From Natronococcus sp. A-GB1 (GTDB taxonomy: Archaea > Halobacteriota > Halobacteria > Halobacteriales > Natrialbaceae), in the NCBI RefSeq assembly GCF_029688845.1, contig NZ_JARUKW010000007.1, forward strand, positions 124,001-188,000: a DNA stretch of 64,000 nucleotides. The letters are read 5' to 3'. Position 1 is the stretch's first letter. The number at the start of each line of letters is the position of its first letter. This document shows, piece by piece, positions 1 through 64,000 of this stretch. Position numbers and translations under genes: made by a program. Under the pieces are notes generated by a model, which was given only the letters and a program-made list of their open reading frames with translations, ran no database searches and had not been told where the DNA came from.

Positions 1-75
1 ATCGGTGTCAACGGTTTTCACCGGTGCCACAGGATAATTGTCCGGCTATTCCGCCGCGGGAGATCCCATCGCCCG

Positions 76-1047
76 TCACGAATCACCGGACTCCGATACC
101 TCGAGCGTCGGTACCGGCACGCTCTCGAGGACGCTCTCGACGACTGCGCTTTTTTCTACCCGGTTGACCGTCGCGTCGGGGGTCAACACGAGCCGGTGGG
201 CGAGGACGGGTTCCGCAACTCGCTTGATGTCGTCGGGCGTGACGTACTCCCGACCGACCAGCGCCGCGTACGCGCGGGCGGCCTCGAACAGCCGCTGGGT
301 GCCCCGCGGGGAGACGCCGACCTCCACGCGGCCGTCGGTGCGGGTCTCGCGGGCGACGGCCGTGACGTACTCGAGCAGGTCCGCCTCGACCCGGACCGTC
401 TCGGGAACCTGTCGGAGCGCGTCGATCTTTTCGGGCTCGAGCACCGTCGAGACGGTCGGACTTCCCTCTTCGCGGCTCGCGCGTCGTCGCAGCAGTTCGA
501 CCTCGCCCTCGGCGTCGGGGTACCCCATCGACGTCTTGACGAGGAAGCGATCGACCTGCGCCTCGGGAAGGGGGAACGTTCCCTCCTGCTCGACGGGGTT
601 CTGGGTCGCGATGACGAAGAACGGATCGGGCAGCGGGCGCGTCTCGCCGTCGACGGTGACCTGGCCCTCCTCCATGGCCTCGAGCAATGCGGCCTGGGTT
701 TTCGGCGGCGCGCGGTTGATCTCGTCGGCGAGCACGATGTTGGCAAAGAGCGGGCCCTCGTTGAACTCGAAGCTTCGGTCGCGCTCGTCGAAAACGTGCG
801 TACCCGTGACGTCGGTCGGTAACAGATCGGGCGTGAACTGAATCCGGGAGAACGAAAGTCCGAGCGCAGTAGCAACGCTGCGAGCCGTCAGCGTCTTGCC
901 CGTCCCGGGGACATCCTCGAGGAGAACGTGGCCCCGTCCGACGACGCCGACGAGGACCTCCTCGAGGAAGTCGCGGTCACAGACGACGGCGTCGCCGATC
1001 TCCTCGAGGACTGCCGAACACTCGCGGCTGGCCTGGGTGACGTCCAT
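76..1047 (-). CDS. MoxR-family AAA+ ATPase
   Basis: Predicted AAA+ chaperone-like ATPase of the MoxR family (about 323 residues, normal length). Walker A is PGTGKT at residues 47-52; Walker B plus sensor region is DEINRAPP at about 108-115; the helical lid follows, including a VSPRGTQRL-type segment near residue 245. MoxR proteins usually act with a DUF58/vWA protein to mature or remodel other complexes. The partner gene would be expected downstream on this strand, before position 76, but the window ends there and no DUF58 start is visible in the 75 bases left. The ATG at 1047 puts the ATPase core at the usual distance from the N-terminus. The family call is firm; the client is unknown. Confidence 0.93.
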   Translation of the reverse strand: MDVTQASRECSAVLEEIGDAVVCDRDFLEEVLVGVVGRGHVLLEDVPGTGKTLTARSVATALGLSFSRIQFTPDLLPTDVTGTHVFDERDRSFEFNEGPLFANIVLADEINRAPPKTQAALLEAMEEGQVTVDGETRPLPDPFFVIATQNPVEQEGTFPLPEAQVDRFLVKTSMGYPDAEGEVELLRRRASREEGSPTVSTVLEPEKIDALRQVPETVRVEADLLEYVTAVARETRTDGRVEVGVSPRGTQRLFEAARAYAALVGREYVTPDDIKRVAEPVLAHRLVLTPDATVNRVEKSAVVESVLESVPVPTLEVSESGDS

Positions 1048-1172
1048 GGCGTCGACCTCGGAGGCTCGCGTGAAACGTCTTTCCCCCGGCTGTCACGTCC
1101 GCAAGCCATCGGTTCCCAGACGGCGCGACGATTCGAAACGGATAAAAACGTCACCGCGGTAGATAGGGGTGA

Positions 1173-1257
1173 GCCGAGATAGCCTAGCCCGGCCAAGGCG
1201 GCAGATTCGAAATCTGCTGTCCTCACGGACTCGGGAGTTCAAATCTCCCTCTCGGCG
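1173..1257 (+). tRNA. tRNA-Ser (anticodon CGA)
   Basis: An 85-nt class II tRNA cloverleaf can be drawn by eye. Acceptor stem GCCGAGA (1173-1179) pairs with TCTCGGC (1250-1256), with discriminator G at 1257. Anticodon stem GCAGA/TCTGC encloses the loop TTCGAAA, giving anticodon CGA (reads UCG, serine). A long variable arm is present, and the T stem GGGAG/CTCCC encloses TTCAAAT. No CCA is encoded, as is common in archaea. The 3' end is copied again downstream. Confidence 0.95.
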
Positions 1258-1620
1258 CTTTTGCAGCGACCACAACCGACGAGCGACGCGTAGCGGCGCG
1301 AGTCATCTGGTCGCTGTAAACGACGTCAGAGATTTGAATTAGACCGAGGTTCTGCGCTTCGCGCAGGTTCTCGGGCGTAGTTCAAATCTCCCTCTCGGCG
1401 CTTTTGAAGCAACAACCCCGTGAGCGACGCGTAGCGGCGCGAACTACTCGTTGCTGCAAAGCGACGACGGAATTTGAACTAGAGAGTGAAGCGAGCGCCG
1501 CGAGCGAAACGACCGTGGTTCAAATCTCCCTCTCGGCGCTTTTCAGCAGCACAGAAACGACATTGGGGAGTTTGAACCAGGGAGTGACGCGAGCGGAATT
1601 TCTGTGGTTCAACTCGCGCT
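1238..1620 (+). repeat. Tandem tRNA-Ser 3'-end repeats with interposed hairpins
   Basis: The last 20 nt of tRNA-Ser plus the following bases (a 25-bp block starting TTCAAATCTCCC) occur at 1238-1262, 1381-1405 and 1519-1543. A degenerate TTCAA copy lies near 1612. A 21-bp block beginning GAGCGACGCGTAGC occurs at 1281-1301 and 1422-1442. After each copy an inverted repeat can be drawn whose arms differ in sequence: CAGCGACCA/TGGTCGCTG, AGCAAC/GTTGCT and CACAGAAA/TTTCTGTG. This looks like repeated recombination at the tRNA 3' end. The stretch contains no convincing gene. Confidence 0.8.
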
Positions 1621-1683
1621 AACGTCCGAAACGGTGACGGTCAAACTGAGCGTGAGACTTAATATCAACAAAAATAGAAGTAA

Positions 1684-1713
1684 GCTGATACTTCAGCACA
1701 CTAATTACATTAG
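1684..1713 (+). promoter_or_regulatory. Putative operator/promoter of the toxin-antitoxin pair
   Basis: Two small palindromes lie just before the antitoxin ATG (1731): GCTGA-tact-TCAGC at 1684-1697 and CTAAT-tac-ATTAG at 1701-1713. The second covers the AT-rich stretch 18-30 bp upstream of the start, where the TATA box should be. Binding by the HTH antitoxin would block transcription. Autoregulation is inferred from position. Confidence 0.45.
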
Positions 1714-1730
1714 CACACAAAGTACGTTAT

Positions 1731-2090
1731 ATGCCCGTGAGTATCGACGAGTTCGAATCCGGTGACCTCCCACAGGGCCCGAGCGTACCGGAAGCGGTGG
1801 TCACCTACCTGTACGGACAGCGGGACAAAGCCTTCACTCGAGCCGAAATCGCGGCAGCGATCGATGCCGATCCAAACACCGTCGGAACCGCTCTCTCGAG
1901 GCTCAAAGAACGCAACCTCGTGCGACACAAAGGCGAGTATTGGGCCCTCACAGAGGATGAGGACCGAGTTGCCGCAGCATATGATCTTCGTACTGCGAGC
2001 GCTCGTCTCGATGAGGACGATGGCGGTATCGATCCCGAAGGGTGGGATGCGGCCGCTCCCGATACACCACACCCGAACGAGGACTCCTAA
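1731..2090 (+). CDS. Winged-helix (MarR-like) putative antitoxin
   Basis: This 119-residue acidic protein has a winged helix-turn-helix at about residues 20-75: TRAEIAAAIDADPNTVGTAL (recognition helix), then LSRLKERNLVRHKGEYWALT (wing). The C-terminal tail is Asp/Glu/Pro-rich and probably disordered. This architecture is common in haloarchaea immediately upstream of MazF/PemK-like toxins, and the next reading frame matches such a toxin. The role is inferred to be an antitoxin and autorepressor, with the palindromes at 1684-1713 as likely targets. Its location directly behind tRNA-Ser 3'-end repeats suggests accessory cargo. A plain MarR-type regulator remains possible. Confidence 0.7.
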   Translation: MPVSIDEFESGDLPQGPSVPEAVVTYLYGQRDKAFTRAEIAAAIDADPNTVGTALSRLKERNLVRHKGEYWALTEDEDRVAAAYDLRTASARLDEDDGGIDPEGWDAAAPDTPHPNEDS

Positions 2091-2093
2091 TCG

Positions 2094-2423
2094 ATACGGC
2101 CCGAACGAGGTGATGTCGTTCGAAGCCGAGATCCGTTTAAACTCGGTAGTGAGAAACAGCGGCCGTGGCTGGTCGTTAGCAACCGGAAGCATCCGTTCAG
2201 CGAGGAACAGTATCTTGCAGTCGCGATCTCGGCCAAGGAGTACGATCACTCCATCGCGCTTCGGCCAGCGGTTTGGGAGACGGGTGGTGTCCCGCGAGAG
2301 TTCTTTGCCTCTCCGTGGGCGGTACACTCTCCGCGTCGTGAGGACCTCGTTGCGTGGCAAGGCCGTCTCACCGGGAGCTGCACCGAGCGTATCGTGGACG
2401 TAGTTCAGACCTATCTCCGTTAG
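2094..2423 (+). CDS. MazF/PemK-like toxin without a standard start codon
   Basis: The frame continues directly after the antitoxin TAA (2088-2090) and stays open to TAG at 2421-2423, about 109 codons. It reads IRPERGDVVRSRDPFKLG, then RPWLVVSNRKHPFSEEQY near codon 23, and ends WQGRLTGSCTERIVDVVQ. The ERGDVV start and RPWLVVS strand are typical of haloarchaeal PemK/MazF-fold ribonucleases. No ATG, GTG or TTG precedes this core. The codon where Met is expected is ATA (2094-2096), one base from ATG. Either the toxin is silenced by a start-codon mutation or it starts inefficiently at ATA. The family call is good; functionality is doubtful. Confidence 0.65.
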   Translation: MRPERGDVVRSRDPFKLGSEKQRPWLVVSNRKHPFSEEQYLAVAISAKEYDHSIALRPAVWETGGVPREFFASPWAVHSPRREDLVAWQGRLTGSCTERIVDVVQTYLR

Positions 2424-2778
2424 GAGCTTTCTTTTCTCACGTTTCGAGTCGTCAGCGCCGCGAGGAAGACCGTGAAGCGGCGATCATGGATACGTAGCGG
2501 GTTGTCGCTCTTCACTAAGCAGCCCTCGACGATTCGTTCGCCGCACAGAGAGGAGTCTCCACAGGAGTCTGGGAGCGAAGTAACTGTCCGACTGCTGCTC
2601 CGAATGGTGCGCGCCGTATCGACTACGGATCTCGATTCGGAATCCACCGAGCGGTCCGCTCGAGCCCTCCACCGACCGTTCGGCTCCGTACTACTCGCCG
2701 ACCTCGGTATGGGAACCCATCACTCGCAGGGGACCGCTTTATCCCTGCAGCTATGGGAGGGAGTCCCGAGCGGACCCA
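2424..2778. other. No gene seen
   Basis: About 355 bases between the toxin stop and the next operon. The open frames on both strands are Ser/Arg-rich, without recognisable motifs or codon bias. The only signal seen is an AT-rich TTTAT stretch at about 2738-2742 that could be the TATA box of the Fe-S operon. Confidence 0.5.
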
Positions 2779-2832
2779 ATGTCAGAAATGAGCAACTTCC
2801 CGACGGCGAGACGAGGTGAGCGACCACGATGA
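2779..2832 (+). CDS. Possible 17-residue leader ORF
   Basis: ATG at 2779 opens a 17-codon frame (MSEMSNFPTARRGERPR). Its TGA (2830-2832) overlaps the ATG of the Fe-S protein (2829) as ATGA. The coupling and the position 40 nt after a TATA-like stretch fit a translated leader. It could also be chance. No family is recognised. Confidence 0.3.
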   Translation: MSEMSNFPTARRGERPR

Positions 2833-4250
2833 GTTCCGACGAGGAGGGCGGCCTCGGGGACGACCCGTTCCACCCACTCGGAGACGCCGCCGAGGAGGAC
2901 TTCCGGGCCATGCTCGAGGAGACCGAGTACGACGCCGATCTCGGGATGGCGATGGCCGAGGACGCCATGCGGGTCACGAAGGGCGAGCTCTCGGAGGCCG
3001 CGTTCCACGAGCGGTATCACGAGGACGTCCTCGAGGAGTTCGGCGAGGACGAGCGGCCGACGAAGGAGGCCTACGAGAACGCTAAACGGGAGGCGAAGGG
3101 CACGCTCTCGGGAATGCTCGAGCGGTTCGGAGACGGCGGCGAGGACTCGCGCCGAGGGGCGATGAAGAAGATGGGTGCCGGTGCAGCCGCCGTCGGACTG
3201 GGCGCCTGGGGCACGGCTGAGAACGGGGACGGGGCGGAACCCGGCATCGTCGCGGCCCAAAACGAAGGCGAGGATGGGGAAGATGGTGACGGCGTTCAGT
3301 GGGGGATGGCGCTCGACCTCGAGACCTGCGACGGCTGTCTCTCCTGTGTGGTCGCGTGCAACCAGGAGCACAACTGGAACGAGGGGGCGAACTGGATCTA
3401 CATCCTCGCCTACGATGACGGCACCGTCGAGTCGCCCGACGCCGACGACTTCGAGGGGACGCGGGATTTCAACTATCTGATCCGACCCTGCCAGCACTGT
3501 ACGGACGCCCCCTGCGAGAAGGTGTGCCCGACGACGGCACGTCACACCCGCGACGAGGGCGGGCTCGTGCTCACCGACTACGACGTCTGCATCGGCTGTC
3601 GGTACTGCCAGGTCGCCTGTCCCTACGGCGTCAACTACTTCCAGTGGGGCGAACCCGACGTCGACGCCCCCTCCGAGGAGCTCGAGGAGGAGATGATGTT
3701 CGACCAGCGTGACCGCTGGGTCAGCGGCCGGGGTCCTCGCGGCGTCATGGAGAAGTGCGTCTTCGATCCGGCCCGTCAGGACGGCAACATGGGCGACGAG
3801 ATGGTCGGCACGACGGCCTGCGAGGAGGCCTGTCCGCCGGGGGCGATTCAGTTTGGCGACATGAACGATCCCGACAGCGACCCCCGCCGCTACGTCGACA
3901 ACGTCCCGCTCGCTCGCGCCATCGAACACGACCCGGACGACGAGGAGCTACAGGACGCCATCGCCGTCCTCGAGGGCGAGGAGGAGCCCGCCGAGGAGGA
4001 CGACGAGGACGGGCTGACCGAAGAGGAGGCCGAGCGGCTCCTACGGGGCGAGTACGGCGAGCCCGACTCGACGTTCCGGCTCCTCCAGGAGTACAACACC
4101 GATCCGAACGTCCTCTACCTCGGCAACGAGCCGGGGCCGGACGCCGAGCAGGTTCCAGGCCCGGTCGCCTACGACGACGTCGGACAGCTCGACAACCGCA
4201 AGGACGTCCTCGACGAGGGAACCGTCGGCGACACGGATCTCTCGCTGTGA
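2829..4250 (+). CDS. DmsB/PsrB/NrfC-type four-cluster Fe-S electron transfer protein
   Basis: Predicted electron-transfer subunit of a molybdopterin oxidoreductase type (473 residues). An acidic helical N-terminal domain (1-105) is followed by a twin-arginine-like stretch, SRRGAMKKMG at 107-116, with a small-residue hydrophobic run. Ferredoxin modules follow: CDGCLSCVVAC at 167-177, CQHCTDAPCEKVC, CIGCRYCQVAC, and a fourth incomplete-spacing set (C...ACEEAC). That is enough cysteines for four [4Fe-4S] clusters. The C-terminal 120 residues are acidic. The usual partners (catalytic molybdopterin subunit and NrfD/DmsC membrane anchor) are absent; only a 65-residue membrane protein follows. The Tat-like motif in mid-protein is odd, and export would require processing or an internal signal. 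The donor and acceptor are unknown. Confidence 0.85.
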   Translation: MSSDEEGGLGDDPFHPLGDAAEEDFRAMLEETEYDADLGMAMAEDAMRVTKGELSEAAFHERYHEDVLEEFGEDERPTKEAYENAKREAKGTLSGMLERFGDGGEDSRRGAMKKMGAGAAAVGLGAWGTAENGDGAEPGIVAAQNEGEDGEDGDGVQWGMALDLETCDGCLSCVVACNQEHNWNEGANWIYILAYDDGTVESPDADDFEGTRDFNYLIRPCQHCTDAPCEKVCPTTARHTRDEGGLVLTDYDVCIGCRYCQVACPYGVNYFQWGEPDVDAPSEELEEEMMFDQRDRWVSGRGPRGVMEKCVFDPARQDGNMGDEMVGTTACEEACPPGAIQFGDMNDPDSDPRRYVDNVPLARAIEHDPDDEELQDAIAVLEGEEEPAEEDDEDGLTEEEAERLLRGEYGEPDSTFRLLQEYNTDPNVLYLGNEPGPDAEQVPGPVAYDDVGQLDNRKDVLDEGTVGDTDLSL

Positions 4251-4296
4251 GGGCGGCCTTCGAGAGCTTCATGTCGCTCGAGGGGAATCCCCCGGT

Positions 4297-4494
4297 ATGG
4301 AACTCCGCCAGCGCGTCGCGGTCGGGACGCTGTGGGTCGCCGTCGCGGCGTTGATCGCGTACATGCTGTACCCGGTGACGGCGTTCGGGATCGACGCGGT
4401 ACTCCAGCTGTTCGTGCTCGTCTTCACACTCTTTCTCGCGGGCGTCTACCTGTTCAACCCCTGGGGCGTGCTCGATCGTCAGCCCTTCCACTAA
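4297..4494 (+). CDS. Small two-helix membrane protein
   Basis: A 65-residue protein with two predicted membrane spans, roughly residues 8-25 (LWVAVAALIAYMLYPV) and 32-54 (VLQLFVLVFTLFLAGVYLF), and a short C-terminal tail. It lies 46 bp after the Fe-S gene on the same strand, so it may be a tiny anchor or an unrelated protein co-transcribed with it. No family is recognised. Codon use is GC-rich like its neighbours, which supports a real gene. Confidence 0.6.
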   Translation: MELRQRVAVGTLWVAVAALIAYMLYPVTAFGIDAVLQLFVLVFTLFLAGVYLFNPWGVLDRQPFH

Positions 4495-4594
4495 AAATCG
4501 AGTCGTGCCGATGTCGGGACGAAGTACTGCCCGTCAGCCCGGAAGCCCGCGAGCCGTCCCGCGGTCGTGCCGGGAGATCGAAACAGCAGCCCGC

Positions 4595-4681
4595 CTCATA
4601 CGGATTGCTGTACCGATGTCCCGGCGCAACCGCCGCACGGGTCGCGGGTACGCCGGGACTGACGTACAGTGAACCGTATCA
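4595..4681 (-). repeat. 87-bp dispersed repeat, copy A
   Basis: Copy A of a family also found at 40838-40924 and 42427-42514. Read on the minus strand it begins TGATACGGTTCACTGTACG and ends GGTACAGCAATCCGTATGAG. The ends are imperfect inverted repeats of each other, so the element can fold into a long hairpin. The first three bases are the stop codon of the LeuA/CimA gene (4679-4681). It may act as a transcription terminator or be a small mobile palindrome. Confidence 0.75.
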
Positions 4682-6205
4682 GTCGTCGGCCGGTGCGAGC
4701 GGCTGGGTGTCATGACCGAGCAGCCGATCCAGCGCGTCGACCATCGCTTCGACGCTCGCCCGCGTGATGTCGGCCTCGCTACGGGCGACGGTCACGGAGT
4801 GATCGTCCCGAACCATCGTTACCTCGACGGTAACGACGGCATCGGTCCCGCCGGTGACGGCGTCGACGTGGTAGGACTCGAGTTCGGCGTCGGCCATCGA
4901 GCCAAGCGCCTCCCGGACCGCAGAGACGGCGGCGTCGACGGGTCCGGAACCGGTACCGCTGGCGACCCGTTCCTCGCCGTCGACATCGAGGCGGATGCTC
5001 GCGGTAGGAACCGCGCCACCGCTGGTCGCGGTGAGGTCCAGCAGTTCGACGACGCGCTCGCGGTCGTCACCGGTGACGTCCTCGGCGATCGCCAGCAGGT
5101 CCGCGTCCGTAACCCGGCGGCCACGATCACCGAGTTCGGTGACGCGGGTGGCGATCTCGGCGACTTCGTCGCCGCTGGCCTCGACGCCGTGTTCCTCGAG
5201 CGTCGCCGCGACGCCGGCCCGGCCCGTGTGTTTACCCAGTGCGAGCCGCCGTTCTCGCCCGACGGTTTCGGGCGCGTAGGGCTCGTACATCTTGTCGTCC
5301 TTGAGGGTGCCGTCGGTGTGGATCCCGCTCTCGTGGGTGAAGGCGTTCTCGCCGACGACGGCCTTGTTCGGCGGTAGCGGGACGCCCGTCGCCCGCGAGA
5401 CGCGCTGTGCGAGGTCGTACAGCTCCTCGAGCGCGACCGTCTCGACGCCGTAGACGTGCTCGAGGGCGATCGCGACCTCCTCCAGGGCGACGTTGCCGGC
5501 GCGCTCGCCCAGTCCGTTGACCGTGCAGTGAACGAGGTCTGCACCAGCCGAGACCGCCGAGATCGCGTTCGCGACGCCCAGACCCAGATCGTCGTGGGTG
5601 TGGGCGCTGACGGGACCCAGTTCGGCCAGACGGGAGACGGCCTCGGCGGTGCGCTCGGGACCCGTGTGGCCGACGGTGTCGGCGAAGCAGGTCCGATCGG
5701 CGCCCGCATCGAGGGCCGTCCCCATCAGCTCCTCGAGGTAGTCCAGATCGGCCCGGGAGCCGTCCTCGCCAATGACCTCGACCCAGAGGTCGTGGTCGGT
5801 GGCGTACTCGACGAGATCGGCCGTCTTCGCGAGGTTGTCCTCGCGGGAGGTGCCGACCTTCCCCTCGACGTGGCGGTCGCTGGCGGGGACGACGACGTGG
5901 ACGCCGTCGACGTCACAGTCGAGCGCGAGGTCGACGTCGCCGGCCATCCCGCGACAGAAGCTCGTGACCGTCGCCTCGAGGTCGAGGTCGGTCACCCGCG
6001 AGATCGCCTGTCGCTCGCCCGCGCCGGTACAGGCGCTGCCGGCCTCGACGACCGAGACGCCGGCTCGCTCGAGCCCGCGGGCGATCTCGACCTTTTCGTC
6101 GGGGGAAAGCGAGACACCCGGGGCTTGTTCGCCGTCGCGAAGCGTCGTATCGAGAAGGCGCACTGTACGGTCGGCTGCGATCGTCTGCTCCGGAGTCGTA
6201 GTCAC
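4679..6205 (-). CDS. leuA/cimA: 2-isopropylmalate / (R)-citramalate synthase family enzyme
   Basis: Condenses acetyl-CoA with a 2-oxoacid, at the entry to leucine or (pyruvate-derived) isoleucine synthesis. 508 residues, the full LeuA length. The DRE-TIM barrel starts at TLRDGEQAPG (21-30), has the metal/substrate motif HTHDD at 202-206 and the GLGERAGN motif near 235. A C-terminal allosteric LeuA-dimer domain follows from about residue 380. Family knowledge alone does not separate isopropylmalate, citramalate and homocitrate synthases. An isolated gene away from leuBCD/ilv genes slightly favours citramalate synthase, which is inference. Its stop codon lies inside repeat copy A. The 5' region up to the divergent phosphoribosyltransferase (about 240 bp) holds both promoters. 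Confidence 0.88.
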   Translation of the reverse strand: MTTTPEQTIAADRTVRLLDTTLRDGEQAPGVSLSPDEKVEIARGLERAGVSVVEAGSACTGAGERQAISRVTDLDLEATVTSFCRGMAGDVDLALDCDVDGVHVVVPASDRHVEGKVGTSREDNLAKTADLVEYATDHDLWVEVIGEDGSRADLDYLEELMGTALDAGADRTCFADTVGHTGPERTAEAVSRLAELGPVSAHTHDDLGLGVANAISAVSAGADLVHCTVNGLGERAGNVALEEVAIALEHVYGVETVALEELYDLAQRVSRATGVPLPPNKAVVGENAFTHESGIHTDGTLKDDKMYEPYAPETVGRERRLALGKHTGRAGVAATLEEHGVEASGDEVAEIATRVTELGDRGRRVTDADLLAIAEDVTGDDRERVVELLDLTATSGGAVPTASIRLDVDGEERVASGTGSGPVDAAVSAVREALGSMADAELESYHVDAVTGGTDAVVTVEVTMVRDDHSVTVARSEADITRASVEAMVDALDRLLGHDTQPLAPADD

Positions 6206-6448
6206 GAAGGAAGGGTTATTTCCGCCCTGGAATTTCGCGCCCAGCCGGGTTGCCCCGACTTCCTCTATCCTCGGACTCCGGCGTTGAGAACGAATCTCGT
6301 GCCATCGTATCCCGACCTATTCGGACGGGACGACTTAACCTCGCCGGTCACGGCACCATCTGCATCCATTAACGAACTGTCACATCGGCGTCGGTGTTCG
6401 ACGCGAGGGACCCCAACGACCATCGGGGAGCCCAGCGTAGCCCACGGC

Positions 6449-7009
6449 ATGGACCCTACGCTGGAGCCGCTCGCGCGGTCGCTCCGTTCGGCACCCGTCG
6501 TCGACCGCGACGGCTACGACTACTTCGTCCACGGCGTCACCGACGGCATTCCGATCGTCGAGCCCGAGGTCCTCGAGGCCGTTGCCGCCGGCTTCCGCGA
6601 GCGGATCGACTTCGAAAACATCGACGTCCTCGTCGCGCCCGAGGCGATGGGGATCCATCACGCGACGGCGCTCTCGACGGCGACCCGGATCCCCTTCGTC
6701 GTCGTCCGCAAGCGCGCCTACGGCTTCCCGGACGAGGTCGCGATCCACCAGAAGACCGGCTACGGCGAGAGCGAACTCTTCCTGAACGGGGTCGAGGCCG
6801 GCGATCGGGTCGTCCTCGTCGACGACGTCCTCTCGACGGGCCACACGATCGAGGCCGTCTGTGCGGCCCTCGAGGACGTCGGCGCGGACCTCGTCGACGT
6901 CGCGGTCGTCCTCCGGCGCGTCGACCGCGACCGCGAAACCTTCGATAGATCGGTAACGGCTCTGTTCGATGTCCGGGTCGTCGACGGCAGACTCGAGATC
7001 GCCGAGTGA
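6449..7009 (+). CDS. HGPRTase-like purine phosphoribosyltransferase
   Basis: A 186-residue type I phosphoribosyltransferase of the adenine/hypoxanthine branch. The PRPP-binding motif VVLVDDVLSTGHT lies at about residues 127-139, and the upstream KRAYGFPDEV hood region resembles archaeal Apt/Hpt. It would salvage a purine base with PRPP to a nucleotide. Haloarchaeal members are often called HGPRTase-like because their base specificity is unproven. I chose the ATG at 6449 because the open frame extends far upstream through the antisense of leuA with shadow composition. It converges with the DUF192 gene with zero spacing (stops at 7009 and 7010). Confidence 0.85.
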   Translation: MDPTLEPLARSLRSAPVVDRDGYDYFVHGVTDGIPIVEPEVLEAVAAGFRERIDFENIDVLVAPEAMGIHHATALSTATRIPFVVVRKRAYGFPDEVAIHQKTGYGESELFLNGVEAGDRVVLVDDVLSTGHTIEAVCAALEDVGADLVDVAVVLRRVDRDRETFDRSVTALFDVRVVDGRLEIAE

Positions 7010-7363
7010 TCAGGCCGATTCGAGAACCAGCTCGTCGCCGGGCTCGACGCCGTCGGCTGCCCCGGCGGGCAGCTCGAGCAGCAGGTCGGCCCGCTCACGG
7101 GCGATCCCCCGCCATGGCTGGAGCCGTTCGACGCGCTCGACGACGCCGTCGACGACCCAGATCACGTCGAGCGGAACGAACACGAACAGCATGTGGACGT
7201 CGCGAGGCCGCGCCGACCCGAACCGGAACGCGAGCGCGTATCCCTCGGGAAGCGAGCGACAGAACATGAGCCCGCGGAGCTGAGCTGGCGCGGAGTCTGC
7301 CGTCTCGACGGTCCCGGCCAGCTGGCGGGCTGCTCCTGTCTTCGGGTGGTGGCGCAGTCGCAC
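7010..7363 (-). CDS. DUF192 family protein
   Basis: 117 residues from a GTG start at 7363. The open frame extends upstream to 7456, but conserved family sequence starts at RLRHHPKTG. The DUF192 beta-barrel core is visible: LRGLMFCRSLPEGYALAFRF, the DVHMLFVFVPLDVIWV strand pair, WRGIARERADLLLELPAG and a final EPGDELVLE. Many DUF192 proteins are exported, but no signal peptide is seen here, so a cytoplasmic location is assumed. The function is unknown. It is convergent with the phosphoribosyltransferase and divergent from the HNH-like gene, so it is probably monocistronic. Confidence 0.8.
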   Translation of the reverse strand: MRLRHHPKTGAARQLAGTVETADSAPAQLRGLMFCRSLPEGYALAFRFGSARPRDVHMLFVFVPLDVIWVVDGVVERVERLQPWRGIARERADLLLELPAGAADGVEPGDELVLESA

Positions 7364-7466
7364 GGCCTCGAGTGCCCACCGCGGCGGTAAAAGCTTCCCG
7401 TCGAACTCGAGCGGTGAGCGGTGAGTGGCGAGGGATTGAAACGTCGCGCTCGCCAACGGGACGGCG

Positions 7467-8012
7467 ATGGAGAAAACGCCGCGAGGAACGTCCGTCGGCG
7501 TCGACGACCCCTACGCATTCGCCGGCGTCTGCGACCGCTGTACCGACGACGGACGGTGTCGGTACGCCTTCGAACGGCCCGACGCTGACCCGGCGTTCGC
7601 CCGCGAGCGCGCAGCCGAGGAGTACGCCTGTCCCGTCCACGACCCCGAGCGCGAGGAGACGCCGGCCGACTGTCCCCACTTTCGGTCGCGAAACCGCGAT
7701 CGGGAGTGTGTCCGCTGTGGCCTCGAGGAGAAACGGCTGGCTCACGACGACGAGCGACCGCTGCTCGAGGAACACCACCTCTCGTACGCCGACGGGAGCG
7801 CGTCGGCGAGCGAGCCCGACGAACTCTCACATGAGATCACGGTCTATCTCTGTCGGTGGTGTCACGCGAAGGTCCACAGCTCGTGGGCCCGTCTCACCGA
7901 CGACGTCACACCGGAGCCGGAGGCAGTCGCCGAACTCGAGGGCCGACGCGGACGCGAACTGGACGAGCTCGGGTTCGAGTCGGCGGCCGAACGATACGAC
8001 GCCGACGAATAA
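7467..8012 (+). CDS. Cysteine-rich protein with HNH-like zinc motif
   Basis: 181 residues. The N-terminal half has several Cys pairs (CDRCTDDGRC near 22-31, CPVHD, CPHF, CVRCGLEEKR). The centre carries EEHHLSYADG followed about 20 residues later by VYLCRWCHAKVHSSW, which has the His-His then C-x2-C-H-x3-H layout of the HNH/treble-clef nuclease fold. This is a conserved-looking haloarchaeal protein, often alone in its operon. A nuclease or nucleic-acid-binding role is inferred only from the motif. The C-terminal 45 residues are acidic and helical. The start ATG at 7467 is the first one after the divergent DUF192 start. Confidence 0.65.
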   Translation: MEKTPRGTSVGVDDPYAFAGVCDRCTDDGRCRYAFERPDADPAFARERAAEEYACPVHDPEREETPADCPHFRSRNRDRECVRCGLEEKRLAHDDERPLLEEHHLSYADGSASASEPDELSHEITVYLCRWCHAKVHSSWARLTDDVTPEPEAVAELEGRRGRELDELGFESAAERYDADE

Positions 8013-8084
8013 GCGTCCCGCTGTGGGTCGTCGAACGCAGTCACACGATCGCGCGAGAACGTACGGTCGATGTGAGAACGGAAC

Positions 8085-8294
8085 TCAGTTGTTCCCGCGC
8101 GGCAGGATGTCGCCGACCCGCCGGGGCTCGCCCTGCAGGTTCGGCTGCTCGGCGACGATCTTGAGCACCTCGTGGTCGGTCACGTCGTAGTAGGATTTTT
8201 CGGTGGCTTCCTCGATGAGTTCCCGCTCGAGGCGGAACTCGGTGCCTTCGTACACGACATCGACTCCATCGTCGTCGAACGCAAGCGTCGTCAT
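8085..8294 (-). CDS. Small conserved haloarchaeal protein (DUF5800-like)
   Basis: A 69-residue acidic protein starting MTTLAFDDDGVDVVYEG, with a short beta hairpin, an amphipathic helix (LERELIEEATEKSYYDV) and the tail RRVGDILPRG. From memory it resembles the small haloarchaeal family labelled DUF5800; I cannot search to confirm. The much longer open frame on this strand (to 9683) is a shadow of the bactofilin-like gene; the ATG at 8294 fits the compact family length. The function is unknown. Confidence 0.65.
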   Translation of the reverse strand: MTTLAFDDDGVDVVYEGTEFRLERELIEEATEKSYYDVTDHEVLKIVAEQPNLQGEPRRVGDILPRGNN

Positions 8295-8417
8295 ACTCGA
8301 CCGTAGGCGATCCCCCGATAAAAACCGGACGCCTGTGGTCGCGCAGACTCGGACGCTGCCGCACCCGCCGTCGAATCGCGCGAGATTTATTACCTGGTAC
8401 TCACATTGATTGCGAAC

Positions 8418-9296
8418 GTGGCGTTTCGCAGGGATCCGCTCGACGAACTCGTCGTCCCCGACGGGACCGAAGCCAAGGAGGTCGCCCTCGAGACCGACGG
8501 TGACGTCCTCGTCGGCGCCCGCTCGACCGTCGAGTTCGGCGTTCGCGGCCGGAACGTCCTCGCGGGCGAGAGCGCCGAGTTCGGCGGGGACATCGAGGCC
8601 GAGGCCGACTGTCGGCTCGACATGTGGTGTGACGTCGCCGACAACGTTCTGGTGGGTCAGGACGCCTACATCGGCGAGCGCGTCCACATCGGCGGCGAGA
8701 TGAAGGTCGCCGGCGACCTCGATATCGGCGACGACGTCGAGATCGACGAGGGGTTCGAGGCCAACGGCTGGATCGTTATCCGGAACCCGATGCCGACGAT
8801 CGTCTTTCTGTTCGTCTACCTCAAACAGCTCCTGTTGATCGGCGAGGAGGACGCGGCCCAGCGGCTCGTCTCCCAGCTCGTCGACGACGATGAGGACGAG
8901 GACGAAGACGCCGAGGCGGAGCCGGTTCCCGACCCACTGATCGTCCCCCGTAACGCGACGGTGAGCGACGACGCCTGGCGCGTCTCGACGCCCGCGACGA
9001 TCGGTGACGACTGTCGGCTCCACGGCAACATCCGCGCCGAGTCGATCGACGTCGGCGAGGACTGCAATATCTTCGGCAGCCTGCGGGCCCGCGAGGACGT
9101 GACCGTCGGCGAGGGGACCCGCATCCACGGCGATCTGACCACTCGCAGCGGCGACGTCGTCGTCGAGCCCGGCGCGCGGATCCTGGGTGACGTCTCCTGT
9201 TCGGACCTTGAGCTGGGTCCGGGCGCCGAGGTCGACGGCTCGATCCGGGCCGACGGCGAGATCACGATGGGGACGACCGAGCGCGACCTCGAGTAA
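8418..9296 (+). CDS. Bactofilin-like polymer-forming protein (halofilin A-like)
   Basis: 292 residues. Two right-handed beta-helix segments are built from repeated V/I-G-x-D-x-x-I-x-G steps (residues about 20-115 and 185-285), for example DVLVGARSTVEFGVRGRNVL and DCRLHGNIRAESIDVGEDC. They are split by a hydrophobic stretch (MPTIVFLFVYLKQLLLIG, about 120-137) and an acidic linker. This is the bactofilin pattern. A haloarchaeal bactofilin homologue (halofilin) affects cell shape, which suggests a cytoskeletal or membrane-associated scaffold role. Start: the frame opens at TTG 8406, but GTG 8418 lies 26 bp after a TATTA box at about 8391, the usual leaderless spacing. Confidence 0.72.
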   Translation: MAFRRDPLDELVVPDGTEAKEVALETDGDVLVGARSTVEFGVRGRNVLAGESAEFGGDIEAEADCRLDMWCDVADNVLVGQDAYIGERVHIGGEMKVAGDLDIGDDVEIDEGFEANGWIVIRNPMPTIVFLFVYLKQLLLIGEEDAAQRLVSQLVDDDEDEDEDAEAEPVPDPLIVPRNATVSDDAWRVSTPATIGDDCRLHGNIRAESIDVGEDCNIFGSLRAREDVTVGEGTRIHGDLTTRSGDVVVEPGARILGDVSCSDLELGPGAEVDGSIRADGEITMGTTERDLE

Positions 9297-9535
9297 TCGG
9301 GACGCGGTTGCAAGCACGGGAGGTCGCCTTCGAGACACGTTCTCGATACGTTCGAGGCTGAGAACCCGGCGTTCGTCCACCGGGAGGAGTCGGAAGTCCT
9401 CGACCGAGCGGTTTCGATCGTCTCGGATCGATTTCCAACCGATCTCTCTCCTGGCGATTTCGACCCGCATTCTTAATAGTGTCAGTTGCGTTAGCACGAG
9501 TCGAGTATGGTGCGAGAGATCAATTACCAAAGAGA

Positions 9536-9540
9536 GGTGA
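9536..9540 (+). promoter_or_regulatory. Shine-Dalgarno site deciding the etfB start
   Basis: GGTGA lies 4 nt before GTG 9545. This supports that codon rather than the frame opening at 9479. A TTAATA box near 9473-9478 gives a leader of about 45 nt. Confidence 0.5.
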
Positions 9541-9544
9541 GATC

Positions 9545-10408
9545 GTGCGATCGATCGTGTTGACGAAAGGCGTACCGGACTTCTCGGAGGGCGCGGTCTC
9601 CTTCGACGAGGACGGCCACCTGGAACGGGGGAAGACGCCGACGGTGATGAACCCCAACGACGCGTTCGCGCTCGAGGCGGCACTCCAGACTCGAGTCCGC
9701 CACGGGGGTCACGTCAGCGGGATGAGCATGGGGCCGCCCGGCTACGCCGAGGTGCTCGAGGGGGCGATGGAGTCGGTATACACCGACGACAGCTACCTGC
9801 TCTCCGACCGGGAGCTCGCGGCCTCCGACACGTGGGCGACGGCGATCACCGTCAGCTCGGGGATCGAGAAGTACCGCGAGGAGGTCGCCGACGTCGACCT
9901 CGTCTTCGCGGGGTTCAAAACCGCTGACGGAGAGACCGGTCAGACCGGGCCCCAGACGTGCTGGGCCCTCGAGTGGCCGATCGTCACCCACGTCATCGCG
10001 CTGGATATCGACCCCGACGAACGCCGACTCCGCGCGAAGCGACTCGTCGAGGGCGACGTCGACGAGATCGAAACCGTCGAGGCGCCCCTGCCATGTATGG
10101 TCGTCACCGATCCGGAGTTCGAGCCCACCTATCGGAAGGCTGCCCACAGGCTGACCCACAAACGGCTTCGGGCGGAGACACAAGAGCGGGCCGCCGAGCA
10201 CGACGAGCACCTGACGACGTGGGATCACGCCGATCTCAATCTCGATCCAGACTACATCGGGCTCGACGGCTCGCCGACGATCGTCTCCTCGGTCGACCCG
10301 ATCCCGAAGGCGCCCTCCGAGCGGGAGGCGACGATGATCGACCCCGACGACGGCGCGGCGATGGAGCCCGTCCTCGAGGAACTGCAACCGTTTGCGGGAG
10401 GTGACTGA
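9545..10408 (+). CDS. fixA: Electron transfer flavoprotein beta subunit (FixA/EtfB)
   Basis: 287 residues from GTG 9545. The sequence begins VRSIVLTKGVPDF and continues with PTVMNPNDAFALEAAL, GGHVSGMSMGPP, and the ETF-beta signature region VFAGFKTADGETGQTGPQ with the AMP/FAD contact. It pairs with the alpha subunit in the next gene to form a heterodimeric FAD protein that passes electrons from dehydrogenases to FixC. It is the first gene of a four-gene operon (2-bp gap to etfA, then overlaps). In haloarchaea this Fix-type set probably links NADH or acyl-CoA oxidation to menaquinone and ferredoxin; the bifurcating role is inferred from the FixABCX layout. Confidence 0.92.
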   Translation: MRSIVLTKGVPDFSEGAVSFDEDGHLERGKTPTVMNPNDAFALEAALQTRVRHGGHVSGMSMGPPGYAEVLEGAMESVYTDDSYLLSDRELAASDTWATAITVSSGIEKYREEVADVDLVFAGFKTADGETGQTGPQTCWALEWPIVTHVIALDIDPDERRLRAKRLVEGDVDEIETVEAPLPCMVVTDPEFEPTYRKAAHRLTHKRLRAETQERAAEHDEHLTTWDHADLNLDPDYIGLDGSPTIVSSVDPIPKAPSEREATMIDPDDGAAMEPVLEELQPFAGGD

Positions 10409-10410
10409 CG

Positions 10411-11991
10411 ATGGCACTCGATCCCGACGAGTACACAGCCGACGAACTGGGTGAGGAGCTCGAGACGCTCGACGACGTCGACGAACTGCAGACGGTCCTC
10501 GAGGCCGAACAGGCGGGCAAGGACCGCAAGACCGCCCGCGAGGCGATCCACCGTCGGCTCGAGGCGCTCGGCGAAGCGGGCGAGGCCGAGGGGCTCGAGG
10601 GTGACACCGAGACGGAAGGCGAGTACGAGGAGACGAAAGAAGACGTCGGCGACGAAGCGGAAGGCGAGGAGGTAGAGAAGGTCGACGAAGGAGACGAAGA
10701 CGCAGGCGCGGACGACGAATCGGCAGCCGAGGGCGAGGAAGAGGACGACGGCCTCTCCCACCCGACGCGGGACAAGAAACACGTTCGGGCGCTCGACGGC
10801 GGCGAGTACGCCGATATGTGGGTGTTCTGCGAAACTCAGCAGGGAGAGCTGCTCGAGGTCTCGCGGGAGATGCTCGGCAAGGCTCGAGAGCTGATGGACC
10901 AGTTCGAGGAGGACTACGGAAGCGAGGAGCGCGTCGTCGCCTTCCTCATGGGTGACGACTGCGAGGACCTGGCCGAGAAGTGTATCGCCTACGGCGCCGA
11001 CGTCGCGGTCTACCACGACGATACTCGTCTCGAGCGGTTCCTGCACAAGCCCTACACGGAGATCGCGGCCCACATGGCCCGCGGCCAGGGGACGGTCGAG
11101 AGCACCGACTGGCGCGAGTACGACGAGCCCCGCTACGTCCTGTTCCCGGCGACGAACAACGGGCGGGATCTCTCGGCGAAGGTGCAGGCCGAGCTCGACT
11201 CCGGGCTCGCCTCCGACTGTTCGGACCTCTACATCGAGGAGAACGAGGTTTCCAATCCGGTCAAGACCGGCGAGCCGGGGGTCAAGAAGACCTTCGAGAA
11301 GGTCCTGCACATGAAACGGCCCGACTTCTCGGGGTTCGAGTACTCCACGATCCTCTGTCTCGACAATCCGGGTCGGGACTTCCACCCGCAGGGGGCCTCG
11401 ATCATTCCCGGGAGTTTCGACCCGATCGAACCCGATTACGATCGGGAGGGGCTCGTGATCGAGCACGACATGGAGCTCGAGGATGACTGGTTCCGCGTCG
11501 AAATCACCGAGCACGATCAGCTCGAGGCCGGGATCGACCTGGCCGGCCACGAGGTGATCGTCTGTCTGGGTCGGGGGATCGCCGACGACCCAACCAGGGG
11601 GATGGAGCTCGGGCTCGAGCTCGTCGGCGCCTTCGAGGACGCCGAACTCGGCATCACACGGGGGATCGTCACCTCGGCCTACCAGTTCGAGGGCCACGTC
11701 GAGGAGTACTCGAAGGAGGAACGCCAGATCGGCGAAACCGGCCAAGTCGTCGCTCCCGACCTCTACATCGCCGCGGGCGTCTCCGGGGCGGTCCAGCACA
11801 AGGTCGGGATGGACGAGTCCGACACGATCGTCGCGATCAACACGGATTCCGACGCGCGGATCCGGGACTTCAGCGACTACTACATCGAGGGCGACCTGTT
11901 CGAGGTCCTCCCCAGGCTCACGGCAGCGGTCGAATCCGGGGAGACGAGACTCGAGGCCGTCGCCGACGGGAGTGGGGGTGACCAGCAATGA
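10411..11991 (+). CDS. fixB: Electron transfer flavoprotein alpha subunit (FixB/EtfA) with acidic N-terminal extension
   Basis: 526 residues, against about 320 for a plain EtfA. The first 130 residues are extra: a helical segment (DELGEELETLDDVDEL) and a long Glu/Asp/Ala-rich linker. The ETF alpha N-domain begins at about 138 (MWVFCETQQGELLEVSREML). The C-terminal FAD domain holds LYIAAGVSGAVQHKVGM and VAINTDSDARI. A middle insert (VLHMKRPDFSGFEY, and following) carries a low-similarity section typical of haloarchaeal members. It overlaps fixC by ATGA. The extension may be a solubility or partner-binding tail; its role is unknown. Confidence 0.9.
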   Translation: MALDPDEYTADELGEELETLDDVDELQTVLEAEQAGKDRKTAREAIHRRLEALGEAGEAEGLEGDTETEGEYEETKEDVGDEAEGEEVEKVDEGDEDAGADDESAAEGEEEDDGLSHPTRDKKHVRALDGGEYADMWVFCETQQGELLEVSREMLGKARELMDQFEEDYGSEERVVAFLMGDDCEDLAEKCIAYGADVAVYHDDTRLERFLHKPYTEIAAHMARGQGTVESTDWREYDEPRYVLFPATNNGRDLSAKVQAELDSGLASDCSDLYIEENEVSNPVKTGEPGVKKTFEKVLHMKRPDFSGFEYSTILCLDNPGRDFHPQGASIIPGSFDPIEPDYDREGLVIEHDMELEDDWFRVEITEHDQLEAGIDLAGHEVIVCLGRGIADDPTRGMELGLELVGAFEDAELGITRGIVTSAYQFEGHVEEYSKEERQIGETGQVVAPDLYIAAGVSGAVQHKVGMDESDTIVAINTDSDARIRDFSDYYIEGDLFEVLPRLTAAVESGETRLEAVADGSGGDQQ

Positions 11992-13658
11992 GCGAGTACG
12001 AACACTACGAGGCCGTCGTGGTCGGCTGCGGTCCGGGCGGTGCGGCCGCCGCGGCCAGGCTCGCCGAACACGGCGTCGAGACGCTCGTCCTCGAGCGGGG
12101 CGTCGAGGCGGGCTCGAAGAACGTCTCCGGCGGGCTGATCTACGCCGAGGACTCGGCCCCCTACACGATCGACGGCCTGTTCGACGGCTTCCGCGAGGAA
12201 GCAGCCGAACGCCCCGTCACCGACTACCGGATCCACAACATCGCCGGCGACAAGGTCAAGACGTACGACCTAACCGACCTCCACGAGCACGACACCGACT
12301 GGTGTGACGCCGTGCTCCGCCGGAAGATGGACTCCTGGCTCGAGGCCCGAGTCCACGAGAAGACCAGCGAGACGGGCGGGGGCGTCCTGACGAACGTTCG
12401 GGTGAACGGCCTCCTCCGAGAAGACGGTGAGATCGTCGGCGTCACCTGCGACGAACTCGACCCGATCGAGGCCGACCTGATCGTCGCCGCCGACGGCGTC
12501 AACTCCGAGCTGGCCCGTGAGGCCGGGCTCATGGACTGGGAGGAGCCCGACGAGTGGTTCCAGGGCGTCAAGGCCGTCGTCGATATGGATCCCGAGGCGG
12601 TCAACCACCGGTTCGGGATCGACGACAACGAGGGGGTTGCCCACCTGTTCTCGGGCGATCTCTTCGAGGACGTCCGCGGCGGTGGCTTTCTCTACACCAA
12701 CGAGGAGTCGCTGTCGATCGGGACCGTCTTCCACCTCGATAGCCTCGTCGCCGAGCAGGCCGAACCCCACGAGCTGCTCGACGCCCTGCTGACCCATCCC
12801 GTGATGGCCCACTGGATCGGCGACGGGTACGACGAGCGGGAGTACGCCGCGAAGCTCGTCCCCGACTCGAAGAAGGTCGCCCACCGCGAGCCCTATCGGG
12901 ATCGGCTCGTCCTCGTGGGCGACGCCGCCGGCCAGATGCAGGCCCAGGGGCCGATCATCAAGGGGATGAACCACGCCGTTACGGCCGGGGCGCTGGCGGC
13001 CGACGCCTTCGCGATCACGCGGGGCAACGCCGACCCCGAGGCCGCGGGACGGCGCTACGCGAAACTGCTCGAGGACTCGGGGACGATGGCAAAGCTCCGC
13101 CCGAAGCAGTACGAACTCGCCCGGACCGTCGGCGAGCGCGAGACGGTCACGAACGTCGTCGACCGGGTCCTCGAGTCCCCGCTCGGAAGCGTCGCGCTCG
13201 GGAACCCGCTGGCCGATCGCGTCCTCGAGCGGGCGTACAACTCGCCGTTCCTGGTGTCGATGCTACCCGACACCCGGACCGGGTACACGACGGTGCCGAC
13301 GGTGATCGGCGAGGCCCGCGGGAAGAGCATCCGCTGGAAGAACGACGCCGAGCCGCCGACCCTCGAGGAACGGATCGGCGACCTCACCTACGACACCGAC
13401 GTCGGCAACCCCCACATCGAGCTGCGCGATGCCTCCGTCAAGGCCAGCGGAGCCGCCGTCTACGCCTGCCCCGTCAGCGCCGAGGCGTTCGGTGGGGGCT
13501 GTTACCGCACGGAGCAGGTGAAGACGAACGGCGACGAGGAAACCCTCGTCAGCCTCGACACCCAGCCCTGCGTCGAGTGTGGCACCTGCGCGATCGTCGC
13601 CGACACTGCCTGGGAGCACCCCCGCGGCGGGAAGGGCGTCGAGTACCGCCAAGGGTGA
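11988..13658 (+). CDS. fixC: FixC-FixX fusion: ETF-quinone oxidoreductase with C-terminal ferredoxin-like domain
   Basis: 556 residues. The N-terminal FAD-binding GxGxxG is AVVVGCGPGGAAAAARL (8-24), followed by the GG-motif VLERGVEAGSKNVSGG. The second FAD motif is DRLVLVGDAAGQMQAQGP near 305-322 with GMNHAVTAG. After about residue 465 comes a FixX-like Fe-S domain: YACPVSAEAFGGGCYRTEQ and QPCVECGTCAIV, ending in the FixX-type WEHPRGGKGVEYR. FixC and FixX are separate genes in many bacteria; here they are one polypeptide. It accepts electrons from FixAB and passes them to quinone or ferredoxin. It starts 4 bp inside etfA and its TGA overlaps the next ATG. Confidence 0.9.
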   Translation: MSEYEHYEAVVVGCGPGGAAAAARLAEHGVETLVLERGVEAGSKNVSGGLIYAEDSAPYTIDGLFDGFREEAAERPVTDYRIHNIAGDKVKTYDLTDLHEHDTDWCDAVLRRKMDSWLEARVHEKTSETGGGVLTNVRVNGLLREDGEIVGVTCDELDPIEADLIVAADGVNSELAREAGLMDWEEPDEWFQGVKAVVDMDPEAVNHRFGIDDNEGVAHLFSGDLFEDVRGGGFLYTNEESLSIGTVFHLDSLVAEQAEPHELLDALLTHPVMAHWIGDGYDEREYAAKLVPDSKKVAHREPYRDRLVLVGDAAGQMQAQGPIIKGMNHAVTAGALAADAFAITRGNADPEAAGRRYAKLLEDSGTMAKLRPKQYELARTVGERETVTNVVDRVLESPLGSVALGNPLADRVLERAYNSPFLVSMLPDTRTGYTTVPTVIGEARGKSIRWKNDAEPPTLEERIGDLTYDTDVGNPHIELRDASVKASGAAVYACPVSAEAFGGGCYRTEQVKTNGDEETLVSLDTQPCVECGTCAIVADTAWEHPRGGKGVEYRQG

Positions 13659-14047
13659 TGAGTCGGTACGGACCCAGGATCGCCGCGCTCGCCCGACGGG
13701 CCGAACGCGACCGGAAACGCCTCGAGACAGAGGAGTCGGCCGCTGACCCTGAAGCCGCCCGCGAGTACCTCCGCGAGGGGGCGGGCCAGGCGATCTGGTG
13801 TTACGTCGAGGCCAGAACCGGCGGCCGGCTCGTCGCGTTCTCGGAAGCCGAGTTTGCGGCCATAGAGCGGGCGATGAACGACTGGCTCGAGTGTTACGCC
13901 CGGTGTCACGGCGTCGAACTCGAGGCCGACTTTACGGTCCGCCAGGCCGCTGAGCTGTTGCTCGAGACGCGCAACGTCGTCGATACGGCCCAGCTGCTGA
14001 CGGGCGTTCCCGAGCGGCGAACCCGATCGGCGAGGGCGAGTCGGTAG
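13658..14047 (+). CDS. Helical protein at the end of the fix operon, unknown function
   Basis: 129 residues, mostly alpha-helical, with Arg/Ala-rich ends (MSRYGPRIAALARRAERD...). The core is IWCYVEARTGGRLVAFSEAEF, then WLECYARCHGVELE and AELLLETRNVVDTAQLLTGV. The start ATG (13658) overlaps the fixC TGA by one base, so translation is coupled. It is likely an accessory or assembly factor of the ETF complex, inferred only from position. No membrane segment or metal motif is seen. The upstream in-frame extension lies inside fixC and was rejected. Confidence 0.7.
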   Translation: MSRYGPRIAALARRAERDRKRLETEESAADPEAAREYLREGAGQAIWCYVEARTGGRLVAFSEAEFAAIERAMNDWLECYARCHGVELEADFTVRQAAELLLETRNVVDTAQLLTGVPERRTRSARASR

Positions 14048-14134
14048 TCGTCGGTGCGCCGAGGATCGACTCGCCGACGGCGGGCCGAGGGTTGACTCGA
14101 GGGGTCGGACGCGAACGTTCGCTACAGACGCTCG

Positions 14135-14566
14135 TCAGCCCGAACAGGTCGCCGAGATCGTCGATCGGTCGACGGTTTCGCCCGCCCAGCGCGCGTACAG
14201 GTCGTAGCGCACGCCGGACGGCGGCTCCGAACCGTGCCGCCAGGTGATCGTCGTCTCGGCCTCGGTGACCGCCGTTGCGGCTCGGATAGTTCCGTCCGTC
14301 GCTCTGACCTCGAGGAGGTCGACCGAGTCGGGATCCGTCTCGAGGACGGCGCTGATTCCGAAGTCGGTCTCCGAATCGGCCGCGAGCCGTTCGGATCGAA
14401 CGGTCAGTTGACTGATCGCCTCGGTCTCGAACGGCGTCTCGTTCGGGAACGAACACTCCGTACTCGACTCGCTGGACGTTTGACCCAGGCAGCCTCCAGT
14501 TACGGCAACAGCTGCGACGCCGCTGCCGAGCACAGTGCGTCGGCTTATCGAACTATATTTTTCCAT
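14135..14566 (-). CDS. Tat-exported lipoprotein, unknown function
   Basis: 143 residues. The N-terminus has a twin-arginine motif (ISRRTVLGSGVAAVAV, RR at 9-10) and lipobox TGGC with Cys26, so it is likely exported folded and lipid-anchored outside the cell. The mature part is a single small beta-rich domain (LTVRSERLAADSETDFGISAV; ITWRHGSEPPSGVRYDLYAR) with one further Cys near the C-terminus. No family is recognised. It ends a run of low-expression-looking secreted genes on the minus strand, 3 bp after the preceding frame (14570). Confidence 0.72.
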   Translation of the reverse strand: MEKYSSISRRTVLGSGVAAVAVTGGCLGQTSSESSTECSFPNETPFETEAISQLTVRSERLAADSETDFGISAVLETDPDSVDLLEVRATDGTIRAATAVTEAETTITWRHGSEPPSGVRYDLYARWAGETVDRSTISATCSG

Positions 14567-14569
14567 CCT

Positions 14570-15055
14570 TCAATAGAAACAATTTAAGCTCGCGTTCAAA
14601 AGTGTATGCCATTCCCAGTCACTTCCCCATCTGGAGACGTAGGTATCGTCCGTCGTAATCAGTGTGAGCCCGTTCATGAGTACAGTACCGTCATCGCCCG
14701 TCGTACAGCCTCTAAACAGAAGATCGTACGAGGAACCATATCCTGTCGAGGTCCAGGCGGACGGTTTGATTGTTCCACCGCCAGCATTAATCGTGGTTTC
14801 GAGACTCATTAGCCCACGGGAAACTTCGATATCGATCGGCATCCCATCAGAAGAAATCGTATCCTGAGGCTCGTACGTATACAACTCCTTACTTGAGGGG
14901 AGATCAATCCCATTATCCATCTCTTCTACTTTCGTGTTCGTCGTAGCATCGGAGAAATCCGACCGCGACATATGCCAGATCGAAAAGACGTTCTTCCCGT
15001 CCGGATCAGTATATTCTCCTTCGTACAGGGTCGCCATATGCCGCGTCGATCCCAT
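14570..15055 (-). CDS. C-terminal part of a secreted protein cut off by an in-frame stop
   Basis: 161 codons open from ATG 15055, directly after the TAA (15058-15056) of the upstream frame and in the same frame. The sequence starts MGSTRHMATLYEGEYTDPD and reads like an extracellular beta-rich domain (IEVSRGLMSLETTINAGGG; SYDLLFRGCTTGDDGTVLMN). It has no signal peptide of its own, while the upstream 138-codon frame has a Tat signal and no obvious folded domain. The simplest reading is one gene of about 300 codons (14570-15472) broken by a TAA. Base composition is visibly lower in GC than neighbours, suggesting acquisition. Independent translation of this half is possible. Confidence 0.55.
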   Translation of the reverse strand: MGSTRHMATLYEGEYTDPDGKNVFSIWHMSRSDFSDATTNTKVEEMDNGIDLPSSKELYTYEPQDTISSDGMPIDIEVSRGLMSLETTINAGGGTIKPSAWTSTGYGSSYDLLFRGCTTGDDGTVLMNGLTLITTDDTYVSRWGSDWEWHTLLNASLNCFY

Positions 15056-15472
15056 TTATTGGCCTGTATTGTCCGAGTGAATTTCCTTAACATCTGAATC
15101 CCATGTTTCCTGGCGTGCGAAGTTTCTCTCACTCGGACTGGAGTTCGAGAGGGAGTCGACGCTGTTGTCGTCGTCAAAACTGGCTGTACCAGCCTGTTCT
15201 GGAACGGGAACGTCTGGTGGTAGCAGTCTTCGAGCCTGTCCTGGTGGGTTGTTTCGGACTACGTCACTCACGTACTGCCCAAACTCGTTGTTCGACATAG
15301 CATTGTTTGCAGACAGAGTCATCGATCCCGATACTGAACCCGTCTCTGCGCCCTCATCCGTGTCTGCATCGGCTGATACAGTTCCAATCGCTGTGCCAGT
15401 AAACCCGACTACGCTCGTCGCTTTCAGTACGCTACGTCTGGTCAGTGGGTTATCCCTTCTACCCATACCCAC
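15056..15472 (-). CDS. Tat signal-bearing N-terminal part of a secreted protein
   Basis: 138 codons. The Tat signal is LTRRSVLKATSVVGFTGTAI (RR at 12-13), with probable cleavage after VSA near residue 34. The mature part is Ser/Asn/Asp-rich and apparently unstructured (MTLSANNAMSNNEFGQYVSD; PPDVPVPEQAGTASFDDD), ending SDNTGQ then TAA. The next codon in frame is ATG of the 14570-15055 frame, so the two probably formed one protein. The upstream region is AT-rich. No family is recognised. Confidence 0.55.
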   Translation of the reverse strand: MGMGRRDNPLTRRSVLKATSVVGFTGTAIGTVSADADTDEGAETGSVSGSMTLSANNAMSNNEFGQYVSDVVRNNPPGQARRLLPPDVPVPEQAGTASFDDDNSVDSLSNSSPSERNFARQETWDSDVKEIHSDNTGQ

Positions 15473-15637
15473 ACATATTCTACTATTGATATTTAAAATA
15501 AAAACTCATTATATTTTTCTAGTAATTCTGATGGGAAGTACTTTGTGGAATAAGAAACCAGTTTTACTGAGAAGCTGGCAGTCGATCCATACGTCCTAGA
15601 ACAGCCGTAACGGATCAAGTTGCTAGTTACAAAATCG

Positions 15638-16309
15638 TCAGTAGATGAGTTCGTCGTCGTTCTCGACCATGTAAAGGGTGCGGGCGGCGATGTTGACCGC
15701 GTGGTCGCCGACCCGCTCCAAGTCCCGGATCGTCAGCAGCAGCCGCGAGACGTCCTGCAGGATCCGCTCGACCTCGTCTGGTGAGTCGAGCTCCCGTTCG
15801 ATCAGGTCCCGGACGACGACCCCGCTTGCCCGCTCGGCGAACTGATCGACGTTGTCGTCGCGCTCCGCGAGCTCCCGGCAGGCATCGGTGTCCTCCTCGT
15901 CGTACGCGAGCATCGCGTCCTCGATCATCTCGAGGGTCAGCTCGCCCATCGCCTGGACGTCGACGTCCGGAAACCGGTCGTGTTTGGCCTCGTGGGTGTA
16001 CTCGCCGAGGTTGACCGCGAGATCCCCGATCCGCTCCAAGTCGGTGATGATTTTGAACGTCGAGGCGATAAAGCGCAGGTCGCTGGCGACGGGCTGTTGG
16101 AGCGCCAGCAGCTCGATACACTCCTGCTCGAGGTCGAGGTACAGCTCGTTGACCTCGCTGTCGCCCTCCATTACCTGCGTGGCGAGCTCCGTGTCCTTCT
16201 GCTCGAGGGCGGACAGTCCCATTCGGAGCCGCTCCATGACGACCTCGCTCATGTAGAGGACGTCACCGCGGAGCTCCGTGAGTTTCTCCTGATACGACTT
16301 TCTGGCCAT
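15638..16309 (-). CDS. phoU: Phosphate signalling protein PhoU
   Basis: 223 residues. Two PhoU helical-bundle repeats are visible, each with the E/D-x3-D-x2-R-x2-D-type signature: ASTFKIITDLERIGDLAVNL at about 85-104 and LLTIRDLERVGDHAVNIAAR near 188-207. PhoU coordinates metal clusters and restrains the Pst transporter and phosphate signalling when phosphate is plentiful. I chose ATG 16309 (MARKSYQEKL), which matches the family N-terminus; the frame itself opens farther up to 16393. It lies 176 bp downstream of pstB on the same strand, at the end of the pst cluster. Confidence 0.92.
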   Translation of the reverse strand: MARKSYQEKLTELRGDVLYMSEVVMERLRMGLSALEQKDTELATQVMEGDSEVNELYLDLEQECIELLALQQPVASDLRFIASTFKIITDLERIGDLAVNLGEYTHEAKHDRFPDVDVQAMGELTLEMIEDAMLAYDEEDTDACRELAERDDNVDQFAERASGVVVRDLIERELDSPDEVERILQDVSRLLLTIRDLERVGDHAVNIAARTLYMVENDDELIY

Positions 16310-16485
16310 ACCAGACACAGTTCGTTCCGTCTTGATGTAGCTTGCGCCTGTAGCACCACCGACCCGGCCGCAAACCGAAGCGTACGGTATCAAATAGAGT
16401 GATCTCGATGCTGTGGTCTATCGAACGAGCGGCCGTTCTCGGGGATCGGGAGAACGGACTGGACGACCGAACTCGACCGAAGCGA

Positions 16486-17484
16486 TCAACCGAACTTGCC
16501 GGTGATGTAGTCCTCGACCCGGTCGCTTTCGGGGTTTTCGAAGATCTTGTTCGTGTCGTCGAACTCGACGAGGTGGCCTCCGGTGAGGAAGACGGCGGTC
16601 TTATCGGAGATCCGGGCCGCCTGCTGCATGTTGTGGGTGACGATCGCGACGGTGTACTCCTGGGCGAGTTCCTCGACCAAGTCCTCGATCTTCGAGGTCG
16701 CGACGGGATCCAGCGCGGAGGCGGGTTCGTCCATCAGGATAACCTCCGGATCGGTCGCGATCGCGCGGGCGATACAGAGCCGCTGTTGTTGTCCGCCCGA
16801 GAGGTCGAGACCGCTCTCGTCTAGCTTGTCTTCGACCTCGTCGATAAGCGCGGCGCGCTCGAGTGCCTGGTGAACCTTCTCCTCGATATCGTCGTCTTTC
16901 CCCTGGACGCGCAGGCCGTAGGCGACGTTGTCGAAGATCGACTTGGGGAACGGGTTGGGCTTCTGGAAGACCATGCCGATCTTTCGCCGGAGGGCGACGG
17001 GGTCGACGTCGTCGTCGTAGATGTTCTTTCCGTGGAAGTGGAGTTCGCCCTCAACGCGAGCGACGTCGATCAGGTCGTTCATCCGGTTGATCGACCGCAG
17101 GAAGGTGGACTTCCCGCAGCCCGAGGGGCCGATGAGGGCCGTCACCTGCTTCTCGGGAATGTCCATGTTGATCCCCTGAAGGGCCTGCGTGTCTCCGTAG
17201 AAGACGTCGAGATCTCGAGACTCGATGATCGCGTCGTCGACACGAGGCGAGCCGAGCGGTCTGTCGGCGGCCGACATCTCGGCTCCGGAGTCGGCGCCAG
17301 CGTCGGTCGTTCGTTCGGCTGCCGTCGTCTCGGCCGCCTTCGAGCCGCTGTTTGCAGTCATGCCGGTTGTCTCGGCATTGGTGCTGAGCAAGTTACCTAT
17401 TGCGAAACGCCCGCGGTCGGAGCCGACCGATGCGAGCGTCGATCGTAGCCCGGTTCGTCGGTCGCCCGTCTCGTCGCTCATCAC
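16486..17484 (-). CDS. pstB: Phosphate ABC transporter ATP-binding protein PstB
   Basis: 332 residues. The first 85 are a haloarchaeal low-complexity Ala/Thr/Glu extension. Walker A is GPSGCGKST (about 119-127), the Q-loop lies in [12 protein letters not shown], the ABC signature is LSGGQQQRL, Walker B is [13 protein letters not shown], and the C-terminus YITGKFG is the classic PstB ending. It powers high-affinity phosphate import with PstCA. Start 17484 is the first ATG; an internal ATG at 17361 (MTANSGS) is an alternative. It has its own promoter-like element (17507-17542) and is separated from pstA by 201 bp that includes an IS-end relic, so it can be transcribed apart from pstSCA. Confidence 0.93.
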
Positions 17485-17506
17485 GTCGGTGAAGGCGTGG
17501 TATCCC

Positions 17507-17542
17507 TAAATACCATGCTATGTCCTCTATATAGTGCTATAG
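17507..17542 (-). promoter_or_regulatory. Putative phosphate-control promoter element before pstB
   Basis: A 36-bp stretch starting TAAATACCATGCTATGTCC (plus strand) is matched at about 28 of 36 positions by the stretch upstream of pstS (20622-20657). On the coding strand it contains a TATATAG core flanked by CTATAG and ACATAG, so ATAG steps recur 9-10 bp apart. It lies about 45 bp before the pstB ATG. It is probably TATA box plus operator of a Pho regulator. Confidence 0.6.
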
Positions 17543-17639
17543 TTTTTACCGACTCTCTGGCGGCTGGCTCCCTCTGTCGCCCGCTCCGGGGAATATGCGG
17601 CGATCGACCGAACGGAGCGGAGTATAGAGGCAGTGCGTT

Positions 17640-17687
17640 ACAGAGATTCGAGGAGAAAGCCCACGACTTCAGTCGTGGAAGGAAGTC
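17640..17687 (+). mobile_element. IS200/IS605-type right-end relic
   Basis: GATTCGAGGAGAAAGC precedes the hairpin CCACGAC-TTCA-GTCGTGG (17661-17678) and then AAGGAAGTC. This is the signature of the right end of haloarchaeal IS200/IS605 (TnpB-bearing) elements. Only about 48 bp remain, with no transposase. It sits between pstA and pstB without damaging either. Confidence 0.65.
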
Positions 17688-18618
17688 AGGCTCGCCGATC
17701 GTACTTGTTTCGGATGAGGACGGCGGCCGCGTTCATCAACAGGAGAATCGTCAGGAGCACGACGATCCCCGCGGCGGCGATATGCTGGAACGCCGCGTCG
17801 GGCTGGGAGGCCCACTCGAAGATCATCATCGGCATCGCGCTGAACGCACCCGTCGGCGAGGTCAGATCCGGTGGCGTGAACATCGAGACCGCCGCGCCGA
17901 CCATCAGGATCGGGGCCGTCTCACCGATCGCGCGGGACAGCGAGAGGATGATCCCCGTCATGATGCCGGGAACCGCTTCCGGGAGCACGACGTTGCGAAT
18001 CGTCTGCCACTTCGTCGCCCCGGTCCCGTAGGAGGCCTGGCGCATCGAGTCCGGTACCGCACGGAGCGATTCCTGGGAGGAGACGATGACGATCGGCAGG
18101 ATGAGCAGCGTCAGCGTCAACGCACCAGCGATCAGGCTCGCGCCCGTCTGGAGCGCCCGGACGAACATCGCGAGGCCGAGCAGGCCGTAGACGATCGAGG
18201 GGACGCCCGCCAGATTCGTGATGTTGGCCTCGATGAACCGCGTGAGGCGGCTGTCGGGGGCGTACTCCTCGAGATAGATCGCCGCACCCACGCCCAGGAA
18301 GAGCGTGAACACCGCCGTCAGCACGATCAGGTAGATCGAGCCGACGATGGCCGGATACATCCCGGCGGGTCCGGTGTCGAGAGCGCCGTAGTTTTCGGGG
18401 TCGAAGTGCTCGGCGACCTGCGAGGGCGGGTAGGTAAGGAACTCCCAGGTGAGCCACCCCCACGACTCGTAGATCACGTCCGCAAGCAGGGCGATCAGGG
18501 CGACGATGCCGACCATCGCCGCGGAGACGCACAGCCCGAGGAAGACCTTCCCGTAGAGACGTTTGCGCTCGATGGCCGATCCGTCGAACTCGAACTCCCC
18601 GTCGGTATCCGTGCTCAT
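17686..18618 (-). CDS. pstA: Phosphate ABC transporter permease PstA
   Basis: 310 residues from ATG 18618, which overlaps the pstC TGA as ATGA; the frame itself opens at 18651. Six membrane spans are expected; hydrophobic runs include [20 protein letters not shown] near the start and [20 protein letters not shown]. The cytoplasmic EAA loop is [20 protein letters not shown] followed by [18 protein letters not shown], contacting PstB. It forms the channel with PstC. It is the last gene of the pstSCA operon before the IS relic and pstB. Confidence 0.93.
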
Positions 18619-19625
18619 TGGTACTCCTCCCGGTAGCGCGACCGAACCCACATGCTCAGGACGTTCATCGCGAACGTCATCGCGAACAGCGTCAGCCCGA
18701 CGGCGAACAGGCTCTGGTACTGGATCGAACCGACCGAAACGTCGCTGATCCCGACCTGAACCATGTACGCCGTCATCGTCTGCATCTCCTCTAGAGGATT
18801 CGTGGTGATCTGGGGCAACATCCCCATCGCGAGCGCGACGGCCATCGTCTCGCCGATTGCCCGCGAGAGTCCGAGGACGTAGGCGGCGAGGATCCCCGAT
18901 AGCGACGCGGGGAGGACGACCTGCGTCGACACCTCGAGTTTCGTCGCGCCGAGCCCGTAGGCGGCGTTGCGAAGCGAGTCCGGCACCGCGCTCATCGCGT
19001 CCTCGGAGAGCGAGGAGATCATCGGGATGATCATGATCCCGACGACGATCGCGGCCGACGTCGCGTTGAACGTCCCCGTCTGCGGGAAGAAGAACTGGAT
19101 GATCGGCGTGATAAACGAGAGCGCGAAGAAGCCGTAGACGATCGTCGGGATCCCGGCGAGGATCTCGAGGATCGGCTTGAGCGTGCGGCGCACGCGCTCG
19201 TCGGCGTACTCCGAGAGGTAGATCGCGGTCAGCGTGCCGACGGGGACCGCGATCAGCGCCGAGCCGACGGTGACCACGAGCGTCCCCCAGACCAGCGGGA
19301 GCACGCCGTAGCTCGTCGGCTCGATCAGCGGCGACCAGTCGGTGCCAAACAGGAACTCGGTGACGGTTACCTGCGCGGCGAGCCCCTCGCCGATCGCGTC
19401 GGCGGCGCCGCCGACCGAGCCGGCCGAGACGGCGTCGCCGAGCAGTTCGACCAGCGTCGCCTGCCGGAAGAAGCCGACGGCGCCGTTGATCAACACGAGG
19501 ATGATCGCGATCGTCGTCAGCACGGTGACGAACGCACAGGAGAAGAAGGCGTACCGGGCGACCCGATCGCCGAGCGTGCCGACGTCGTTGCCGTTTCGAG
19601 AGAGGTCCATCCGTTCGGAGCTCAT
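18615..19625 (-). CDS. pstC: Phosphate ABC transporter permease PstC
   Basis: 336 residues with six or more predicted membrane spans ([20 protein letters not shown] near the N-terminus) and a long external loop at about 55-105 ([20 protein letters not shown]). The EAA loop is [20 protein letters not shown], with [20 protein letters not shown]. It pairs with PstA as the phosphate translocation pore. Its start (19625) overlaps the pstS stop and its stop overlaps the pstA start, both as ATGA, so the three are translationally coupled. Confidence 0.94.
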
Positions 19626-20596
19626 GCGTACCTCTCGATCGCTTCCTCGAGTTCCGCGCGCTGTTCTTCGAGAACGTCGTCGGGGATCCCGTAGAAGCCG
19701 ACGTCGAGGGCCGTCTCCTGGGTGTTATCGAGGTAGAATCGCATGAACTCCCGGAACTCCTCCCGGGCGAGCTCTTGAAGGTTCACGTAGACGTACATCG
19801 GCCGCGACAGCGGCGAGTAGCTGCCGTCCTCGATCGTCTCTTCGGTCGGCTCGATCGGTCCGTCGCCGTCGTCGATGGCGATCAGGTCGACCTCGTCCTC
19901 GTTCTCGTAGTAGAAGCCGGCGCCGCCGAAGCCGACGGCGTGTTCGTTGCCCCGAACGCCTCGGACGATCATGTTCGTGTCGGCGGTGCCGGTGTAGTCC
20001 GAGCGGATGTTCCCGGACTCGCCGTTGACCGCCTCGGTGAAGTAGTCGAACGTGCCGGAGGCGGAGTCCCGGCCGTAGAAGCTGATCTCCTCGTCCGGCC
20101 ACTCCTCGTCGAGATCGCTCCAGGTTTCGATCGCCGAGCCGCTCTCCCAGAGTGCGTTGAGCTCTTCGGTCGTCAACTCTTCACACCAGTCGTTGTCCGG
20201 GTGTTTCATGATCGCGATCCCGTCCATCACGACCTCGAGTTCGAGCCACTCGACGCCGTTGTCGGCACAGAGTTGCTCCTCTTCCTCGTAGATCTCGCGG
20301 CTCGCGTCGCTGAGGTGGATCTCGTCGCGACAGAGGCTCTGAAAGCCGGCGCCCGTTCCGGAGCCGCTGACCGAGACGCGAACCTGGTTGTTCTCCCACT
20401 GAAACCGCCTCGCGACCGCGGCACTGTTCGGCAACAGCGTGTCCGAGCCGTCGACGACGATCTCGCCCTCGAGACCGCTGTCCTGGCCGCGGACGAGACA
20501 CCCCGCCAGGCTCGTCAGCCCCGCCCCGGCGGTACCGAGCAGTACGTGGCGACGCGAGAGCGCACCGCCAGAACCGGATCCCGGATCGTTTCCCAT
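19622..20596 (-). CDS. pstS: Phosphate-binding lipoprotein PstS
   Basis: 324 residues. Twin-arginine lipoprotein signal [20 protein letters not shown] with RR at 15-16 and lipid Cys33. The PBP domain begins [20 protein letters not shown] and includes [20 protein letters not shown] and the phosphate-loop-like [20 protein letters not shown]. It captures extracellular phosphate for PstCA. It is the first gene of the operon, about 25-60 bp downstream of the 36-bp element shared with pstB, and divergent from the AbrB-PhoU regulator. Confidence 0.94.
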
Positions 20597-20621
20597 CAGT
20601 GCTCTCCTAGCGGATGGCGTC

Positions 20622-20657
20622 TAAGTACCCTGCTATGTTTTCTATATATTTCTATGT
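20622..20657 (-). promoter_or_regulatory. Putative phosphate-control promoter element before pstS
   Basis: Plus-strand stretch beginning TAAGTACCCTGCTATG, the counterpart of 17507-17542. On the coding strand it reads ACATAG-AAAT-ATATAG-AAA-ACATAG then CAGGGTACTTA, with the TATA box embedded about 49 bp before the pstS ATG. Direct ATAG repeats on one helix face suggest a dimeric or oligomeric regulator site. Confidence 0.62.
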
Positions 20658-20795
20658 TCGACACCAGTTCACAGTATCGGGGAAGCCATCGAGACGAGCC
20701 AGGCGGCACGAACGGCCCCGGTCGACGGTTGGATCCGGCAGCTCGAGGCTCTATAGATCGGTGGCGTTTATACGTTCAGCACCTAACCCCGGGGT

Positions 20796-21791
20796 ATGGA
20801 AACCCGCAAAGTGCAGGTGACTGGCGGCTCTACGTACACGGTTTCATTGCCGAAGAGCTGGGCGACCGAAAACGGCGTCAGCGCCGGTACCACCGTCGAG
20901 TGTTATCCGGAGGACGACTCGCTGCTGCTGACGCCGGCCAGCGACGTCGACCGCCAGGAGGGAACCCTCGACGTCTCCGACCTCGAGGGCGAGCGACTCA
21001 CCCGGGCGGTGATGACGATGTACGTCAGCGGGTTCGACATCATCCGCCTCGAGGCGACCCGGATCACGACCGACCAGCGCCGCGCGATCCGCGATGCGAC
21101 CCAAAGCCTCGTCGGCGTCGAGGTTCTCGAGGAGACGACCGACAGCGTCGTCATCCAGGACTTGCTCGACTCCTCCGAACTCTCGATCGTCAACGCCGTC
21201 TCGCGGATGCGCCTGATCGCGACCTCGATGCTCTCCGACGCGGTCACCGCTCTCGTCGAGAACGACGACGACATCGCACAGGACGTCATCGAGCGCGACG
21301 ACGACGTCGACCGCCTCTGGCTGGTCGTCTCGCGAATCTTCCGGGCGACGCTTCGCTCGCCCCGGGCCGCCGAGGAGCTCGGCGTTCCCCGCGAGGACTG
21401 TTTCGACTTCCACTCGAGCGCCCGCCAGCTCGAGCGCGTCGCCGACCACGCCGCCAAGATTTCGAACCTCGCGCTCAAGCTCGAGGCGATCCCCGAGGAG
21501 GTCGCCGAGGCGCTGATCGCCCTGCGGACGGATGCCGCCGACGTCCTCGAGAAGGCGATGGACGCGCTGTTCGCCGAGGAGACCGAGGAGGCGAACCGGC
21601 TCGGCCACGCGGCCCGCGAGGCCGTCCTCGAAATCGACGAACACACCCGCTACATCGACGACATCCTTCGGGATCTCGAGCCGGTGCAGGCCCAGTCGCT
21701 GGGGCTGATCGTCGACTCGCTGTCCAGAAGCGCCGACTACGGCGGCAACATCGCCGAGACCGCACTGCAGAAGGCGGCGCCGCGCCCCTGA
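20796..21791 (+). CDS. AbrB-PhoU phosphate uptake regulator
   Basis: 331 residues. The N-terminal swapped-hairpin (SpoVT/AbrB) DNA-binding domain is at 1-50: KVQVTGGSTYTVSLPKSWAT, then GTTVECYPEDDSLLL. It is followed by two PhoU-type helical modules (SSARQLERVADHAAKISNLA near 209-228; LGLIVDSLSRSADYGGNIAE near 302-321). The combination of DNA binding and PhoU sensing in one protein, divergent from pstS, suggests it is the transcriptional regulator of the pst genes; this is inference. A TTTATAC box at about 20766 lies 30 bp before the ATG. Its own upstream region holds a CTATAG at about 20750, like the steps in the pst elements. Confidence 0.85.
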   Translation: METRKVQVTGGSTYTVSLPKSWATENGVSAGTTVECYPEDDSLLLTPASDVDRQEGTLDVSDLEGERLTRAVMTMYVSGFDIIRLEATRITTDQRRAIRDATQSLVGVEVLEETTDSVVIQDLLDSSELSIVNAVSRMRLIATSMLSDAVTALVENDDDIAQDVIERDDDVDRLWLVVSRIFRATLRSPRAAEELGVPREDCFDFHSSARQLERVADHAAKISNLALKLEAIPEEVAEALIALRTDAADVLEKAMDALFAEETEEANRLGHAAREAVLEIDEHTRYIDDILRDLEPVQAQSLGLIVDSLSRSADYGGNIAETALQKAAPRP

Positions 21792-21940
21792 GCTCGAGTC
21801 CCGGCTCTCACACTGCGGTCGTCGATACGGACCCGTACTGTCCGAACGTGACGGGTACGGAGGGATCGATACCACAACTAGCAATCACTTTCTTCCGATC
21901 TCGCCTCCGAACGGACGTGGCACCAGGTGCCAGACCGACC

Positions 21941-22165
21941 ATGCACGAACCCACGACCTCCGACGACGAACCGACCCGCGAGCGACCGACCGACGCTGCC
22001 CCCTCGAGACCGACGACGGAACGACTCGCGGCCGTCGTCGTCAGCGAGGAGAACCGGCGGGATCGACTGACCGTCTACCCGGCCGACAGCTCGAACGACG
22101 TGACGCGAACGGCGTGGCTGACCGCGACCGAAGACACGTTCGTCGACCTCGAGGCGTGGCGGTGA
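21941..22165 (+). CDS. Small haloarchaeal protein (DUF7511-like)
   Basis: 74 residues. A charged Thr/Pro/Arg-rich N-terminus is followed by the conserved-looking core LAAVVVSEENRRDRLTVYPA and TAWLTATEDTFVDLEAW. Haloarchaea have many small proteins of this kind (DUF7511-like from memory, not searched). ATG 21941 was chosen because the frame above it is antisense of pst genes. The function is unknown. It lies between the phosphate regulator and rps8e with no operon partner. Confidence 0.62.
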   Translation: MHEPTTSDDEPTRERPTDAAPSRPTTERLAAVVVSEENRRDRLTVYPADSSNDVTRTAWLTATEDTFVDLEAWR

Positions 22166-22229
22166 ACGGTTTCGCCTCGCAACGCCGTCGCTACACGGAG
22201 CGAGTACCCGAGAGAACGGTTTTCGCGAT

Positions 22230-22601
22230 CTACTCGAGGAGAACGGCGTTGACCTGACCGGTCTGGCCGGGTCGGGACGTCACGCGGGCCTGGCCCTCGG
22301 AGGTCTCGACGACGGCGCCCTTCGTGATGATGTTCCGTCGGACGTAGTTCGGGTTGGCGTCGTTCTCGACGACGTCCTCGATCTCCGCGGTGACGGTCTC
22401 GCCGTCCTTGTTGACGCTCGCGACGTTCGTCGCGAGGGCGCGGGTCTTCGTGTTGCTACCGCGAACGTCGACGACGCGAAAGCGGGGCTCGCCGACCTGC
22501 GTCTCGGTCGGGAGTCGACCGAGTTCGTTCTTGCGGCGCTTTCGGACGTTCTTCAGTCGGCCACCGGTTCGCTTTCGCGTAGAGCGTCCCTGGTTTTGCA
22601 T
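22230..22601 (-). CDS. rps8e: 30S ribosomal protein S8e
   Basis: 123 residues, the normal archaeal length. It begins MQNQGRSTRKRTGGRLKNVR, with the S8e signature RKNELGRLPTETQVGE and the core RFRVVDVRGSNTKTRALAT, and ends TSRPGQTGQVNAVLLE. A small-subunit ribosomal protein of archaea and eukaryotes. It is a single gene, in convergent orientation with the small protein at 21941. Confidence 0.97.
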   Translation of the reverse strand: MQNQGRSTRKRTGGRLKNVRKRRKNELGRLPTETQVGEPRFRVVDVRGSNTKTRALATNVASVNKDGETVTAEIEDVVENDANPNYVRRNIITKGAVVETSEGQARVTSRPGQTGQVNAVLLE

Positions 22602-22673
22602 ACCCGGACAACGGCCCGGCGGATACTTGAATCCACGCTTTCGGATCGGCCGGCGATTTCGGCCGGCTGACGC

Positions 22674-24092
22674 TTACTCCTCCGGGACCAGACAGTAGGC
22701 GTGGCCCGGCTCCTCGAGGATCGTCTCCTCGTCGTCGTCCCAGTAGTTCGTGAAGACGCCCCGTTCGGCGTAGTAGATCCGACCGTCGTGGGGAACCGGC
22801 GCGCTCGTGACGTGGCCTCGGTTCTGTACCCGCCAGCGCCGTTCCCCGGTCTCCTTGTCCAACGCGTACAGGTGCGAGTCGTAGGAGCCGACGAGGATCG
22901 TCCCGGCGGTAGCGGTCACCGCGCCGATGATCGAGCCGTCGATATCGGTCGCCCACAGCTCCTCGCCGGTCTCGCAGTCGATCGCGTAGACGTGGTCGTC
23001 GTTGCTCCCGGTGTAGACGACGTCTTCCTCGGGATCGAGCGCGGGGTTGGCCATCGATCGGTTCTCGAACTCGAAGGTCCACTCCTCGGTTCCGTCCTCG
23101 AGATCGATGCAGTGGAAGCGCTCGTCCCAGGAGCCGACGTAGCCGTAGCCGTCGTGGGCCGCGATCGTCCCCTTGATCTCCGCGCCCAGGTTGAACTCGC
23201 CGTCGGCCCTCTCCTCGCCATCGGGACCGTCCTCGCCGCCGGTCTGGTACTCCCAGGCGAACTCGAGGTCGGGGAACTCCCAGCAGTAGACGACGCCGTC
23301 GTTCGAGCCCGCACAGATCCGGCCCGTCTCGAGATCGATCGTCGGCGAGGGGTGGGGCTGGCCCCAGATGCGGTCGTCGTGCCAGGTGGGCTCGCCCGTC
23401 GCCGCGTCGAACGTCCACAGCGCCCCCGAGGAGGGGCTCCCGTACTCGGCGATCACGTATAGCGTCCCGTCGTAGTAGGCAGGACTCGAGCCGATCGCCA
23501 GCGTCCCCTCGAGTTCATGCGACCGGGTACGCCAGACGATCTCGCCGGTCTCGACGTCGATCGCGTACAGGTCGCCGTCGTAGCCGCCGATGTAGGCGGT
23601 GTCGTCGACGATCGCCGGCGAGCCGTGAAAGCCCAGATCGGTCGCGCCCGTCTCGGTCAGCCAGCGGGGTTCGCCGGAGGGCTGAACGCCGTGGACGAAC
23701 CCGGTGTCGCCGGCGATCACGATCGTCTCGCCGTCGGGCGTCGGCAGCGGGCTCGACTTCGCCGCGGTGTGGCCGACGTTGTTGATCGGAAACGACCAGT
23801 TGACGCTGACCGAGTCGGGGACGGTCTCGTCGGGGAAGTAGCCGAGCCGTCGCAGGCCGCGACGGAACATCCTCACGTCGTCGTCGGGGTGAGTCGCGTA
23901 CGACGAGACGTCGTCGGCGACGTCCGGTTCGTCGCCGGTCGCGCCGGGCTCGTCGTCGTCGGTCGGCTCCCACAGGGCACAGCCCGCGAGCCCTGCGGTC
24001 GCGGCGACGCCCGCGGTCTGGAGGAATCGCCTGCGGTGACGCGAGCCGTTCGATTCGGAGCCGGCGACCGGAGACTGGGATCGGTGTGGCAT
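22674..24092 (-). CDS. PQQ-type beta-propeller Tat lipoprotein
   Basis: 472 residues from ATG 24092. The Tat lipoprotein signal is RHRRRFLQTAGVAATAGLAG, then Cys38. Repeated PQQ/quinoprotein blades follow, each with a W-like strand plus AxDxxTGE: LYAIDVETGEIVWRTRSHEL, WTFDAATGEPTWHDDRIWG, VYAIDCETGEELWATDIDG and LYALDKETGERRWRVQNRG. The fold resembles BamB-like scaffold propellers rather than a proven PQQ dehydrogenase; no catalytic Asp/Ca site can be argued. It is probably a surface scaffold or binding protein. It stands alone. Confidence 0.85.
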   Translation of the reverse strand: MPHRSQSPVAGSESNGSRHRRRFLQTAGVAATAGLAGCALWEPTDDDEPGATGDEPDVADDVSSYATHPDDDVRMFRRGLRRLGYFPDETVPDSVSVNWSFPINNVGHTAAKSSPLPTPDGETIVIAGDTGFVHGVQPSGEPRWLTETGATDLGFHGSPAIVDDTAYIGGYDGDLYAIDVETGEIVWRTRSHELEGTLAIGSSPAYYDGTLYVIAEYGSPSSGALWTFDAATGEPTWHDDRIWGQPHPSPTIDLETGRICAGSNDGVVYCWEFPDLEFAWEYQTGGEDGPDGEERADGEFNLGAEIKGTIAAHDGYGYVGSWDERFHCIDLEDGTEEWTFEFENRSMANPALDPEEDVVYTGSNDDHVYAIDCETGEELWATDIDGSIIGAVTATAGTILVGSYDSHLYALDKETGERRWRVQNRGHVTSAPVPHDGRIYYAERGVFTNYWDDDEETILEEPGHAYCLVPEE

Positions 24093-24171
24093 GGCGGGAG
24101 GTTCTGTGAAAATTCGAGGGATCGATCCCACAAAAGAATCTCGGTGTCCGGTTCCGACTTCGTGAACTCGA

Positions 24172-26430
24172 CTACTCGTCCTGCTGGGCGTCGACGACCG
24201 CCACGCCCGCCAGGTTCACGATGTCCTTGACCTCGTCGCCCCGCTGGAGGACGTGAACCGGCTCGTCCATCCCGACGAGCATCGGTCCGATCGCCTCCGC
24301 GCCGCCGAGACGCTGGAGCAGCTTGTAGCCGATGTTGCCCGCCTCGAGGTTCGGGAAGACGAGCACGTTCGCCGGCTCCTCGAGCTCGGAGAAGCCGTAC
24401 GTGCCCTCGAGGATCTCCTCGACGACGGCGGTGTCGGCCTGCATCTCCCCGTCGACGGGGAAGTCGACCTCGGGGTCGTCCTGGAGCCGAGCAGCAGCTC
24501 GACGGGGTTTGCGGGTTCCCTCGTTGTTGACGCTGCCGAAGTTCGAGTACGACAGTAGGGCCGCTCGGGGCTCGACGTTGAACCTGCGCGCGAGCTTGCC
24601 GGTCTGTTTGGTGACCTCCTCGAGGACGTCGGCGTCGGGGTTCTGGTTGACCGTCGCGTCGGCGATGAAGATCACGCGGTTCTTGAAGGTGAGCATGTAG
24701 ACCCCGGCGGCGTAGTCGACGTCGTCGGCGGTGCCGATCACCTGCAGCGGCGGACGCAGCGCCGACGGGTAGTGATACGAGAGCCCGGTCAGCAGGGCGT
24801 CGGCGTCGCCCTGTTCGACCATCACGCTGCCGAAGTAGTTCGAGTCGGTCTCGACGAGCTCGCCCGCCTCGGTCCGGGTGATCCCCTTTCGCTGGCGCAG
24901 TTCGTGAAGCCGGTTGGCGTACTCCTCGTAGTCGCCGACCGATGGGTCAGCAACCTGGGGCTCGAAGTCCAACCCGAGGTTCGCGGCCGTCTGGCGGATC
25001 TCGCTCTCGTCGCCGATGAGAATCGGCATCGCGATCCCCTGTTCCTGGATCTGGTAGGCTGCCCGGATCATCTTCTCGTTTTCTCCCTCGGCCAGGGCGA
25101 CGCGCTTGGGGTCGCTTTTCGCCTTGTTCAGCACGACCCGCATCATCTCGCGGGACTTGCCCAGTCGGGCCTCGAGCTGTTCCTCGTACTCCTCGAGGTC
25201 GATCTCGGTGCGGGCGGCGCCGCTTTCCATCGCGGCCTCGGCGACGGCGGGGGCGACGCGGAACAGCACCCGCGGATCGACGGGTTTCGGAATGATGTAC
25301 TCGGGGCCGTACTGCAGCGGCTCGTCGCCGTAGGCCTTGACGACCGCGTCCGGAACGTCCTCGCGGGCGAGGTCGGCCAGCGCTCTGGCGCAGGCGACTT
25401 TCATCTCCTCGTTGATCTCGGTCGCCCGAACGTCGAGCGCGCCCCGGAAGATGAAGGGGAAGCCGAGCACGTTGTTGACCTGATTCGGGTAGTCCGAACG
25501 GCCGGTGGCCATGATGACGTCGTCCTCGCGGGCGGCTTTCGCCTCCTCGTAGCCGATCTCGGGATCGGGGTTGGCCATCGCGAAGATAATCGGATCCGAC
25601 GCCATCGCCCGTACCATCTCCTGGGAGACGATGCCGCCGGCCGAGAGTCCGACGAGGACGTCCGCCCCCTCCATCGCGTCCGCGAGACTGCCCTCGGGTA
25701 GGTCCCGGGCAAACTCCCGCTTGTACTCGTTGACGTCGCCCGCCCGAGCGCGCTCCTCGGTGATGATCCCCGAGGAGTCACACATGGTAATGTGCTCCCG
25801 TCGGACGCCCAACGAGACGTAGAACCGCGCGGAGGCGATCGCGCTCGCACCCGCCCCCGAGATGACGACCTCGAGCTCCTCGAGTTCTTTCCCCGCGATG
25901 TCGGCGGCGTTGACGAGCGCGGCGCCGGAGATGATCGCGGTGCCGTGCTGGTCGTCGTGGAAGACGGGGATATCCATCTCTTCGCCGAGCCGTTCCTCGA
26001 TGGTGAAACACTCGGGTGCCTTGATGTCCTCGAGATTAATCCCGCCGAAGGTCGGCCCCATCATCTTCGTGGCCGTGATGAGCTCCTCAGGGTCGGCCTC
26101 GTCGAGTTCGATGTCGAAAACGTCGATGTCGGCGAACCGTTTGAACAGCACTCCCTTCCCCTCCATGACCGGCTTCGAGGCCTGGGCGCCGATGTCACCG
26201 AGGCCTAACACCGCCGACCCGTTCGAGACGACGCCGACGAGGTTACCCTTCGCCGTGTAGGAGTAGGCATCCGTCTCGTCGTCGGCGATTTCCATACACG
26301 GGGCGGCGACGCCGGGCGAGTACGCCAGCGAGAGATCCCGCTGTGTATTCGTCGGTTTCGTCGTCGATATTTCGATCTTTCCCGGCGGATCCGTCCGGTG
26401 ATACTCCAGTGAGTCCTCGTCCAGTCCCAT
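24172..26430 (-). CDS. maeB: NADP-dependent malic enzyme with phosphotransacetylase-like domain (MaeB)
   Basis: 752 residues, the usual length of MaeB hybrids. The malic enzyme N-domain (about 1-425) starts [14 protein letters not shown]. It includes [20 protein letters not shown], the catalytic [20 protein letters not shown] stretch and the NAD(P) fold [20 protein letters not shown]. The C-terminal 320 residues are a phosphate acetyltransferase-like domain ([40 protein letters not shown]), regulatory and usually not catalytic. It decarboxylates malate to pyruvate with NADPH production. ATG 26430 lies 25 bp after TTTTTAGT (26452-26459 on the opposite strand), a leaderless promoter. Confidence 0.93.
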
Positions 26431-26534
26431 ACCGGTGGGACTGTGGGGCACTACTAAAAACAATGTGAAAGGCACAATCGACGATCGTCGAACACCGCTC
26501 GAGCGCGGCGGGACGGCGATTCTCGGAGTCGACC

Positions 26535-26544
26535 GTTTTATACG
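26535..26544 (+). promoter_or_regulatory. TATA box of coaD
   Basis: GTTTTATACG lies about 25 bp before ATG 26566, the spacing of a leaderless archaeal transcript. It supports that start over the TTG at 26560. Confidence 0.6.
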
Positions 26545-26565
26545 CACCGCTCCAGTGGGTTGGGT

Positions 26566-27051
26566 ATGGACGTCGCGCTTGGTGGGACGTTCGACCCCGT
26601 TCACGACGGTCACCGCCGACTGTTCGAGCGGGCGTTCGAACTCGGGGACGTAACCGTCGGACTCACGACTGACGAGCTCGCGCCGAAGACTCGCCACGTC
26701 GAGCGACACGTCAACTCCTTCGAGGAACGAAAGCGAACTCTCGAGGACGAGTTCGAACCTCTCGCCGAGGAACACGATCGCGCGTTCGAAATCCGCCCCC
26801 TCGAGGAGTCGACGGGGATCGCGACCGAACCGCAGTTCGACTACCTCGTCGTCTCGCCCGAGACGATCGAAGGCGGAAAACGGATCAACGAACTCCGCCA
26901 CGAGCGCGGCCACGACCCCCTCGAGATCGTCGTCGTTCCCCACGCCCTGGCCGACGACGGCGATATCATCTCGAGCACCCGCATCGTCGAGGGCGAGATC
27001 GACGAGCACGGTACCGTTCTCGAGGGCGGCGCGGAAACGGAGCAGCACTGA
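26566..27051 (+). CDS. coaD: Phosphopantetheine adenylyltransferase, archaeal type
   Basis: 161 residues. A nucleotidyltransferase of the HxGH class: [19 protein letters not shown] at 6-24 holds T-x-H-x-x-H, and [11 protein letters not shown] near the C-terminus is the ISSTxI-type motif. It transfers AMP to 4'-phosphopantetheine in coenzyme A synthesis. The archaeal enzyme is distinct from bacterial CoaD, and length and motifs match the archaeal form. The TATA at 26535 sets the start. It is divergent from maeB. Confidence 0.92.
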
Positions 27052-27190
27052 CGACCGGTGTCGATTCGTTCGCCGCAGCTATCACGCTCAGTTCAGTAGT
27101 CTGATCGTTCGGCTCGGTTTCGGCCGCGTATCGTACACTTACGAGCGAGAGAAACGATGAAACGGTCCGCACCGAGAGCGATGGCCGGTC

Positions 27191-27499
27191 TTACCACCGG
27201 GGCGGCTCGAGTCCGGCCTCCTCGAGGAGGTCCTTCCAGCGCGACTGGATCGAGAGCCGGGAGACGTCCGCGGCCTCGGCGACGTCGCTCTGGGTTCGGC
27301 CGTCGCTGGCGACCAGCGATCCCGCGTAGAGACTCGCCGCCAGCGTCGCTCGCTTCGAGCGATCGGCCTCGGGAACGTCGAGCAGGAACAGCTCCGCCGC
27401 ACACGATCGGGCTTCGCTCGAGAGCTCCAGTCGGTCGGCGGCCTGCTCGAGGTCCTCGAGCCAAGGTTCGTACTCGATGCGATCCCGGGCGCTATGCAT
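27191..27499 (-). CDS. Mini TFB-like protein (single cyclin/HTH domain)
   Basis: 102 residues from ATG 27499 (MHSARDRIEYEPWLEDLEQA); the frame opens farther up, but that part is Arg-rich shadow. The sequence matches the C-terminal cyclin repeat of TFB: KRATLAASLYAGSLVASDGR then TQSDVAEAADVSRLSIQSRW, which is the HTH that reads the BRE in TFB. It lacks the zinc ribbon, B-finger and first cyclin repeat of full TFB (compare 52762-53739), so it cannot start transcription alone. It may modulate promoter choice, which is inference. Confidence 0.68.
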   Translation of the reverse strand: MHSARDRIEYEPWLEDLEQAADRLELSSEARSCAAELFLLDVPEADRSKRATLAASLYAGSLVASDGRTQSDVAEAADVSRLSIQSRWKDLLEEAGLEPPRW

Positions 27500-27752
27500 A
27501 CCCCACCGTACCCGTTCGCCGGAAATAAACCTGCGGCCCACGGCGGGGTCACGACTCGAAACGGTAATCCCGGCCCACCGGTTCGGTTCGCAGTTCCAAT
27601 AGCCGGCTAGGCGTGACAACATTCAGCTACGAACGACTCAACGAAACGGCCGTTCTCCGCGGATTTCACTAGGACGCGACTACTAAAGCCCCACTCCGCT
27701 GAATCCTGGATCGACGTCCGCCGCTCCGACCGGGCCGGCCGTCCGCACTCCC

Positions 27753-27926
27753 ATGAAAGAACCAACATGCAAGCTGGTGTGTACCGGCTGCGGCCTCGAG
27801 ATGCCGTACCGGGATCGGTCTCTAGCCGAGCAGGCGGCCGAACTCCACCAGCTTCGCGACGCAGAACACGTCACCTTCATCGTTCCGCCGGACTGGTCGC
27901 CCGAGGAGCCGGTCAAACACGAGTGA
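27753..27926 (+). CDS. 57-residue protein with a Cys-x2-Cys motif
   Basis: ATG 27753 to TGA 27924-27926. It reads MKEPTCKLVCTGCGLEMPYR, then a helix (LAEQAAELHQLRDAEHVTF) and IVPPDWSPEEP. C10-x2-C13 plus the His residues could form a small zinc-binding site. The layout resembles small haloarchaeal proteins of unknown role. Codon use is GC-rich, unlike the island that follows. It lies 47 bp before tRNA-Leu. Confidence 0.6.
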   Translation: MKEPTCKLVCTGCGLEMPYRDRSLAEQAAELHQLRDAEHVTFIVPPDWSPEEPVKHE

Positions 27927-27972
27927 GCCGGATCGACAGCTTCTTACTCGGTTCGAAAAAACCAGGGAACGA

Positions 27973-28057
27973 GCGCGGGTAGCCAAGCCAGGCCAACGGC
28001 GCAGCGCTTAGGACGCTGTCCCGTAGGGGTCCGCCGGTTCGAATCCGGTCCCGCGCA
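27973..28057 (+). tRNA. tRNA-Leu (anticodon TAG)
   Basis: An 85-nt class II tRNA. Acceptor GCGCGGG (27973-27979) pairs with CCCGCGC (28050-28056), discriminator A 28057. Anticodon stem CAGCG/CGCTG encloses CTTAGGA, giving UAG (reads CUA). The long variable arm is TGTCCCGTAGGGGTCC. T stem GCCGG/CCGGT-type encloses TTCGAAT. The last 60 nt reappear at 30074-30133, which makes this the integration target of the island. Confidence 0.96.
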
Positions 28058-28172
28058 TTGCTGTCGCGAGCAAACTCGCGAGCGACAGCAATCGTACGGC
28101 CGGTTCGAATCAGGGAGTGGCGCGAACGAAGTGAGCAGAACGACCGTGGTTCGAATCCGGTCCCGCGCATTG
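28034..28172 (+). repeat. tRNA-Leu 3'-end duplication with hairpin
   Basis: GGTTCGAATCCGGTCCCGCG plus CATTG ends the tRNA and recurs at 28148-28172. Between them lies a perfect 11-bp inverted repeat, ATTGCTGTCGC (28057-28067) and GCGACAGCAAT (28082-28092), and a partial TTCGAAT copy near 28106. The spacer includes GGGAGTG and ACGACCGTGGTTC, also present in the tRNA-Ser repeats at 1.2-1.6 kb, so the two loci share one repeat architecture. Confidence 0.78.
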
Positions 28173-28179
28173 AGGTCCT

Positions 28180-28401
28180 ATGACTGACCGTGACACGTTG
28201 CAACTCAGCGACGAAAGGAAGCGATTGCTTGAACAGGCAGAAGAGATCGTATCGGCTGACTCGTCCGATAATCCATCAATGAGGAAAGGTATTGACGCCG
28301 CGCTGACACACCTCATTAAGTCGCAAGAAAACCTAGAGGATGTCCGTGATCGCTATCCACTCGTAGACGTTAAGGACTGCTGCAATACCTCCGTTCTTTG
28401 A
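28180..28401 (+). CDS. Small helical haloarchaeal protein, island cargo
   Basis: 73 residues: MTDRDTLQLSDERKRLLEQA, then IDAALTHLIKSQENLEDVRD and the tail VKDCCNTSVL. It is probably all alpha-helical, with a ribbon-helix-helix-like pattern, and resembles a family of small haloarchaeal proteins often found near mobile DNA. The C-terminus may be shortened compared with such relatives (impression only). The ATG is 8 bp after the second tRNA-Leu 3' copy. A DNA-binding or regulatory role is possible but unproven. Confidence 0.55.
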   Translation: MTDRDTLQLSDERKRLLEQAEEIVSADSSDNPSMRKGIDAALTHLIKSQENLEDVRDRYPLVDVKDCCNTSVL

Positions 28402-28492
28402 CTTCGCCATCGGACAAGTATCGATTCAAAGTGGCGGTAGCTGCTACTTCAGTCGTCAATTCCGGATCGGTGGCCAATTCTACTGCGCTCAT
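28370..28492 (-). other. Possible short ORF or gene remnant inside the island
   Basis: On the minus strand a 40-codon frame from ATG 28492 reads MSAVELATDPELTTEVAATA, then TLNRYLSDGEVKERR. The open frame continues upstream for about 22 more codons (ending ...GYWRKYRVLQ) without a start. Composition looks protein-like, but it overlaps the end of the plus-strand 73-codon gene. It is probably a remnant of an older island gene. The rest of 28402-28796 shows no supported gene. Confidence 0.25.
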
Positions 28493-28760
28493 CTGTAGAA
28501 CTCGATACTTGCGCCAATAGCCGATTCTGTTTGGAACAAGTAGTATCTCTCGCTCACGAAATCACAGGTCAAACTCGTCGGGTATTCGCATCTACAGATG
28601 AGCACAGCGGCTTACACACCATGTACTTGAGAGAGCGTGGTTACAGAAGATCTTGGCAACAATTGATTCTACAAACCGGGTGTCTCTCCTGCCGACGAGG
28701 TAAACTAACGGCTCCCATCCCAACGAGCTACAGCTATACTTTCACTACGCTTCGCGTAAC

Positions 28761-28768
28761 TATACAAA
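28761..28768 (+). promoter_or_regulatory. TATA box of the Pycsar-type cassette
   Basis: TATACAAA lies 29-36 bp before the cyclase ATG (28797), predicting a very short or absent leader. No second promoter is seen before the effector, which is 3 bp downstream, so both are on one transcript. Confidence 0.5.
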
Positions 28769-28796
28769 CCTCCAATAAGAACTGTCAGAGAACAGA

Positions 28797-29549
28797 ATGC
28801 CGAATTTCCCGGACTCTCATCAAGAGGAAATCACCGAACGAATTGAGGAAAGAGCAGAGACCGTCGAAGAGCGACTTGAAGAAATCTCCCGAGGCCGAAC
28901 TAATCCCTCGTTAGAAGACCTCACAATCCATTCTGCGAAGAAATACCGCCTCGGGATTGTTTTCGTCGATATCAACGACTTCAGCAACTACATGAGTAGA
29001 AATGACGACGAGGACACACTGTTCATGCTGAATGTATTTATCCCCGAGATCATGGAACTGGTCCGTGATTTCGATGGGAAACTTGAAAAGAACACAGGTG
29101 ACGGCATTCTCGCGTATTTCGGTGCAGGTGAAGATGATGGAGATGCGGTCAAAACACTGTTAGAGTACATCGCTACCGTCAAATGGACGTTGAAGTACCA
29201 TGTCAATCCGAAACTGGAAGACAACGACGTTGAGACGATATCGATTAGTACCGGGTCAGCGTACGACACAGTCTACATCTCACGCATCGGTGCTCACAGC
29301 GGCAACCAGCGGATGAACCGGTTAACAGCAGTTTCAACTGGTGCGAATATCGCGTCAGAGCTTGAAGCGATGGCAGGAACAGACCAGCATTACGTGAACG
29401 ATGGCGTCTACGAGTATTCAGACGACGAGAACGGATGGGGACAATACGTGGAACATGTTGGTAAGCACAACGGGTATACCTGGGGAAGTCCGCTGAAAGG
29501 GAACGACACCGCTCAGTACTACAAGTTCACCGGGATTTGGCAAGAGTAA
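28797..29549 (+). CDS. pycC: Class III nucleotidyl cyclase, Pycsar PycC-like
   Basis: 250 residues. A coiled N-terminal helix (12-32, ITERIEERAETVEERLEEI) precedes one class III cyclase domain. Metal-binding Asp58 lies in FVDINDFSNY and Asp102 in GKLEKNTGDGILAYFG; Asn184 lies in STGANIASELE. The adenylate-specifying Asp position (seven before Asn184) is Thr177, unlike adenylyl cyclases, and the Arg usually four after Asn is Glu188. The next gene, 3 bp away, is a PycTM-like effector. This two-gene order is that of Pycsar defence, in which PycC makes cCMP or cUMP on phage infection. The nucleotide made is not decidable by eye. Low-GC codon use and tRNA-flanked position indicate transfer. Confidence 0.82.
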   Translation: MPNFPDSHQEEITERIEERAETVEERLEEISRGRTNPSLEDLTIHSAKKYRLGIVFVDINDFSNYMSRNDDEDTLFMLNVFIPEIMELVRDFDGKLEKNTGDGILAYFGAGEDDGDAVKTLLEYIATVKWTLKYHVNPKLEDNDVETISISTGSAYDTVYISRIGAHSGNQRMNRLTAVSTGANIASELEAMAGTDQHYVNDGVYEYSDDENGWGQYVEHVGKHNGYTWGSPLKGNDTAQYYKFTGIWQE

Positions 29550-29552
29550 CCT

Positions 29553-30041
29553 ATGTCGTCACCGCCCACTGATTTTTCGACACAAACACTCTCTCATCTG
29601 AACGAGTACATCAAATTCGCTGACCAGAAAGCGTCTGTCCTCCTAACAGGGCAGTTAGCGTTTCTCGGACTGTTCGTTAACGTCCTTGACGGAAACTGGG
29701 CTGGGGCCGGCATTGAGTTCAAGGTCCTCGCAGCGGTGACAATCGGGGCTACCTTACTCGCAGGGGTGTTCGCAGGCTGGGTGATTTACCCGCAGACAGA
29801 GCCTTCTGGCGAGGCTTTGCTATTTTGGGAGAACATCAACGCGGAGTCTCTCAATGATTACAAGTCTGAGATCAAGAATTTGGACGAGGATGCAGTGTTG
29901 GGAGAGATAATGGAGGAGAATCGCTTGTTAGCGGAAGTCGCATCGAACAAATATTGGCGTTTGAAGATTTCTTTGGTTTCGACAGCGGGGACTGTGTTTT
30001 TCGCTACATTATCTACGGTTTCCATGTTCTGGGTTGGGTGA
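29553..30041 (+). CDS. pycTM: Pycsar membrane effector, PycTM-like
   Basis: 162 residues. An N-terminal helix leads into YIKFADQKASVLLTGQLAFL (20-39), the signature start of the PycTM/DUF5706 family. The first membrane span is about 29-46, the second about 57-79 (VLAAVTIGATLLAGVFAGWV), then comes a cytoplasmic helical segment with SNKYWRLKISLVS (131-143) and a third span 139-160. In bacterial Pycsar such proteins bind the cyclic pyrimidine and damage the membrane of the infected cell. The role here is inferred from family and from co-transcription with the cyclase. The stop is 32 bp before the tRNA-Leu 3' copy, so it closes the island. Confidence 0.82.
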   Translation: MSSPPTDFSTQTLSHLNEYIKFADQKASVLLTGQLAFLGLFVNVLDGNWAGAGIEFKVLAAVTIGATLLAGVFAGWVIYPQTEPSGEALLFWENINAESLNDYKSEIKNLDEDAVLGEIMEENRLLAEVASNKYWRLKISLVSTAGTVFFATLSTVSMFWVG

Positions 30042-30073
30042 GTGCTCCGCCGTTGACCGCCAACGAGTATCTA

Positions 30074-30133
30074 GGCGCAGTGCTTAGGACACTGTCCCGT
30101 AGAGGTCTGCCGGTTCGAATCTGGTCTCGCGCA
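30074..30133 (+). repeat. Displaced tRNA-Leu 3' part (attR-like)
   Basis: A 60-nt match to 27998-28057 of tRNA-Leu with six differences, all C-to-T or G-to-A. Two of them keep the anticodon stem paired (CAGTG/CACTG around CTTAGGA). The 5' half of the tRNA is absent upstream (no matching acceptor strand), so it is not a working tRNA. It marks the right edge of the island. Confidence 0.82.
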
Positions 30134-30158
30134 GTAAAACCGCCGTTCGAGAAGCTGC

Positions 30159-31385
30159 TTAGAAAACGTCGTCCGTGGTCTCCGCGTCTCTGATGGCGCC
30201 GAGCGTCGTGTATCGGAGTCCCTGCGGGTACTTCGAATCGTAGGGTATCGGGTCCTCGAGTTCGGAGAGCGAGCCCGGTTCGAACGCGATCACCTTCTTC
30301 CCGTCCGCAATCTTCGCTCCGTCCCGATAGTCCAACGGATCACGCAACAGATCGGCGTCGTCCGGCTCGAGAATTGCATCGACTCTCGCGAGATACTTCA
30401 CCTCTCGAACGTCCCCCGTCACGTACATCGCGACGTACTCGAACTCGCTGCCCACCCGAACGAACCCCCAGGCTTCGTTTTCCTTCAGGAACGGCAGTCC
30501 CGACTCTCGAGTCGGAAACACCGCGACGGTCGCCGAATCGTCTCCCTCGAGTTCCTCCCGCGACACGGTCCCGGAGACGTGATTCTCGAGCGGTGCGAGT
30601 TCGCCGGTACCGTTCGCTGCGACCGATTCTTCCGCCGGAGTCTCGGTTTCGTCCGCGTCTACGATCTCGTTGGTCGACCGGTCGGACTCGAGCGGTGGTC
30701 CGTCGCTGGCGAACTGGCGCTGTTCGGACAGGACGGAAACGAGATTCTGAACGAACTCGCGCGCCTGTTCCTCGAGGCCGATCGGGAGGTCGCCGACTTC
30801 ACCCCCGACGGAGTCCGTAACGGCCTCGGTAACGGCGTCCTCGTTCTCCTGAAGTCGTCGGATCGCTCGATTGGTCCGGGCTACCTGTTCGGCGATTTCG
30901 TCCGCCTGTCCGGATCGAATCGACTCTTTCGAAAGCAGTTCCAGAACGGTAGGATTCTCGGTGAGATCGTCCAGATCGAACTGGATGACCGAAACTTCCT
31001 CGCCGCCGCTTCGCTCGCGGTTTTTCGTCAGCACCTCGAACTCCTTCCCGTTCGTAAGGATTCCCCAGTCGACGTCGAGTTCCTGTCGCATGTAGCTTTT
31101 CAGCTGCTGAGCGTCGCTTTCGGTGAGAGCCGAACGAACGGGTTTCGCCTCGACGAACACGGCGGGTGACCCACCAACGAGTAACGCGTAGTCGACTCGG
31201 GTACTGCCCGATGCCATCGGAACCGTGTACTCGAGTTCAACCTCCGTCGAGAGAAAGTCCCACCCAAGGAGCTCGAGAAACGGCTGGACGAGTCGTACCT
31301 TCGTGTTCTCTTCGTCCATCTGCGGTGAGGCCTCGATGAGCTGCCGGCACCGCGTCACGTAGTCGTCGACGTCGTCCCCGTCCAT
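30159..31385 (-). CDS. Orphan HsdR-N-type PD-(D/E)xK nuclease-like protein
   Basis: 408 residues. The N-terminal 160 residues match the type I restriction HsdR N-domain: KVRLVQPFLELLGWDFLSTE, then the active-site set RVDYALL (Asp) and AVFVEAKPV (Glu-x-Lys), and QQLKSYMRQELDVDWGILTN. The middle is acidic linker. The C-terminal part (WGFVRVGSEFEYVAMYVTGD) looks like a separate beta-rich domain. There is no helicase domain and no hsdM/hsdS nearby, so it is not a complete restriction system. Such stand-alone proteins are widespread in haloarchaea. A TATTAG box 25 bp before the ATG (about 31410) suggests a leaderless mRNA. Confidence 0.75.
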   Translation of the reverse strand: MDGDDVDDYVTRCRQLIEASPQMDEENTKVRLVQPFLELLGWDFLSTEVELEYTVPMASGSTRVDYALLVGGSPAVFVEAKPVRSALTESDAQQLKSYMRQELDVDWGILTNGKEFEVLTKNRERSGGEEVSVIQFDLDDLTENPTVLELLSKESIRSGQADEIAEQVARTNRAIRRLQENEDAVTEAVTDSVGGEVGDLPIGLEEQAREFVQNLVSVLSEQRQFASDGPPLESDRSTNEIVDADETETPAEESVAANGTGELAPLENHVSGTVSREELEGDDSATVAVFPTRESGLPFLKENEAWGFVRVGSEFEYVAMYVTGDVREVKYLARVDAILEPDDADLLRDPLDYRDGAKIADGKKVIAFEPGSLSELEDPIPYDSKYPQGLRYTTLGAIRDAETTDDVF

Positions 31386-31538
31386 GTGACCTACGTACTA
31401 ACGATACTACTAATAGGGAGTGGAAACCGGAGTTGTAGTCCACCGATCGGCGATCGTTCGATACCGTGCCAAACGTTGGCAAGACGGACGTCAGACACTC
31501 CACAACGCTTATTCGCGCGGAAGCGGCTTGTATGATCA

Positions 31539-32363
31539 ATGGCCGGCTTAGACGATGTGTTCGGTGATCTTTTTTCGGGCGTCGACGCAGTTGCACTCTT
31601 CTCTCCGAGCGGATCGTACTACGAACGGTTCACCGACCTCGAGGACGAGGACGACGACTTCGAGTTACTGGTCGTCGGCACCGAAAACGACGTCGGCGCG
31701 GACACGTTCGTCGAGCTTCCCCTCGAGTTCGACAACATCTCCGATCGGATCCGGTTCGGGCTCGAGGGAGCGCTCGATCAGGATATCATCGACGACGGCG
31801 ACACGTTGGCGTGTGCGACGAGCGTCTTTAGCGACGACATCGACACCGTCTCCCGCGTTCGCGCCGACGCCGACTCACGAACGGGGATCTACGACCTGTT
31901 CGCCCGCTCGCGGGCGGATCCGGAGGTCGTCAAGTCGGTACTGGAGCTGGCGATCGAGCTCGGACAAAAGGGACAGAAGGGGAAACCGGTTGGCGCGCTG
32001 TTCGTCGTCGGCGACGCGGGAAAGGTGATGAACAAGTCTCGACCGCTGTCGTACAACCCGTTCGAGAAGTCCCACGTCCACGTCGGCGATCCGATCGTGG
32101 ACGTCATGCTGAAGGAGTTCTCGCGGCTCGACGGCGCTTTCGTCATCTCCGACGCGGGGAAGATCGTCTCCGCGTATCGGTACCTCGAGCCCTCCGCGGA
32201 GGGTGTCGACATCCCGAAGGGGCTAGGCGCCCGCCACATGGCCGGCGGGGCGATCACCAGGGACACGAACGCGATCGCGATCGTGCTCTCGGAGAGCGAC
32301 GGTCTCGTCCGGGCGTTCAAGGCCGGCGAGATCATCCTGGAGGTCGATCCGGAGGCGTACTAA
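31539..32363 (+). CDS. dacZ: Archaeal diadenylate cyclase DacZ
   Basis: 274 residues. The C-terminal DAC (DisA-N) domain carries the two signature motifs: DGAFVISDAGKIVSAYRYLE (DGA) and GLGARHMAGGAITRDTNAIA (RHx3 equivalent). The N-terminal domain (1-130) is the archaeal DacZ type. It makes c-di-AMP from two ATP; in haloarchaea this is linked to osmotic homeostasis. The next gene, 1 bp downstream, is an MscS-type channel, which fits a turgor-control pair. TTATTCG about 30 bp upstream is the likely TATA. Confidence 0.9.
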   Translation: MAGLDDVFGDLFSGVDAVALFSPSGSYYERFTDLEDEDDDFELLVVGTENDVGADTFVELPLEFDNISDRIRFGLEGALDQDIIDDGDTLACATSVFSDDIDTVSRVRADADSRTGIYDLFARSRADPEVVKSVLELAIELGQKGQKGKPVGALFVVGDAGKVMNKSRPLSYNPFEKSHVHVGDPIVDVMLKEFSRLDGAFVISDAGKIVSAYRYLEPSAEGVDIPKGLGARHMAGGAITRDTNAIAIVLSESDGLVRAFKAGEIILEVDPEAY

Positions 32364-32364
32364 C

Positions 32365-33129
32365 ATGGACTGGCAGACGCTCATCGACGAGCCGGCGGTA
32401 ATAGCGACGGCGGTGTTGATCCTCGGAGTCGTCATCGGCTACCTGGTTGGGCGGCTCAACGAGGAGCTGCTGACGGCCTCGGGGGTTCCCGAAGCCGTCG
32501 AGGGGACCCCCTTCGAGCGGACCGCCCAGTCGCTCGGCACCTCGACGGTCGAAATCGTTGCCCGACTGAGCGCGTGGTTCATTTATGGCATCGCTGTCCT
32601 GACCGCGATCCACATCGCACAGCTGCTGGACACCGACGCGTTCTGGCTCCGGGTAACGGAGTTCATCCCGCAGGTGTTCGTCGCGGTGCTCGTGATGATC
32701 GTCGGCTTCATCGTCGCGGACAAATCGGAGCTGGTCGTCAGCGAGTACCTTCGCAGCGTCAAACTGCCCGAGGTAGCGGTCATCCCGAAGGTCGTCAAGT
32801 ACACCGTCCTGTACGTCGCCCTGATCATCGCGCTGGGACAAATCGGGGTCCACATCCTCGCGCTGTTGATTCTGCTTGCCGTGTACGCGGCGGGAGTCGT
32901 CGTCGTCGGCACCTACGCGTTTCAGGACTTTCTCGTCTCGAGCGCGGCCGGGATCTACCTGCTTTTGAACCAGCCATACGGGATCGGCGACCGGGTTCGC
33001 GTCGGCGACCAGACGGGGATCGTCCAGGAGGTCGATCTGTTCGTCACGAAGATCGAGGACGACTCCGAGGAGTACATCGTCCCCAACCGAAAGGTCTTCG
33101 AAGACGGGATCGTCCGGATTCGGGAGTAG
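32365..33129 (+). CDS. MscS-family mechanosensitive channel-like protein
   Basis: 254 residues. Four hydrophobic segments (TAVLILGVVIGYLVGRL; WFIYGIAVLTAIHIAQLL; QVFVAVLVMIVGFIVAD; TVLYVALIIALGQIGVHILA) are followed by the MscS pore-helix region and beta domain: AAGIYLLLNQPYGIGDRVRV, GIVQEVDLFVTKIEDDSEEY, IVPNRKVFEDGIVRIRE. It lacks the large C-terminal alpha/beta cage of bacterial MscS, so it is a short form. Co-transcribed with dacZ (1-bp gap); it probably releases solutes under hypo-osmotic stress or responds to c-di-AMP state, which is inferred. Confidence 0.85.
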   Translation: MDWQTLIDEPAVIATAVLILGVVIGYLVGRLNEELLTASGVPEAVEGTPFERTAQSLGTSTVEIVARLSAWFIYGIAVLTAIHIAQLLDTDAFWLRVTEFIPQVFVAVLVMIVGFIVADKSELVVSEYLRSVKLPEVAVIPKVVKYTVLYVALIIALGQIGVHILALLILLAVYAAGVVVVGTYAFQDFLVSSAAGIYLLLNQPYGIGDRVRVGDQTGIVQEVDLFVTKIEDDSEEYIVPNRKVFEDGIVRIRE

Positions 33130-33186
33130 TTCCGCGCTGGCTTCGGGACCCGAGAGCGCCACGTGACCGAGGGTTGCGCCGGCGGA

Positions 33187-34011
33187 TCAGTCCTCGAGCG
33201 AGAGGCCGGCGTGCCAGCGGTCGACGCCCGCCTCCCGTTTTTTCTCGTCCATCCTCGCGAGTAGGTGGGTCGCCAACGTAGCGGTTTCGGCCGCCCGAGA
33301 CTCACCCTCGGTGCTGAACTCGCCGCCCTGTCGGTCGGCGTACACCGTACAGACTGCGCCCGCACGAAGGCCGTAGACGCTCGCGAGCGTCATGATGGCG
33401 CTGGCCTCCATCTCGATGTTCTTGACGTTCGCGTCGGCGAGCTGCTCGACCAGATCGGCGGAGCCTGCCGCCTCGAACCCCTCGAAGCCGGGCCGCCCCT
33501 GGCCGGCGTAGAAGGAGTCGGCGCTCATCGTGACGCCGGTGTGGTAGTCGTAGCCGAGTCGTTCGGCGGCCGCGACGAGCGCGCTGACGACCTCGTAGTC
33601 GGCGACGGCGGGGTAGTCCTCGCGGACGTACTCGTCGCTCGTTCCCTCCTGGCGGAGTCCGCCGGTCGTAATGACGAGGTCGCCGACGTCCATCTCGGGC
33701 TGGACCGCCCCACAGGAGCCCACCCGGATGAAGGTGTCACAGCCGACGCGAGCCAACTCCTCGACCGCGATGGCCGCGGAGGGGCTCCCGATCCCCGTCG
33801 AGGTGACCGAGATCGGCGTCCCCTCGTAGCTGCCCGTCGCGGTGCGGTACTCGCGGTGGTGGGCCCGCATCTCGTGGTCGTCCCAGTAGTCGACGATGAC
33901 CTCGAGCCGCTCCGGATTCCCCGGCAGGAGAACGGTGTCGGCGACATCCTCCGCGGCGACCTCGAGGTGGTACTGTACGTCGGCGTTCGGATCTTCGCTG
34001 TCTCCCGGCAT
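33187..34011 (-). CDS. udp: Uridine phosphorylase family nucleoside phosphorylase
   Basis: 274 residues from ATG 34011 (MPGDSEDPNADVQYHLEV). PNP/UDP family fold: phosphate loop VLLPGNPERLEVIVDYWDDH, SVTSTGIGSPSAAIAVEELA, RVGSCGAVQPEMDVGDLVIT and the ribose/base site VKNIEMEASAIMTLASVYGL with ExEA. It cleaves uridine (or related nucleosides) with phosphate to base and ribose 1-phosphate. It lies near cytidine deaminase and a nucleoside ABC importer, so salvage of imported pyrimidine nucleosides is likely. It is divergent from the DUF488 gene; the shared gap is only 58 bp. Confidence 0.9.
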   Translation of the reverse strand: MPGDSEDPNADVQYHLEVAAEDVADTVLLPGNPERLEVIVDYWDDHEMRAHHREYRTATGSYEGTPISVTSTGIGSPSAAIAVEELARVGCDTFIRVGSCGAVQPEMDVGDLVITTGGLRQEGTSDEYVREDYPAVADYEVVSALVAAAERLGYDYHTGVTMSADSFYAGQGRPGFEGFEAAGSADLVEQLADANVKNIEMEASAIMTLASVYGLRAGAVCTVYADRQGGEFSTEGESRAAETATLATHLLARMDEKKREAGVDRWHAGLSLED

Positions 34012-34069
34012 CAGGCGCGTCGATTCGCACCCGCGGTGTATATAAATGCCGGGCTCCCGTAGCGCCGAT

Positions 34070-34498
34070 ATGGCAGACGGCACGCTCGCGGACACCTACG
34101 TCGCCGCGATCCAGCACGACCTGGCGGACCTGCCGGACGAAGCGACCCGCGTCGGCGTCGTCCGGAAGCCAGCGCCGTGGTTCCACGCCGCCGTCGACGA
34201 GAACGTCCCCGAACTGGGGCCGCCAGTGGACCTGCTCGAGGCGGTCCGCGGTACGGAGGAGGACCTCAAGAGACAGGGGCTCTGCGACGAGGGAGCGCAC
34301 AACGCCGCCTGGGACCAGGTCGATTTCGGCGAGCGCTATCAGGAGCACCTCGAGGAGTCTCCGGAGGCGCAGGCGGACCTCGAAGAGCTCGCGGACCGAC
34401 TCGGCGACGACGAGTCGCTGGCGCTGGTCTGTTACGAGAACACCGAGAAGAAGCGGTGTCACCGGACGATTCTGCGGGAGCAACTCGAGGAGTCGTAG
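34070..34498 (+). CDS. DUF488 family protein
   Basis: 142 residues from ATG 34070; a TATATAAAT box at about 34039-34047 places this codon at the leaderless position and excludes ATG 34046. Typical features: RVGVVRKPAPWF, the acidic middle NAAWDQVDFGERYQEHL, and the ending LALVCYENTEKKRCHRTIL, with the conserved CYEN...CHR. DUF488 proteins have a thioredoxin/rhodanese-like small fold and unknown function. Cys-x8-Cys at the end may be redox active or bind metal. Confidence 0.82.
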   Translation: MADGTLADTYVAAIQHDLADLPDEATRVGVVRKPAPWFHAAVDENVPELGPPVDLLEAVRGTEEDLKRQGLCDEGAHNAAWDQVDFGERYQEHLEESPEAQADLEELADRLGDDESLALVCYENTEKKRCHRTILREQLEES

Positions 34499-34581
34499 GA
34501 GTGCTCCGCGCTCGTTCCCGAGCGCCAAGAACCACCCCGCAGATTTACCGCGATGCTTGTGGACAGGAGACGCATGGCGTT

Positions 34582-35316
34582 TTGGATGGAGAGACGGCCA
34601 TCGTGACCGGGGGCGCGTCCGGAATCGGCAGGGAGACTGCGACACGACTCGCGCGAGAGGGCGCGAACGTCGTCGTCGCCGACGTACTAGACGTGGAGGG
34701 GCGAGCGACCGTCGAGGAGATAGAGTCGGCCGGTGGAACCGCGAGCTTCGTCGAGACCGACGTAAGCGATCCGAACGCGGTCGAGGCGATGGTGGCGGAA
34801 GCCGTCGGCGCGTACGAAAGTCTCGACGTCGCGGTCAACAACGCGGGTATCGAAGGCGAGAACGATCCGACCGCCGAGCAGACCGAGGCCAACTGGGACC
34901 GGGTCCTCGATATCAACCTCAAAGGCGTCTGGCTGTGTATGAAGTACGAACTGCAGGAGATGGCCGCCAACGGCGGTGGAAGCATCGTCAACACGTCCTC
35001 GATCGCCGGACTCTCGGCCGCCGGAGCGGCGCCGTACGCCGCGAGCAAACACGGGATCGTCGGACTGACACGCGTGGCTGCGACCGAGTACGCGGAAGCC
35101 GACGTCCGCGTCAACGCAGTCTGTCCCGGCGTCATCGAGACGCCGATGGTCGAACAAGCGGCCGAGGAGATCGAGCAGTTCGTCGGCATGCAGCCGCTCG
35201 GTCGGATGGGCCAGCCCGAAGAGGTTGCCAGCGCCGTCGTCTGGCTCAGTTCCGACGAGGCCTCGTTCGTCACCGGAACCGCATACCCTATCGACGGCGG
35301 CTTCACGGCGCGGTAA
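34582..35316 (+). CDS. Short-chain dehydrogenase/reductase
   Basis: 244 residues. Classic SDR: cofactor motif TGGASGIGRE at about 9-18, NNAG at about 87-90, catalytic Ser in IVNTSSIAGLS, YAASK (Tyr-x3-Lys), then CPGVIETPM and the ending TAYPIDGGFTAR. Asp after the second strand (VVVADV) suggests NAD preference. The only in-frame start near the fold is TTG 34582. An ATG at 34574 is one frame off: a fifth T in the run at 34580-34583 would join it to give MAFLDGETAIVTG. So either TTG is used or a homopolymer base was lost. The substrate is unknown. Confidence 0.83.
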   Translation: MDGETAIVTGGASGIGRETATRLAREGANVVVADVLDVEGRATVEEIESAGGTASFVETDVSDPNAVEAMVAEAVGAYESLDVAVNNAGIEGENDPTAEQTEANWDRVLDINLKGVWLCMKYELQEMAANGGGSIVNTSSIAGLSAAGAAPYAASKHGIVGLTRVAATEYAEADVRVNAVCPGVIETPMVEQAAEEIEQFVGMQPLGRMGQPEEVASAVVWLSSDEASFVTGTAYPIDGGFTAR

Positions 35317-35331
35317 ACGGTCGGCCCGGTG

Positions 35332-35721
35332 CTACTCGAGTGTTTCTTGCGTGATCGTGTTCGGCAGCAACTCCTCGAGCGTGTACTCGGTGACCTCGTT
35401 ATCTCCCTCGTCACAGAGCACGACCAGGTCGCCGTCGCAGAACTCAGAGAGCGTCTGGCGGCACATCCCGCAGGGAGTGACGCCGTCCCGTCGGTCAGAG
35501 CTGACCGCGAGCCGAGAAAAGTCGCGGTGGCCGTTCTTGACGGCCTCGGCGATCGCGACCTCCTCGGCGTGGAGGCTGTTGCTGAAGTTGGCGTTCTCGA
35601 GGTTGCAGCCGACGAACACCTCGCCGCTGGCGGTCTCGAGAGCCGCGCCGACGCGGTACTCGGAGTACGGGACGTGAGCCCGGTCCTGGATCTCTCGGGC
35701 GGCAGTGATCAACTCGTCCAT
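35332..35721 (-). CDS. cdd: Cytidine deaminase
   Basis: 129 residues. Zinc site HAEEVAIAEAV (His51, catalytic Glu53) and PCGMCRQTL (Cys84, Cys87). The substrate loop FVGCNLENANFSNSLHAEE is typical. Using His rather than Cys in the first zinc motif is the dimeric-enzyme pattern, though the length is that of the small tetrameric type. It converts cytidine and deoxycytidine to uridine forms, which uridine phosphorylase (33187-34011) can cleave. It lies at the end of the same-strand nucleoside importer genes, 48 bp after the second permease. Confidence 0.92.
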   Translation of the reverse strand: MDELITAAREIQDRAHVPYSEYRVGAALETASGEVFVGCNLENANFSNSLHAEEVAIAEAVKNGHRDFSRLAVSSDRRDGVTPCGMCRQTLSEFCDGDLVVLCDEGDNEVTEYTLEELLPNTITQETLE

Positions 35722-35769
35722 GATCGCGATAGTTCGACCGAACGCAAGAAGCCACCGACCCGAAGCCGA

Positions 35770-36846
35770 TCAGTCCTCGTCGGCGTCGTAGGACTCGCCG
35801 GCGGCCTCGGGGAGCCGGGTCTTGCCGACGAAGACGAGGACGACGATCACCGTCACGTACGGCACCGTCCGGATGAGCTCCGTCGGGACGGCATAACCCA
35901 GGTTCTGGAGCTGGATCTGGACCGACTCGAGGCCGGCGAAGAGGAACGAGCCGAGCAGCGCGCCGATCGGGTGGTAGTTCGCGAAGAGGTAGGTCGCGAT
36001 GGCGATAAAGCCCCGGCCGCCGATGGCCGTCTCGCCGCTGCCGGCGAACGTGCCGAGCTGGCCGAGCGCGAAGCCGGCGCCGCCGAGGCCGGCGAACACG
36101 CCCGAGAGCAGGACTGCGGCGTACCGGACCCGGCGAACGTCGACGCCCGCCGTGTCCAGCGCCTTCGGGTTCTCGCCGCTGGCGACGACCCAGCGGCCGA
36201 ACGCCGTCCGGTTGAGCAGGTACCAGCCGACGACGGCGGCTCCGAGCATGATATACACCTGCGGTGGCGTGTCGAACAGCAGGTAACCGACCACCGGTAG
36301 CTCGGAGAGGACCGGGATCGTGACGTTCTCGAAGCGACCGACCCCCGCCGTGTTTGGGCTCTGGAAGACGATCCGCGAGGCAAAGGGCGCCAGCCCCAGC
36401 GCGATCAGCCAGACCGCGAGACCCGCGATGATCTGGTCGGCCTTGAACTCGATACAGACGATCGCGAACAGCAGGGCAAAGAGCGTACTCACGAGGACGC
36501 CGACGGCGAAGCCCCACCAGTGGTGGGAGAGCGCGAGCGTCGACTCGCCGGCGCCCAGCCAGAACGTGACGAGGATCGCCGAGAACGCCGAGACGATGAG
36601 CAGCCCCTCGATACCGATGTTGATGACGCCGCTCTTCTCGGCGAAGATGCCGCCGATAGCCGCCAGCGCGATCGGGACGGCGAGGCGAAGCATCGCCGTA
36701 TGTGTGCTCGGGCTGGCCGCGATCGAGAGCAGCGCGCCGGCCCACGAGTCGGGGAACGCGAGGCCGGCGGCGATCCACACCGCCGTGATCGCGCCGAGAC
36801 CGACCAGCAGCGTTCGGCGGCCGGGCCGGGACGGAAGCTCAATCAT
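35770..36846 (-). CDS. Nucleoside ABC importer permease 2
   Basis: 358 residues, about nine membrane spans. BPD_transp_2-type permease: AIGGIFAEKSGVINIGIEGL near 58-77 is the hallmark of PnrA/BMP-linked nucleoside importers; FGRWVVASGENPKALDTAGV is the coupling region. Together with the larger permease it forms the channel. ATG 36846 overlaps the end of the preceding gene by 8 bp; a GTG at 36855 is an alternative start. Confidence 0.88.
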   Translation of the reverse strand: MIELPSRPGRRTLLVGLGAITAVWIAAGLAFPDSWAGALLSIAASPSTHTAMLRLAVPIALAAIGGIFAEKSGVINIGIEGLLIVSAFSAILVTFWLGAGESTLALSHHWWGFAVGVLVSTLFALLFAIVCIEFKADQIIAGLAVWLIALGLAPFASRIVFQSPNTAGVGRFENVTIPVLSELPVVGYLLFDTPPQVYIMLGAAVVGWYLLNRTAFGRWVVASGENPKALDTAGVDVRRVRYAAVLLSGVFAGLGGAGFALGQLGTFAGSGETAIGGRGFIAIATYLFANYHPIGALLGSFLFAGLESVQIQLQNLGYAVPTELIRTVPYVTVIVVLVFVGKTRLPEAAGESYDADED

Positions 36847-38065
36847 CGGCCTCACCTCCGGTCGAGCGAGCCGGGACGGAATCCTCGAGATCGACGTAGC
36901 GTCGGCCGATCATGCGGAAGAACTCGGGCATCGCGACGAAGAGGATGATCGTCCCCGAGAGGACGCCGACGAGCTCCGGCGGGACGTCGGTCGCGGTGTT
37001 GATCGAGTTCGAGCCGCTGTCGAGCACGCCGAACAGGAACGCCGCGAAGCCGACCCCGAGCGGGTTGTTCCCCGCGAGGATCGAGACGGCGATGCCGTCG
37101 AAGCCCAGGTCGGGGACGTTCTCGAGCCAGCGGCCGTGTTCCATCAGGACCCAGAAGGCGCCGCCGATGCCGCCGAGCGCGCCCGAGAGGGTCATGCTCG
37201 CGACGGTCATCCGTTTCTCGTCGACGCCGCCGTAGGCGGCCGCAGCGGGCTGGACCCCGGTCGTCCGCAGCTCGTAGCCGAAGGCGGTCCGGGCGAGCAG
37301 CCAGGCGATCCCGACGATGAGAGCGATTGCGAAGCCAAGCGCGAGCAGCGAGAAGTTCATCCGCGGGCTGAACCCGACCAGCGGCAGGTTCGGGATCTCA
37401 GCGTACTCGGGGACGGCCCGAGTCTGGGGGTTGTCACTTGCCGGGTCCTGGAACCGCCAGGACAGCAGCGTCGAGGTGACGCCGACGGCGATGAAGTTGA
37501 GCATGATCGTCGTGATGACCTCGTTGGCGCCCGCGTAGGCCTTGAGCGCGCCGGGGATCGCCCCGTAGAACCCCCCGCCGACGGCGCCCGCGAGGACGCC
37601 GATCGGCACCAGCAGAACGGTGCCGACGAAGCCGCTGGGGAGGTAAGAGGCGGCGAACAGCACGGTCACCGCGGTCGTCAGCCCGCCGACGACGAGCTGG
37701 CCCTGCGTTCCGATGTTGAACAGCCCGGCCCGGAAGGCGACGGCGACCGACAGCCCGGCGAAGATTAACAGCGTGGTCTGGCGGAGCGTCGTCGCGAGGT
37801 TGTAGTTGTGCAGCTCCCAGCCGCCCTCGAGCGGGTGACCCAGCGCGCCGAGGAACAGCTCGTAGTAGACCTGCATCGGGTTGTAACAGAACGTCGCCCC
37901 GGCGAGGTCAAGCCCCGACCGACAGGTCGCGAACGCGCCCGAGACGAACACGAGGACGCCGCCGAGCAGGATCGCCGCGAGCAGCGCCGCGAAACTGATC
38001 GCGACGCGCTCGAGCACCGACGCGTGGACGAGTCGCTCGAGCAGCCGTTCGAGGTCCTCACGCAT
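36839..38065 (-). CDS. Nucleoside ABC importer permease 1
   Basis: 408 residues with about ten membrane spans. It begins with a cytoplasmic helix (MREDLERLLERLVHASVLER), has an external loop with two Cys (TCRSGLDLAGATFCYNPMQV) and the family motif VAFRAGLFNIGTQGQLVVGG. The coupling loop is YELRTTGVQPAAAAYGGVDE. Start and stop overlap neighbours (1 bp with the ATPase, 8 bp with permease 2), so it is one operon with bmp and cdd. Confidence 0.88.
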   Translation of the reverse strand: MREDLERLLERLVHASVLERVAISFAALLAAILLGGVLVFVSGAFATCRSGLDLAGATFCYNPMQVYYELFLGALGHPLEGGWELHNYNLATTLRQTTLLIFAGLSVAVAFRAGLFNIGTQGQLVVGGLTTAVTVLFAASYLPSGFVGTVLLVPIGVLAGAVGGGFYGAIPGALKAYAGANEVITTIMLNFIAVGVTSTLLSWRFQDPASDNPQTRAVPEYAEIPNLPLVGFSPRMNFSLLALGFAIALIVGIAWLLARTAFGYELRTTGVQPAAAAYGGVDEKRMTVASMTLSGALGGIGGAFWVLMEHGRWLENVPDLGFDGIAVSILAGNNPLGVGFAAFLFGVLDSGSNSINTATDVPPELVGVLSGTIILFVAMPEFFRMIGRRYVDLEDSVPARSTGGEADD

Positions 38066-39675
38066 CAGCGCTCACCTCCGGCGTCGGCGCTCCCTGCCCT
38101 CGCGGGCTGTGTCCTCTCGTCCGGTCGCTCCCCGGCCATCAACAGGCCGAGCTCCTCCTCGGTGACGTCGTCGGGATCCGTGACGGCGACGAACTCGCCC
38201 TCGTAGATCACCGCGAGCCGGTCCGAGAGCGCCTGCACCTCGTCGAGATTCGAGGAGACGACCAGCACCGCCTTCCCCTCCCGACGGAGGTCGAGCAGCC
38301 GCTCGTGGATGAACTCGGTCGAGCCGATGTCGACCCCCCGCGTGGGGTGGGTCGCGACCGCGAGTTCCGGATCGCGCTCGAGCTCGCGGCCGACGACGAA
38401 CTTCTGCTGGTTGCCGCCCGAGAGGGACTCGGCGTGGGCGTCGGCGTCTGGCGGCCTGACGTCGTAGGTTCCGATGACGTCCTCGGCGTGGTCCCGAACG
38501 TCGGCCCAGTCGATGCGCCCGCTTCGGGCGAACCGCGCCGAGCGCTGGCTGCCGAGGACGGCGTTCTCGACGAGGTCGAACGGCATGACGAGCCCCTGCT
38601 CGTGGCGATCCTCCGGGACGTGGGCCATGCCGCCCTCGATCCGGCGACGGCGGGACCAGTCGGTGACGTCCTCGCCGTCGAAGCGAACCGTCCCGCCATC
38701 CGGCGTTCGCAGCCCCGTGATTGCCTCGATCAGCTCGCTCTGGCCGTTGCCGTCGACGCCCGCGATGCCGAACACCTCGCCGGCACGCACCTCGAGGTCG
38801 ATCCCCGAAACCGCCTCGACCCCGCGGTCGTCCTCGACGGTGACGTTGGCGGCCGAGAGGACTGGGTCCCCGGTCTCGACGGGATCGCTGTCGGCCTCAA
38901 GGAGTACCTCGCGGCCGACCATCAACTCCGCGAGCTCCTCGCGGGTGGTCTCGGCGGGTTCGACGCTCGCGACGGCCCGCCCGTCCCGGAGGACGGTGAC
39001 GCCGTCGGCGGCGTGCATCGCCTCGCCGAGCTTGTGGGTGATGAAGACGATCGTCTTCCCGCGCTCGGTCAGCTCCTCGAAGACGCCGTAGAGGTCCTCG
39101 ACCTCCTGGGGGGTGAGCACGGCCGTCGGCTCGTCGAAGATCAGTACGTCGGCGCCTCGGTACAGCGCTTTCAGGATCTCGACGCGCTGGCGGGCGCCGA
39201 CACTCAGTTCGGCGACCGTCGCCGAGAGGTCGACGTCGAACCCGTACCGATCGCAGAGGTCCCGGACCTCGCGATCGATGCGCCCGCGGTCGACGGCGAG
39301 TCCGCCCCACTTCCTGGGCTCGTTGCCGAGCGCGATGTTCTCGGCGACGGTCATCGTCTCGACCAGCATGAAGTGCTGGTGGATCATCCCGACCCCGGCG
39401 TCGATCGCGTCTCGAGGCCTGTCGAACGACCGCTCTGTCCCGTCGACGAGTACCCGTCCCTCGGTGGGCTCGTAGAGCCCGTAGAGGACGTTCATCAGCG
39501 TCGTCTTGCCGGCCCCGTTCTCGCCCAGCAGCGCGTGGACGCTCCCGCGTTCGACCCGGAGGTCGACGTCGTCGTTGGCGACGACGCCGGGGAACCGCTT
39601 GGTGATGCCATCGAGGTGAACCGCAAGCTCCTCGTCGGCCCGCGCGTCGTTTGTGGCCGTCTCGGATCCGGTCAT
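38065..39675 (-). CDS. Nucleoside ABC importer ATPase (two-domain)
   Basis: 536 residues, two ABC domains. Domain 1: Walker A LLGENGAGKTTLMN, signature LSVGARQRVEI, Walker B VLIFDEPTAVLTP. Domain 2: degenerate Walker A AGVDGNGQSELIEA, signature LSGGNQQKFVVGREL, and a Walker B in which the Glu position differs (LAVATHPTRGVDIG). This asymmetry, with the second site probably non-hydrolytic, is normal for the sugar/nucleoside CUT2-like group. It energises the two permeases. It follows the binding-protein gene by 7 bp. Confidence 0.9.
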   Translation of the reverse strand: MTGSETATNDARADEELAVHLDGITKRFPGVVANDDVDLRVERGSVHALLGENGAGKTTLMNVLYGLYEPTEGRVLVDGTERSFDRPRDAIDAGVGMIHQHFMLVETMTVAENIALGNEPRKWGGLAVDRGRIDREVRDLCDRYGFDVDLSATVAELSVGARQRVEILKALYRGADVLIFDEPTAVLTPQEVEDLYGVFEELTERGKTIVFITHKLGEAMHAADGVTVLRDGRAVASVEPAETTREELAELMVGREVLLEADSDPVETGDPVLSAANVTVEDDRGVEAVSGIDLEVRAGEVFGIAGVDGNGQSELIEAITGLRTPDGGTVRFDGEDVTDWSRRRRIEGGMAHVPEDRHEQGLVMPFDLVENAVLGSQRSARFARSGRIDWADVRDHAEDVIGTYDVRPPDADAHAESLSGGNQQKFVVGRELERDPELAVATHPTRGVDIGSTEFIHERLLDLRREGKAVLVVSSNLDEVQALSDRLAVIYEGEFVAVTDPDDVTEEELGLLMAGERPDERTQPARAGSADAGGER

Positions 39676-39682
39676 CGATCGC

Positions 39683-40735
39683 TCACAGCTCCCCCGGGGC
39701 GTCGATCTCGCCCTCGATGAGTTGCTCGCGGGAGTCCTCGAGTTCGGTCCTGATCTCGTCGGGAATCTCGTCGCCGATCGACTGCCCGTAGACGACGTCG
39801 ACGCCGTCGTCTGCGAGCCCGAGCTCCTCGACCTCGCCGCCCTCGAACGTGCCTTCGACGGCGGATTCGATCGCGGTGAACACCGCCCGGTCGACCTGCT
39901 TGACCATGCTCGCGAGGATGACGTCGGCGTAGTCGTCCTCGCTCATCGACTGGTCGTCGTCGACGCCAATCGCGAACCGGCCCTCCGACTGGGCCGCCTG
40001 GAAGACGCCGACGCCGGTGCGGCCGGCCGCGTGGAAGACGACATCAGCGCCCTGGTCGTACATCAGGCGCGCGGTCTCCTGGCCGGCCGCGGTGTCGTTG
40101 AAGTCGCCGACGTAGCTCGAGAGGAGTTCGATGTCGGGGTCGACGTACTCGACGCCGGCCGCAAAGCCGGCGTGGAACGACTCGATCAGCGGCGTTTCGG
40201 TCCCGCCGACGAAGCCGACCACCGACTCGTCGGGGTTGGTCGAGCCGTCGCCCGCCGAAAACTCCGTCTGGGTCAGCAGGCCGGCGAGGTGGCCGGCCTG
40301 GAACGAGCCGCCGGGCTCGTCGAAGACGTAGCTTCGGACGTTCGGCTCCTCGACGACCGAGTCGACGATGATGAACTCCTGGTCAGGGTAGGCCTCGGCG
40401 TTCTCGGCGAGGGCTCCCTCCTGTGCGTAGCCGATACAACAGATCAGATCGTACCGTCCCGATTCGGCGAAGTTCCGCTGCGTGCCGTCGAACTCGCCCT
40501 CCGACTCGGGTTCGGCCTGATCGAACAGGATATCGAACTCCTCCTCGGCCTGCATGGCGCCCTGCTGGGCCATGTCGTTGAACGAGTTGTCACCGAGGCC
40601 GCCGGAGGCGTAGACCACCCCGACGGTGACGTCCGGATCCCTGCCGGCCTCGTCGAACCCGCTGACGCAGCCGGCCAGCGCGACACAGCCGGTTACCCCG
40701 GCCGAGCGCAGAACCTCCCGTCTCTCGCGTGCCAT
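39683..40735 (-). CDS. BMP-family nucleoside-binding lipoprotein (PnrA-like)
   Basis: 350 residues. Lipoprotein signal RERREVLRSAGVTGCVALAG then Cys23. The BMP domain starts VTVGVVYASGGLGDNSFNDM, with ICCIGYAQEGALAENAEAYP, VGFVGGTETPLIESFHAGFA and VVFHAAGRTGVGVFQAAQSE. PnrA-type proteins bind purine or pyrimidine nucleosides outside the membrane. It is the first gene of the importer operon. The upstream region holds repeat copy B (40838-40924), so its promoter lies in the 100 bp between. Confidence 0.9.
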   Translation of the reverse strand: MARERREVLRSAGVTGCVALAGCVSGFDEAGRDPDVTVGVVYASGGLGDNSFNDMAQQGAMQAEEEFDILFDQAEPESEGEFDGTQRNFAESGRYDLICCIGYAQEGALAENAEAYPDQEFIIVDSVVEEPNVRSYVFDEPGGSFQAGHLAGLLTQTEFSAGDGSTNPDESVVGFVGGTETPLIESFHAGFAAGVEYVDPDIELLSSYVGDFNDTAAGQETARLMYDQGADVVFHAAGRTGVGVFQAAQSEGRFAIGVDDDQSMSEDDYADVILASMVKQVDRAVFTAIESAVEGTFEGGEVEELGLADDGVDVVYGQSIGDEIPDEIRTELEDSREQLIEGEIDAPGEL

Positions 40736-40837
40736 CGTGGTACTGCTAGTCCACGAAGGTGGGTTAAATGGTGCGAAATACTACTCGAGCTTGGACGGAC
40801 GTGTATCTGGACTGATCGTTGATTACGTTCGATGACT

Positions 40838-40924
40838 CTCATACGGATTGCTGTACCGAGCTCCCGTCACAACCGCCGCCCGGGTGACGGTCGCGCCGGA
40901 ACTGACGGACAGTAAACCGTCTCA
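40838..40924 (-). repeat. 87-bp dispersed repeat, copy B
   Basis: Minus strand begins TGAGACGGTTTACTGTCCG and ends CGGTACAGCAATCCGTATGAG, about 80 percent like copy A by eye. The leading TGA (40924-40922) is the stop codon of the phosphohexomutase. The ends are inverted repeats. It sits between the hexomutase and the nucleoside importer operon. Confidence 0.75.
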
Positions 40925-42289
40925 ACGGGTCGCTTCGATCGCCGTCTCGATGACGGTTCGCCCCTCCGCAACCAGGTCGTCGACCTCGTCGCTCTCGGCG
41001 TAGAGCCGAACGTAGGGTTCGGTGCCGCTCGGACGGACCAGCAGCCACGAGGCGTCCGCGAACTCGAGGCGGACGCCGTAGCTCGTGTCGACGCTCGCCT
41101 CGGGAAACGCCTCCGGGAGGTCGGACTCGAGGCGGGCCATCGCGTCGGCCTTGAGCCGATCGGGACAGTCGACACTGACCTTCCGGTAGGGACGTTCGGT
41201 GACCGGCTCCCGCAGCGTAGCGACGCTCCCGGCGTCGGCGACAAGTGCGGCCACGACGCTGGCGCTCGCGACGCCGTCGATCCAGCCGCCGAAGCTCGTG
41301 TGGATGTGCTTCCAGGGTTCGGCCGCGAAGACGACCTCGGCGTCGTCCCCGGCCCGATCGCGTTCCCGGGCGATCCCCTCGTGGAGGGCACCCAGGCGGA
41401 CTCGTTCGACGCGTCCGCCCGCGTCCCGAACCCGCTCGTCGATTCGGGCCGAGGCGTTCGGCGTCGTGACGACGACCGAGTCGGTGGCGTCGCTCGTCTC
41501 GGTGTAGTGGGCTGCGGCGAGCGCGAGGACAGTATCCTCGTGGACGACCTCCCCGTCGGGCTCGAGGACGACGAGCCGGTCGGCGTCGCCGTCGTGGGCC
41601 AGGCCGAGATCGAAGGCTCCCTCGGCGAGGAACTCGCTGAACTCGGTCAGCGTCTCGGGGGTCGGCTTGCTGTCCCGGCCGGAGAAGTGGCCGTCGACGT
41701 TCGCGTTGACGCCGACGACGTCGGCACCGAGGTCGTCGAGTACCTGCGGCGTCGCCAGCGCGCCGACGCCGTTCCCGCAGTCGACGGCGATCGAGAGTCC
41801 CGCGAGCGGCGACTCGCCGCCGAACTGGGTGCGAACGTAGTCCGCAACGGCGTTGCGGTACTCGCCGAGGACGTCGGCTCGTTCCGAACGTCCCCACTCC
41901 TCCCAGGAAGCAAGCCCGGGGTCGGCAGCACCGACCTGCTCGTCGATCAGCGTCTCCGCGTCGCTGTCGTACTCGACGCCGTCGACGAACAGCTTGATTC
42001 CGTTGTCAGTCGGTGGGTTGTGACTCGCGGTGAGCATCACGCCGCGCCGACCTCGAGAGGCGAACGCGAGAGCCGGCGTCGGCAGGCGACCGACGCGACG
42101 GACGTCGGCACCGGCGCTCTCGAGGCCGGCCTCCATCGCCGCGGCCAGCGCCGGTCCCGTCTCCCGCCCGTCCCGACCCACAACGAACGTCGTCCCGGAC
42201 TCGCCCGCGGCCTGGCCGACCGAGAGCGCAAGCGATGGTGAGACGGTCTCGACTGGGCCGCGGATCCCTGCGGTCCCGAACAGTGTCAT
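40922..42289 (-). CDS. Phosphoglucomutase/phosphomannomutase family
   Basis: 455 residues. It begins MTLFGTAGIRGPVETV. The catalytic serine loop GVMLTASHNPPTDNGIKLF is near 85-103; the metal loop GLAHDGDADRLVVLEPDGEV follows; the sugar-binding FAAEPWKHIHTSFGG is the EpSGH-type loop with an atypical sequence; and the phosphate-binding end is VRPSGTEPYVRLYAES. It interconverts hexose 1- and 6-phosphates, here probably for surface glycan or UDP-sugar precursors. Whether glucose, mannose or glucosamine is the substrate cannot be read. Its stop codon belongs to repeat copy B. Confidence 0.9.
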   Translation of the reverse strand: MTLFGTAGIRGPVETVSPSLALSVGQAAGESGTTFVVGRDGRETGPALAAAMEAGLESAGADVRRVGRLPTPALAFASRGRRGVMLTASHNPPTDNGIKLFVDGVEYDSDAETLIDEQVGAADPGLASWEEWGRSERADVLGEYRNAVADYVRTQFGGESPLAGLSIAVDCGNGVGALATPQVLDDLGADVVGVNANVDGHFSGRDSKPTPETLTEFSEFLAEGAFDLGLAHDGDADRLVVLEPDGEVVHEDTVLALAAAHYTETSDATDSVVVTTPNASARIDERVRDAGGRVERVRLGALHEGIARERDRAGDDAEVVFAAEPWKHIHTSFGGWIDGVASASVVAALVADAGSVATLREPVTERPYRKVSVDCPDRLKADAMARLESDLPEAFPEASVDTSYGVRLEFADASWLLVRPSGTEPYVRLYAESDEVDDLVAEGRTVIETAIEATR

Positions 42290-42426
42290 GGTGGCCCGTT
42301 CCGCGAGGAACTACTTATACTGTCTGCCCTCTCGCGGGGCGAGAACTCGAGTGCGCCCTCCAGGAGGACGGTTTCGGCGTGGCCTTGAGGTGTTGCTGGT
42401 CTACGAGAAAAGACACGGCAGCCCGT

Positions 42427-42514
42427 CTCGTACGAACCGCTGTCCGTCGCTTTCCGGCACGGCCGAGAGCCGTACTTCGGTTGTGCCTGTAGATCGGGAC
42501 AGCAATCCGTCTCA
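42427..42514 (-). repeat. 88-bp dispersed repeat, copy C
   Basis: Minus strand begins TGAGACGGATTGCTGTCCCG and ends GGACAGCGGTTCGTACGAG. The ends match those of copies A and B; the middle has diverged. The leading TGA (42514-42512) is the stop codon of the MaoC/PhaJ-like gene. Confidence 0.65.
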
Positions 42515-43141
42515 GGCGTCGGGCATCTCGTCGATGAGAACGACCGCCTCGCCGTCGACGACCGCCGCGTCGTCGTCCTCGTCGCGGACGACCGTCTCGA
42601 GGCGGTACTGGTTGTTGCCGAGGTCCTCGACGACCTCGACGCGGGCGGAGACCCGATCGCCGATGCCGACGGGGCCGGCGAACTCGAGGTCCTGGGAGAG
42701 GTAGATCGTCAGCCCGGGAAGCCGGGCCAGCGCGGCGCTGATCAGTCCCGAAACGAGGGTGCCGTGGACGATGCGCTCGCCGAACCGGGTGTCGGCGGCG
42801 AACTCGTCGTCGAGGTGGAGGCGGTTCGTGTCGCCGCTGATCTCGGCGAACGCACGCACGTCGTCGTCGGAAAGTTCCTTCTCGAAGGTGACCTGATCGC
42901 CAGGACCGAGTGCCGCCGGATCCTCAACAGTCCGCTCGAAGCTCCAGTCAGCGTCGGCGTACTCGAGGGAGGGGATCGAGGCGTCAGTGTAGTTACCGTT
43001 CGATTCCGTCTGGGTCGAATCCATCGCGGCGACGGCGGCGCGGTTGGCCGCGGTCGCACTCCGGAGGACGGATCGGGTCGCGGTGGACCAGGCGTTGGCC
43101 AGGGCGCCAAACCCGTTCTCGCCGGCGTTCTGGTGGGACAT
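42512..43141 (-). CDS. phaJ: MaoC-family (R)-specific enoyl-CoA hydratase, PhaJ-like
   Basis: 209 residues. The N-terminal 75 residues are a non-catalytic haloarchaeal extension (NAWSTATRSVLRSATAANRA). The hot-dog domain has the hydratase motif FAEISGDTNRLHLDDEFAAD with catalytic Asp and His, followed by RFGERIVHGTLVSGLISAAL. It would supply (R)-3-hydroxyacyl-CoA from beta-oxidation for PHA synthesis, and it is divergent from the pha operon. The promoter on this strand is the TATA in GTTATACC at about 43167, 25 bp before the ATG. The stop is provided by repeat copy C. Confidence 0.85.
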   Translation of the reverse strand: MSHQNAGENGFGALANAWSTATRSVLRSATAANRAAVAAMDSTQTESNGNYTDASIPSLEYADADWSFERTVEDPAALGPGDQVTFEKELSDDDVRAFAEISGDTNRLHLDDEFAADTRFGERIVHGTLVSGLISAALARLPGLTIYLSQDLEFAGPVGIGDRVSARVEVVEDLGNNQYRLETVVRDEDDDAAVVDGEAVVLIDEMPDA

Positions 43142-43374
43142 CTACTCTCGCTATAGGGACGAGCCCGTTATACCTCTTTGGCTGCACAATGCGCGGTTAT
43201 CCGTGCCGGCGACAGCGTGGTAACGGACGCTTTCGAGTGCCCGAACGAGGGCTCGAGGCGGAAAACCGCACTACGGGGCGATGATGACCCCCGAAGTGCA
43301 CTCGAAACCATCTACTGCCACTCAATGGTAGAGATCGGAAACTCTTATTAGTGCGGAGCGCATTGACTGTGTTG

Positions 43375-43695
43375 ATGACGGACGACTCCGACCGATCGCC
43401 CTGGTTTCCGCCGACGATGTTCGCCGAGCAGATGCAGAACGCGGGCGAGCAGGTCGCCGAATCCCAGCAGGAGATGCTGAAACAGCTGATGGAGGCAAGC
43501 TCCGCGAACCCGCTCGAGAACGCCTCGAGCTTCGGTCCGATGAACATGGGAACGGCGACGTTCAAGGCGCGAGTCCAGAGCGGTGGTCGGATCAGTATTC
43601 CCGAACCCGAACGGGAAGCCCTCGACATCGAAGAGGGAGATATCGTCCAGACGATCGTCGTTCCCGTCAAACGAAACCGCGAGACAGACCAATGA
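43375..43695 (+). CDS. phaR: PHA regulator, AbrB-type (PhaR)
   Basis: 106 residues from ATG 43375; the TTATTA box at about 43344 gives leaderless spacing. The N-terminal half is amphipathic helix (MFAEQMQNAGEQVAESQQEM), which may bind granules. The C-terminal half is a swapped-hairpin domain (FKARVQSGGRISIPEPEREA; GDIVQTIVVPVKRNRE). The same layout is known for PhaR of Haloferax mediterranei, which represses phaRP. It overlaps phaP by 4 bp, as in that operon. Confidence 0.83.
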   Translation: MTDDSDRSPWFPPTMFAEQMQNAGEQVAESQQEMLKQLMEASSANPLENASSFGPMNMGTATFKARVQSGGRISIPEPEREALDIEEGDIVQTIVVPVKRNRETDQ

Positions 43696-44177
43696 CACAG
43701 AACCCATTCACCGCCATGTTTACCGCACAGCGCACCGCCATCGAACAGAGCCAGCAGCTTACCCACGACGCCCTCGAGGCCCAGAAGACGTCCTTCGGCG
43801 CCTTCGTCGACGCCGTCGAGTCCTCGAGCTCGGCCGTCGAGACAAACGCCGAGTTCACCAAGGGTGCCGTCGCGGCCTACTTCGACGCCGTCGAGGCGTC
43901 GATGCCCGAGGACGGCGTCGACCTCGAGGAGTTCCACTCGCAGTTCGAGGAGAACATCGACGCGATGACCGACGCCCAGCAGGAGTCGATCTCCGCCGTC
44001 GCCGAGGCTCTTCACGAGTCCGAGGCCGCCTACGACGAGTTCTCCGCCAGCTACGCCGAGGTCGTCGACACCAGCTTCGACGCCATGCTCGAAGCCCACG
44101 AGCAGGCCGAGGAGAACATGTCGGTGATGACCGAGAACGTCGACTCCGTCGCCGAGGAGTTCGACGTTTCGGCGTAA
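43692..44177 (+). CDS. phaP: Phasin PhaP
   Basis: 161 residues, almost wholly helical and acidic: MTQNPFTAMFTAQRTAIEQS, EAQKTSFGAFVDAVESSSSA, MTDAQQESISAVAEALHESE. It coats PHA granules and controls their size. It overlaps phaR by ATGA, and phaE follows after 42 bp. Family identity rests on composition and operon position rather than a catalytic motif. Confidence 0.83.
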   Translation: MTQNPFTAMFTAQRTAIEQSQQLTHDALEAQKTSFGAFVDAVESSSSAVETNAEFTKGAVAAYFDAVEASMPEDGVDLEEFHSQFEENIDAMTDAQQESISAVAEALHESEAAYDEFSASYAEVVDTSFDAMLEAHEQAEENMSVMTENVDSVAEEFDVSA

Positions 44178-44219
44178 CGACCATAGCCTTTTGTCCATAC
44201 GATCCAATTTTCCCCTACA

Positions 44220-44765
44220 ATGACAGACACACCACCACAGGCGCAGAACTGGAACGCGTTCGCCGAGCAGTGGAACGAGCAGTTCCTCGAGGCGTTCGAG
44301 AACAACGTCGAAGCACAGGCCCAATTCGTCGAGAGCTGGGCCGAAACCGTCGGCGAGATGAGCGACGACGCCGAACTCTCCGAGGGCGTCGAGGGCTACG
44401 CCCGCGCCTACGAGGCCTGGATGAACGCCTCCCAGCAGATGGTCGAGCGAGCGAACGACCAGCTCGAGGGCGAGGACGTCGAACTCGAGGAGTTCCGTGA
44501 CGTCTGGCTCAACACGGCAAACGAGGCGTTCAAGGAGGTCATGTCGACGACCGCCTTCGCGAAGATGACCGGCGAGACCGTCGGCGACGTCCTCGAACTC
44601 CAGCAGGAGGCCGACGAGGCCGCCGAGGAGACGCTGCACTCGCTCGGCTTCCCGACCGAGGGCGACGTCGTCGAGGTCGGCGACCGTCTCGTCGAGCTCG
44701 AGCGCCGCCAGCACGCCGTCGAGGAGAAACTCGACCGCGTTCTCGAGCACCTCGAGGAGCAATGA
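44220..44765 (+). CDS. phaE: PHA synthase subunit PhaE
   Basis: 181 residues, helical, Trp-rich at the start ([20 protein letters not shown]), with the conserved block [20 protein letters not shown] and a C-terminal coiled coil ([20 protein letters not shown]). It is the non-catalytic partner that activates class III PhaC. Its TGA overlaps the phaC ATG (44762). Confidence 0.88.
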
Positions 44766-46147
44766 AGAATCCGTACGCGACCGCCCTGGAGATGCAACGC
44801 CAGGCCTGGGAGGGTGCCGCCGGCCTCGCCGAGAAGAGTCAGGTCGCACCCGACCGAACCGAGACCCTCGAGAACGTCGAGGTCGGTCAGACCCCGAGCG
44901 AGGTCGTCTACGAGGAGAACAAGCTCCAGTTGCTCCACTACGAGTCGAAGACCGAGGAGCAACACGACATCCCGATCCTCATCGTCTACGCGCTGATCAA
45001 CAAGCCGTACATCCTCGACCTGCAGCCCGACCGCTCGGTCGTCCAGACGCTGCTCGAGGCCGGCTTCGACGTCTACCTGATCGACTGGGGCGAGCCCTCG
45101 AAGCTCGACCGGACGCTCGGACTCGACGACTACGTCAACCGCTACATCGACAACTGCGTCGACGAGGTCCGCGAGCGCTCGGGTCAGGACGCGATCAACG
45201 TCCTGGGCTACTGCATGGGCGGGACGATGTCGGCGATGTACGCCGCGCTCCACCCAGAGAAGGTCGAGAACCTCGCGCTGATGGCCGCCGGCCTCTGCTT
45301 TGCAGGTGAGGGCGGCGTCCTCGAGCTGTGGGGTAGCGAGGACTACTACGATCCCGAGACGGTCACCGAGACGTTCGACAACGTTCCCGCCGATTTCCTG
45401 GACGTCGGATTCGCGCTGATGGATCCCGTCGCGAACAATGTGACGAAGTACGTCCGGTTCTACGACAATATGGAGGACGAGGACTTCGTCGAGAACTTCG
45501 GCCGAATGGAGCGGTGGCTCGACGAGGGGATCGACGTCGCCGGCAAGGCCTACGAGGAGTTCATCCGCGACATCTACCAGGAGAACAAGCTGATCGGGAA
45601 CGAACTCGAGCTGAATGGGAAGCAGGTCGACCTCACCGAGATCAACATGCCCGTCCTCCAGATCGTCGCGGAGTACGACCACCTCATCCCGCCGGAGGCC
45701 TCGAAGCCGTTTAACGAGGCCGTCGCCTCCGACGACACCGAAGTCATGGAGTTCGCGACCGGCCACATCGGGATGTCGGTGTCCTCCCGGAGCCACGCCG
45801 AACTCTGGCCCGACGTCTGTGAATGGTTCGAGGCCCGCTCGAGCGCCGAGACCGAGGCCGAGCCGGAGACCCCCGAGCCCGACGAACCCGACGCGGCCCT
45901 CGCGGGCGACGTCGAGGGTGACGAGACCGGCCTCGACGAGTTCTCCGAGGAGGCCCTCGAGGAGACCGAGGTCGACGATCTCACCGAGATCGACGGCATC
46001 GGCCAGTCCTACGCGAACGACCTCGCCGCGGTCGGCATCACCTCGTTCGAGGAATTGGCCGACGCCGACGCCGAGGAGATCGCCGACGAGACCGAGATCG
46101 CCGTCGCCCGCCTCGAGGACTGGATCGACCAGGCCGGCGAGCGATAA
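44762..46147 (+). CDS. phaC: Class III PHA synthase PhaC with C-terminal helix-hairpin-helix domain
   Basis: 461 residues. Polymerises 3-hydroxyacyl-CoA to PHA at the granule surface with PhaE. The lipase-like box GYCMGG holds catalytic Cys151, with Asp306 in AEYDHLIPP and His335 in ATGHIGMS completing the triad. After residue 360 comes an acidic linker and then a helix-hairpin-helix domain at 408-458 ([20 protein letters not shown], then [20 protein letters not shown]). Bacterial class III PhaC lacks this tail; haloarchaeal enzymes carry longer C-termini. An HhH on a polyester synthase is unusual; it may bind DNA or serve as a protein contact. Confidence 0.93.
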
Positions 46148-46249
46148 CGTCCGCTGACGTTCCGGCGCAACCGCGCCGCTGCCCTCCCGGCTCCAAGTCG
46201 GACACGGCTGTTTTTTATTCACCATAGTAGGGGTCGAAACCCAACAGGT

Positions 46250-46259
46250 CGTTATATAA
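46250..46259 (+). promoter_or_regulatory. Palindromic TATA element of phaB
   Basis: GTTATATAAC is a perfect 10-bp palindrome 28-37 bp before ATG 46287. It probably is the TATA box and shows that phaB has its own promoter despite following phaC. Confidence 0.55.
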
Positions 46260-46286
46260 CAGTCGGTGGTGCAGTGTAGGGTAACG

Positions 46287-47030
46287 ATGTCCATGGAGGG
46301 ACGTACCTGTATCATCACAGGCTCGGCGCGCGGGATCGGGCGCGGAATCGCGGAACACCTCGGCGAGAAGGGAGCGAACGTCGTCATTAACTACCGGTCG
46401 TCGGAGGGGGCCGCACACGAGGCCGTCGAGGCCATCGAGGATGCCGGCGGGCAAGCGATTACGGCCCAGGCCGACGTCTCGATCTCCGAGGAGGTAGAAC
46501 ACATGCGCGACGTCTGCCACGAGGCGTTCGGACCGGCCGACGTCCTCGTCAACAACGCCGGTATTACCGCCGACAAGCAGTTCACCGAGATGTCCCGCGC
46601 GGAGTGGGATCGGGTGATGGACGTCAACCTCGGCGGGATGTTCAACTGCACCCAGACGTTTTACGACGACATCTGGAACGCCAACGAGGGACGGCTCATC
46701 AACATCTCGAGCGTCGTCGGCAAGCAGGGGAACTTCGGGCAGGCCAACTACGCGACCGCGAAAAGCGGAATGTTCGGCTTCACTCGGACGATTGCACTCG
46801 AGTTCGCGCAGGGCGGCTCGACAGCCAACTGCGTCGCGCCCGGCTTTACCCGGACCGACATGGTCGAGAGCGTTCCCGACCAGGTCTTAGAGCGGATCAT
46901 CTCGGGGATTCCCCTCGAGCGGCTGGCTGAGGTCGAGGACATCGCCGCCGTCGTTCGCTTCCTCGCGAGCGAGGAGTCCTCCTACATTACGGGCGAGGTG
47001 ATCGACGTCAACGGCGGAATGGACCTGTAG
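46287..47030 (+). CDS. phaB: Acetoacetyl-CoA reductase (PhaB/FabG type SDR)
   Basis: 247 residues. Cofactor motif TGSARGIGRGIAEHL, with NYRSSE after strand 2 suggesting NADPH; NNAGITADKQFTEM; catalytic Ser in LINISSVVGKQGNFG, Tyr-Lys in YATAKSG; ending ITGEVIDVNGGMDL. FabG-like members next to phaC reduce acetoacetyl-CoA to (R)-3-hydroxybutyryl-CoA. ATG 46287 and 46293 are both possible starts. It lies 139 bp after phaC. Confidence 0.88.
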   Translation: MSMEGRTCIITGSARGIGRGIAEHLGEKGANVVINYRSSEGAAHEAVEAIEDAGGQAITAQADVSISEEVEHMRDVCHEAFGPADVLVNNAGITADKQFTEMSRAEWDRVMDVNLGGMFNCTQTFYDDIWNANEGRLINISSVVGKQGNFGQANYATAKSGMFGFTRTIALEFAQGGSTANCVAPGFTRTDMVESVPDQVLERIISGIPLERLAEVEDIAAVVRFLASEESSYITGEVIDVNGGMDL

Positions 47031-47196
47031 ATACCGACTCGCTCGCTTTTTGGTTGCCGTCGATGCATCGATCCTCGAGTGTCGTCTCCGTTTACGGTTC
47101 TGTTTGCGTTTTCGTTTGCGTGCCCGTCTGGAGGCGGACGGTGACCGCTCAAATCGTCGTTACACGGGACCGCTCGAAAAACGAACGCGAGGCCGT

Positions 47197-47736
47197 TCAG
47201 CCCGTTCGCTTCTCCTTTGCGAGCACCCGAACGTTCTCGATCCCCGTGTCGGGGTACTGCCCATCGTCGTCCTTCTCGACGGCTTTGACCATATCCCAGA
47301 CGACGTTCAGGCCCGTCGTGACGCCCTCGAGGGCCTCCATCTCACAGCCCGTCTTTCCGGTGGTCTCGACAGCTACCTCGCACTCGACCCGGTCCTCGCC
47401 GAGTTCGAACGCGGTGTCGACGTTCGTAATCGGGATCTGGTGGCACATCGGGATCGTCTCCCAGGTGTGTTTGACCGCCTGGACCGCGCCAATCCGGGCC
47501 GTCGCGAGCACGTCGCCCTTACCGATCTCGTCGTCGCGGATCGCCTCGACCGTCGAGGGCCGCAGGCGGATCTCGCCCGCGGCGACCGCGCGTCGTTCGC
47601 TGTCGGGTTTGTCGCCGACGTCGACCATCTGCACCTCGCCCTCGTCGGTGGTATGCGTGAGTTCCTCGGCACCGGAGTCGTCGCCGCTCCGCGGGTCCGG
47701 GTTCGTTCCCTCGGCAGGGGACGGATCCTCACTCAT
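47197..47736 (-). CDS. moaC: Cyclic pyranopterin monophosphate synthase MoaC
   Basis: 179 residues from ATG 47736. The acidic N-terminal extension (1-30) precedes VQMVDVGDKPDSERRAVAAG. The catalytic core includes MCHQIPITNVDTAFELGEDR and TGKTGCEMEALEGVTTGLNV. It forms cPMP in molybdenum cofactor synthesis. It overlaps the nnrD stop by 8 bp, so the two are coupled; the functional link, if any, is not obvious. Confidence 0.93.
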   Translation of the reverse strand: MSEDPSPAEGTNPDPRSGDDSGAEELTHTTDEGEVQMVDVGDKPDSERRAVAAGEIRLRPSTVEAIRDDEIGKGDVLATARIGAVQAVKHTWETIPMCHQIPITNVDTAFELGEDRVECEVAVETTGKTGCEMEALEGVTTGLNVVWDMVKAVEKDDDGQYPDTGIENVRVLAKEKRTG

Positions 47737-49156
47737 CGTCACCACCCCACAGCACCGCGGGAAGCTCCTCGAGCAGTTCCGACGCCAAGTAGCCGTGGTC
47801 GTGGCGCTCGGCGAGACGTTCGCCGGCGAGCCCGTTGACCTGGGCGCCCGCCGCGGCGGCGTCCATCGGCTCGGCGTACTCGAGCAGCGCTGCGACGATT
47901 CCGGCGAGCGTGTCGCCGGTGCCGCCGACCTTCATCCCGACCGTCCCCGAGCGACTGATCCGCGTTCGCTCGCCGTCGGTGATCACGTCGTTTTCGCCCT
48001 TCGCGAGGACGAGATGACCGAGATCCGCGGCGAAGCTCTCGATCTCGTCGGCAACCGCGGCCAGGTCGTCGGTGTCGGGCCCGCCCATCCGCGCGAGTTC
48101 ACCGCGGTTCGGTGTACAGACCAGCGTCGCGTCGGTTTCGATCTCCGGGACGACCTCGAGGGCGTCCGCGTCGACGACCGCCGTCCCCGAGTACGACGAG
48201 AGGAACTCCGTCGTTGCCTCGAGCGTCTCCTCATCGGTGCCTAGGCCGGGACCGATGACGACGACGTTGTCGTACTCCTCGGCGGTCTCGAGGAGGTCCG
48301 CGGCCACGTCGGGCGTGAGGATCTCGTTCTCGTAGGGCTGGACGATGAGATCCTCGGCGTACCCCTGAATCTCGCCGGCGACGGACTCGGGCGCGGCGAC
48401 GAAGGCGAGTTCGGCGCCCGCCCGCAGCGCGGCCTGGGAAGCGAGGGCGGGCGCGCCGGTGTAGGGGCCGCCGCCGATGACGTACGGTCGGCCCTCGCGG
48501 CCGTCGGGACGAGCGAGGGAGATGTCGCCGGGGCCGACGTCCCGCTCGGCAGCCGCGGGGATGCCGATGTCGGCGACCGCGAGTTCGGCCTCGAGCTCGG
48601 CGAGGCCGGGCTTCGCGTCGTGGAAGGTGACGACCCGATCCGCCTGGACGGCGTTGTCGGCGATCTCCTCCCTGTCGGCGTCGAACCCCGAGGGGACATC
48701 GACGGCGACGACGGTCACGTCGGCCGTGTTGATCGCCTCGGCCGCGGTCGCGGCGGGTTCGCGGAGGTCGCCGCTAATCCCCGTTCCGAGCATCGCGTCG
48801 ACGACGACATCGCAGTCGGGCAGGTCGAACCCGCTCGAGTCCGTGATCTCTCGCGTGTCGTAGCCCGCGTTCTGCAGGGCGCTCCAGTTCTCGCGAGCGA
48901 TGTCGGTGCCGATTCGGTCGGCGCGTCCGAGCAGGAGCGTGGTGACGTCGTACTTCTCCAAGAACCGAACGGCCACGAACGCGTCCCCGCCGTTGTTCCC
49001 GCGTCCGGCGACGACGGCAACGCTCGAGCCCGGCTCCGCGACTTCGCGGACCGCTCGCGCGACCGCGTTCCCGCTCGACTCCATCAGCTGCTTCTGCGAG
49101 ACGCCCAGTGCTGCGGCGTTCTCGTCGACGGCGGCCATCCGTTCGCCCGTGATCAT
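47729..49156 (-). CDS. nnrD: Bifunctional NAD(P)HX epimerase/dehydratase
   Basis: 475 residues from ATG 49156 (MITGERMAAVDENAAALGVS). The N-domain (YjeF_N) has VAVVAGRGNNGGDAFVAVRF; the C-domain (ribokinase-like carbohydrate kinase) has VVVIGPGLGTDEETLEATTE, TLVCTPNRGELARMGG and GTVGMKVGGTGDTLAGIVAA. It repairs hydrated NAD(P)H, using ADP in archaea and bacteria. Upstream frame to 49294 was rejected as it overlaps the divergent gene promoter region. Confidence 0.93.
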   Translation of the reverse strand: MITGERMAAVDENAAALGVSQKQLMESSGNAVARAVREVAEPGSSVAVVAGRGNNGGDAFVAVRFLEKYDVTTLLLGRADRIGTDIARENWSALQNAGYDTREITDSSGFDLPDCDVVVDAMLGTGISGDLREPAATAAEAINTADVTVVAVDVPSGFDADREEIADNAVQADRVVTFHDAKPGLAELEAELAVADIGIPAAAERDVGPGDISLARPDGREGRPYVIGGGPYTGAPALASQAALRAGAELAFVAAPESVAGEIQGYAEDLIVQPYENEILTPDVAADLLETAEEYDNVVVIGPGLGTDEETLEATTEFLSSYSGTAVVDADALEVVPEIETDATLVCTPNRGELARMGGPDTDDLAAVADEIESFAADLGHLVLAKGENDVITDGERTRISRSGTVGMKVGGTGDTLAGIVAALLEYAEPMDAAAAGAQVNGLAGERLAERHDHGYLASELLEELPAVLWGGDDE

Positions 49157-49231
49157 GACCGTTCGTTTGCGGGGGCCGCCGTTGAAGATTGCGGACGAAA
49201 CGCTCAATCGGGTTGCGTTCGTACGTCGGCC

Positions 49232-49753
49232 GTGAACGTCTTCTGGCTCGACGAGGACCCCCGGCTCGCGGCGCGGTACCACTGCGACGAGCACGTCAAC
49301 AAGCTACTGCTCGAGGCCGCGCAGGTGCTGTGTACCGCGGCCCGCGAGAACGGCCGGGACGACGAGTTTCTGTACGCGGCGACCCACACCGGGCATCCCG
49401 TCACCGAGTGGGCGACGGAGTCGCGGGCGAACTGGCTTCGCCTGCGCGAACACGCCGAGGCACTCAACGCGGAGTTCGTCGAGCGCTACGAGAAGGACGG
49501 CGATCACGCCAGCTGGGACGTTATCGAGCAAATCGACCCCGACGAAATCGAATTTCCTACGGAGGAGCCGACGCCGCGCCCGCAGGCGATGCCCGACGAG
49601 TACAAACGGCCCGACGACCCCGTCGCGGCCTACCGGACGTACTACGCGGGCGAGAAGGCCGAGTGGGCCACCTGGGCTCACACCGACGAACCGCCGTGGC
49701 TCGCCGACCACCTCGAGGAACTCGGCGCGCAGACCGAGCGCCGTAGTCAGTAG
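49232..49753 (+). CDS. Conserved protein of unknown function, phage-protein-like N-terminus
   Basis: 173 residues from GTG 49232. It begins VNVFWLDEDPRLAARYHCDE then HVNKLLLEAAQVLCTAAREN, with PVTEWATESRANWLRLREHA. From memory, a similar start (MNIFxLD..., CD-x-HVxK) occurs in phage proteins of unknown function; I cannot confirm this. The C-terminal half has Pro-rich PTPRPQAMPDEYKRPDDPVA and ends WATWAHTDEPPWLADHLEEL. The conserved Cys/His and Trp/Arg suggest an enzyme. Convergent with acyP, overlapping by 7 bp. Confidence 0.6.
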   Translation: MNVFWLDEDPRLAARYHCDEHVNKLLLEAAQVLCTAARENGRDDEFLYAATHTGHPVTEWATESRANWLRLREHAEALNAEFVERYEKDGDHASWDVIEQIDPDEIEFPTEEPTPRPQAMPDEYKRPDDPVAAYRTYYAGEKAEWATWAHTDEPPWLADHLEELGAQTERRSQ

Positions 49754-50025
49754 CGAATCTCGAACCCGTCCTCGCCCTGCGGGTCCTCGTACTCGACCTC
49801 GACGTCGTCAACGTCGGCCGCGGGGCTCCCCTCGTGACAGAACTCGAGCATCGACTCGACCGCGCTCTCGGGACCCTCGAACGCCGCCTCGACCCGGCCG
49901 TCCTCGAGGTTTTTGACCCAGCCGTCGACGCCTTCCTCGCGGGCCGTGTCGCGAGTCGTCGCGCGGTAGTAAACGCCCTGTACGTTTCCGGAAACGAAGA
50001 CGTGTGCCCGGGTCCGGTCCGTCAT
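49747..50025 (-). CDS. acyP: Acylphosphatase
   Basis: 92 residues, exactly family size. AHVFVSGNVQGVYYRATTRD contains the phosphate loop and catalytic Arg, and DGWVKNLEDGRVEAAFEGPE contains the catalytic Asn. It hydrolyses acyl phosphates. ATG 50025 (MTDRTRAH) fits the family start; ATG 50031 is two codons earlier. Confidence 0.93.
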   Translation of the reverse strand: MTDRTRAHVFVSGNVQGVYYRATTRDTAREEGVDGWVKNLEDGRVEAAFEGPESAVESMLEFCHEGSPAADVDDVEVEYEDPQGEDGFEIRY

Positions 50026-50128
50026 GTGCATGGCGTCGTCGTCGATCGGGAAAAATCCAGCCGTCCGGCCTGCGAGTCGTGGCCTCGAACCGATACCGAA
50101 AGAACCCTCGAGCGACAACCGATAGCAG

Positions 50129-50377
50129 ATGGGTCCCATCGAACGCTTCGAGGAGGAGTATCTCGACGTCTCGACGAGCCGCGCGACGGTCCGGGAGCTG
50201 CTCGAGCTGTTCGTCGGCGCCGTACTGTTCGTCCTCGTCGCCGGCGCGCTGACGTGGTACCTGCTGGACGCGACGATCGCGACGTACGTCGCCGCGGGAC
50301 TCGCTATCGTGTTCGCGATTACGATCGTTTCACAGGCGTACTGGGCGATTACCGGACGAAATGATTACCGTGAGTGA
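50129..50377 (+). CDS. Small two-span membrane protein
   Basis: 82 residues. A cytoplasmic helix (MGPIERFEEEYLDVSTSRAT) leads to two spans at about 25-44 (LLELFVGAVLFVLVAGALTW) and 51-72 (TYVAAGLAIVFAITIVSQAY). It ends just before the ogg stop (convergent, 2-bp gap). No family is recognised; GC-rich codon use supports expression. Confidence 0.6.
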   Translation: MGPIERFEEEYLDVSTSRATVRELLELFVGAVLFVLVAGALTWYLLDATIATYVAAGLAIVFAITIVSQAYWAITGRNDYRE

Positions 50378-50379
50378 AA

Positions 50380-51261
50380 CTATTCTCGAGTTCGCAGGTG
50401 GTGAAAGACGTACGTCTGCGTGTAGCCAGCGTACTCGCCGCCGAACCGTTCACGGAGCGCTCTCGAGGTCTCGTCGTAAGAACCCCGGTCGCAGTCGGGG
50501 TAGTACTCCTCGATCGCGGTCCGAAGCCAGGTGTCGATCGGCACTGCCTGGTCGAAGTTGAGCGAGAACAACAGGACGCAGTCCGCGACCTTGTCGCCGA
50601 CGCCGACGAACCGTTTCAGCGACTCGCGGGCGGCCTCGTACGCGAGGTCTCGGGCCTCCTCGGGGTGAGCCTCGCCGTCGGCGACCATCTCCGCGGTGCG
50701 AACGACGTACGGCGCGCGATACCCCAGTCCTAACTCGCGTAACTCGTCCTCGGTCGCCGTCGCGAGCCGTTCCGGGGTCGGAAAGGCGTGATAGGTCTCG
50801 CCGTCGAACGTGATCGGCTCGCCGTACTCGCGGGCCAGCGTCGACACCATTCCGTGGATGCGGCTCACCCGCATCTGGGCCGAGCAGATGAACGAGATCA
50901 GGGTGCCAAAGGAGGGGTCGTCGACGAGTCGGAGCCCCCGGTGGGCCTCGTAGGCCTCGTCTAACAGCGGATCGTCTGGTGCGGCTGCGACGATCGCCTC
51001 GAGGTCGTCCTCGAGACGAAGCAGCCGCCGAACGAGCGGGTCGGCGTCGATCGACGACTCCCACTCGAGGACGCCATCTCGACTCCGGACACGGACGACG
51101 GCGCCGTCGACGACGGTGTAGTACCACTCGTCGGGCGCCGGCTCGCCGCCGTACATCTCGCCGTCGGTACGCCGCCAGAGGTAGGTTTGCCCGCTCTCGA
51201 GCGTGCGGTACAGATCGAGTCCGCCGGAGAGCTCCTCGAGTTCGATTTCGCCGGTCTCCAT
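50380..51261 (-). CDS. ogg: 8-oxoguanine DNA glycosylase, Ogg1 type
   Basis: 293 residues. The N-terminal OGG_N domain includes TYLWRRTDGEMYGG. The HhH-GPD domain has LISFICSAQMRVSRIHGMVS, and the catalytic pair Lys224 in FVGVGDKVADCVL and Asp243 in QAVPIDTWLR. It removes 8-oxoguanine and nicks the strand by beta-elimination. ATG 51261 (METGEIEL) was chosen over the frame opening at 51465. It is divergent from the DUF555 gene. Confidence 0.9.
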   Translation of the reverse strand: METGEIELEELSGGLDLYRTLESGQTYLWRRTDGEMYGGEPAPDEWYYTVVDGAVVRVRSRDGVLEWESSIDADPLVRRLLRLEDDLEAIVAAAPDDPLLDEAYEAHRGLRLVDDPSFGTLISFICSAQMRVSRIHGMVSTLAREYGEPITFDGETYHAFPTPERLATATEDELRELGLGYRAPYVVRTAEMVADGEAHPEEARDLAYEAARESLKRFVGVGDKVADCVLLFSLNFDQAVPIDTWLRTAIEEYYPDCDRGSYDETSRALRERFGGEYAGYTQTYVFHHLRTRE

Positions 51262-51385
51262 CCGTCGGAGTCTTCGGGAGCGACGGCTTGGGCCTTTCGG
51301 AGCGAAACCGGTCTCGACCGAGACCTGCACGGCGAATCGGCGACCGGGGCGAACCTTGATACTGTAGGCGACAGTACGTTTTCGT

Positions 51386-51859
51386 ATGCACTGCAGGGTT
51401 GTCGTCGAGGCTGCCGTTCCGGTGTTCGACGTCGAGACGGAAGACGAGGCGATCCGTATCGCCATCTCGAAGACCGGCGAGATGTTGAACCCTGACCTGA
51501 ACTACGTGGAGATCAACATGGGCGAGCGAACCTCCCCAGAGGGAGAGGAGCTGCCACCGGCGTTTATCGCAGCCGACGAGGCACTGGTCGCGCTCGAACT
51601 CGAGATGACCGTGTTCAACGTCGAGCGCGAGGAACACGCTTCCCGGATCGCCCGCAAGGAGATCGGTCAGCGCCTCGAGAACATCCCGCTCGAGGTACTC
51701 GAGGTCGAGACGATCGAGGACGAGGACAACGAGGAGGACTCGGAAACGGAGTCGACGGACTCGAACGAGGCGACAGACGAGGGCAACGGCGATGACGACG
51801 CGAAAACGGACGAGGACGACGAGGAGATCCTGCCGGAGTTCGAGGACCTCGTCGAGTAA
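51386..51859 (+). CDS. DUF555 (UPF0212) family protein
   Basis: 157 residues. The conserved part (1-112) starts MHCRVVVEAAVPVFDVETED and includes KTGEMLNPDLNYVEINMGER, EALVALELEMTVFNVEREEH and EIGQRLENIPLEVLEVETIE. The last 45 residues are a strongly acidic Asp/Glu/Asn/Thr tail. This is an archaea-specific conserved family of unknown function. Position suggests a single gene. Confidence 0.85.
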   Translation: MHCRVVVEAAVPVFDVETEDEAIRIAISKTGEMLNPDLNYVEINMGERTSPEGEELPPAFIAADEALVALELEMTVFNVEREEHASRIARKEIGQRLENIPLEVLEVETIEDEDNEEDSETESTDSNEATDEGNGDDDAKTDEDDEEILPEFEDLVE

Positions 51860-51966
51860 GCCGGGTTTCGATCAGTTCAGTTCGATTCAGGAGCCCGAAC
51901 AGAGACGAAACGATAAGAAACGGTCTCACCAGTAGCCGGTAACGATCGAAGGAGACGTCGTGACAA

Positions 51967-52203
51967 CTAGTCTGCAGTGGCGGCGACTGCTTCCTGCTCG
52001 TCCTCGCGCATGTTGGTGGTGATTCCGCCTGCAAGTGCAAATACAGCGGCCTTGTGGTCAGTTTTCGACTTGTGGATCGATGTCGGTCGAATACCGCGCG
52101 ACTCGTACTCCTCGAGGTCGATCTGACAGTTTTCCCACTCCGCACACTGGTTGGATACCTCCGCAAGAAGTCCGTGAAGGTGAATGAGCTCCTGTTTCTT
52201 CAT
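51967..52203 (-). CDS. UPF0058 family protein
   Basis: 78 residues from ATG 52203 (MKKQELIHLHGLLAEVSNQC). The family signature SRGIRPTSIHKSKTDHKAAV lies in the middle, with conserved His residues that may bind metal. The short helical fold and length match UPF0058 of euryarchaea; function unknown. An AT-rich TTATATTATTA stretch about 27-38 bp upstream is the promoter. Confidence 0.88.
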   Translation of the reverse strand: MKKQELIHLHGLLAEVSNQCAEWENCQIDLEEYESRGIRPTSIHKSKTDHKAAVFALAGGITTNMREDEQEAVAATAD

Positions 52204-52484
52204 AACCATCCATTCCTATCCGCTGCAGGGTTATATTATTATCTTGAGTCTCGTTAGCACGACCCTGGAGCCGCATTCGGCACGTATCACGTTCGAGAAC
52301 GGATTCAACCACCGTAGAACCGCCTGGAAACTCCCGGAAAGGACCGACTACAACAGCACAATTCGATTCGTAACTGGATATTTCTGTTCACTCTCGTAGG
52401 AGTATTTTGTTGATTATTAAACTTTCATCTATTCATGAACGTTCTGGCGAGGGCGGACGGGAAAATTGAAACGGTCGTCGTCGG

Positions 52485-52664
52485 TTAACCGAGCTGTTTC
52501 AACGTCTGCAGGTCACGGTCGGTCCGAGTAAACTCCGCGGTCCGACGGGACGCATGACAGTTCGGACAGTGGAACATCTCCGCAGGATCTGGAAGTTCGC
52601 TGGGGGACACCTGCCAGTCTTTGGCACACTCGGGACACAACAACTGAACGGTCGTTTCGTCCAT
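52485..52664 (-). CDS. Small zinc-ribbon protein
   Basis: 59 residues: MDETTVQLLCPECAKDWQVS then ELPDPAEMFHCPNCHASRR. Two Cys-x2-Cys knuckles (C10/C13 and C33/C36) form a zinc ribbon, followed by a helix (TDRDLQTLKQLG). Common haloarchaeal small-protein type, perhaps a transcription- or RNA-linked adaptor. The longer frame upstream is shadow of tfb. It lies 97 bp downstream of tfb on the same strand. Confidence 0.7.
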   Translation of the reverse strand: MDETTVQLLCPECAKDWQVSPSELPDPAEMFHCPNCHASRRTAEFTRTDRDLQTLKQLG

Positions 52665-52761
52665 GACACACCGTTTCACACCGGAGATGAAAAGCTTTGT
52701 CGCAGTCGCACTCCGGGTGCGAAATCCGCAGCCGAGAACCAGCTCCCAACGACGACGTCTG

Positions 52762-53739
52762 TTAGGCCGGGGCCGCCGAGTCGGAGGCCTCGAGCAGTTC
52801 CTTGTACCGGTTGCGGATGGTGACCTCGGAGATGCTGGCGACCTCGCTGACGTCGTTCTGTGTGACCTTCTCGTTGGTGAGCAGGGCCGCGGCGTAGACG
52901 GCGGCGGCCGCGAGCCCGACCGGCGACTTGCCGCTGTGGACGCCCTCCTGTCGGGCCGAGTCGAGCAGTTCGCGAGCCATGCGCTCGGTCTCGTCGGAGA
53001 GGTCGAGGTCGCTGACGAACCGCGGCACGTAGTGTTCGGGATCGGCGGGCTTGACCTCCAGTCCAAGTTCCCGGATCACGTAGCGGTACGTGCGGGTCAG
53101 CTCCATCTTGTCGACGCGGCTGACTGCGGAGATCTCGTCGAGGCTCCGGGGGGTGCCGGCCTGCCGAGCCGCGGCGTACAGCGCGGCGGTTGCGACGCCC
53201 TCGATCGATCGGCCGGGCAGCAGATCCTCCTCGAGGGCCCGCCGGTAGATGACGCTTGCTGTCTCGCGGACGTTCTCGGGGAGGCCGAGTGCACTGGCCA
53301 TGCGGTCGATCTCGCCGAGGGCCTGCTTGAGGTTGCGTTCCTTGGAGTCGCGGGTGCGGAAGCGCTCGTTCCAGGTTCGAAGACGCTGCATCTTCTGGCG
53401 CTGGCGACTCGAGAGCGAGCGGCCGTAGGCGTCCTTGTCCTGCCAGCCGATGTTCGTCGACAGTCCCTGGTCGTGCATCATGTTCGTCGTCGGGGCGCCG
53501 ACACGGGACTTCTCGTCCTTCTCGGCGGCGTCGAAGGCGCGCCACTCGGGGCCGCGGTCGATCTCGTCTTCCTCGACGACGAGCCCGCAGTCCTGACATA
53601 CCGTCTCGGCGTGCTCGGTGTCCGAGATGACCCGGCCACCACACTCCGGACACTGCTCCTTTTCGCCCTGTTCCGTTCGCGTCTCCTCCTCGGTCGTCGT
53701 CTCGTCCTCTCGGGTGTAGGTTCGAATGTTGTCTGTCAT
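52762..53739 (-). CDS. tfb: Transcription initiation factor IIB (TFB)
   Basis: 325 residues. The zinc ribbon (Cys30, Cys33, Cys48, Cys51) binds RNA polymerase; the B-finger region is RGPEWRAFDAAEKDEKSRVG. Two cyclin repeats follow, at about 125-215 (LKQALGEIDRMASALGLPEN) and 225-315 (YVPRFVSDLDLSDETERMAR), the second ending in the BRE-reading HTH (NDVSEVASISEVTIRNRYKE). It recruits polymerase to TATA-bound TBP. Haloarchaea hold several TFB paralogues; this is a full-length one. An acidic N-terminal extension of 28 residues is typical. Confidence 0.95.
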   Translation of the reverse strand: MTDNIRTYTREDETTTEEETRTEQGEKEQCPECGGRVISDTEHAETVCQDCGLVVEEDEIDRGPEWRAFDAAEKDEKSRVGAPTTNMMHDQGLSTNIGWQDKDAYGRSLSSRQRQKMQRLRTWNERFRTRDSKERNLKQALGEIDRMASALGLPENVRETASVIYRRALEEDLLPGRSIEGVATAALYAAARQAGTPRSLDEISAVSRVDKMELTRTYRYVIRELGLEVKPADPEHYVPRFVSDLDLSDETERMARELLDSARQEGVHSGKSPVGLAAAAVYAAALLTNEKVTQNDVSEVASISEVTIRNRYKELLEASDSAAPA

Positions 53740-53916
53740 GGTTGGGATGGTTACTCGGGGCTACCGGGTGGGGGTGCCAGAAGAAACCCGGCTGCCTCAG
53801 TTAACATATTGTAAGACCGTAACCCATATAAAGATTTCGCCTACGTTATAAACTGACCGGTACTTTTGGTATATACGTTTCGGTTACATAGTGATTGATC
53901 GTGTACGTCTCCCGAG

Positions 53917-54204
53917 CTACTCGACGGTAAACAGATGGCCCTCCGTCGGCACCTCGAAGAGGCCGATCCGAGCGCCCGCATCGAGCCAGGCGTGACCGTA
54001 CGAGAACGACGCGAGCGCGTTGACGGGGTCGCCCTGCTCGCGGAAGTGGCGACCGTCCTCGAGGTAGGACGCCGCCATCCCGTAACAGTCCTCTGCAGCG
54101 TCGGCCATCGGTGTTCCGCCCGGCGGCGCGATCGACGCCGCCTCGAGCGCCTCCGCGAGCAGTTCGCCGTACCGGTCCGTCTTCTCCTCGAGGTCCGCGG
54201 TCAT
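53917..54204 (-). CDS. DUF357 family protein
   Basis: 95 residues, two or three helices: MTADLEEKTDRYGELLAEAL, then AAEDCYGMAASYLEDGRHFR and PVNALASFSYGHAWLDAGAR. This is the archaeal DUF357 helical-hairpin pattern. Function unknown. It is divergent from the DUF389 membrane gene (94 bp apart). Confidence 0.82.
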   Translation of the reverse strand: MTADLEEKTDRYGELLAEALEAASIAPPGGTPMADAAEDCYGMAASYLEDGRHFREQGDPVNALASFSYGHAWLDAGARIGLFEVPTEGHLFTVE

Positions 54205-54297
54205 GGTCGGGTCTCGTCGCTCGAGACCGTAAGTGCGTCGTCAAGCGTCGGAAACGGAACGATATGCCTTTCCGAATGGCCAAGAGACGAGTTGGGA

Positions 54298-55593
54298 ATG
54301 CGACTTCTCCAGGTGCTCGTTCCCGACGAGAGGCGGAGCGAAGCACTTCGGGTTCTCGACGACGAGGGGCTCGACTACGTTCGAACCAGCGAGTGCAGCA
54401 AGGACGTCGACGCCGAACTGATCACGCTGCCGGTTCCGACCCAGGCCGTCGACCACGTGCTGACCTCCCTGCGGGAGGCCGGGATCGAAGACGAGTTCAT
54501 CGTCGTCTCCGCGATCGAAACCGCCCGCACGCCCCGAATCGAGGAGCTCGAGGAGCGGTTCGTCAACGGCCGCGAGGAGGACGACAGCATCGCCAAAGCG
54601 GAGATCCGGTCGAAGGCGTTGAATATGACGCCGGGCCCCGTCACCTACTACGCGATGACCCTGCTGAGCGCGATCGTGGCGACCGCAGGCTTGCTGCTCG
54701 ATTCGCCCGCCGTCGTCGTCGGCTCGATGGTGATCGCGCCACAGATCAGTGCGGCACTGACCGGGACCGTCGGACTCGTCCTCGACGATCGCCGAATGTT
54801 CGTCGACGGGGTATCGGCGATGGTAATCGGACTGCTCGCGGCGATGCTCGGGGCGTTTGCGTTCGCCTGGTTGGTCCGAACTGGCGGCGTCGTTCCGGGC
54901 ACTATCGACATCACGGCGATCGAGCAGGTCCAGAACCGGATCTCCCCGGGACTGCTCGCGCTCGTGGTGGGCGTCTGTGCCGGCGCCGCGGGCGCGTTCG
55001 GGCTCGCGACGGCGATTCCGGTCTCGCTGGTCGGCGTGATGATCGCCGCCGCGCTCATTCCGGCGGCTGCGGCGGTCGGCATCGGGCTCGCCTGGGGCGA
55101 TGCTGGCGTCGCGATCGGCGCGTTCGTCTTGGTCGCGATCAACGCCACCTCGATCCTGCTCGCTGGACTCGTCGTTTTCTGGTATCTCGGCTACCGGCCC
55201 GACGGGTGGACTCGCGGTAACCTCCGGGCGAACATCACCAAGGATCGACTCAGCACGGTCGCCGTCATGGCCCTCATTAGTATCGTAGTGTTGGCCGGCG
55301 CCGGCGTCGTGCTCGGCCAACACGTCGTCTTCGAAAGCGAGGTCAACGACGAAGTTCGATCGGTACTCGACGACGACGAGTACGAGGAACTCGAACTGGT
55401 CGAACTCGAGACGGAGTTCTACGACGGCGGTGCGATCAGCAACGAGACGGGCGTAACCGTCGCCGTTCGACGCCCCGCCGACGTCCCGTATCCCGATCTC
55501 GCGACGACCCTCGAGGACCGCCTCGAAGCAGAGACGGATCACGAGGTGTCCGTTATCCTCGAGTTCATCGAGGGAGCGGCTGCGGACGGGTAG
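54298..55593 (+). CDS. DUF389/TIGR00341 family membrane protein
   Basis: 431 residues from ATG 54298 (MRLLQVLVPDERRSEALRVL). The N-terminal 95 residues are a soluble ferredoxin-like domain. DUF389 membrane core from about 118: YYAMTLLSAIVATAGLLLDS, AVVVGSMVIAPQISAALTGT, and four or more further spans (LLAMLGAFAFAWL; VSLVGVMIAAALIPAAAAVG; NATSILLAGLVVFWYLGY; a last span near 330). A soluble C-terminal domain follows. The family is of unknown transport function. The longer frame from 53935 is antisense of DUF357. Confidence 0.85.
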   Translation: MRLLQVLVPDERRSEALRVLDDEGLDYVRTSECSKDVDAELITLPVPTQAVDHVLTSLREAGIEDEFIVVSAIETARTPRIEELEERFVNGREEDDSIAKAEIRSKALNMTPGPVTYYAMTLLSAIVATAGLLLDSPAVVVGSMVIAPQISAALTGTVGLVLDDRRMFVDGVSAMVIGLLAAMLGAFAFAWLVRTGGVVPGTIDITAIEQVQNRISPGLLALVVGVCAGAAGAFGLATAIPVSLVGVMIAAALIPAAAAVGIGLAWGDAGVAIGAFVLVAINATSILLAGLVVFWYLGYRPDGWTRGNLRANITKDRLSTVAVMALISIVVLAGAGVVLGQHVVFESEVNDEVRSVLDDDEYEELELVELETEFYDGGAISNETGVTVAVRRPADVPYPDLATTLEDRLEAETDHEVSVILEFIEGAAADG

Positions 55594-55661
55594 ACCGGTT
55601 GTACGCCGCGAGCGGCGCTGGGAACGCAAGGGGTTTAGGTCCAGTTTCCTAACAACGGTGT

Positions 55662-57026
55662 ATGAGCGAGCAGCCACGCGTCGAGATCTACACCAAGACG
55701 CAGTGTCCCTACTGTGACAAGGCGAAGGACCTCTTCGATAACAAGGGTATCGAGTACGAGACGTACAACGTCACCGGCGACGACGAGCTGTTCGAGGAGA
55801 TGGTCGAACGCGCCGAGGGTCGCAAGACCGCTCCCGAGGTTTTCATCGACGACGAACTGATCGGCGGCTGGGACGAGACCGTTGCACTCGAGGAAACCGG
55901 CGAACTCGACGAGAAGCTCGGGCTCGTTACCGACGGTGGGAGCGATGCGCCGACGGGGCATCGAGACGAAGGCGGCGCAGCCGCCGAAGCGGCCGAACAC
56001 CGCAAGCTGATCATCGCCGGCACCGGGATCGCCGGTCTCACCGCGGCGATCTACGCCGGCCGAGGGGACAACCAGCCGCTAGTCATCGAGGGCGACGAGC
56101 CGGGCGGCCAGCTCACCCTCACCACCGACGTCGCCAACTACCCCGGCTTCCCCGAGGGAATCAGCGGTCCCGACCTGGTCAACAACATGAAAGAGCAGGC
56201 CAAGCAGTTCGGCGCCGAGCTCAAAAACGGCATCATCGAATCGGTCAACGCCGACCAGCGGCCGTTCCGCGTCGAACTCACGAACGGCGACGTCTACACC
56301 GCCGACGCGCTCATCGCCGCCTCGGGCGCCAGCGCCCGCACGCTGGGCATCCCTGGCGAGGACGAGCTGATGGGCTACGGGCTCTCGACGTGTGCGACCT
56401 GCGACGGCGCGTTCTTCCGCGACGAAGACATGCTCGTCGTCGGCGGTGGCGACGCCGCCATGGAGGAAGCCACCTTCCTCACAAAGTTCGCCGACACCGT
56501 CTACATCGCCCACCGCCGCGAGGAGTTCCGCGCCGAGCAGTACTGGATCGACCGCGTCCACGAGAAGGTCGAGGAGGGCGAGATCGAGATTATGAAAAAC
56601 ACCGAGGTCACCGAGATCCACGGTTCCCAGGAGGAAGGCGTCGACTACGTCACCCTCGTCGAGAACGAGCAGGGCCACCCGACCGACCGACTCGACGACC
56701 CCGAAACCAACGAGTTCGAGTTCGACGTCGGCGCGGTCTTCTTCGCCATCGGCCACACGCCGAACACGGCGTACCTCGAGGGCACCGGCGTCACGATGGA
56801 CGACGAGGGCTACCTCCGTACGCAGGGCGGCGACGGCGGCGGCCAGACCGAAACCGACGTCCCCGGCATCTTCGGCGCGGGCGACGTCGTCGACTACCAC
56901 TACCAGCAGGCCGTCACGGCCGCCGGAATGGGCTCGAAGGCGGCACTGGACGCCGACGAGTACCTCGAGGATCTCGAGCGCGCCGAGTCGAGCGCCGAGA
57001 CCGAGGCGGCCGCGGCCGACGACTGA
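55662..57026 (+). CDS. trxB: Glutaredoxin-thioredoxin reductase fusion
   Basis: 454 residues. Residues 1-90 are a glutaredoxin: VEIYTKTQCPYCDKAKDLFD with Cys15 and Cys18, then TAPEVFIDDELIGGWDETVA. After an Ala/Gly linker, residues 113-440 are a low-Mr thioredoxin reductase: FAD motif LIIAGTGIAGLTAAIYAG, redox CATC at 244-247, NADPH motif VVGGGDAAMEEATFLT and final GIFGAGDVVDYHYQQAVTAA. The fused glutaredoxin may act as built-in electron acceptor. Haloarchaea use gamma-glutamylcysteine rather than glutathione, which makes direct reduction by the flavoprotein plausible. Confidence 0.92.
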   Translation: MSEQPRVEIYTKTQCPYCDKAKDLFDNKGIEYETYNVTGDDELFEEMVERAEGRKTAPEVFIDDELIGGWDETVALEETGELDEKLGLVTDGGSDAPTGHRDEGGAAAEAAEHRKLIIAGTGIAGLTAAIYAGRGDNQPLVIEGDEPGGQLTLTTDVANYPGFPEGISGPDLVNNMKEQAKQFGAELKNGIIESVNADQRPFRVELTNGDVYTADALIAASGASARTLGIPGEDELMGYGLSTCATCDGAFFRDEDMLVVGGGDAAMEEATFLTKFADTVYIAHRREEFRAEQYWIDRVHEKVEEGEIEIMKNTEVTEIHGSQEEGVDYVTLVENEQGHPTDRLDDPETNEFEFDVGAVFFAIGHTPNTAYLEGTGVTMDDEGYLRTQGGDGGGQTETDVPGIFGAGDVVDYHYQQAVTAAGMGSKAALDADEYLEDLERAESSAETEAAAADD

Positions 57027-57028
57027 AC

Positions 57029-57226
57029 TCAGTTCTCGCTTTCCCAGCGATCGGCCAGTAACGCTGCAATTACGACGCCGAACGTGAGTCCCGACGACGC
57101 ACCCAACAGGAGGTCGTCAAAGACGGCGACGAACCCGACGGCGATGACGACCCCGCAGGCGAGCCCGACGGCGAGGGCCTTCACGGTCCGTTCCCGATCG
57201 GTCATTGCCTCGCCCGTCTCGTTCAT
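57029..57226 (-). CDS. Small membrane protein, two spans
   Basis: 65 residues from ATG 57226 (MNETGEAMTDRERTVKALAV); ATG 57205 is an alternative. Two spans: KALAVGLACGVVIAVGFVAV and SSGLTFGVVIAALLA, with a Gly/Ala-rich helix packing pattern. Function unknown. The stop is 2 bp after the trxB fusion stop (convergent). Confidence 0.55.
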   Translation of the reverse strand: MNETGEAMTDRERTVKALAVGLACGVVIAVGFVAVFDDLLLGASSGLTFGVVIAALLADRWESEN

Positions 57227-57600
57227 TACCGGACGTGGGTTCGACGGCGGCTTGAGGGTACTGGTCGGCTCGAGGAAACATCCGTTCGTCTCAGCGAGAG
57301 CGAGTCCGAACTGCGTCACGTTCGCCGCTCGGTCTTCGTTCGGTAACCGATTGCATAGATAAGGAACAGTCCTCTTCTCCGAGACTACCCGGGCCACACT
57401 GCGGTGGCGCGCGCTGGCGATCAGGTCGAGCAATAGCGAGAACTGATCGTCAACATCGTGTGAGGGATGAACGAGGGAACGGAGTGACTGAGAGAATCGG
57501 CTGGGGAGGGCGTGGCAATCCCGCGTGTCCAGAAGTAGCAGAACGGTATTGTCGGCCACAGTACTCTATTGTCAGCCACAGTAGTAGATCGAGCCATTAC
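57227..57600. other. No gene seen
   Basis: About 370 bases with only Ser/Arg-rich random frames on both strands. No TATA-ATG pair with coding composition was found. The right edge runs into the first IS200/IS605-type hairpin. Confidence 0.4.
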
Positions 57601-57650
57601 GGAAGTTCGAGGAGAAAGCCCCGCCGTTCACGGCGGGGATGAATCCGACA
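57601..57650 (+). mobile_element. IS200/IS605-type right-end hairpin, relic 1
   Basis: GTTCGAGGAGAAAGC then hairpin CCCCGCCG-TTCA-CGGCGGGG (57619-57638) and ATGAATCC. It has the same layout and TTCA loop as the relic at 17640-17687. No tnpA or tnpB coding sequence precedes it. Confidence 0.65.
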
Positions 57651-57679
57651 AAATCTACGTGAACCACGTTTGACGTGCT

Positions 57680-57975
57680 ACACAGATATTTTAAGTCATA
57701 TGGTTGCGGATTATCATGTGTCCGAGGCGGTCTACCCGCCCCACTAATCGGACAATATCGGGATTCCCCGATTTCACGCAGAAAGAACCTCTTTCTGTTG
57801 TGGGCTCGGGGTGCAGCAAGAAAGTAGCTCCGACTCCCATGCCGGGATAGGAGTAACGGCTGGTTGGCACAGCCAGTAGCCGTCATCAGGGCCGCTACAA
57901 ACCTTAAACATCCCAACTCAGCGGTACGGTGCCGTGGGAATCTTCGCCCTTCAGGGCGGAGAGGATGTCAAGTCT
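57680..57975 (+). mobile_element. IS200/IS605-type non-coding relic 2 (possible omega RNA-like segment)
   Basis: About 290 bases without coding potential end in GTGCCGTGGGAATC and hairpin TCTTCGCCC-TTCA-GGGCGGAGA (57941-57962), then GGATGTCAAG. This is the usual 3' end of haloarchaeal TnpB genes and their overlapping RNA. Internal stems include GGCTGG-TTGGCA-CAGCC near 57859. It could be a MITE-like derivative that kept the RNA part and lost TnpB. Expression is not known. Confidence 0.55.
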
Positions 57976-58135
57976 GCACTCTTCGTCCACCAAGTTTGAA
58001 TCACGACTCTCCTGTGCCTCGGTGATCAGAATCGGAAACTACTGCGCAGCGTCGCCACTTCGGGACGTGAGGGTTCAAAAAAGGCGGAATACCGCGAATC
58101 GCAAGGGCCGGACGGAGTCCGGTAGTTAGTCGGCG

Positions 58136-60508
58136 TTAGTTCTGACGGCGGAGCGCGAGCATCGCGGCGCCGAGCAGTGCGACGATGGCGACGGCGACAC
58201 CGAAGCCGGGCACGGTCTCGTCGTCGTCGGCGGCGTCGTCAGCACCGTTGGCGTCGTCGCCGTTGGCACCGTTCTCGCCGTTCTCACCGTTGGCACCGTT
58301 CTCGCCGTTCTCACCGTTGGCGCCGTTCTCGCCGTTCTCACCGTTCGCGTCGTCCTCGTCGCTGACGGTCAGCGTACCGGATGCGCTGTCGTCACCGGTT
58401 TCGACGGACCAGTCGATGTCAGCTTCCTCGCTGGTGTCGAAGTCGAAGGACTCGGTCACGGAGTCACCGGCGTCGAGCTCGAGCTCCTCGGTGTACTCCT
58501 CGTCACCGACGGTGGCCTCGAGCGTCGCGTTGCCGGCCTCGTCGTTGTTGTTCACGACGGTCACGTCGAGGCTGGCGTCGTCGTCGACGTTAACCTCGGA
58601 CGGAGCGTCGGCGTCAATCTTGAAGCCGTCCTTCTTCTCCTCCTCATCGTCGTCAGCGGAGACGAAGACGCCCTCGGCCTCGTGTTCAGGCTCGTCGCCA
58701 GCGGTCACGCGGAGGGTTCGGATCTCGTCACCTTCCTCGTGCTCGCTGAGGTTGAAGGTCGTCATCAGCATACCGTCACCGTCGACCTCGGCGTCGGAGG
58801 TGTAGACCTCGGAGGTCGTGCGGAGTCGGAAGTCACCGTCCGTGCTGGGCGCGAGGTTCGTCTCGGCCGTCAGCTCGGACTCGTTGTCAGCTTCGATCTG
58901 GAAGCGGTCGTCCTCGTCCTGGTCGCCGACGAATTCGACGTAGGCTTCCTCGATGTTGACCTGAGCGTCAGCGGTCTCGTCCTCGTCAACGTACGGGTTT
59001 TCATCGTCGACGGTGAATGTCACGTCCCAGGTCTCGTCAGCGTCCATCTCGTCCTCGGTCGCGTCAACGACGACGAAGAATCGGTTCTCGTCCTCGTCGA
59101 CAACGACGTTGTCGCTGCTAAGGTTCTCGTCCAGCGTGAAGCTGTCAGCGCTACCGTAGCGTGGTTCTTCAGTGTCCTCGAACTCGAGCTCGAGGGTGTC
59201 GTCACCGGCCCACTCGCCGTCGTCGAGAGCGTAGCCGTAGATACCGGACGCTTCAACGCCGACAACGAGGAGGTCCTCGTCGGCGACGGAGTCAGTGGAG
59301 GTCGCGGAGTCTTCGATGTCGTCGAGTTCAACGTCTTCCGCATCGAACTCGTCACCCGCGAGGTTCCACGTGCTCATGTCACCGGTCGATCGCTCCTCGA
59401 GGAGGAGGACCGCGGCGTCAGTTTCTTCGTCGGTGTCAGGCGTGACTTCGAGCTCGTAGTCACCGGGGAGGAGTCGCTCGTCATCCTCGAGCGTAGCCTC
59501 ATCGTCACCGTCGAACTCTTCCGTAACAGTCACGTCGTCAACGTCGAGTTCCTCTCCTTCTTCGTCGAGGAGGGTAACGACATCGTCACCGTTGCCCTGA
59601 CCCGCGAGGTACGTGTTGTACTGCACCGTCACGTTGTCCTCGCCGTCAACGCCTTCGATCTCGATAGTGGCGTTGTAGAATTCTTCCTCGTCGGTCATGT
59701 TGACCGTGAGGTCGTCAGTGGCGTCGTGTTCGATTTCGAACTCGGCGACGTCACCGACGTTCTGCTCGTAGGTGGAGTCGCTGAACTGCGCGTCAATCTC
59801 CGGCTCCTCGCCGACCGAGATCTCGGCCATGTCCTCGGCCGTCGTGTCAGTCACTTCAACGGTGAACTCGTAGTCACCGGTGCTCTGGTCAGAGAAGTCC
59901 GCATCGAAGGAGTCGTTCTCGTCCTCCTCAACGTCCTCGATGAGGATCGCATCCTCGAGCTTCTGGTCGTCCTCAGCGTCGAAGATCTCCGCGAGGTCGT
60001 CCTCGTCGATCGACTCGTTCTCGTGTTCACCGCTCACGTGAACGTCGACGAGATCTCGCTCGTACTCACTGACGTCCTCGTAATCGAGCGTAACGTCGTC
60101 GCTCGATTCGATGGCATCGTCGGAGAAGTCAACGTCAATTTCGTGTTCGTTGACCCAGAAGTTGTTGGAGGTATCAGGGTCGTAGTCCTCGATGTCGACA
60201 CCGTCGATGTGGTATCGAGCCTCGTCGAGTTCGCTCGTGTCGAGAGTTGCAACACCATCGTCATCGACACGGATGTTCGCAACGACGTCGTCGCCCTGCA
60301 TCAGGTCAGCGCCCGAGTCGAGGCCGCTGATTTCGACTTCTTGTCCAATCCATACATCTCCGATATCGTCTGCATCGAATTGCGCATCAGGCTCGTCTGC
60401 AGCGACAGCGCCCGAGAAGGACGCCGCCATCGCGAAAACAGACATAACCATCAGCGCGGCAAGGAACACTGCACGTCCCTTTTCGCGGAATGAAGTTTCG
60501 CTTGTCAT
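58136..60508 (-). CDS. Surface (S-layer-type) glycoprotein with PGF-CTERM anchor
   Basis: 790 residues from ATG 60508 (MTSETSFREKGRAVFLAALM). The N-terminal signal (RAVFLAALMVMSVFAMAASF, cleavage near AVAADE) is the haloarchaeal S-layer type. The mature chain is extremely acidic, with repeated beta domains and many N-x-S/T sites (ENESIDE, NVTVQYNTY). The C-terminus has a Gly/Glu/Asn/Ala-rich spacer (GENGENGANG repeats), then PGFGVAVAIVALLGAAMLAL and RRQN, the archaeosortase-processed PGF-CTERM. It probably forms or joins the S-layer lattice. The Thr-rich O-glycosylated spacer usual in such proteins is replaced by the Asn-Gly repeat. Confidence 0.88.
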   Translation of the reverse strand: MTSETSFREKGRAVFLAALMVMSVFAMAASFSGAVAADEPDAQFDADDIGDVWIGQEVEISGLDSGADLMQGDDVVANIRVDDDGVATLDTSELDEARYHIDGVDIEDYDPDTSNNFWVNEHEIDVDFSDDAIESSDDVTLDYEDVSEYERDLVDVHVSGEHENESIDEDDLAEIFDAEDDQKLEDAILIEDVEEDENDSFDADFSDQSTGDYEFTVEVTDTTAEDMAEISVGEEPEIDAQFSDSTYEQNVGDVAEFEIEHDATDDLTVNMTDEEEFYNATIEIEGVDGEDNVTVQYNTYLAGQGNGDDVVTLLDEEGEELDVDDVTVTEEFDGDDEATLEDDERLLPGDYELEVTPDTDEETDAAVLLLEERSTGDMSTWNLAGDEFDAEDVELDDIEDSATSTDSVADEDLLVVGVEASGIYGYALDDGEWAGDDTLELEFEDTEEPRYGSADSFTLDENLSSDNVVVDEDENRFFVVVDATEDEMDADETWDVTFTVDDENPYVDEDETADAQVNIEEAYVEFVGDQDEDDRFQIEADNESELTAETNLAPSTDGDFRLRTTSEVYTSDAEVDGDGMLMTTFNLSEHEEGDEIRTLRVTAGDEPEHEAEGVFVSADDDEEEKKDGFKIDADAPSEVNVDDDASLDVTVVNNNDEAGNATLEATVGDEEYTEELELDAGDSVTESFDFDTSEEADIDWSVETGDDSASGTLTVSDEDDANGENGENGANGENGENGANGENGENGANGDDANGADDAADDDETVPGFGVAVAIVALLGAAMLALRRQN

Positions 60509-60947
60509 TTGTTGTTGTCTTGTTGGTTGGTTTGCGTGCGATCGAGCGGAGAGCGAGTCAACCATCAGCGGTGTCGCAGCCGACTCGCCCCGGGTAGGGG
60601 TAATCCCCTCTTTTGGCAACTGTGTAATAAGCTTTCTGAACGACCACTCTGATTCCTAATATGTCCAATAACGTTCGATAGTTGCATCTGAGGCTTCTTT
60701 GAAGTCTTTCGGATATCCTGTAGCACTATACTGTAAACTACTGATTGGCTGATTCTACGCCTCTAGCGTACGTATTTCTTAGTTATGATTAAGATCTAGA
60801 TGCAACTTTAGAGGACTATTATAGTTAGTTCAATAATGGCATCAATCACTGAGGGCGCCCTCGAGCCATCACCTCGAGAACACCAAACAACCACAACCCC
60901 CGCTAGAACAGAGAAAACCACGCGCGAAAAGAGCCGACCGTCGACGC
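60509..60947. other. Upstream region of the surface glycoprotein; no gene seen
   Basis: About 440 bases, AT-rich in 60620-60840. It must hold the promoter of the surface glycoprotein; several TAAT/TATA-like tracts prevent choosing one. A 10-bp inverted repeat, AGTTGCATCT (60680-60689) and AGATGCAACT (60798-60807), brackets about 110 bases. Confidence 0.4.
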
Positions 60948-61442
60948 CTACCCTCGAGCGTCCCGATACCGATGCGCTGCCCACACCGCGACGGACGCGA
61001 GTCCCGCGACCAGCGCAGGCCAGCGATCGCTGCTCAGGTAGAGTCCGCCCGCGGGCGGGCGGTAGTCGAGCAGGGGCCAGAAGACGGCGTAGGCCTGGCC
61101 CGACGGCGTGATGAGCGCGACGTCCAGCACGTGGTGGGAGGCGGCGCCGAGCAGAAACAGCGCGAACGCCTGACGACGGTACTCGGGCGCGAGCAACAGC
61201 GCCGTCAGCAGCCCGAGCAGGATCGTCCCCCCGAGGGTGTGCAGCGGCGCCCAGGAGAAGGGAATCCCCAGCAGGTGTTGCATCAGGCCATCGGGCAGGA
61301 AGATCTCGGCTTTCACGAAGTCCGGTGCGAGCGCGCCGACCATGACGATCGTGACGTGGGCCGGCCCCATCCAGTCGTAGCGGAAGGCGAGCACCATCCC
61401 CAGTACGTAGCCCACGAGGACGTGCGTAAGGACGTCAGCCAC
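60948..61442 (-). CDS. Membrane metal-dependent hydrolase family protein (YdjM/DUF457-like)
   Basis: 164 residues from GTG 61442, overlapping the preceding gene end by 8 bp. It starts VADVLTHVLVGYVLGMVLAF, with the early His and Asp typical of this family, then MVGALAPDFVKAEIFLPDGL, WAPLHTLGGTILLGLLTALL, FLLGAASHHVLDVALIT. Four or five membrane spans with conserved His/Asp residues suggest a metal site in the membrane. The reaction is unknown. Confidence 0.78.
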   Translation of the reverse strand: MADVLTHVLVGYVLGMVLAFRYDWMGPAHVTIVMVGALAPDFVKAEIFLPDGLMQHLLGIPFSWAPLHTLGGTILLGLLTALLLAPEYRRQAFALFLLGAASHHVLDVALITPSGQAYAVFWPLLDYRPPAGGLYLSSDRWPALVAGLASVAVWAAHRYRDARG

Positions 61443-62037
61443 CGCGATCACCTCCCGCGGGCGCCTCGAGGGCGTCGTCGGTCCGCTCACGGCCGTCCTC
61501 GGCGGCCGAGTCACTGGAGTAACCACGCGATCGCGCACGCTCGCGCGGAACGAACGCGAGTCGCTCGAGGTCGAACCGCCAGTCCCGAAGCACGCGGCCG
61601 ACGACCAGGAACCCGCCAAGCAACGAGATCAGCATCATGTACCGCGTGTCGCCGGGCTCCTGGACGGTCGCCCGCTCCGCGGCGAGGGTCTCCTCGTCCT
61701 CGAGCGTCCCGGAGGCCGTAACCTGGTCGCCGACCTCGAGGGGATCGTCCGTGTTCTGAACGGCCGCGTTGGCCTCGAGCACCGTGAACTGGCCGTAACC
61801 ACTCGCGCGCGTCGCGATGACGACCGGATCGGTCTCGACGACCTCACCGCCGAGGACGACCTCCTCGCCGACGTAGTCGGCTCGGTCGTTGGGCACCTCG
61901 GTCTCGTCGGGGAGCTCCGATTCCATCGGCTCGGCGGGGCTGGCGCCGGCCCAGACGATCAGCCCGGCGAGGGCCGCGACGACGAGTACGATCGCGGCGA
62001 GGCGAACGCCCTGCCCGAACGGCTCTCGGCTCGACAT
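61435..62037 (-). CDS. Membrane-anchored OB-fold-like protein
   Basis: 200 residues from ATG 62037. An N-terminal span (LAAIVLVVAALAGLIVWAGA) is followed by an extracellular OB-like beta-barrel (YVGEEVVLGGEVVETDPVVI; LEVGDQVTASGTLEDEETLA), a second span (RYMMLISLLGGFLVVGRVLR) and a charged cytoplasmic tail. The domain is reminiscent of CcmE-like or NfeD-like OB folds, but no haem His is visible. Function unknown. It is in an operon-like run with the PAP2 gene (stop 62043) and the membrane hydrolase. Confidence 0.65.
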   Translation of the reverse strand: MSSREPFGQGVRLAAIVLVVAALAGLIVWAGASPAEPMESELPDETEVPNDRADYVGEEVVLGGEVVETDPVVIATRASGYGQFTVLEANAAVQNTDDPLEVGDQVTASGTLEDEETLAAERATVQEPGDTRYMMLISLLGGFLVVGRVLRDWRFDLERLAFVPRERARSRGYSSDSAAEDGRERTDDALEAPAGGDRGG

Positions 62038-62042
62038 TCGGT

Positions 62043-62792
62043 TCACTCGCGGGGGCGACTCGCCATAGGCGTTGCGCTCTCCTCACCGAAGCGCGCCCGG
62101 AGCCGCCGACGGATCGGGGACGCCTCGAGGGTGCGCCAGCCGACGACGGCGCCGACGGTGCCGACCAGGGAGAGCAGCGCCCTCGTGCTGGCGGCGTCGA
62201 CGAGAACCGCGAGGACGGCGATCGCGATCGCCACGAGAAACGCCCGCCAGGGGTCGCCGCGAGCGAGCCAGGCGATCCCGCCCAGGTACGCGACGGCGAG
62301 GACGACCGACACGGGGACGTCAACGAGGTAGTGGATCCCGAGTGCGAGTCGGGCGAAGCTGACGACGACGACCACCGTGACAGCGGCGAGCAGCCGTCGG
62401 GCGCGGGTACTGGGGGTCGTCCACAGCGCGAGCGCACCCCAGGTACTTACCGCCGCCATGACGTGGCCGCTGGGAAAGCCGTGCTCGCTCGAGGACACCG
62501 CGTGCAGGCTGGGATCGGTGCGGGGAAGCGCGAACGCCCCCTTGACCAGAACGACGAACGCGAGCCCCCCGAGCGCGACCGCGAGAACGTACGCGGTTCG
62601 ATCGGAACAGAGCGGTCGCCCGTCGGAAACTCCCGCTCGAAGCGTTCGGCCGACGTCCTGAAGGTAGAACACTCCGAGCACGGGAACGAGCAGCGTCAGC
62701 TTCCCGGGGTGAGAGAGCGCGACGAACAGCAGCGTCGTCCACTCGGGGAGAAAGTCGCGGAGGAGTTCGGTCGCGCCGACGCTGCGGCTCAT
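62043..62792 (-). CDS. PAP2-family membrane phosphatase
   Basis: 249 residues with about six spans. Active-site motifs: KGAFALPRT (K-x6-R, with Thr in place of the usual Pro), HGFPSGH (PSGH) and ARLALGIHYLVDV (R-x5-H-x3-D). It likely removes phosphate from a lipid phosphate such as polyprenyl or archaetidyl phosphate, with the active site facing outward. It is the first gene of a three-gene minus-strand run of membrane proteins. Confidence 0.87.
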   Translation of the reverse strand: MSRSVGATELLRDFLPEWTTLLFVALSHPGKLTLLVPVLGVFYLQDVGRTLRAGVSDGRPLCSDRTAYVLAVALGGLAFVVLVKGAFALPRTDPSLHAVSSSEHGFPSGHVMAAVSTWGALALWTTPSTRARRLLAAVTVVVVVSFARLALGIHYLVDVPVSVVLAVAYLGGIAWLARGDPWRAFLVAIAIAVLAVLVDAASTRALLSLVGTVGAVVGWRTLEASPIRRRLRARFGEESATPMASRPRE

Positions 62793-62892
62793 ACCGCAAG
62801 ACGGGACGCCACCGGATAAACGGTTCGCGTTTCAGTCGCGCGCCAGCGCTCGTGGCGTGAGCCTCGCTCGAAAAATCTGGACCAAAAACGAC

Positions 62893-63690
62893 CTAGAACG
62901 GGAACAGCGAGTCGGCGTCGGGATCCCGCTCGAGCAGTTCGATCTCGTGGCCGTCCTGGTCTTTCGTAAAGGCGTACATGTTGTCGTTGCTCTCGGGATC
63001 GCGGTAGTCCGCCGCTTCGCGCGTCATGAGCTGGTCCCAGTCCTCCTCGAGGTCGTCCATGCGGACACAGAGGTGGCCCCAGGCGTCCCCGAACTCGTAG
63101 CTGCGGCCGTCGTAGTTGTAGGTGAGTTCGACGGCCATCGCCTCCTCGCCGGCGCCCTCGGGTTTCATGAAGTAGTTCGCGAACGAGTCCGACTCCCAGC
63201 GGCCGGTGTGTTCGTACTCGAACTTGCGGGTCCAGAAACCCAGCGCGTCGTCGGCGTCCTCGACGCGGATCATGGTGTGGTCGAGCGACCAGGTCGCGCC
63301 CTGCTCGGGATCGCGCTGGACGATCTCGACCTCGTGGCCGTCGGGATCCTTCACGAAGGCGTACCGGCCGCCACAGGACTCGGGGTCCCGATAGTCGTCA
63401 ACGCCCTCGTCCATCAGCTGCTCGTAGTGCTCCTCGAGTTCGCCCTCCGGCACTCGAACGGCGATGTGGCCCCAGGCGTCGCCGACCTCGAGGTCGTCCT
63501 CGCCCTCGTTGTGGGTGAGCTCGAGCATCGCCTCCTCCTCGTGCATCTCCTCGGGGCCGAGGTAGACGATGGTGAACCCGTCGCCCTCGTGACGATCTTT
63601 CTCCTCATACTCGAGGTGGGTTTGGTACCAGTCGAGCGATTCCTCGAGGTCGCCGACGCGAAGCATGACGTGATCGAGCGTGCCCTCCAT
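62893..63690 (-). CDS. Two-domain VOC protein, glyoxalase I-like
   Basis: 265 residues from ATG 63690. Two vicinal-oxygen-chelate modules: DHVMLRVGDLEESLDWYQTH with AFVKDPDGHEVEIVQRDP, and DHTMIRVEDADDALGFWTRK with AFTKDQDGHEIELLERDP. His and Glu in each half could form metal sites as in fused glyoxalase I. It may detoxify methylglyoxal adducts of gamma-glutamylcysteine or another thiol; the substrate is not readable. Confidence 0.85.
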   Translation of the reverse strand: MEGTLDHVMLRVGDLEESLDWYQTHLEYEEKDRHEGDGFTIVYLGPEEMHEEEAMLELTHNEGEDDLEVGDAWGHIAVRVPEGELEEHYEQLMDEGVDDYRDPESCGGRYAFVKDPDGHEVEIVQRDPEQGATWSLDHTMIRVEDADDALGFWTRKFEYEHTGRWESDSFANYFMKPEGAGEEAMAVELTYNYDGRSYEFGDAWGHLCVRMDDLEEDWDQLMTREAADYRDPESNDNMYAFTKDQDGHEIELLERDPDADSLFPF

Positions 63691-63773
63691 ATCCGGACCA
63701 ACGCCGGGAAATCTCAAAAGCGTGGCGAAGCCGGCGGTCTACTCGGCCGTCCGTGGACAGCTCCCCGGTTTCG

Positions 63774-64000
63774 TCACTCGTCAGGGTCGGTCCCGTCGTC
63801 CGTCGTGTCTGTCGGATCGGCGTCCAAATCGGACGGCGGCTCCGAGGAGGACGCGGCCGCGGGTTTCACCGGATCGTCTCGCTCCGATCGAGTGCCGGCC
63901 ACCGCTACCGGCTCGACACCCTTACGTCGGGCGTCGAGTTCGGAGAGCCCGTAGACGAGGACGACGAGGATCACGACGCCGATCGGGAGCAAGAGCAGCG
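63774..64000 (-). CDS. C-terminal part of a single-span membrane protein, cut by the window end
   Basis: The frame is open to the window end. The visible part is a hydrophobic span (LLLLPIGVVILVVLVYGLSE), a basic stop-transfer (ARRKGVEP) and a disordered acidic Ser/Asp/Thr tail (DPVKPAAASSSEPPSDLDAD). TTG at 63992 could be a start, but the hydrophobic frame runs through it, so the true start is probably beyond 64000. No family is recognised. Confidence 0.5.
   Translation of the reverse strand, partial: LLLLPIGVVILVVLVYGLSELDARRKGVEPVAVAGTRSERDDPVKPAAASSSEPPSDLDADPTDTTDDGTDPDE

Follow-up and report, generated by a model that had tools for sequence, protein, structure and literature searches.

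Hairpin cassettes behind haloarchaeal tRNA genes resemble undescribed, recombining DNA without cargo genes

We found that the 3' sides of many haloarchaeal tRNA genes carry hairpin cassettes that form a single, tRNA-linked family, and the existence of this family is well supported. The cassettes look like apparently undescribed, recombining DNA without genes, and not like an ordinary terminator; the mechanism by which they recombine can be proposed tentatively. From the arrangement of their sequences we suggest that gene-less units of about 90-160 bp may build up in arrays at tRNA 3' ends and recombine through a folded strand, much as integron cassettes do, a reading that we hold as a real possibility somewhat short of an even chance. 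No earlier description of such cassettes was found in Rfam or in the largely non-subscription literature searched, and a feature that lies behind a large share of haloarchaeal tRNA genes seems to have gone undescribed until now.

Cassette design at the Ser and Leu loci and beyond

The analysed window (64,000 nucleotides of contig C55) is part of a 4.5-Mb haloarchaeal genome. It includes a tRNA-Ser(CGA) gene at 1173-1258 and a tRNA-Leu(TAG) gene at 27973-28057, each identified by ARAGORN and Rfam RF00005; both genes and their cassettes are on the + strand. A sequence-only reading of the window had proposed that the tRNA-Ser 3' end is present three times, and we confirmed this: the copied segment, which is the 3' end from G53 (1237), begins again at 1380 and 1518, a spacing of 143 and 138, and sequence comparison placed the first and second downstream copies at 1380-1401 and 1518-1539. 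The same reading had described inverted repeats after these copies, with arms that differ from copy to copy and still pair. All of these arms were located, and folding of the Ser region beats 100 of 100 dinucleotide shuffles (z -5.1). What had been overlooked is that every unit contains, besides this hairpin (H1), a second one (H2).

Ser unit 1 begins with an H1 at 1259-1320, whose outer arms, CAGCGACCA (1264-1272) and TGGTCGCTG (1308-1316), pair perfectly and enclose an inner stem that has tandem GA and is capped by a GTA triloop. Its H2 (1328-1391) is of loop type C and was matched by the covariance model (CM) at C55:125327-125392, or 1327-1392 of the window. This hairpin consists of an antisense T-arm, GAGATTTGAATTA, an inner stem, CCGAG/CTCGG, and a T-arm, TAGTTCAAATCTC, and its left arm GAGATTTGAA (1329-1338) pairs with its right arm TTCAAATCTC (1381-1390). 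In Ser unit 2, the H1 (1402-1460) pairs AGCAAC (1408-1413) with GTTGCT (1450-1455) around the core GAGCGACGCGTAGCGGCGCGA also present in unit 1, and the H2 (1467-1530, loop type B, CM match 1467-1530) runs from GGAATTTGAACTA to TGGTTCAAATCTCC. The array ends in a decayed distal unit at 1540-1619, made up of a short H1 remnant, a truncated type-B H2 and a degenerate tail copy. Its arms are CACAGAAA (1550-1557) and TTTCTGTG (1599-1606), with GGAGTTTGAACCA (1567-1579) and TGGTTCAACTC (1605-1615) as the arms of the truncated H2.

The tRNA-Leu gene proved to have the same design, as had been proposed for it. A perfect 11-bp stem, ATTGCTGTCGC (28057-28067) with GCGACAGCAAT (28082-28092), forms an H1 at 28057-28092 with a tandem-GA tip. 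It is followed by a type-B H2 at 28098-28162 (CM match C55:152098-152162, the same interval in the window) that joins the antisense T-arm CCGGTTCGAATCA to a T-arm copy, and by a further copy of the tRNA 3' end at 28148-28177, placed by sequence comparison. When the whole window was searched with the Rfam 15 covariance models, only the two tRNAs and a leuA-Halobacteria match exceeded the gathering score, and no cassette did. The latter match is a cis-regulatory RNA (RF03001) at 6227-6279 on the - strand, with 68.6 bits.

Downstream of tRNA genes in general, a T-rich stretch usually comes first, then H1, then some 10-20 bases of spacer, and then H2. Units are about 86-160 bp long, contain hairpins alone and no genes, and each have a direct repeat of the tRNA 3' end on either side. 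In H2, an antisense version of the adjoining tRNA's T-arm forms the left arm, the beginning of the tRNA 3'-end copy (G53 to about 73) forms the right arm, and a loop of one among a handful of types lies in the centre. For instance, the H2 antisense arm pairs with the T-arm as GAGAATCGAAC with GTTCGATTCTC downstream of tRNA-His, and as AGGACTCGAGC with GTTCGAGTCCT downstream of tRNA-Asn. The tail copy matches its own tRNA at 15.1 of 19 bases and other tRNAs at 11.7, and the H2 antisense arm matches its own tRNA at 9.5 of 13 bases and others at 8.8. Like the tRNA itself, tail copies commonly have a T-rich stretch after them. Behind tRNA-Pro(GGG) (L057, about 9917-10060), it is the acceptor end (TGGGA.../GGTCCCA), and not the T-arm, that the H2 arms match; the general rule is therefore that the hairpin before a tail copy folds back on the start of that copy. 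An extra base bulges from the right arm alone in 55 units, versus the left arm alone in 16, and this right-arm base may reflect inheritance within unit families.

Distribution and array behaviour

By a strict rule, 28 of the 45 tRNA genes in the genome of the window are followed by at least one unit, a count that hinges on the distance rule. The H2 covariance model (R1), which was trained partly on units that it then finds and whose E-values are rough, gave about 30 strong places in this genome, nearly all of them on the tRNA strand directly 3' of a tRNA. In three further genomes, 58 of 134 tRNAs had a match to this model, and 84 of the 94 matches lay downstream of a tRNA on its strand, at a distance of 32-539 bp. 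Among the ten matches found elsewhere, at least seven had been displaced by an integrated element or were part of a displaced tail, and two lie behind tRNA-Pro genes missed by the tRNA model. The sequence-only reading had staked its case on similar modules recurring, and they do so after many other tRNAs and in relatives across the haloarchaea.

Of 247 genomes sampled from the phylum, 47, all haloarchaeal, gave matches to the H2 model; the roughly 199 genomes listed from other orders gave none. Named genomes with matches include those of Haloferax, Halorubrum, Halosimplex, Natronomonas, Natronorubrum, Natrinema, Halobacterium, Halovenus, Halorutilus, and Salinigranum. A search of Haloquadratum walsbyi J07HQW2 with the model gave no match, and neither did the haloarchaeal genome G143 of the 247-genome sample. 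We read 30 tRNA loci in G143, which is Haloquadratum-like (47% GC), and found zero units behind them; the modules are therefore dispensable for tRNA genes.

Arrays of one to four strict units were present behind 31 of 42 tRNA-Ser(CGA) loci. The genome of the window and its congener G003 (L069) both keep the decayed distal Ser unit, with its tail and flank, and differ in their proximal units. H1 and H2 exchange independently: at L127, L136, and L138 one H1 is combined with different H2s, and the reverse. No inverted segments were seen in the arrays. The mean difference between tail copy and tRNA is 0.12 for the first copy and 0.92 for the last, and among arrays defined strictly, 14 have a last copy worse than their first and 1 has a better one (26 versus 2 in a looser set). 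This decay gradient of 14 versus 1 accords with entry of new units at the anchor, and gene conversion could mimic it. Distal decay and segment exchange could both come from plain homologous recombination or gene conversion with the tRNA, and a constant orientation relative to tRNA transcription would be expected of an RNA element too.

Some single loci show further features. Degraded units recur across a span of 2.3 kb behind a tRNA-Tyr gene (G000:C7:17535-19895), with one of them lying 2.2 kb from the tRNA. Two tRNA-Thr(GGT) copies in L006 (1501-1815) lie a few hundred bases apart without units, and a C run follows one of them. Behind tRNA-Pro(TGG) (L016, about 1210-1310), the H2 loop contains a small palindromic insert with the ends TATAGTA...TACTATAG, probably a MITE or PATE that landed in the module.

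Arm covariation and a proposed folded strand

If the arms of these hairpins change in a compensatory manner, as had been suggested from the Ser copies, paired double changes should exceed those in controls, and they do. Seventeen units of the H1 type seen most often behind tRNA-Ser show pairing in 89% of cells. Double-changed cells number 30 in H1, versus 11.7 in shuffles (0 of 500 reach 30) and 1-8 in slid-partner controls, and 73 in H2, versus 27 in shuffles (0 of 500 reach 73), all of these being counts from related sequences and not of independent events. Recurring H1 arm types include CAGCGAC/GTCGCTG, CAGCAAC/GTTGCTG, and CGGCGAC/GTCGCCG. The sequence-only reading had taken such changes as a sign of selection for structure. 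The arms do covary, but selection is unproven, since template switching, by correcting palindromes, could also maintain the pairing.

The tips of the hairpins distinguish the two strands. With a strict tip defined as a stem, tandem GA, two pairs, and a loop, 54 of 84 units have one on the sense (tRNA) strand, while none of the 84 has one on the antisense strand and none arose in shuffles. Three-base loops, mostly GNA, cap 53 of 71 tips; a GNA loop with a G-C closing pair makes an extraordinarily stable DNA mini-hairpin (PMC4686876). Long-stemmed tips occur behind tRNAs (8 in 23 kb) at about six times the density that they have elsewhere (23 in 430 kb). Because strong tips are this rare away from tRNA tails, we rejected the explanation that the cassettes are merely an instance of a genome-wide "haloarchaeal hairpin".

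We propose that the strand carrying the tRNA sequence would fold as single-stranded DNA. Pairing of the antisense T-arm with the T-arm would then rebuild a double-stranded tRNA 3' site, often with an extra base on its right arm. A putative recombinase, or the homologous-recombination machinery, could recombine the folded unit with the actual 3' end of the tRNA, and each exchange would add a new unit on the tRNA side. This idea would account at once for the match between antisense arm and tRNA, the confinement of good tips to one strand, the polarity of the arrays, and the shuffling of units. The more specific proposal, that haloarchaea run an integron-like tRNA system in which a putative recombinase of the host or of an element exchanges folded cassettes and thereby keeps polar arrays behind the majority of tRNA genes, we regard as unlikely. 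Should the folded-strand model be true, the cassettes would belong to a recombination system that uses tRNA genes as its anchor, which might help to explain the preference of integration for tRNA 3' ends.

In integrons, the attC site folds from one strand, and recombination of attC with attI builds the cassette arrays. The process proposed here would be analogous, but would act on tRNA genes and be cargo-free. Common to both are units in one orientation, a structure kept more than its sequence, a bias in extra-helical bases, the freshest copies next to the anchor site, and a site folded from a single strand, which is judged here by sequence, from the tips (54 of 84 sense, 0 antisense) and the covarying arms. 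Unlike integron arrays, in which a cassette consists of an ORF plus attC, the cassettes have no cargo genes, use a tRNA gene as anchor, and carry two hairpins in each unit of about 90-160 bp.

The cassettes can also be compared with other families of small palindromic elements. PATEs and palindromic elements of the IS200-IS605 type occur in haloarchaea (PMC3119063), and they too are small and gene-less, with palindromes near their ends and one strand that folds. The cassettes, unlike these elements, are bound to tRNA genes and flanked by tRNA tail repeats of at least 18 bases; whereas such elements are marked by a short fixed target that is not duplicated, direct repeats of the tRNA 3' end border the units. 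REP elements and mitochondrial repetitive or double hairpin elements are scattered and intergenic (PMC3733652, PMC2800124). They share with the cassettes short GC-rich hairpins that spread and are sometimes paired, but the cassettes differ in having arms that match the neighbouring tRNA and a tRNA-specific placement.

Neutral, RNA and integrase explanations

The strongest rival to the folded-strand model is neutral palindrome dynamics, with an RNA role third. In the neutral account, which we consider doubtful, integrative elements left the first tail copies, GC-rich hairpins entered these copies at the T-arm, and the arms stay matched through template switching (quasi-palindrome correction) together with gene conversion, with no dedicated recombinase and no function. 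The attR copies of tRNA-Phe/Tyr that lie beside SNJ2-type integrases speak for it: the sequence CTGTCCCCG|GTTCAAATCC is uninterrupted in L164, L168-L175, L181, and L184, whereas in L178, L180, L157, and L159 a double hairpin splits it exactly, between positions 52 and 53. This is the nearest we have to an empty-and-filled comparison. The account is likewise consistent with L145, in which a tRNA-Phe copy is seen once with the T-stem 5' strand and again with the antisense T-arm, and with the mismatches in H1, where G-U and A-C are roughly symmetric (17 versus 30 in one count, 13 versus 8 in another), as expected for correction at the DNA level. By itself, however, it leaves unaccounted for both the few loop types that recur at many tRNAs and families and the tandem-GA/GNA tips on one strand. 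Even if palindrome dynamics were all that is involved, the cassettes would offer a clear natural example of hairpin arms that have followed the gene beside them through deep time, and would caution against taking covariation by itself as proof of a functional RNA.

A structured RNA derived from the transcript of the tRNA, be it a terminator, a 3'-processing signal, or a trailer-derived small RNA, is unlikely. It would fit the constant orientation with the tRNA, the covariation of the arms, the T-rich stretch that tail copies commonly share with the tRNA, and the better folding of the sense strand in 29 of 36 units from the genome of the window; the energy difference between strands was dropped as proof of RNA because tandem-GA mismatches bias the energies. 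In H2, G-U outnumbers A-C mismatches by 87 to 32 (10 to 6 on alignment A1), so that H2 leans to G-U in one count and leaves room for an RNA role. Overall, however, G-U pairs are not in clear excess on the sense strand (92 of 1488, versus 101 of 1492 antisense, in the units of this genome; 136 versus 178 in relatives), the triloops are of the DNA-stable GNA type, and none of the Rfam families matches. T-rich stretches also precede H1, where much transcription would be expected to end, and no modules follow the G143 tRNAs inspected or were detected in Haloquadratum walsbyi.

The sequence-only reading had offered three functions for the hairpins. Recombination ends of an element that targets tRNA 3' ends fit best, because segments shuffle, arrays are polar, and the tRNA tail is directly repeated. 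A terminator or a processing signal fits worse, because G-U shows no consistent excess over A-C mismatches, the GNA loops are of a DNA type, and the modules are absent from the tRNAs inspected in G143.

SNJ2-type integrases target the same tRNA tails as the modules and are confined to Halobacteria (PMC8371274), as the modules are. The attachment repeats of these elements resemble the arrays in being direct repeats of a tRNA 3' end behind an intact tRNA, in the same host group; they differ in that modules lie beyond the attR core, and H1 and H2 are missing from the att arms of the element itself. The genome of the window has three elements with such integrases, at tRNA-Arg(TCG) (L015/L088, G000:C10), tRNA-Arg(CCG) (L120, C5), and tRNA-Val(CAC) (L122, C8), each inserted between the tRNA and its displaced module. 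The end of the L122 element has a similar hairpin beside its core. We considered and rejected an integrase attP carrying H2 in contig C10: the module beyond the 13-bp core CCTGCAGCGCCCA is a resident displaced by the SNJ2-type insertion. Scanning genomes with a four-member alignment of SNJ2-type integrases as query gave 80 loci, in which most readable attR cores have no H2 on the element side, and the 25 CM matches lie mainly beyond the core, as displaced residents. The left ends of elements adjoining the tRNA have no H1. No CM match was obtained in the sequences of SNJ2, Halfgib1, pHK2, HHPV4, and LSV-48N; three loop patterns gave three chance matches and no module in 2.9 million viral contigs; and BLAST gave nothing in phage records and two weak matches in plasmid records. 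That the cassettes are scars of SNJ2-type (pleolipovirus or plasmid) integrations, with H1 and H2 as the arms of old attP sites, is thus largely refuted and very improbable, because SNJ2-type attachment sites have neither H1 nor H2.

Longer tRNA copies, which start from the anticodon or the variable arm, are split at 52/53 in L145, L157, L158, L159, L178, and L180. The double hairpins that split them have GNA tips, and related loci are unsplit.

What the first reader, a model, noticed from the sequence alone, without database searches (positions are those of the whole stretch)
57601..57975. Two TnpB-type 3' ends without TnpB: candidate solo guide-RNA relics
Two right-end hairpins with TTCA loops lie within 375 bp with no transposase or TnpB frame. 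The second is preceded by about 260 bases of structured non-coding DNA that matches the expected 3' RNA region of a TnpB element. Known: haloarchaeal tnpB genes make sense-overlapping RNAs, and TnpB uses such RNAs as guides. A guide RNA gene without its nuclease could act with a TnpB elsewhere; the sequence just after 57975 would be the guide.
Basis: partly seen in the sequence, partly recalled or inferred. Interest (0 to 1): 0.58.

Follow-up and report, generated by a model that had tools for sequence, protein, structure and literature searches.

The report
Guide-RNA transposon without its nuclease
A 371-base jumping DNA element in a salt-loving archaeon carries no protein gene but keeps what looks like a complete guide-RNA gene, so it may borrow a DNA-targeting protein made by other elements; related copies occur in many haloarchaea, each followed by a different potential guide.

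Summary
The two hairpins are the left and right ends of ONE element, window 57601-57971 (371 nt), preceded by TTAC and ending in TCAA. A sister species has the uninterrupted site. It is a palindrome-associated transposable element (PATE) of the IS200/IS605 kind, with a second, 96% copy in this genome and related copies across Halobacteria. It does not look like a relic: 42 full-length copies share a TATA-like box, a covarying ~255-nt RNA core and exact ends, with unrelated flanks. The 3' 150 nt of the core align end to end with Rfam sot0042, the guide RNA of haloarchaeal TnpB (E=7e-19, below the gathering score). The core keeps the nucleotides that encode the TnpB C-terminus, without a reading frame. 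The 5' ~100 nt form a domain found only in TnpB-less elements. One genome (Halorubrum yunnanense) has 13 copies with 13 different potential guides. Most likely it is a solo omega-RNA gene that borrows a TnpB in trans and targets its own empty site. Transcription, loading and targeting are inferred. In this genome both related tnpB genes are frame-broken, and this TnpB clade lacks the usual RuvC-II glutamate.

The parts
57597..57600 (+). TTAC target site (would be the TnpB TAM in the empty site)
   Evidence: TTAC precedes nearly all aligned copies; the empty site in G248 reads TTAT at this place
57601..57971 (+). whole PATE (non-autonomous IS200/IS605-type element), 371 nt
   Evidence: alignment of 42 full-length copies of 346-381 nt including TTAC; uninterrupted orthologous site
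57601..57652 (+). left end with hairpin 57619-57638 (TTCA loop)
   Evidence: conservation 0.89-0.90; shared with the tnpB element C1:340215 at 85% over 55 nt and with other element types
57689..57696 (+). TATA-like box TTTTAAGT
   Evidence: TTTAW at 33-34 nt before GAGGCGG in 33 of 42 copies, 5 occurrences at all other spacings; promoter function inferred
57716..57821 (+). 5' RNA domain, seen only in TnpB-less elements
   Evidence: R2 model: 0 of 17 tnpB loci, 4 of 4 second-family PATEs; 58 of 59 hits in 20 genomes lie in a listed R1 hit; compensatory changes in columns 65-85 of A1
57822..57971 (+). omega-RNA scaffold
   Evidence: Rfam RF02656 sot0042 at 57822-57962, model 1-174, 73.3 bits, E=7.3e-19
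57846..57874 (+). stretch that in tnpB encodes DRSNGWLAQP; here kept without a frame
   Evidence: 100% over 30 nt with C1 tnpB; third codon positions 95.5% conserved
57940..57971 (+). right-end hairpin (TTCA loop 57950-57953) and TCAA end
   Evidence: conservation 0.95; paired in the consensus
57972..57991 (+). predicted guide (flanking DNA)
   Evidence: position by analogy with TnpB omega RNAs; differs in every copy listed; inferred

Best explanation
57601-57971 is a non-autonomous IS200/IS605-type transposable element (a PATE) whose only gene is a solo omega RNA. SHOWN by sequence: single-element boundaries, precise insertion next to TTAC without duplication, an RNA core with covarying helices homologous to the guide-RNA scaffold of haloarchaeal TnpB elements, and a 5' domain found only in TnpB-less elements. 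INFERRED: the RNA is transcribed from the element's own TATA box and runs through the right end into the flank, so that about 16-20 flanking bases become the guide; it loads onto a TnpB encoded elsewhere and directs it to TTAC plus guide, i.e. to copies of the site that lack the element. Cleavage there followed by repair from the filled copy, or blocking of the empty copy, would keep the element. Its own locus is spared because there the guide is preceded by TCAA, not TTAC. Transposition would need a TnpA supplied in trans.
For: Boundaries and empty site. sot0042 match over the whole model; the same family scores 163-216 bits on 5 of 6 tnpB elements and 72.5 on the sixth. RNA-level conservation of the DRSNGWLAQP-coding stretch without a frame. 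Covariation: 55 double-change cells against 19.5 in shuffles, 0 of 500 shuffles reach the score. TATA-like box at fixed spacing in 33 of 42 copies. 5' domain absent from 17 of 17 tnpB loci tested. Genomes with a strong solo hit hold a tnpB at least 80% identical to P0001 in 11 of 12 cases against 26 of 104 others, Fisher p=1.0e-5. 13 copies with 13 different downstream sequences in one genome.
Against: No transcript or protein-binding data. The sot0042 score is below the gathering score (73.3 against 88). In this genome both related tnpB loci are frame-broken. The TnpBs examined have Gly in place of the RuvC-II Glu, so they may not cut. The guide finds no target in 9 genomes of the genus with up to 3 mismatches except its own locus. 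The co-occurrence test ignores phylogeny, and its thresholds were set after seeing the lists. The 42 copies were selected by similarity to the window.
Confidence: 0.58

Rival explanations
1. Passenger PATE: the interior is only carried along, or is conserved as single-stranded DNA structure used by TnpA, and makes no functional guide RNA.
For: PATEs are mobile without any gene (PMC3119063, passages). Other elements with the same ends but another interior exist (L113-L116). No transcript was examined.
Against: The interior is as conserved as the ends, the promoter-like box is kept inside a variable stretch, helices covary, and the interior is homologous to a guide-RNA family.
Confidence: 0.2
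2. A functional RNA that is not a guide: a decoy that occupies TnpB, or a regulator of TnpB elements, with the extra 5' domain as the working part.
For: The 5' domain is specific to TnpB-less elements. The scaffold would bind TnpB. The genome's own related tnpB genes are broken.
Against: The right end, the TCAA edge and therefore the guide position are kept exactly in nearly all full-length copies, which a decoy would not need (though transposition would).
Confidence: 0.15
3. Orphan in this strain: the family works as described, but this copy has outlived its nuclease here and is now silent in effect.
For: R1 and sot0042 find only two strong tnpB-linked relatives in the genome, C1 and C2, both frame-broken.
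Against: A frame break in a draft assembly can be a sequencing error; other TnpBs of the genome (18 PF07282 hits) might accept the RNA; this concerns the strain, not the element family.
Confidence: 0.4

Closest known systems
PATEs of Haloquadratum walsbyi (PMC3119063, passages read)
   Same: Short, no transposase, subterminal palindromes, no target duplication, ends like IS605-type elements; [quoted passage not shown]
   Different: The passages I read do not mention guide RNA, promoter or RNA structure; the Haloquadratum elements were not aligned here.
sot0042 / sotRNAs, omega RNAs of haloarchaeal TnpB (Rfam RF02656; PMC8303175 and PMC12558985, passages and one section read)
   Same: Scaffold homologous end to end, right-end hairpin, guide position after the element end.
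   Different: Known sotRNAs overlap the tnpB 3' end and are reported as processing products of the longer transcript; this one has no tnpB, a TATA-like box, an extra 5' domain and a shortened internal hairpin, and scores below the gathering score.
PATE of virus HRTV-DL1 and Halorubrum lacusprofundi (PMC10544981, section 12 read)
   Same: TnpB-less PATE with strong transcription of one end, interpreted there as a possible ncRNA.
   Different: 489 bp, not homologous by R1; only a weak HgcC match.
Standalone omega RNAs and guide-bearing PATEs or IStrons reported in bacteria (Altae-Tran 2021, Meers 2023, Zedaveinyte 2024; recalled, not read)
   Same: Guide RNA separated from its nuclease gene.
   Different: To be compared by a specialist; none of these was fetched or aligned here.

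Membership tests
PATE | Palindromes near both ends, no terminal inverted repeats | tested here: met
   Hairpins 57619-57638 and 57945-57958; the repeat finder gives no inverted pair across the region
PATE | No target duplication, precise insertion | tested here: met
   Uninterrupted site in G248
PATE | Too short for a transposase gene | tested here: met
   371 nt; longest + strand ORF among 42 copies is 91 aa
IS200/IS605-derived non-autonomous element | Ends shared with a tnpA or tnpB element | tested here: met
   Left and right ends shared with C1:340215-341752 and with Haloplanus L010
IS200/IS605-derived non-autonomous element | Mobilised by TnpA in trans | not testable with these tools
   One Y1 transposase in the genome; its ends were not matched to this element
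sot0042 (RF02656) | Reaches the Rfam gathering score (88 bits) | tested here: not met
   73.3 bits, E=7.3e-19
sot0042 (RF02656) | Sense-overlaps the 3' end of a tnpB gene | tested here: not met
   No tnpB frame here; the homologous coding stretch is kept without a frame
TnpB omega RNA (functional sense) | Homologous scaffold ending at the element's right end next to a would-be guide | tested here: met
TnpB omega RNA (functional sense) | Pseudoknot of known omega RNAs | not tested
   Only nested pairs were modelled
TnpB omega RNA (functional sense) | Transcribed and bound by TnpB | not testable with these tools
   No RNA-seq or RNP data on hand

The most novel reading that the evidence does not exclude
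A guide-only satellite transposon: a lineage that shed TnpB, gained its own promoter and a dedicated 5' RNA domain not seen with TnpB, and spreads as a dispersed set of guides (13 in one Halorubrum genome) that re-aims the TnpB of other elements at its own empty sites, making it a parasite of an RNA-guided parasite.
Probability: 0.45. Interest if true: 0.78.

Novelty: new variant of a known kind. Interest (0 to 1): 0.6.

Why it matters
If the RNA loads onto TnpB in trans, a single nuclease would serve many dispersed guides, a CRISPR-like arrangement built from transposons, and PATEs, described in 2011 as transposase-free repeats, would include guide-RNA genes. It would help explain why such small elements persist in haloarchaea, and it offers a natural, promoter-bearing guide-RNA format that can be tested in Halobacterium salinarum, where a copy sits on pNRC200.

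Tried and rejected
Rejected: two right ends (one element). Rejected: the antisense ORF 57572-57916 as a gene (no Pfam match). Not usable: transcription evidence by way of the HRTV-DL1 PATE (no R1 match in the first 6 kb; only a weak HgcC match). No copy in the phage collection at blastn E<=1e-5 and no exact match of two core patterns in IMG/VR. The guide search in 9 genomes of the genus found only the element's own locus.

Limits of the counts. The 42 copies were chosen by similarity to the window: 71 loci were searched; 41 passed the filters (full model length, E<=1e-99), plus the window. Dropped were truncated copies (such as L029, L030, L049, L055, L056) and the second family. A1 holds 41 of the 42 cores (one identical core dropped). 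A2 holds 32 of the 40 distinct 5' domains listed. One search scored 17 candidates per genome, so copy numbers are lower bounds.

Full report
WHAT IS THERE. The region holds one element, 57601-57971. The own genome holds a second copy, 96% identical, at C3:18584-18957 with unrelated flanks. Aligned copies have sharp edges: TTAC before, GATGTCAA at the end in nearly all, unrelated DNA outside. The joined flanks of the window copy align to the orthologous place in G248 without the element (GAGCCATTAT|GTCTGC-CTCTTTGTCCAC, search), so the insertion is 371 nt with no duplication. G248 is Natronococcus amylolyticus by identity of a fetched stretch, so the window probably belongs to Natronococcus. TTAC and TCAA are the sites I recall for IS608.

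RELATION TO A TNPB ELEMENT. The own genome has 18 hits of the TnpB C-terminal domain and one Y1 transposase. One tnpB element, C1:340215-341752, shares the left end (85% over 55 nt), a 30-nt stretch (100%) and the right end (90% over 39 nt) with our element. That stretch encodes DRSNGWLAQP near the TnpB C-terminus. In our element the same nucleotides persist without a reading frame, and third codon positions are about as conserved (95.5%) as first and second (97.6%, 98.8%) over 42 copies: the stretch is kept as RNA.

THE RNA. Rfam's sot0042, a guide RNA of haloarchaeal TnpB, aligns end to end at 57822-57962, 73.3 bits, E=7.3e-19, below the gathering score of 88, which is why the default scan missed it. 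The same family scores 163-216 bits on five of six tnpB elements given and 72.5 on the sixth. The alignment of 41 cores folds into 59 pairs, 98.1% of cells paired, 55 double-change cells against 19.5 in shuffles; the covariation score is reached by 0 of 500 shuffles and by no slid version, while the number of further pair types is not above the shuffles (376 of 500 reach it) (relatedness can inflate such scores). The model R1 also finds second-family PATEs (142-183 bits for the five tested) and tnpB 3' ends (58-96 bits).

A SOLO-ONLY 5' DOMAIN AND A PROMOTER-LIKE BOX. Conservation drops after the left end (0.71-0.77), falls to 0.61 at 57697-57721 and rises to 0.87 from 57722. Inside the variable stretch TTTTAAGT is kept: TTTAW lies 33-34 nt before GAGGCGG in 33 of 42 copies, with 5 occurrences at all other spacings; the remaining nine have variants such as TTTTACG or TGTTAAG there. 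With the usual archaeal spacing (recalled) transcription would begin at the start of the conserved core. The 5' domain, 57716-57821, has no Rfam match. Its model R2 hits none of 17 tnpB-bearing loci, none of 4 other short elements with the same ends (L113-L116), nothing in L120 (gene content not determined), and 4 of 4 second-family PATEs. In 20 genomes 58 of 59 R2 hits lie in a listed R1 hit: R2 is present in 35 of 35 listed R1 hits at 250 bits or more, 13 of 14 at 130-250 and 10 of 55 below 130. For those ten, the outlier and one other, 12 of 12 fetched loci lack a P0001-like tnpB by tblastn at 1e-3.

DISTRIBUTION AND PARTNERS. 333 of 391 Halobacteria genomes have some match, many only to the ends; R1 finds 85 of 116 at E<=1e-6. 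Of the listed R1 hits, 61 of 61 at 130 bits or more have no adjacent tnpB among the rows typed, while 44 of 89 below 130 do, the RNA ending 61-81 nt past the tnpB match in 43 of these and 213 nt in one. Genomes with a hit of 250 bits or more hold a tnpB at least 80% identical to P0001 (Haloplanus TnpB) in 11 of 12 cases against 26 of 104 (p=1.0e-5). This threshold was set after seeing the lists, and the test ignores phylogeny; the 12 genomes fall in 7 genera, 6 of them with such a tnpB (counted by eye). Halorubrum yunnanense (G072, named) carries 13 copies, each after TTAC, each followed by a different sequence; 12 of the 13 end in TGTCAA and one in TGTTAA.

HOW IT MOST LIKELY WORKS. See the best explanation. 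Shown: element, ends, RNA homology and structure, solo-only domain. Inferred: transcription, loading on TnpB in trans, targeting of the empty site. Known sotRNAs are reported as processing products of the longer tnpB transcript (PMC8303175, passages); a solo gene would need its own promoter and a defined 5' end, which the TATA-like box and the 5' domain could supply.

WEAK POINTS. No RNA data. Both related tnpB loci in this genome are frame-broken, so here the RNA may be orphaned. The six TnpB proteins examined carry Gly where relatives with solved structures have the RuvC-II Glu, so cutting, as opposed to binding, is uncertain. The guide finds no target in the genus with up to 3 mismatches besides its own locus, and the empty site of G248 differs from it in TAM and guide. 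All 42 copies were selected by similarity.

NOVELTY. PATEs (PMC3119063), sotRNAs (PMC8303175, PMC12558985), a strongly transcribed PATE in another Halorubrum system (PMC10544981) and, by recall, standalone bacterial omega RNAs are known. A PATE family with its own promoter-like box, a solo-only RNA domain and a TnpB guide scaffold was not seen in my ten paper searches of an incomplete library. I call it a new variant of a known kind.

Noticed in passing
window about 57394-57545: A separate dispersed intergenic repeat of about 130 bp: the left flank matches many places in the genomes of the genus (75-94% identity) and in Natrinema thermotolerans CP031304.
   Followed up: no
L010, L021, L096-L099: All six TnpB proteins of this clade examined have Gly where relatives with solved structures have the RuvC-II Glu (IxxGDLSGIRE): possibly a rearranged or inactive nuclease site.
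   Followed up: partly
window 57855-57984; L112 972-1101; L114, L116, L119: Rfam HgcC (RF00062), an archaeal orphan ncRNA, matches these right ends below its gathering score (21-37 bits) and its model extends about 20 nt past the element end: HgcC may itself be an IS605-type guide RNA.
   Followed up: no
L113-L116: Short elements (about 370-600 nt) with nearly the same left end (96-100%) and a similar right end but another interior and no P0001-like tnpB: other PATE families that share the ends.
   Followed up: partly
L072-L094: A second PATE family (about 365 nt, ends in GAGGTCA) with the same 5' domain and scaffold at 67-72% identity.
   Followed up: partly
L048, L061 and L045: Solo elements lying close to a tnpB of another clade (22-31% identity to P0001), as if inserted beside other elements of the same kind.
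   Followed up: no
window 6227-6279 (-): leuA-Halobacteria leader RNA (Rfam RF03001, 68.6 bits).
   Followed up: no
window 58136-60619 (-): Long acidic, probably secreted surface protein with a repeated GENGANGENGEN stretch before a C-terminal membrane anchor (reading of the ORF; no family search made).
   Followed up: no
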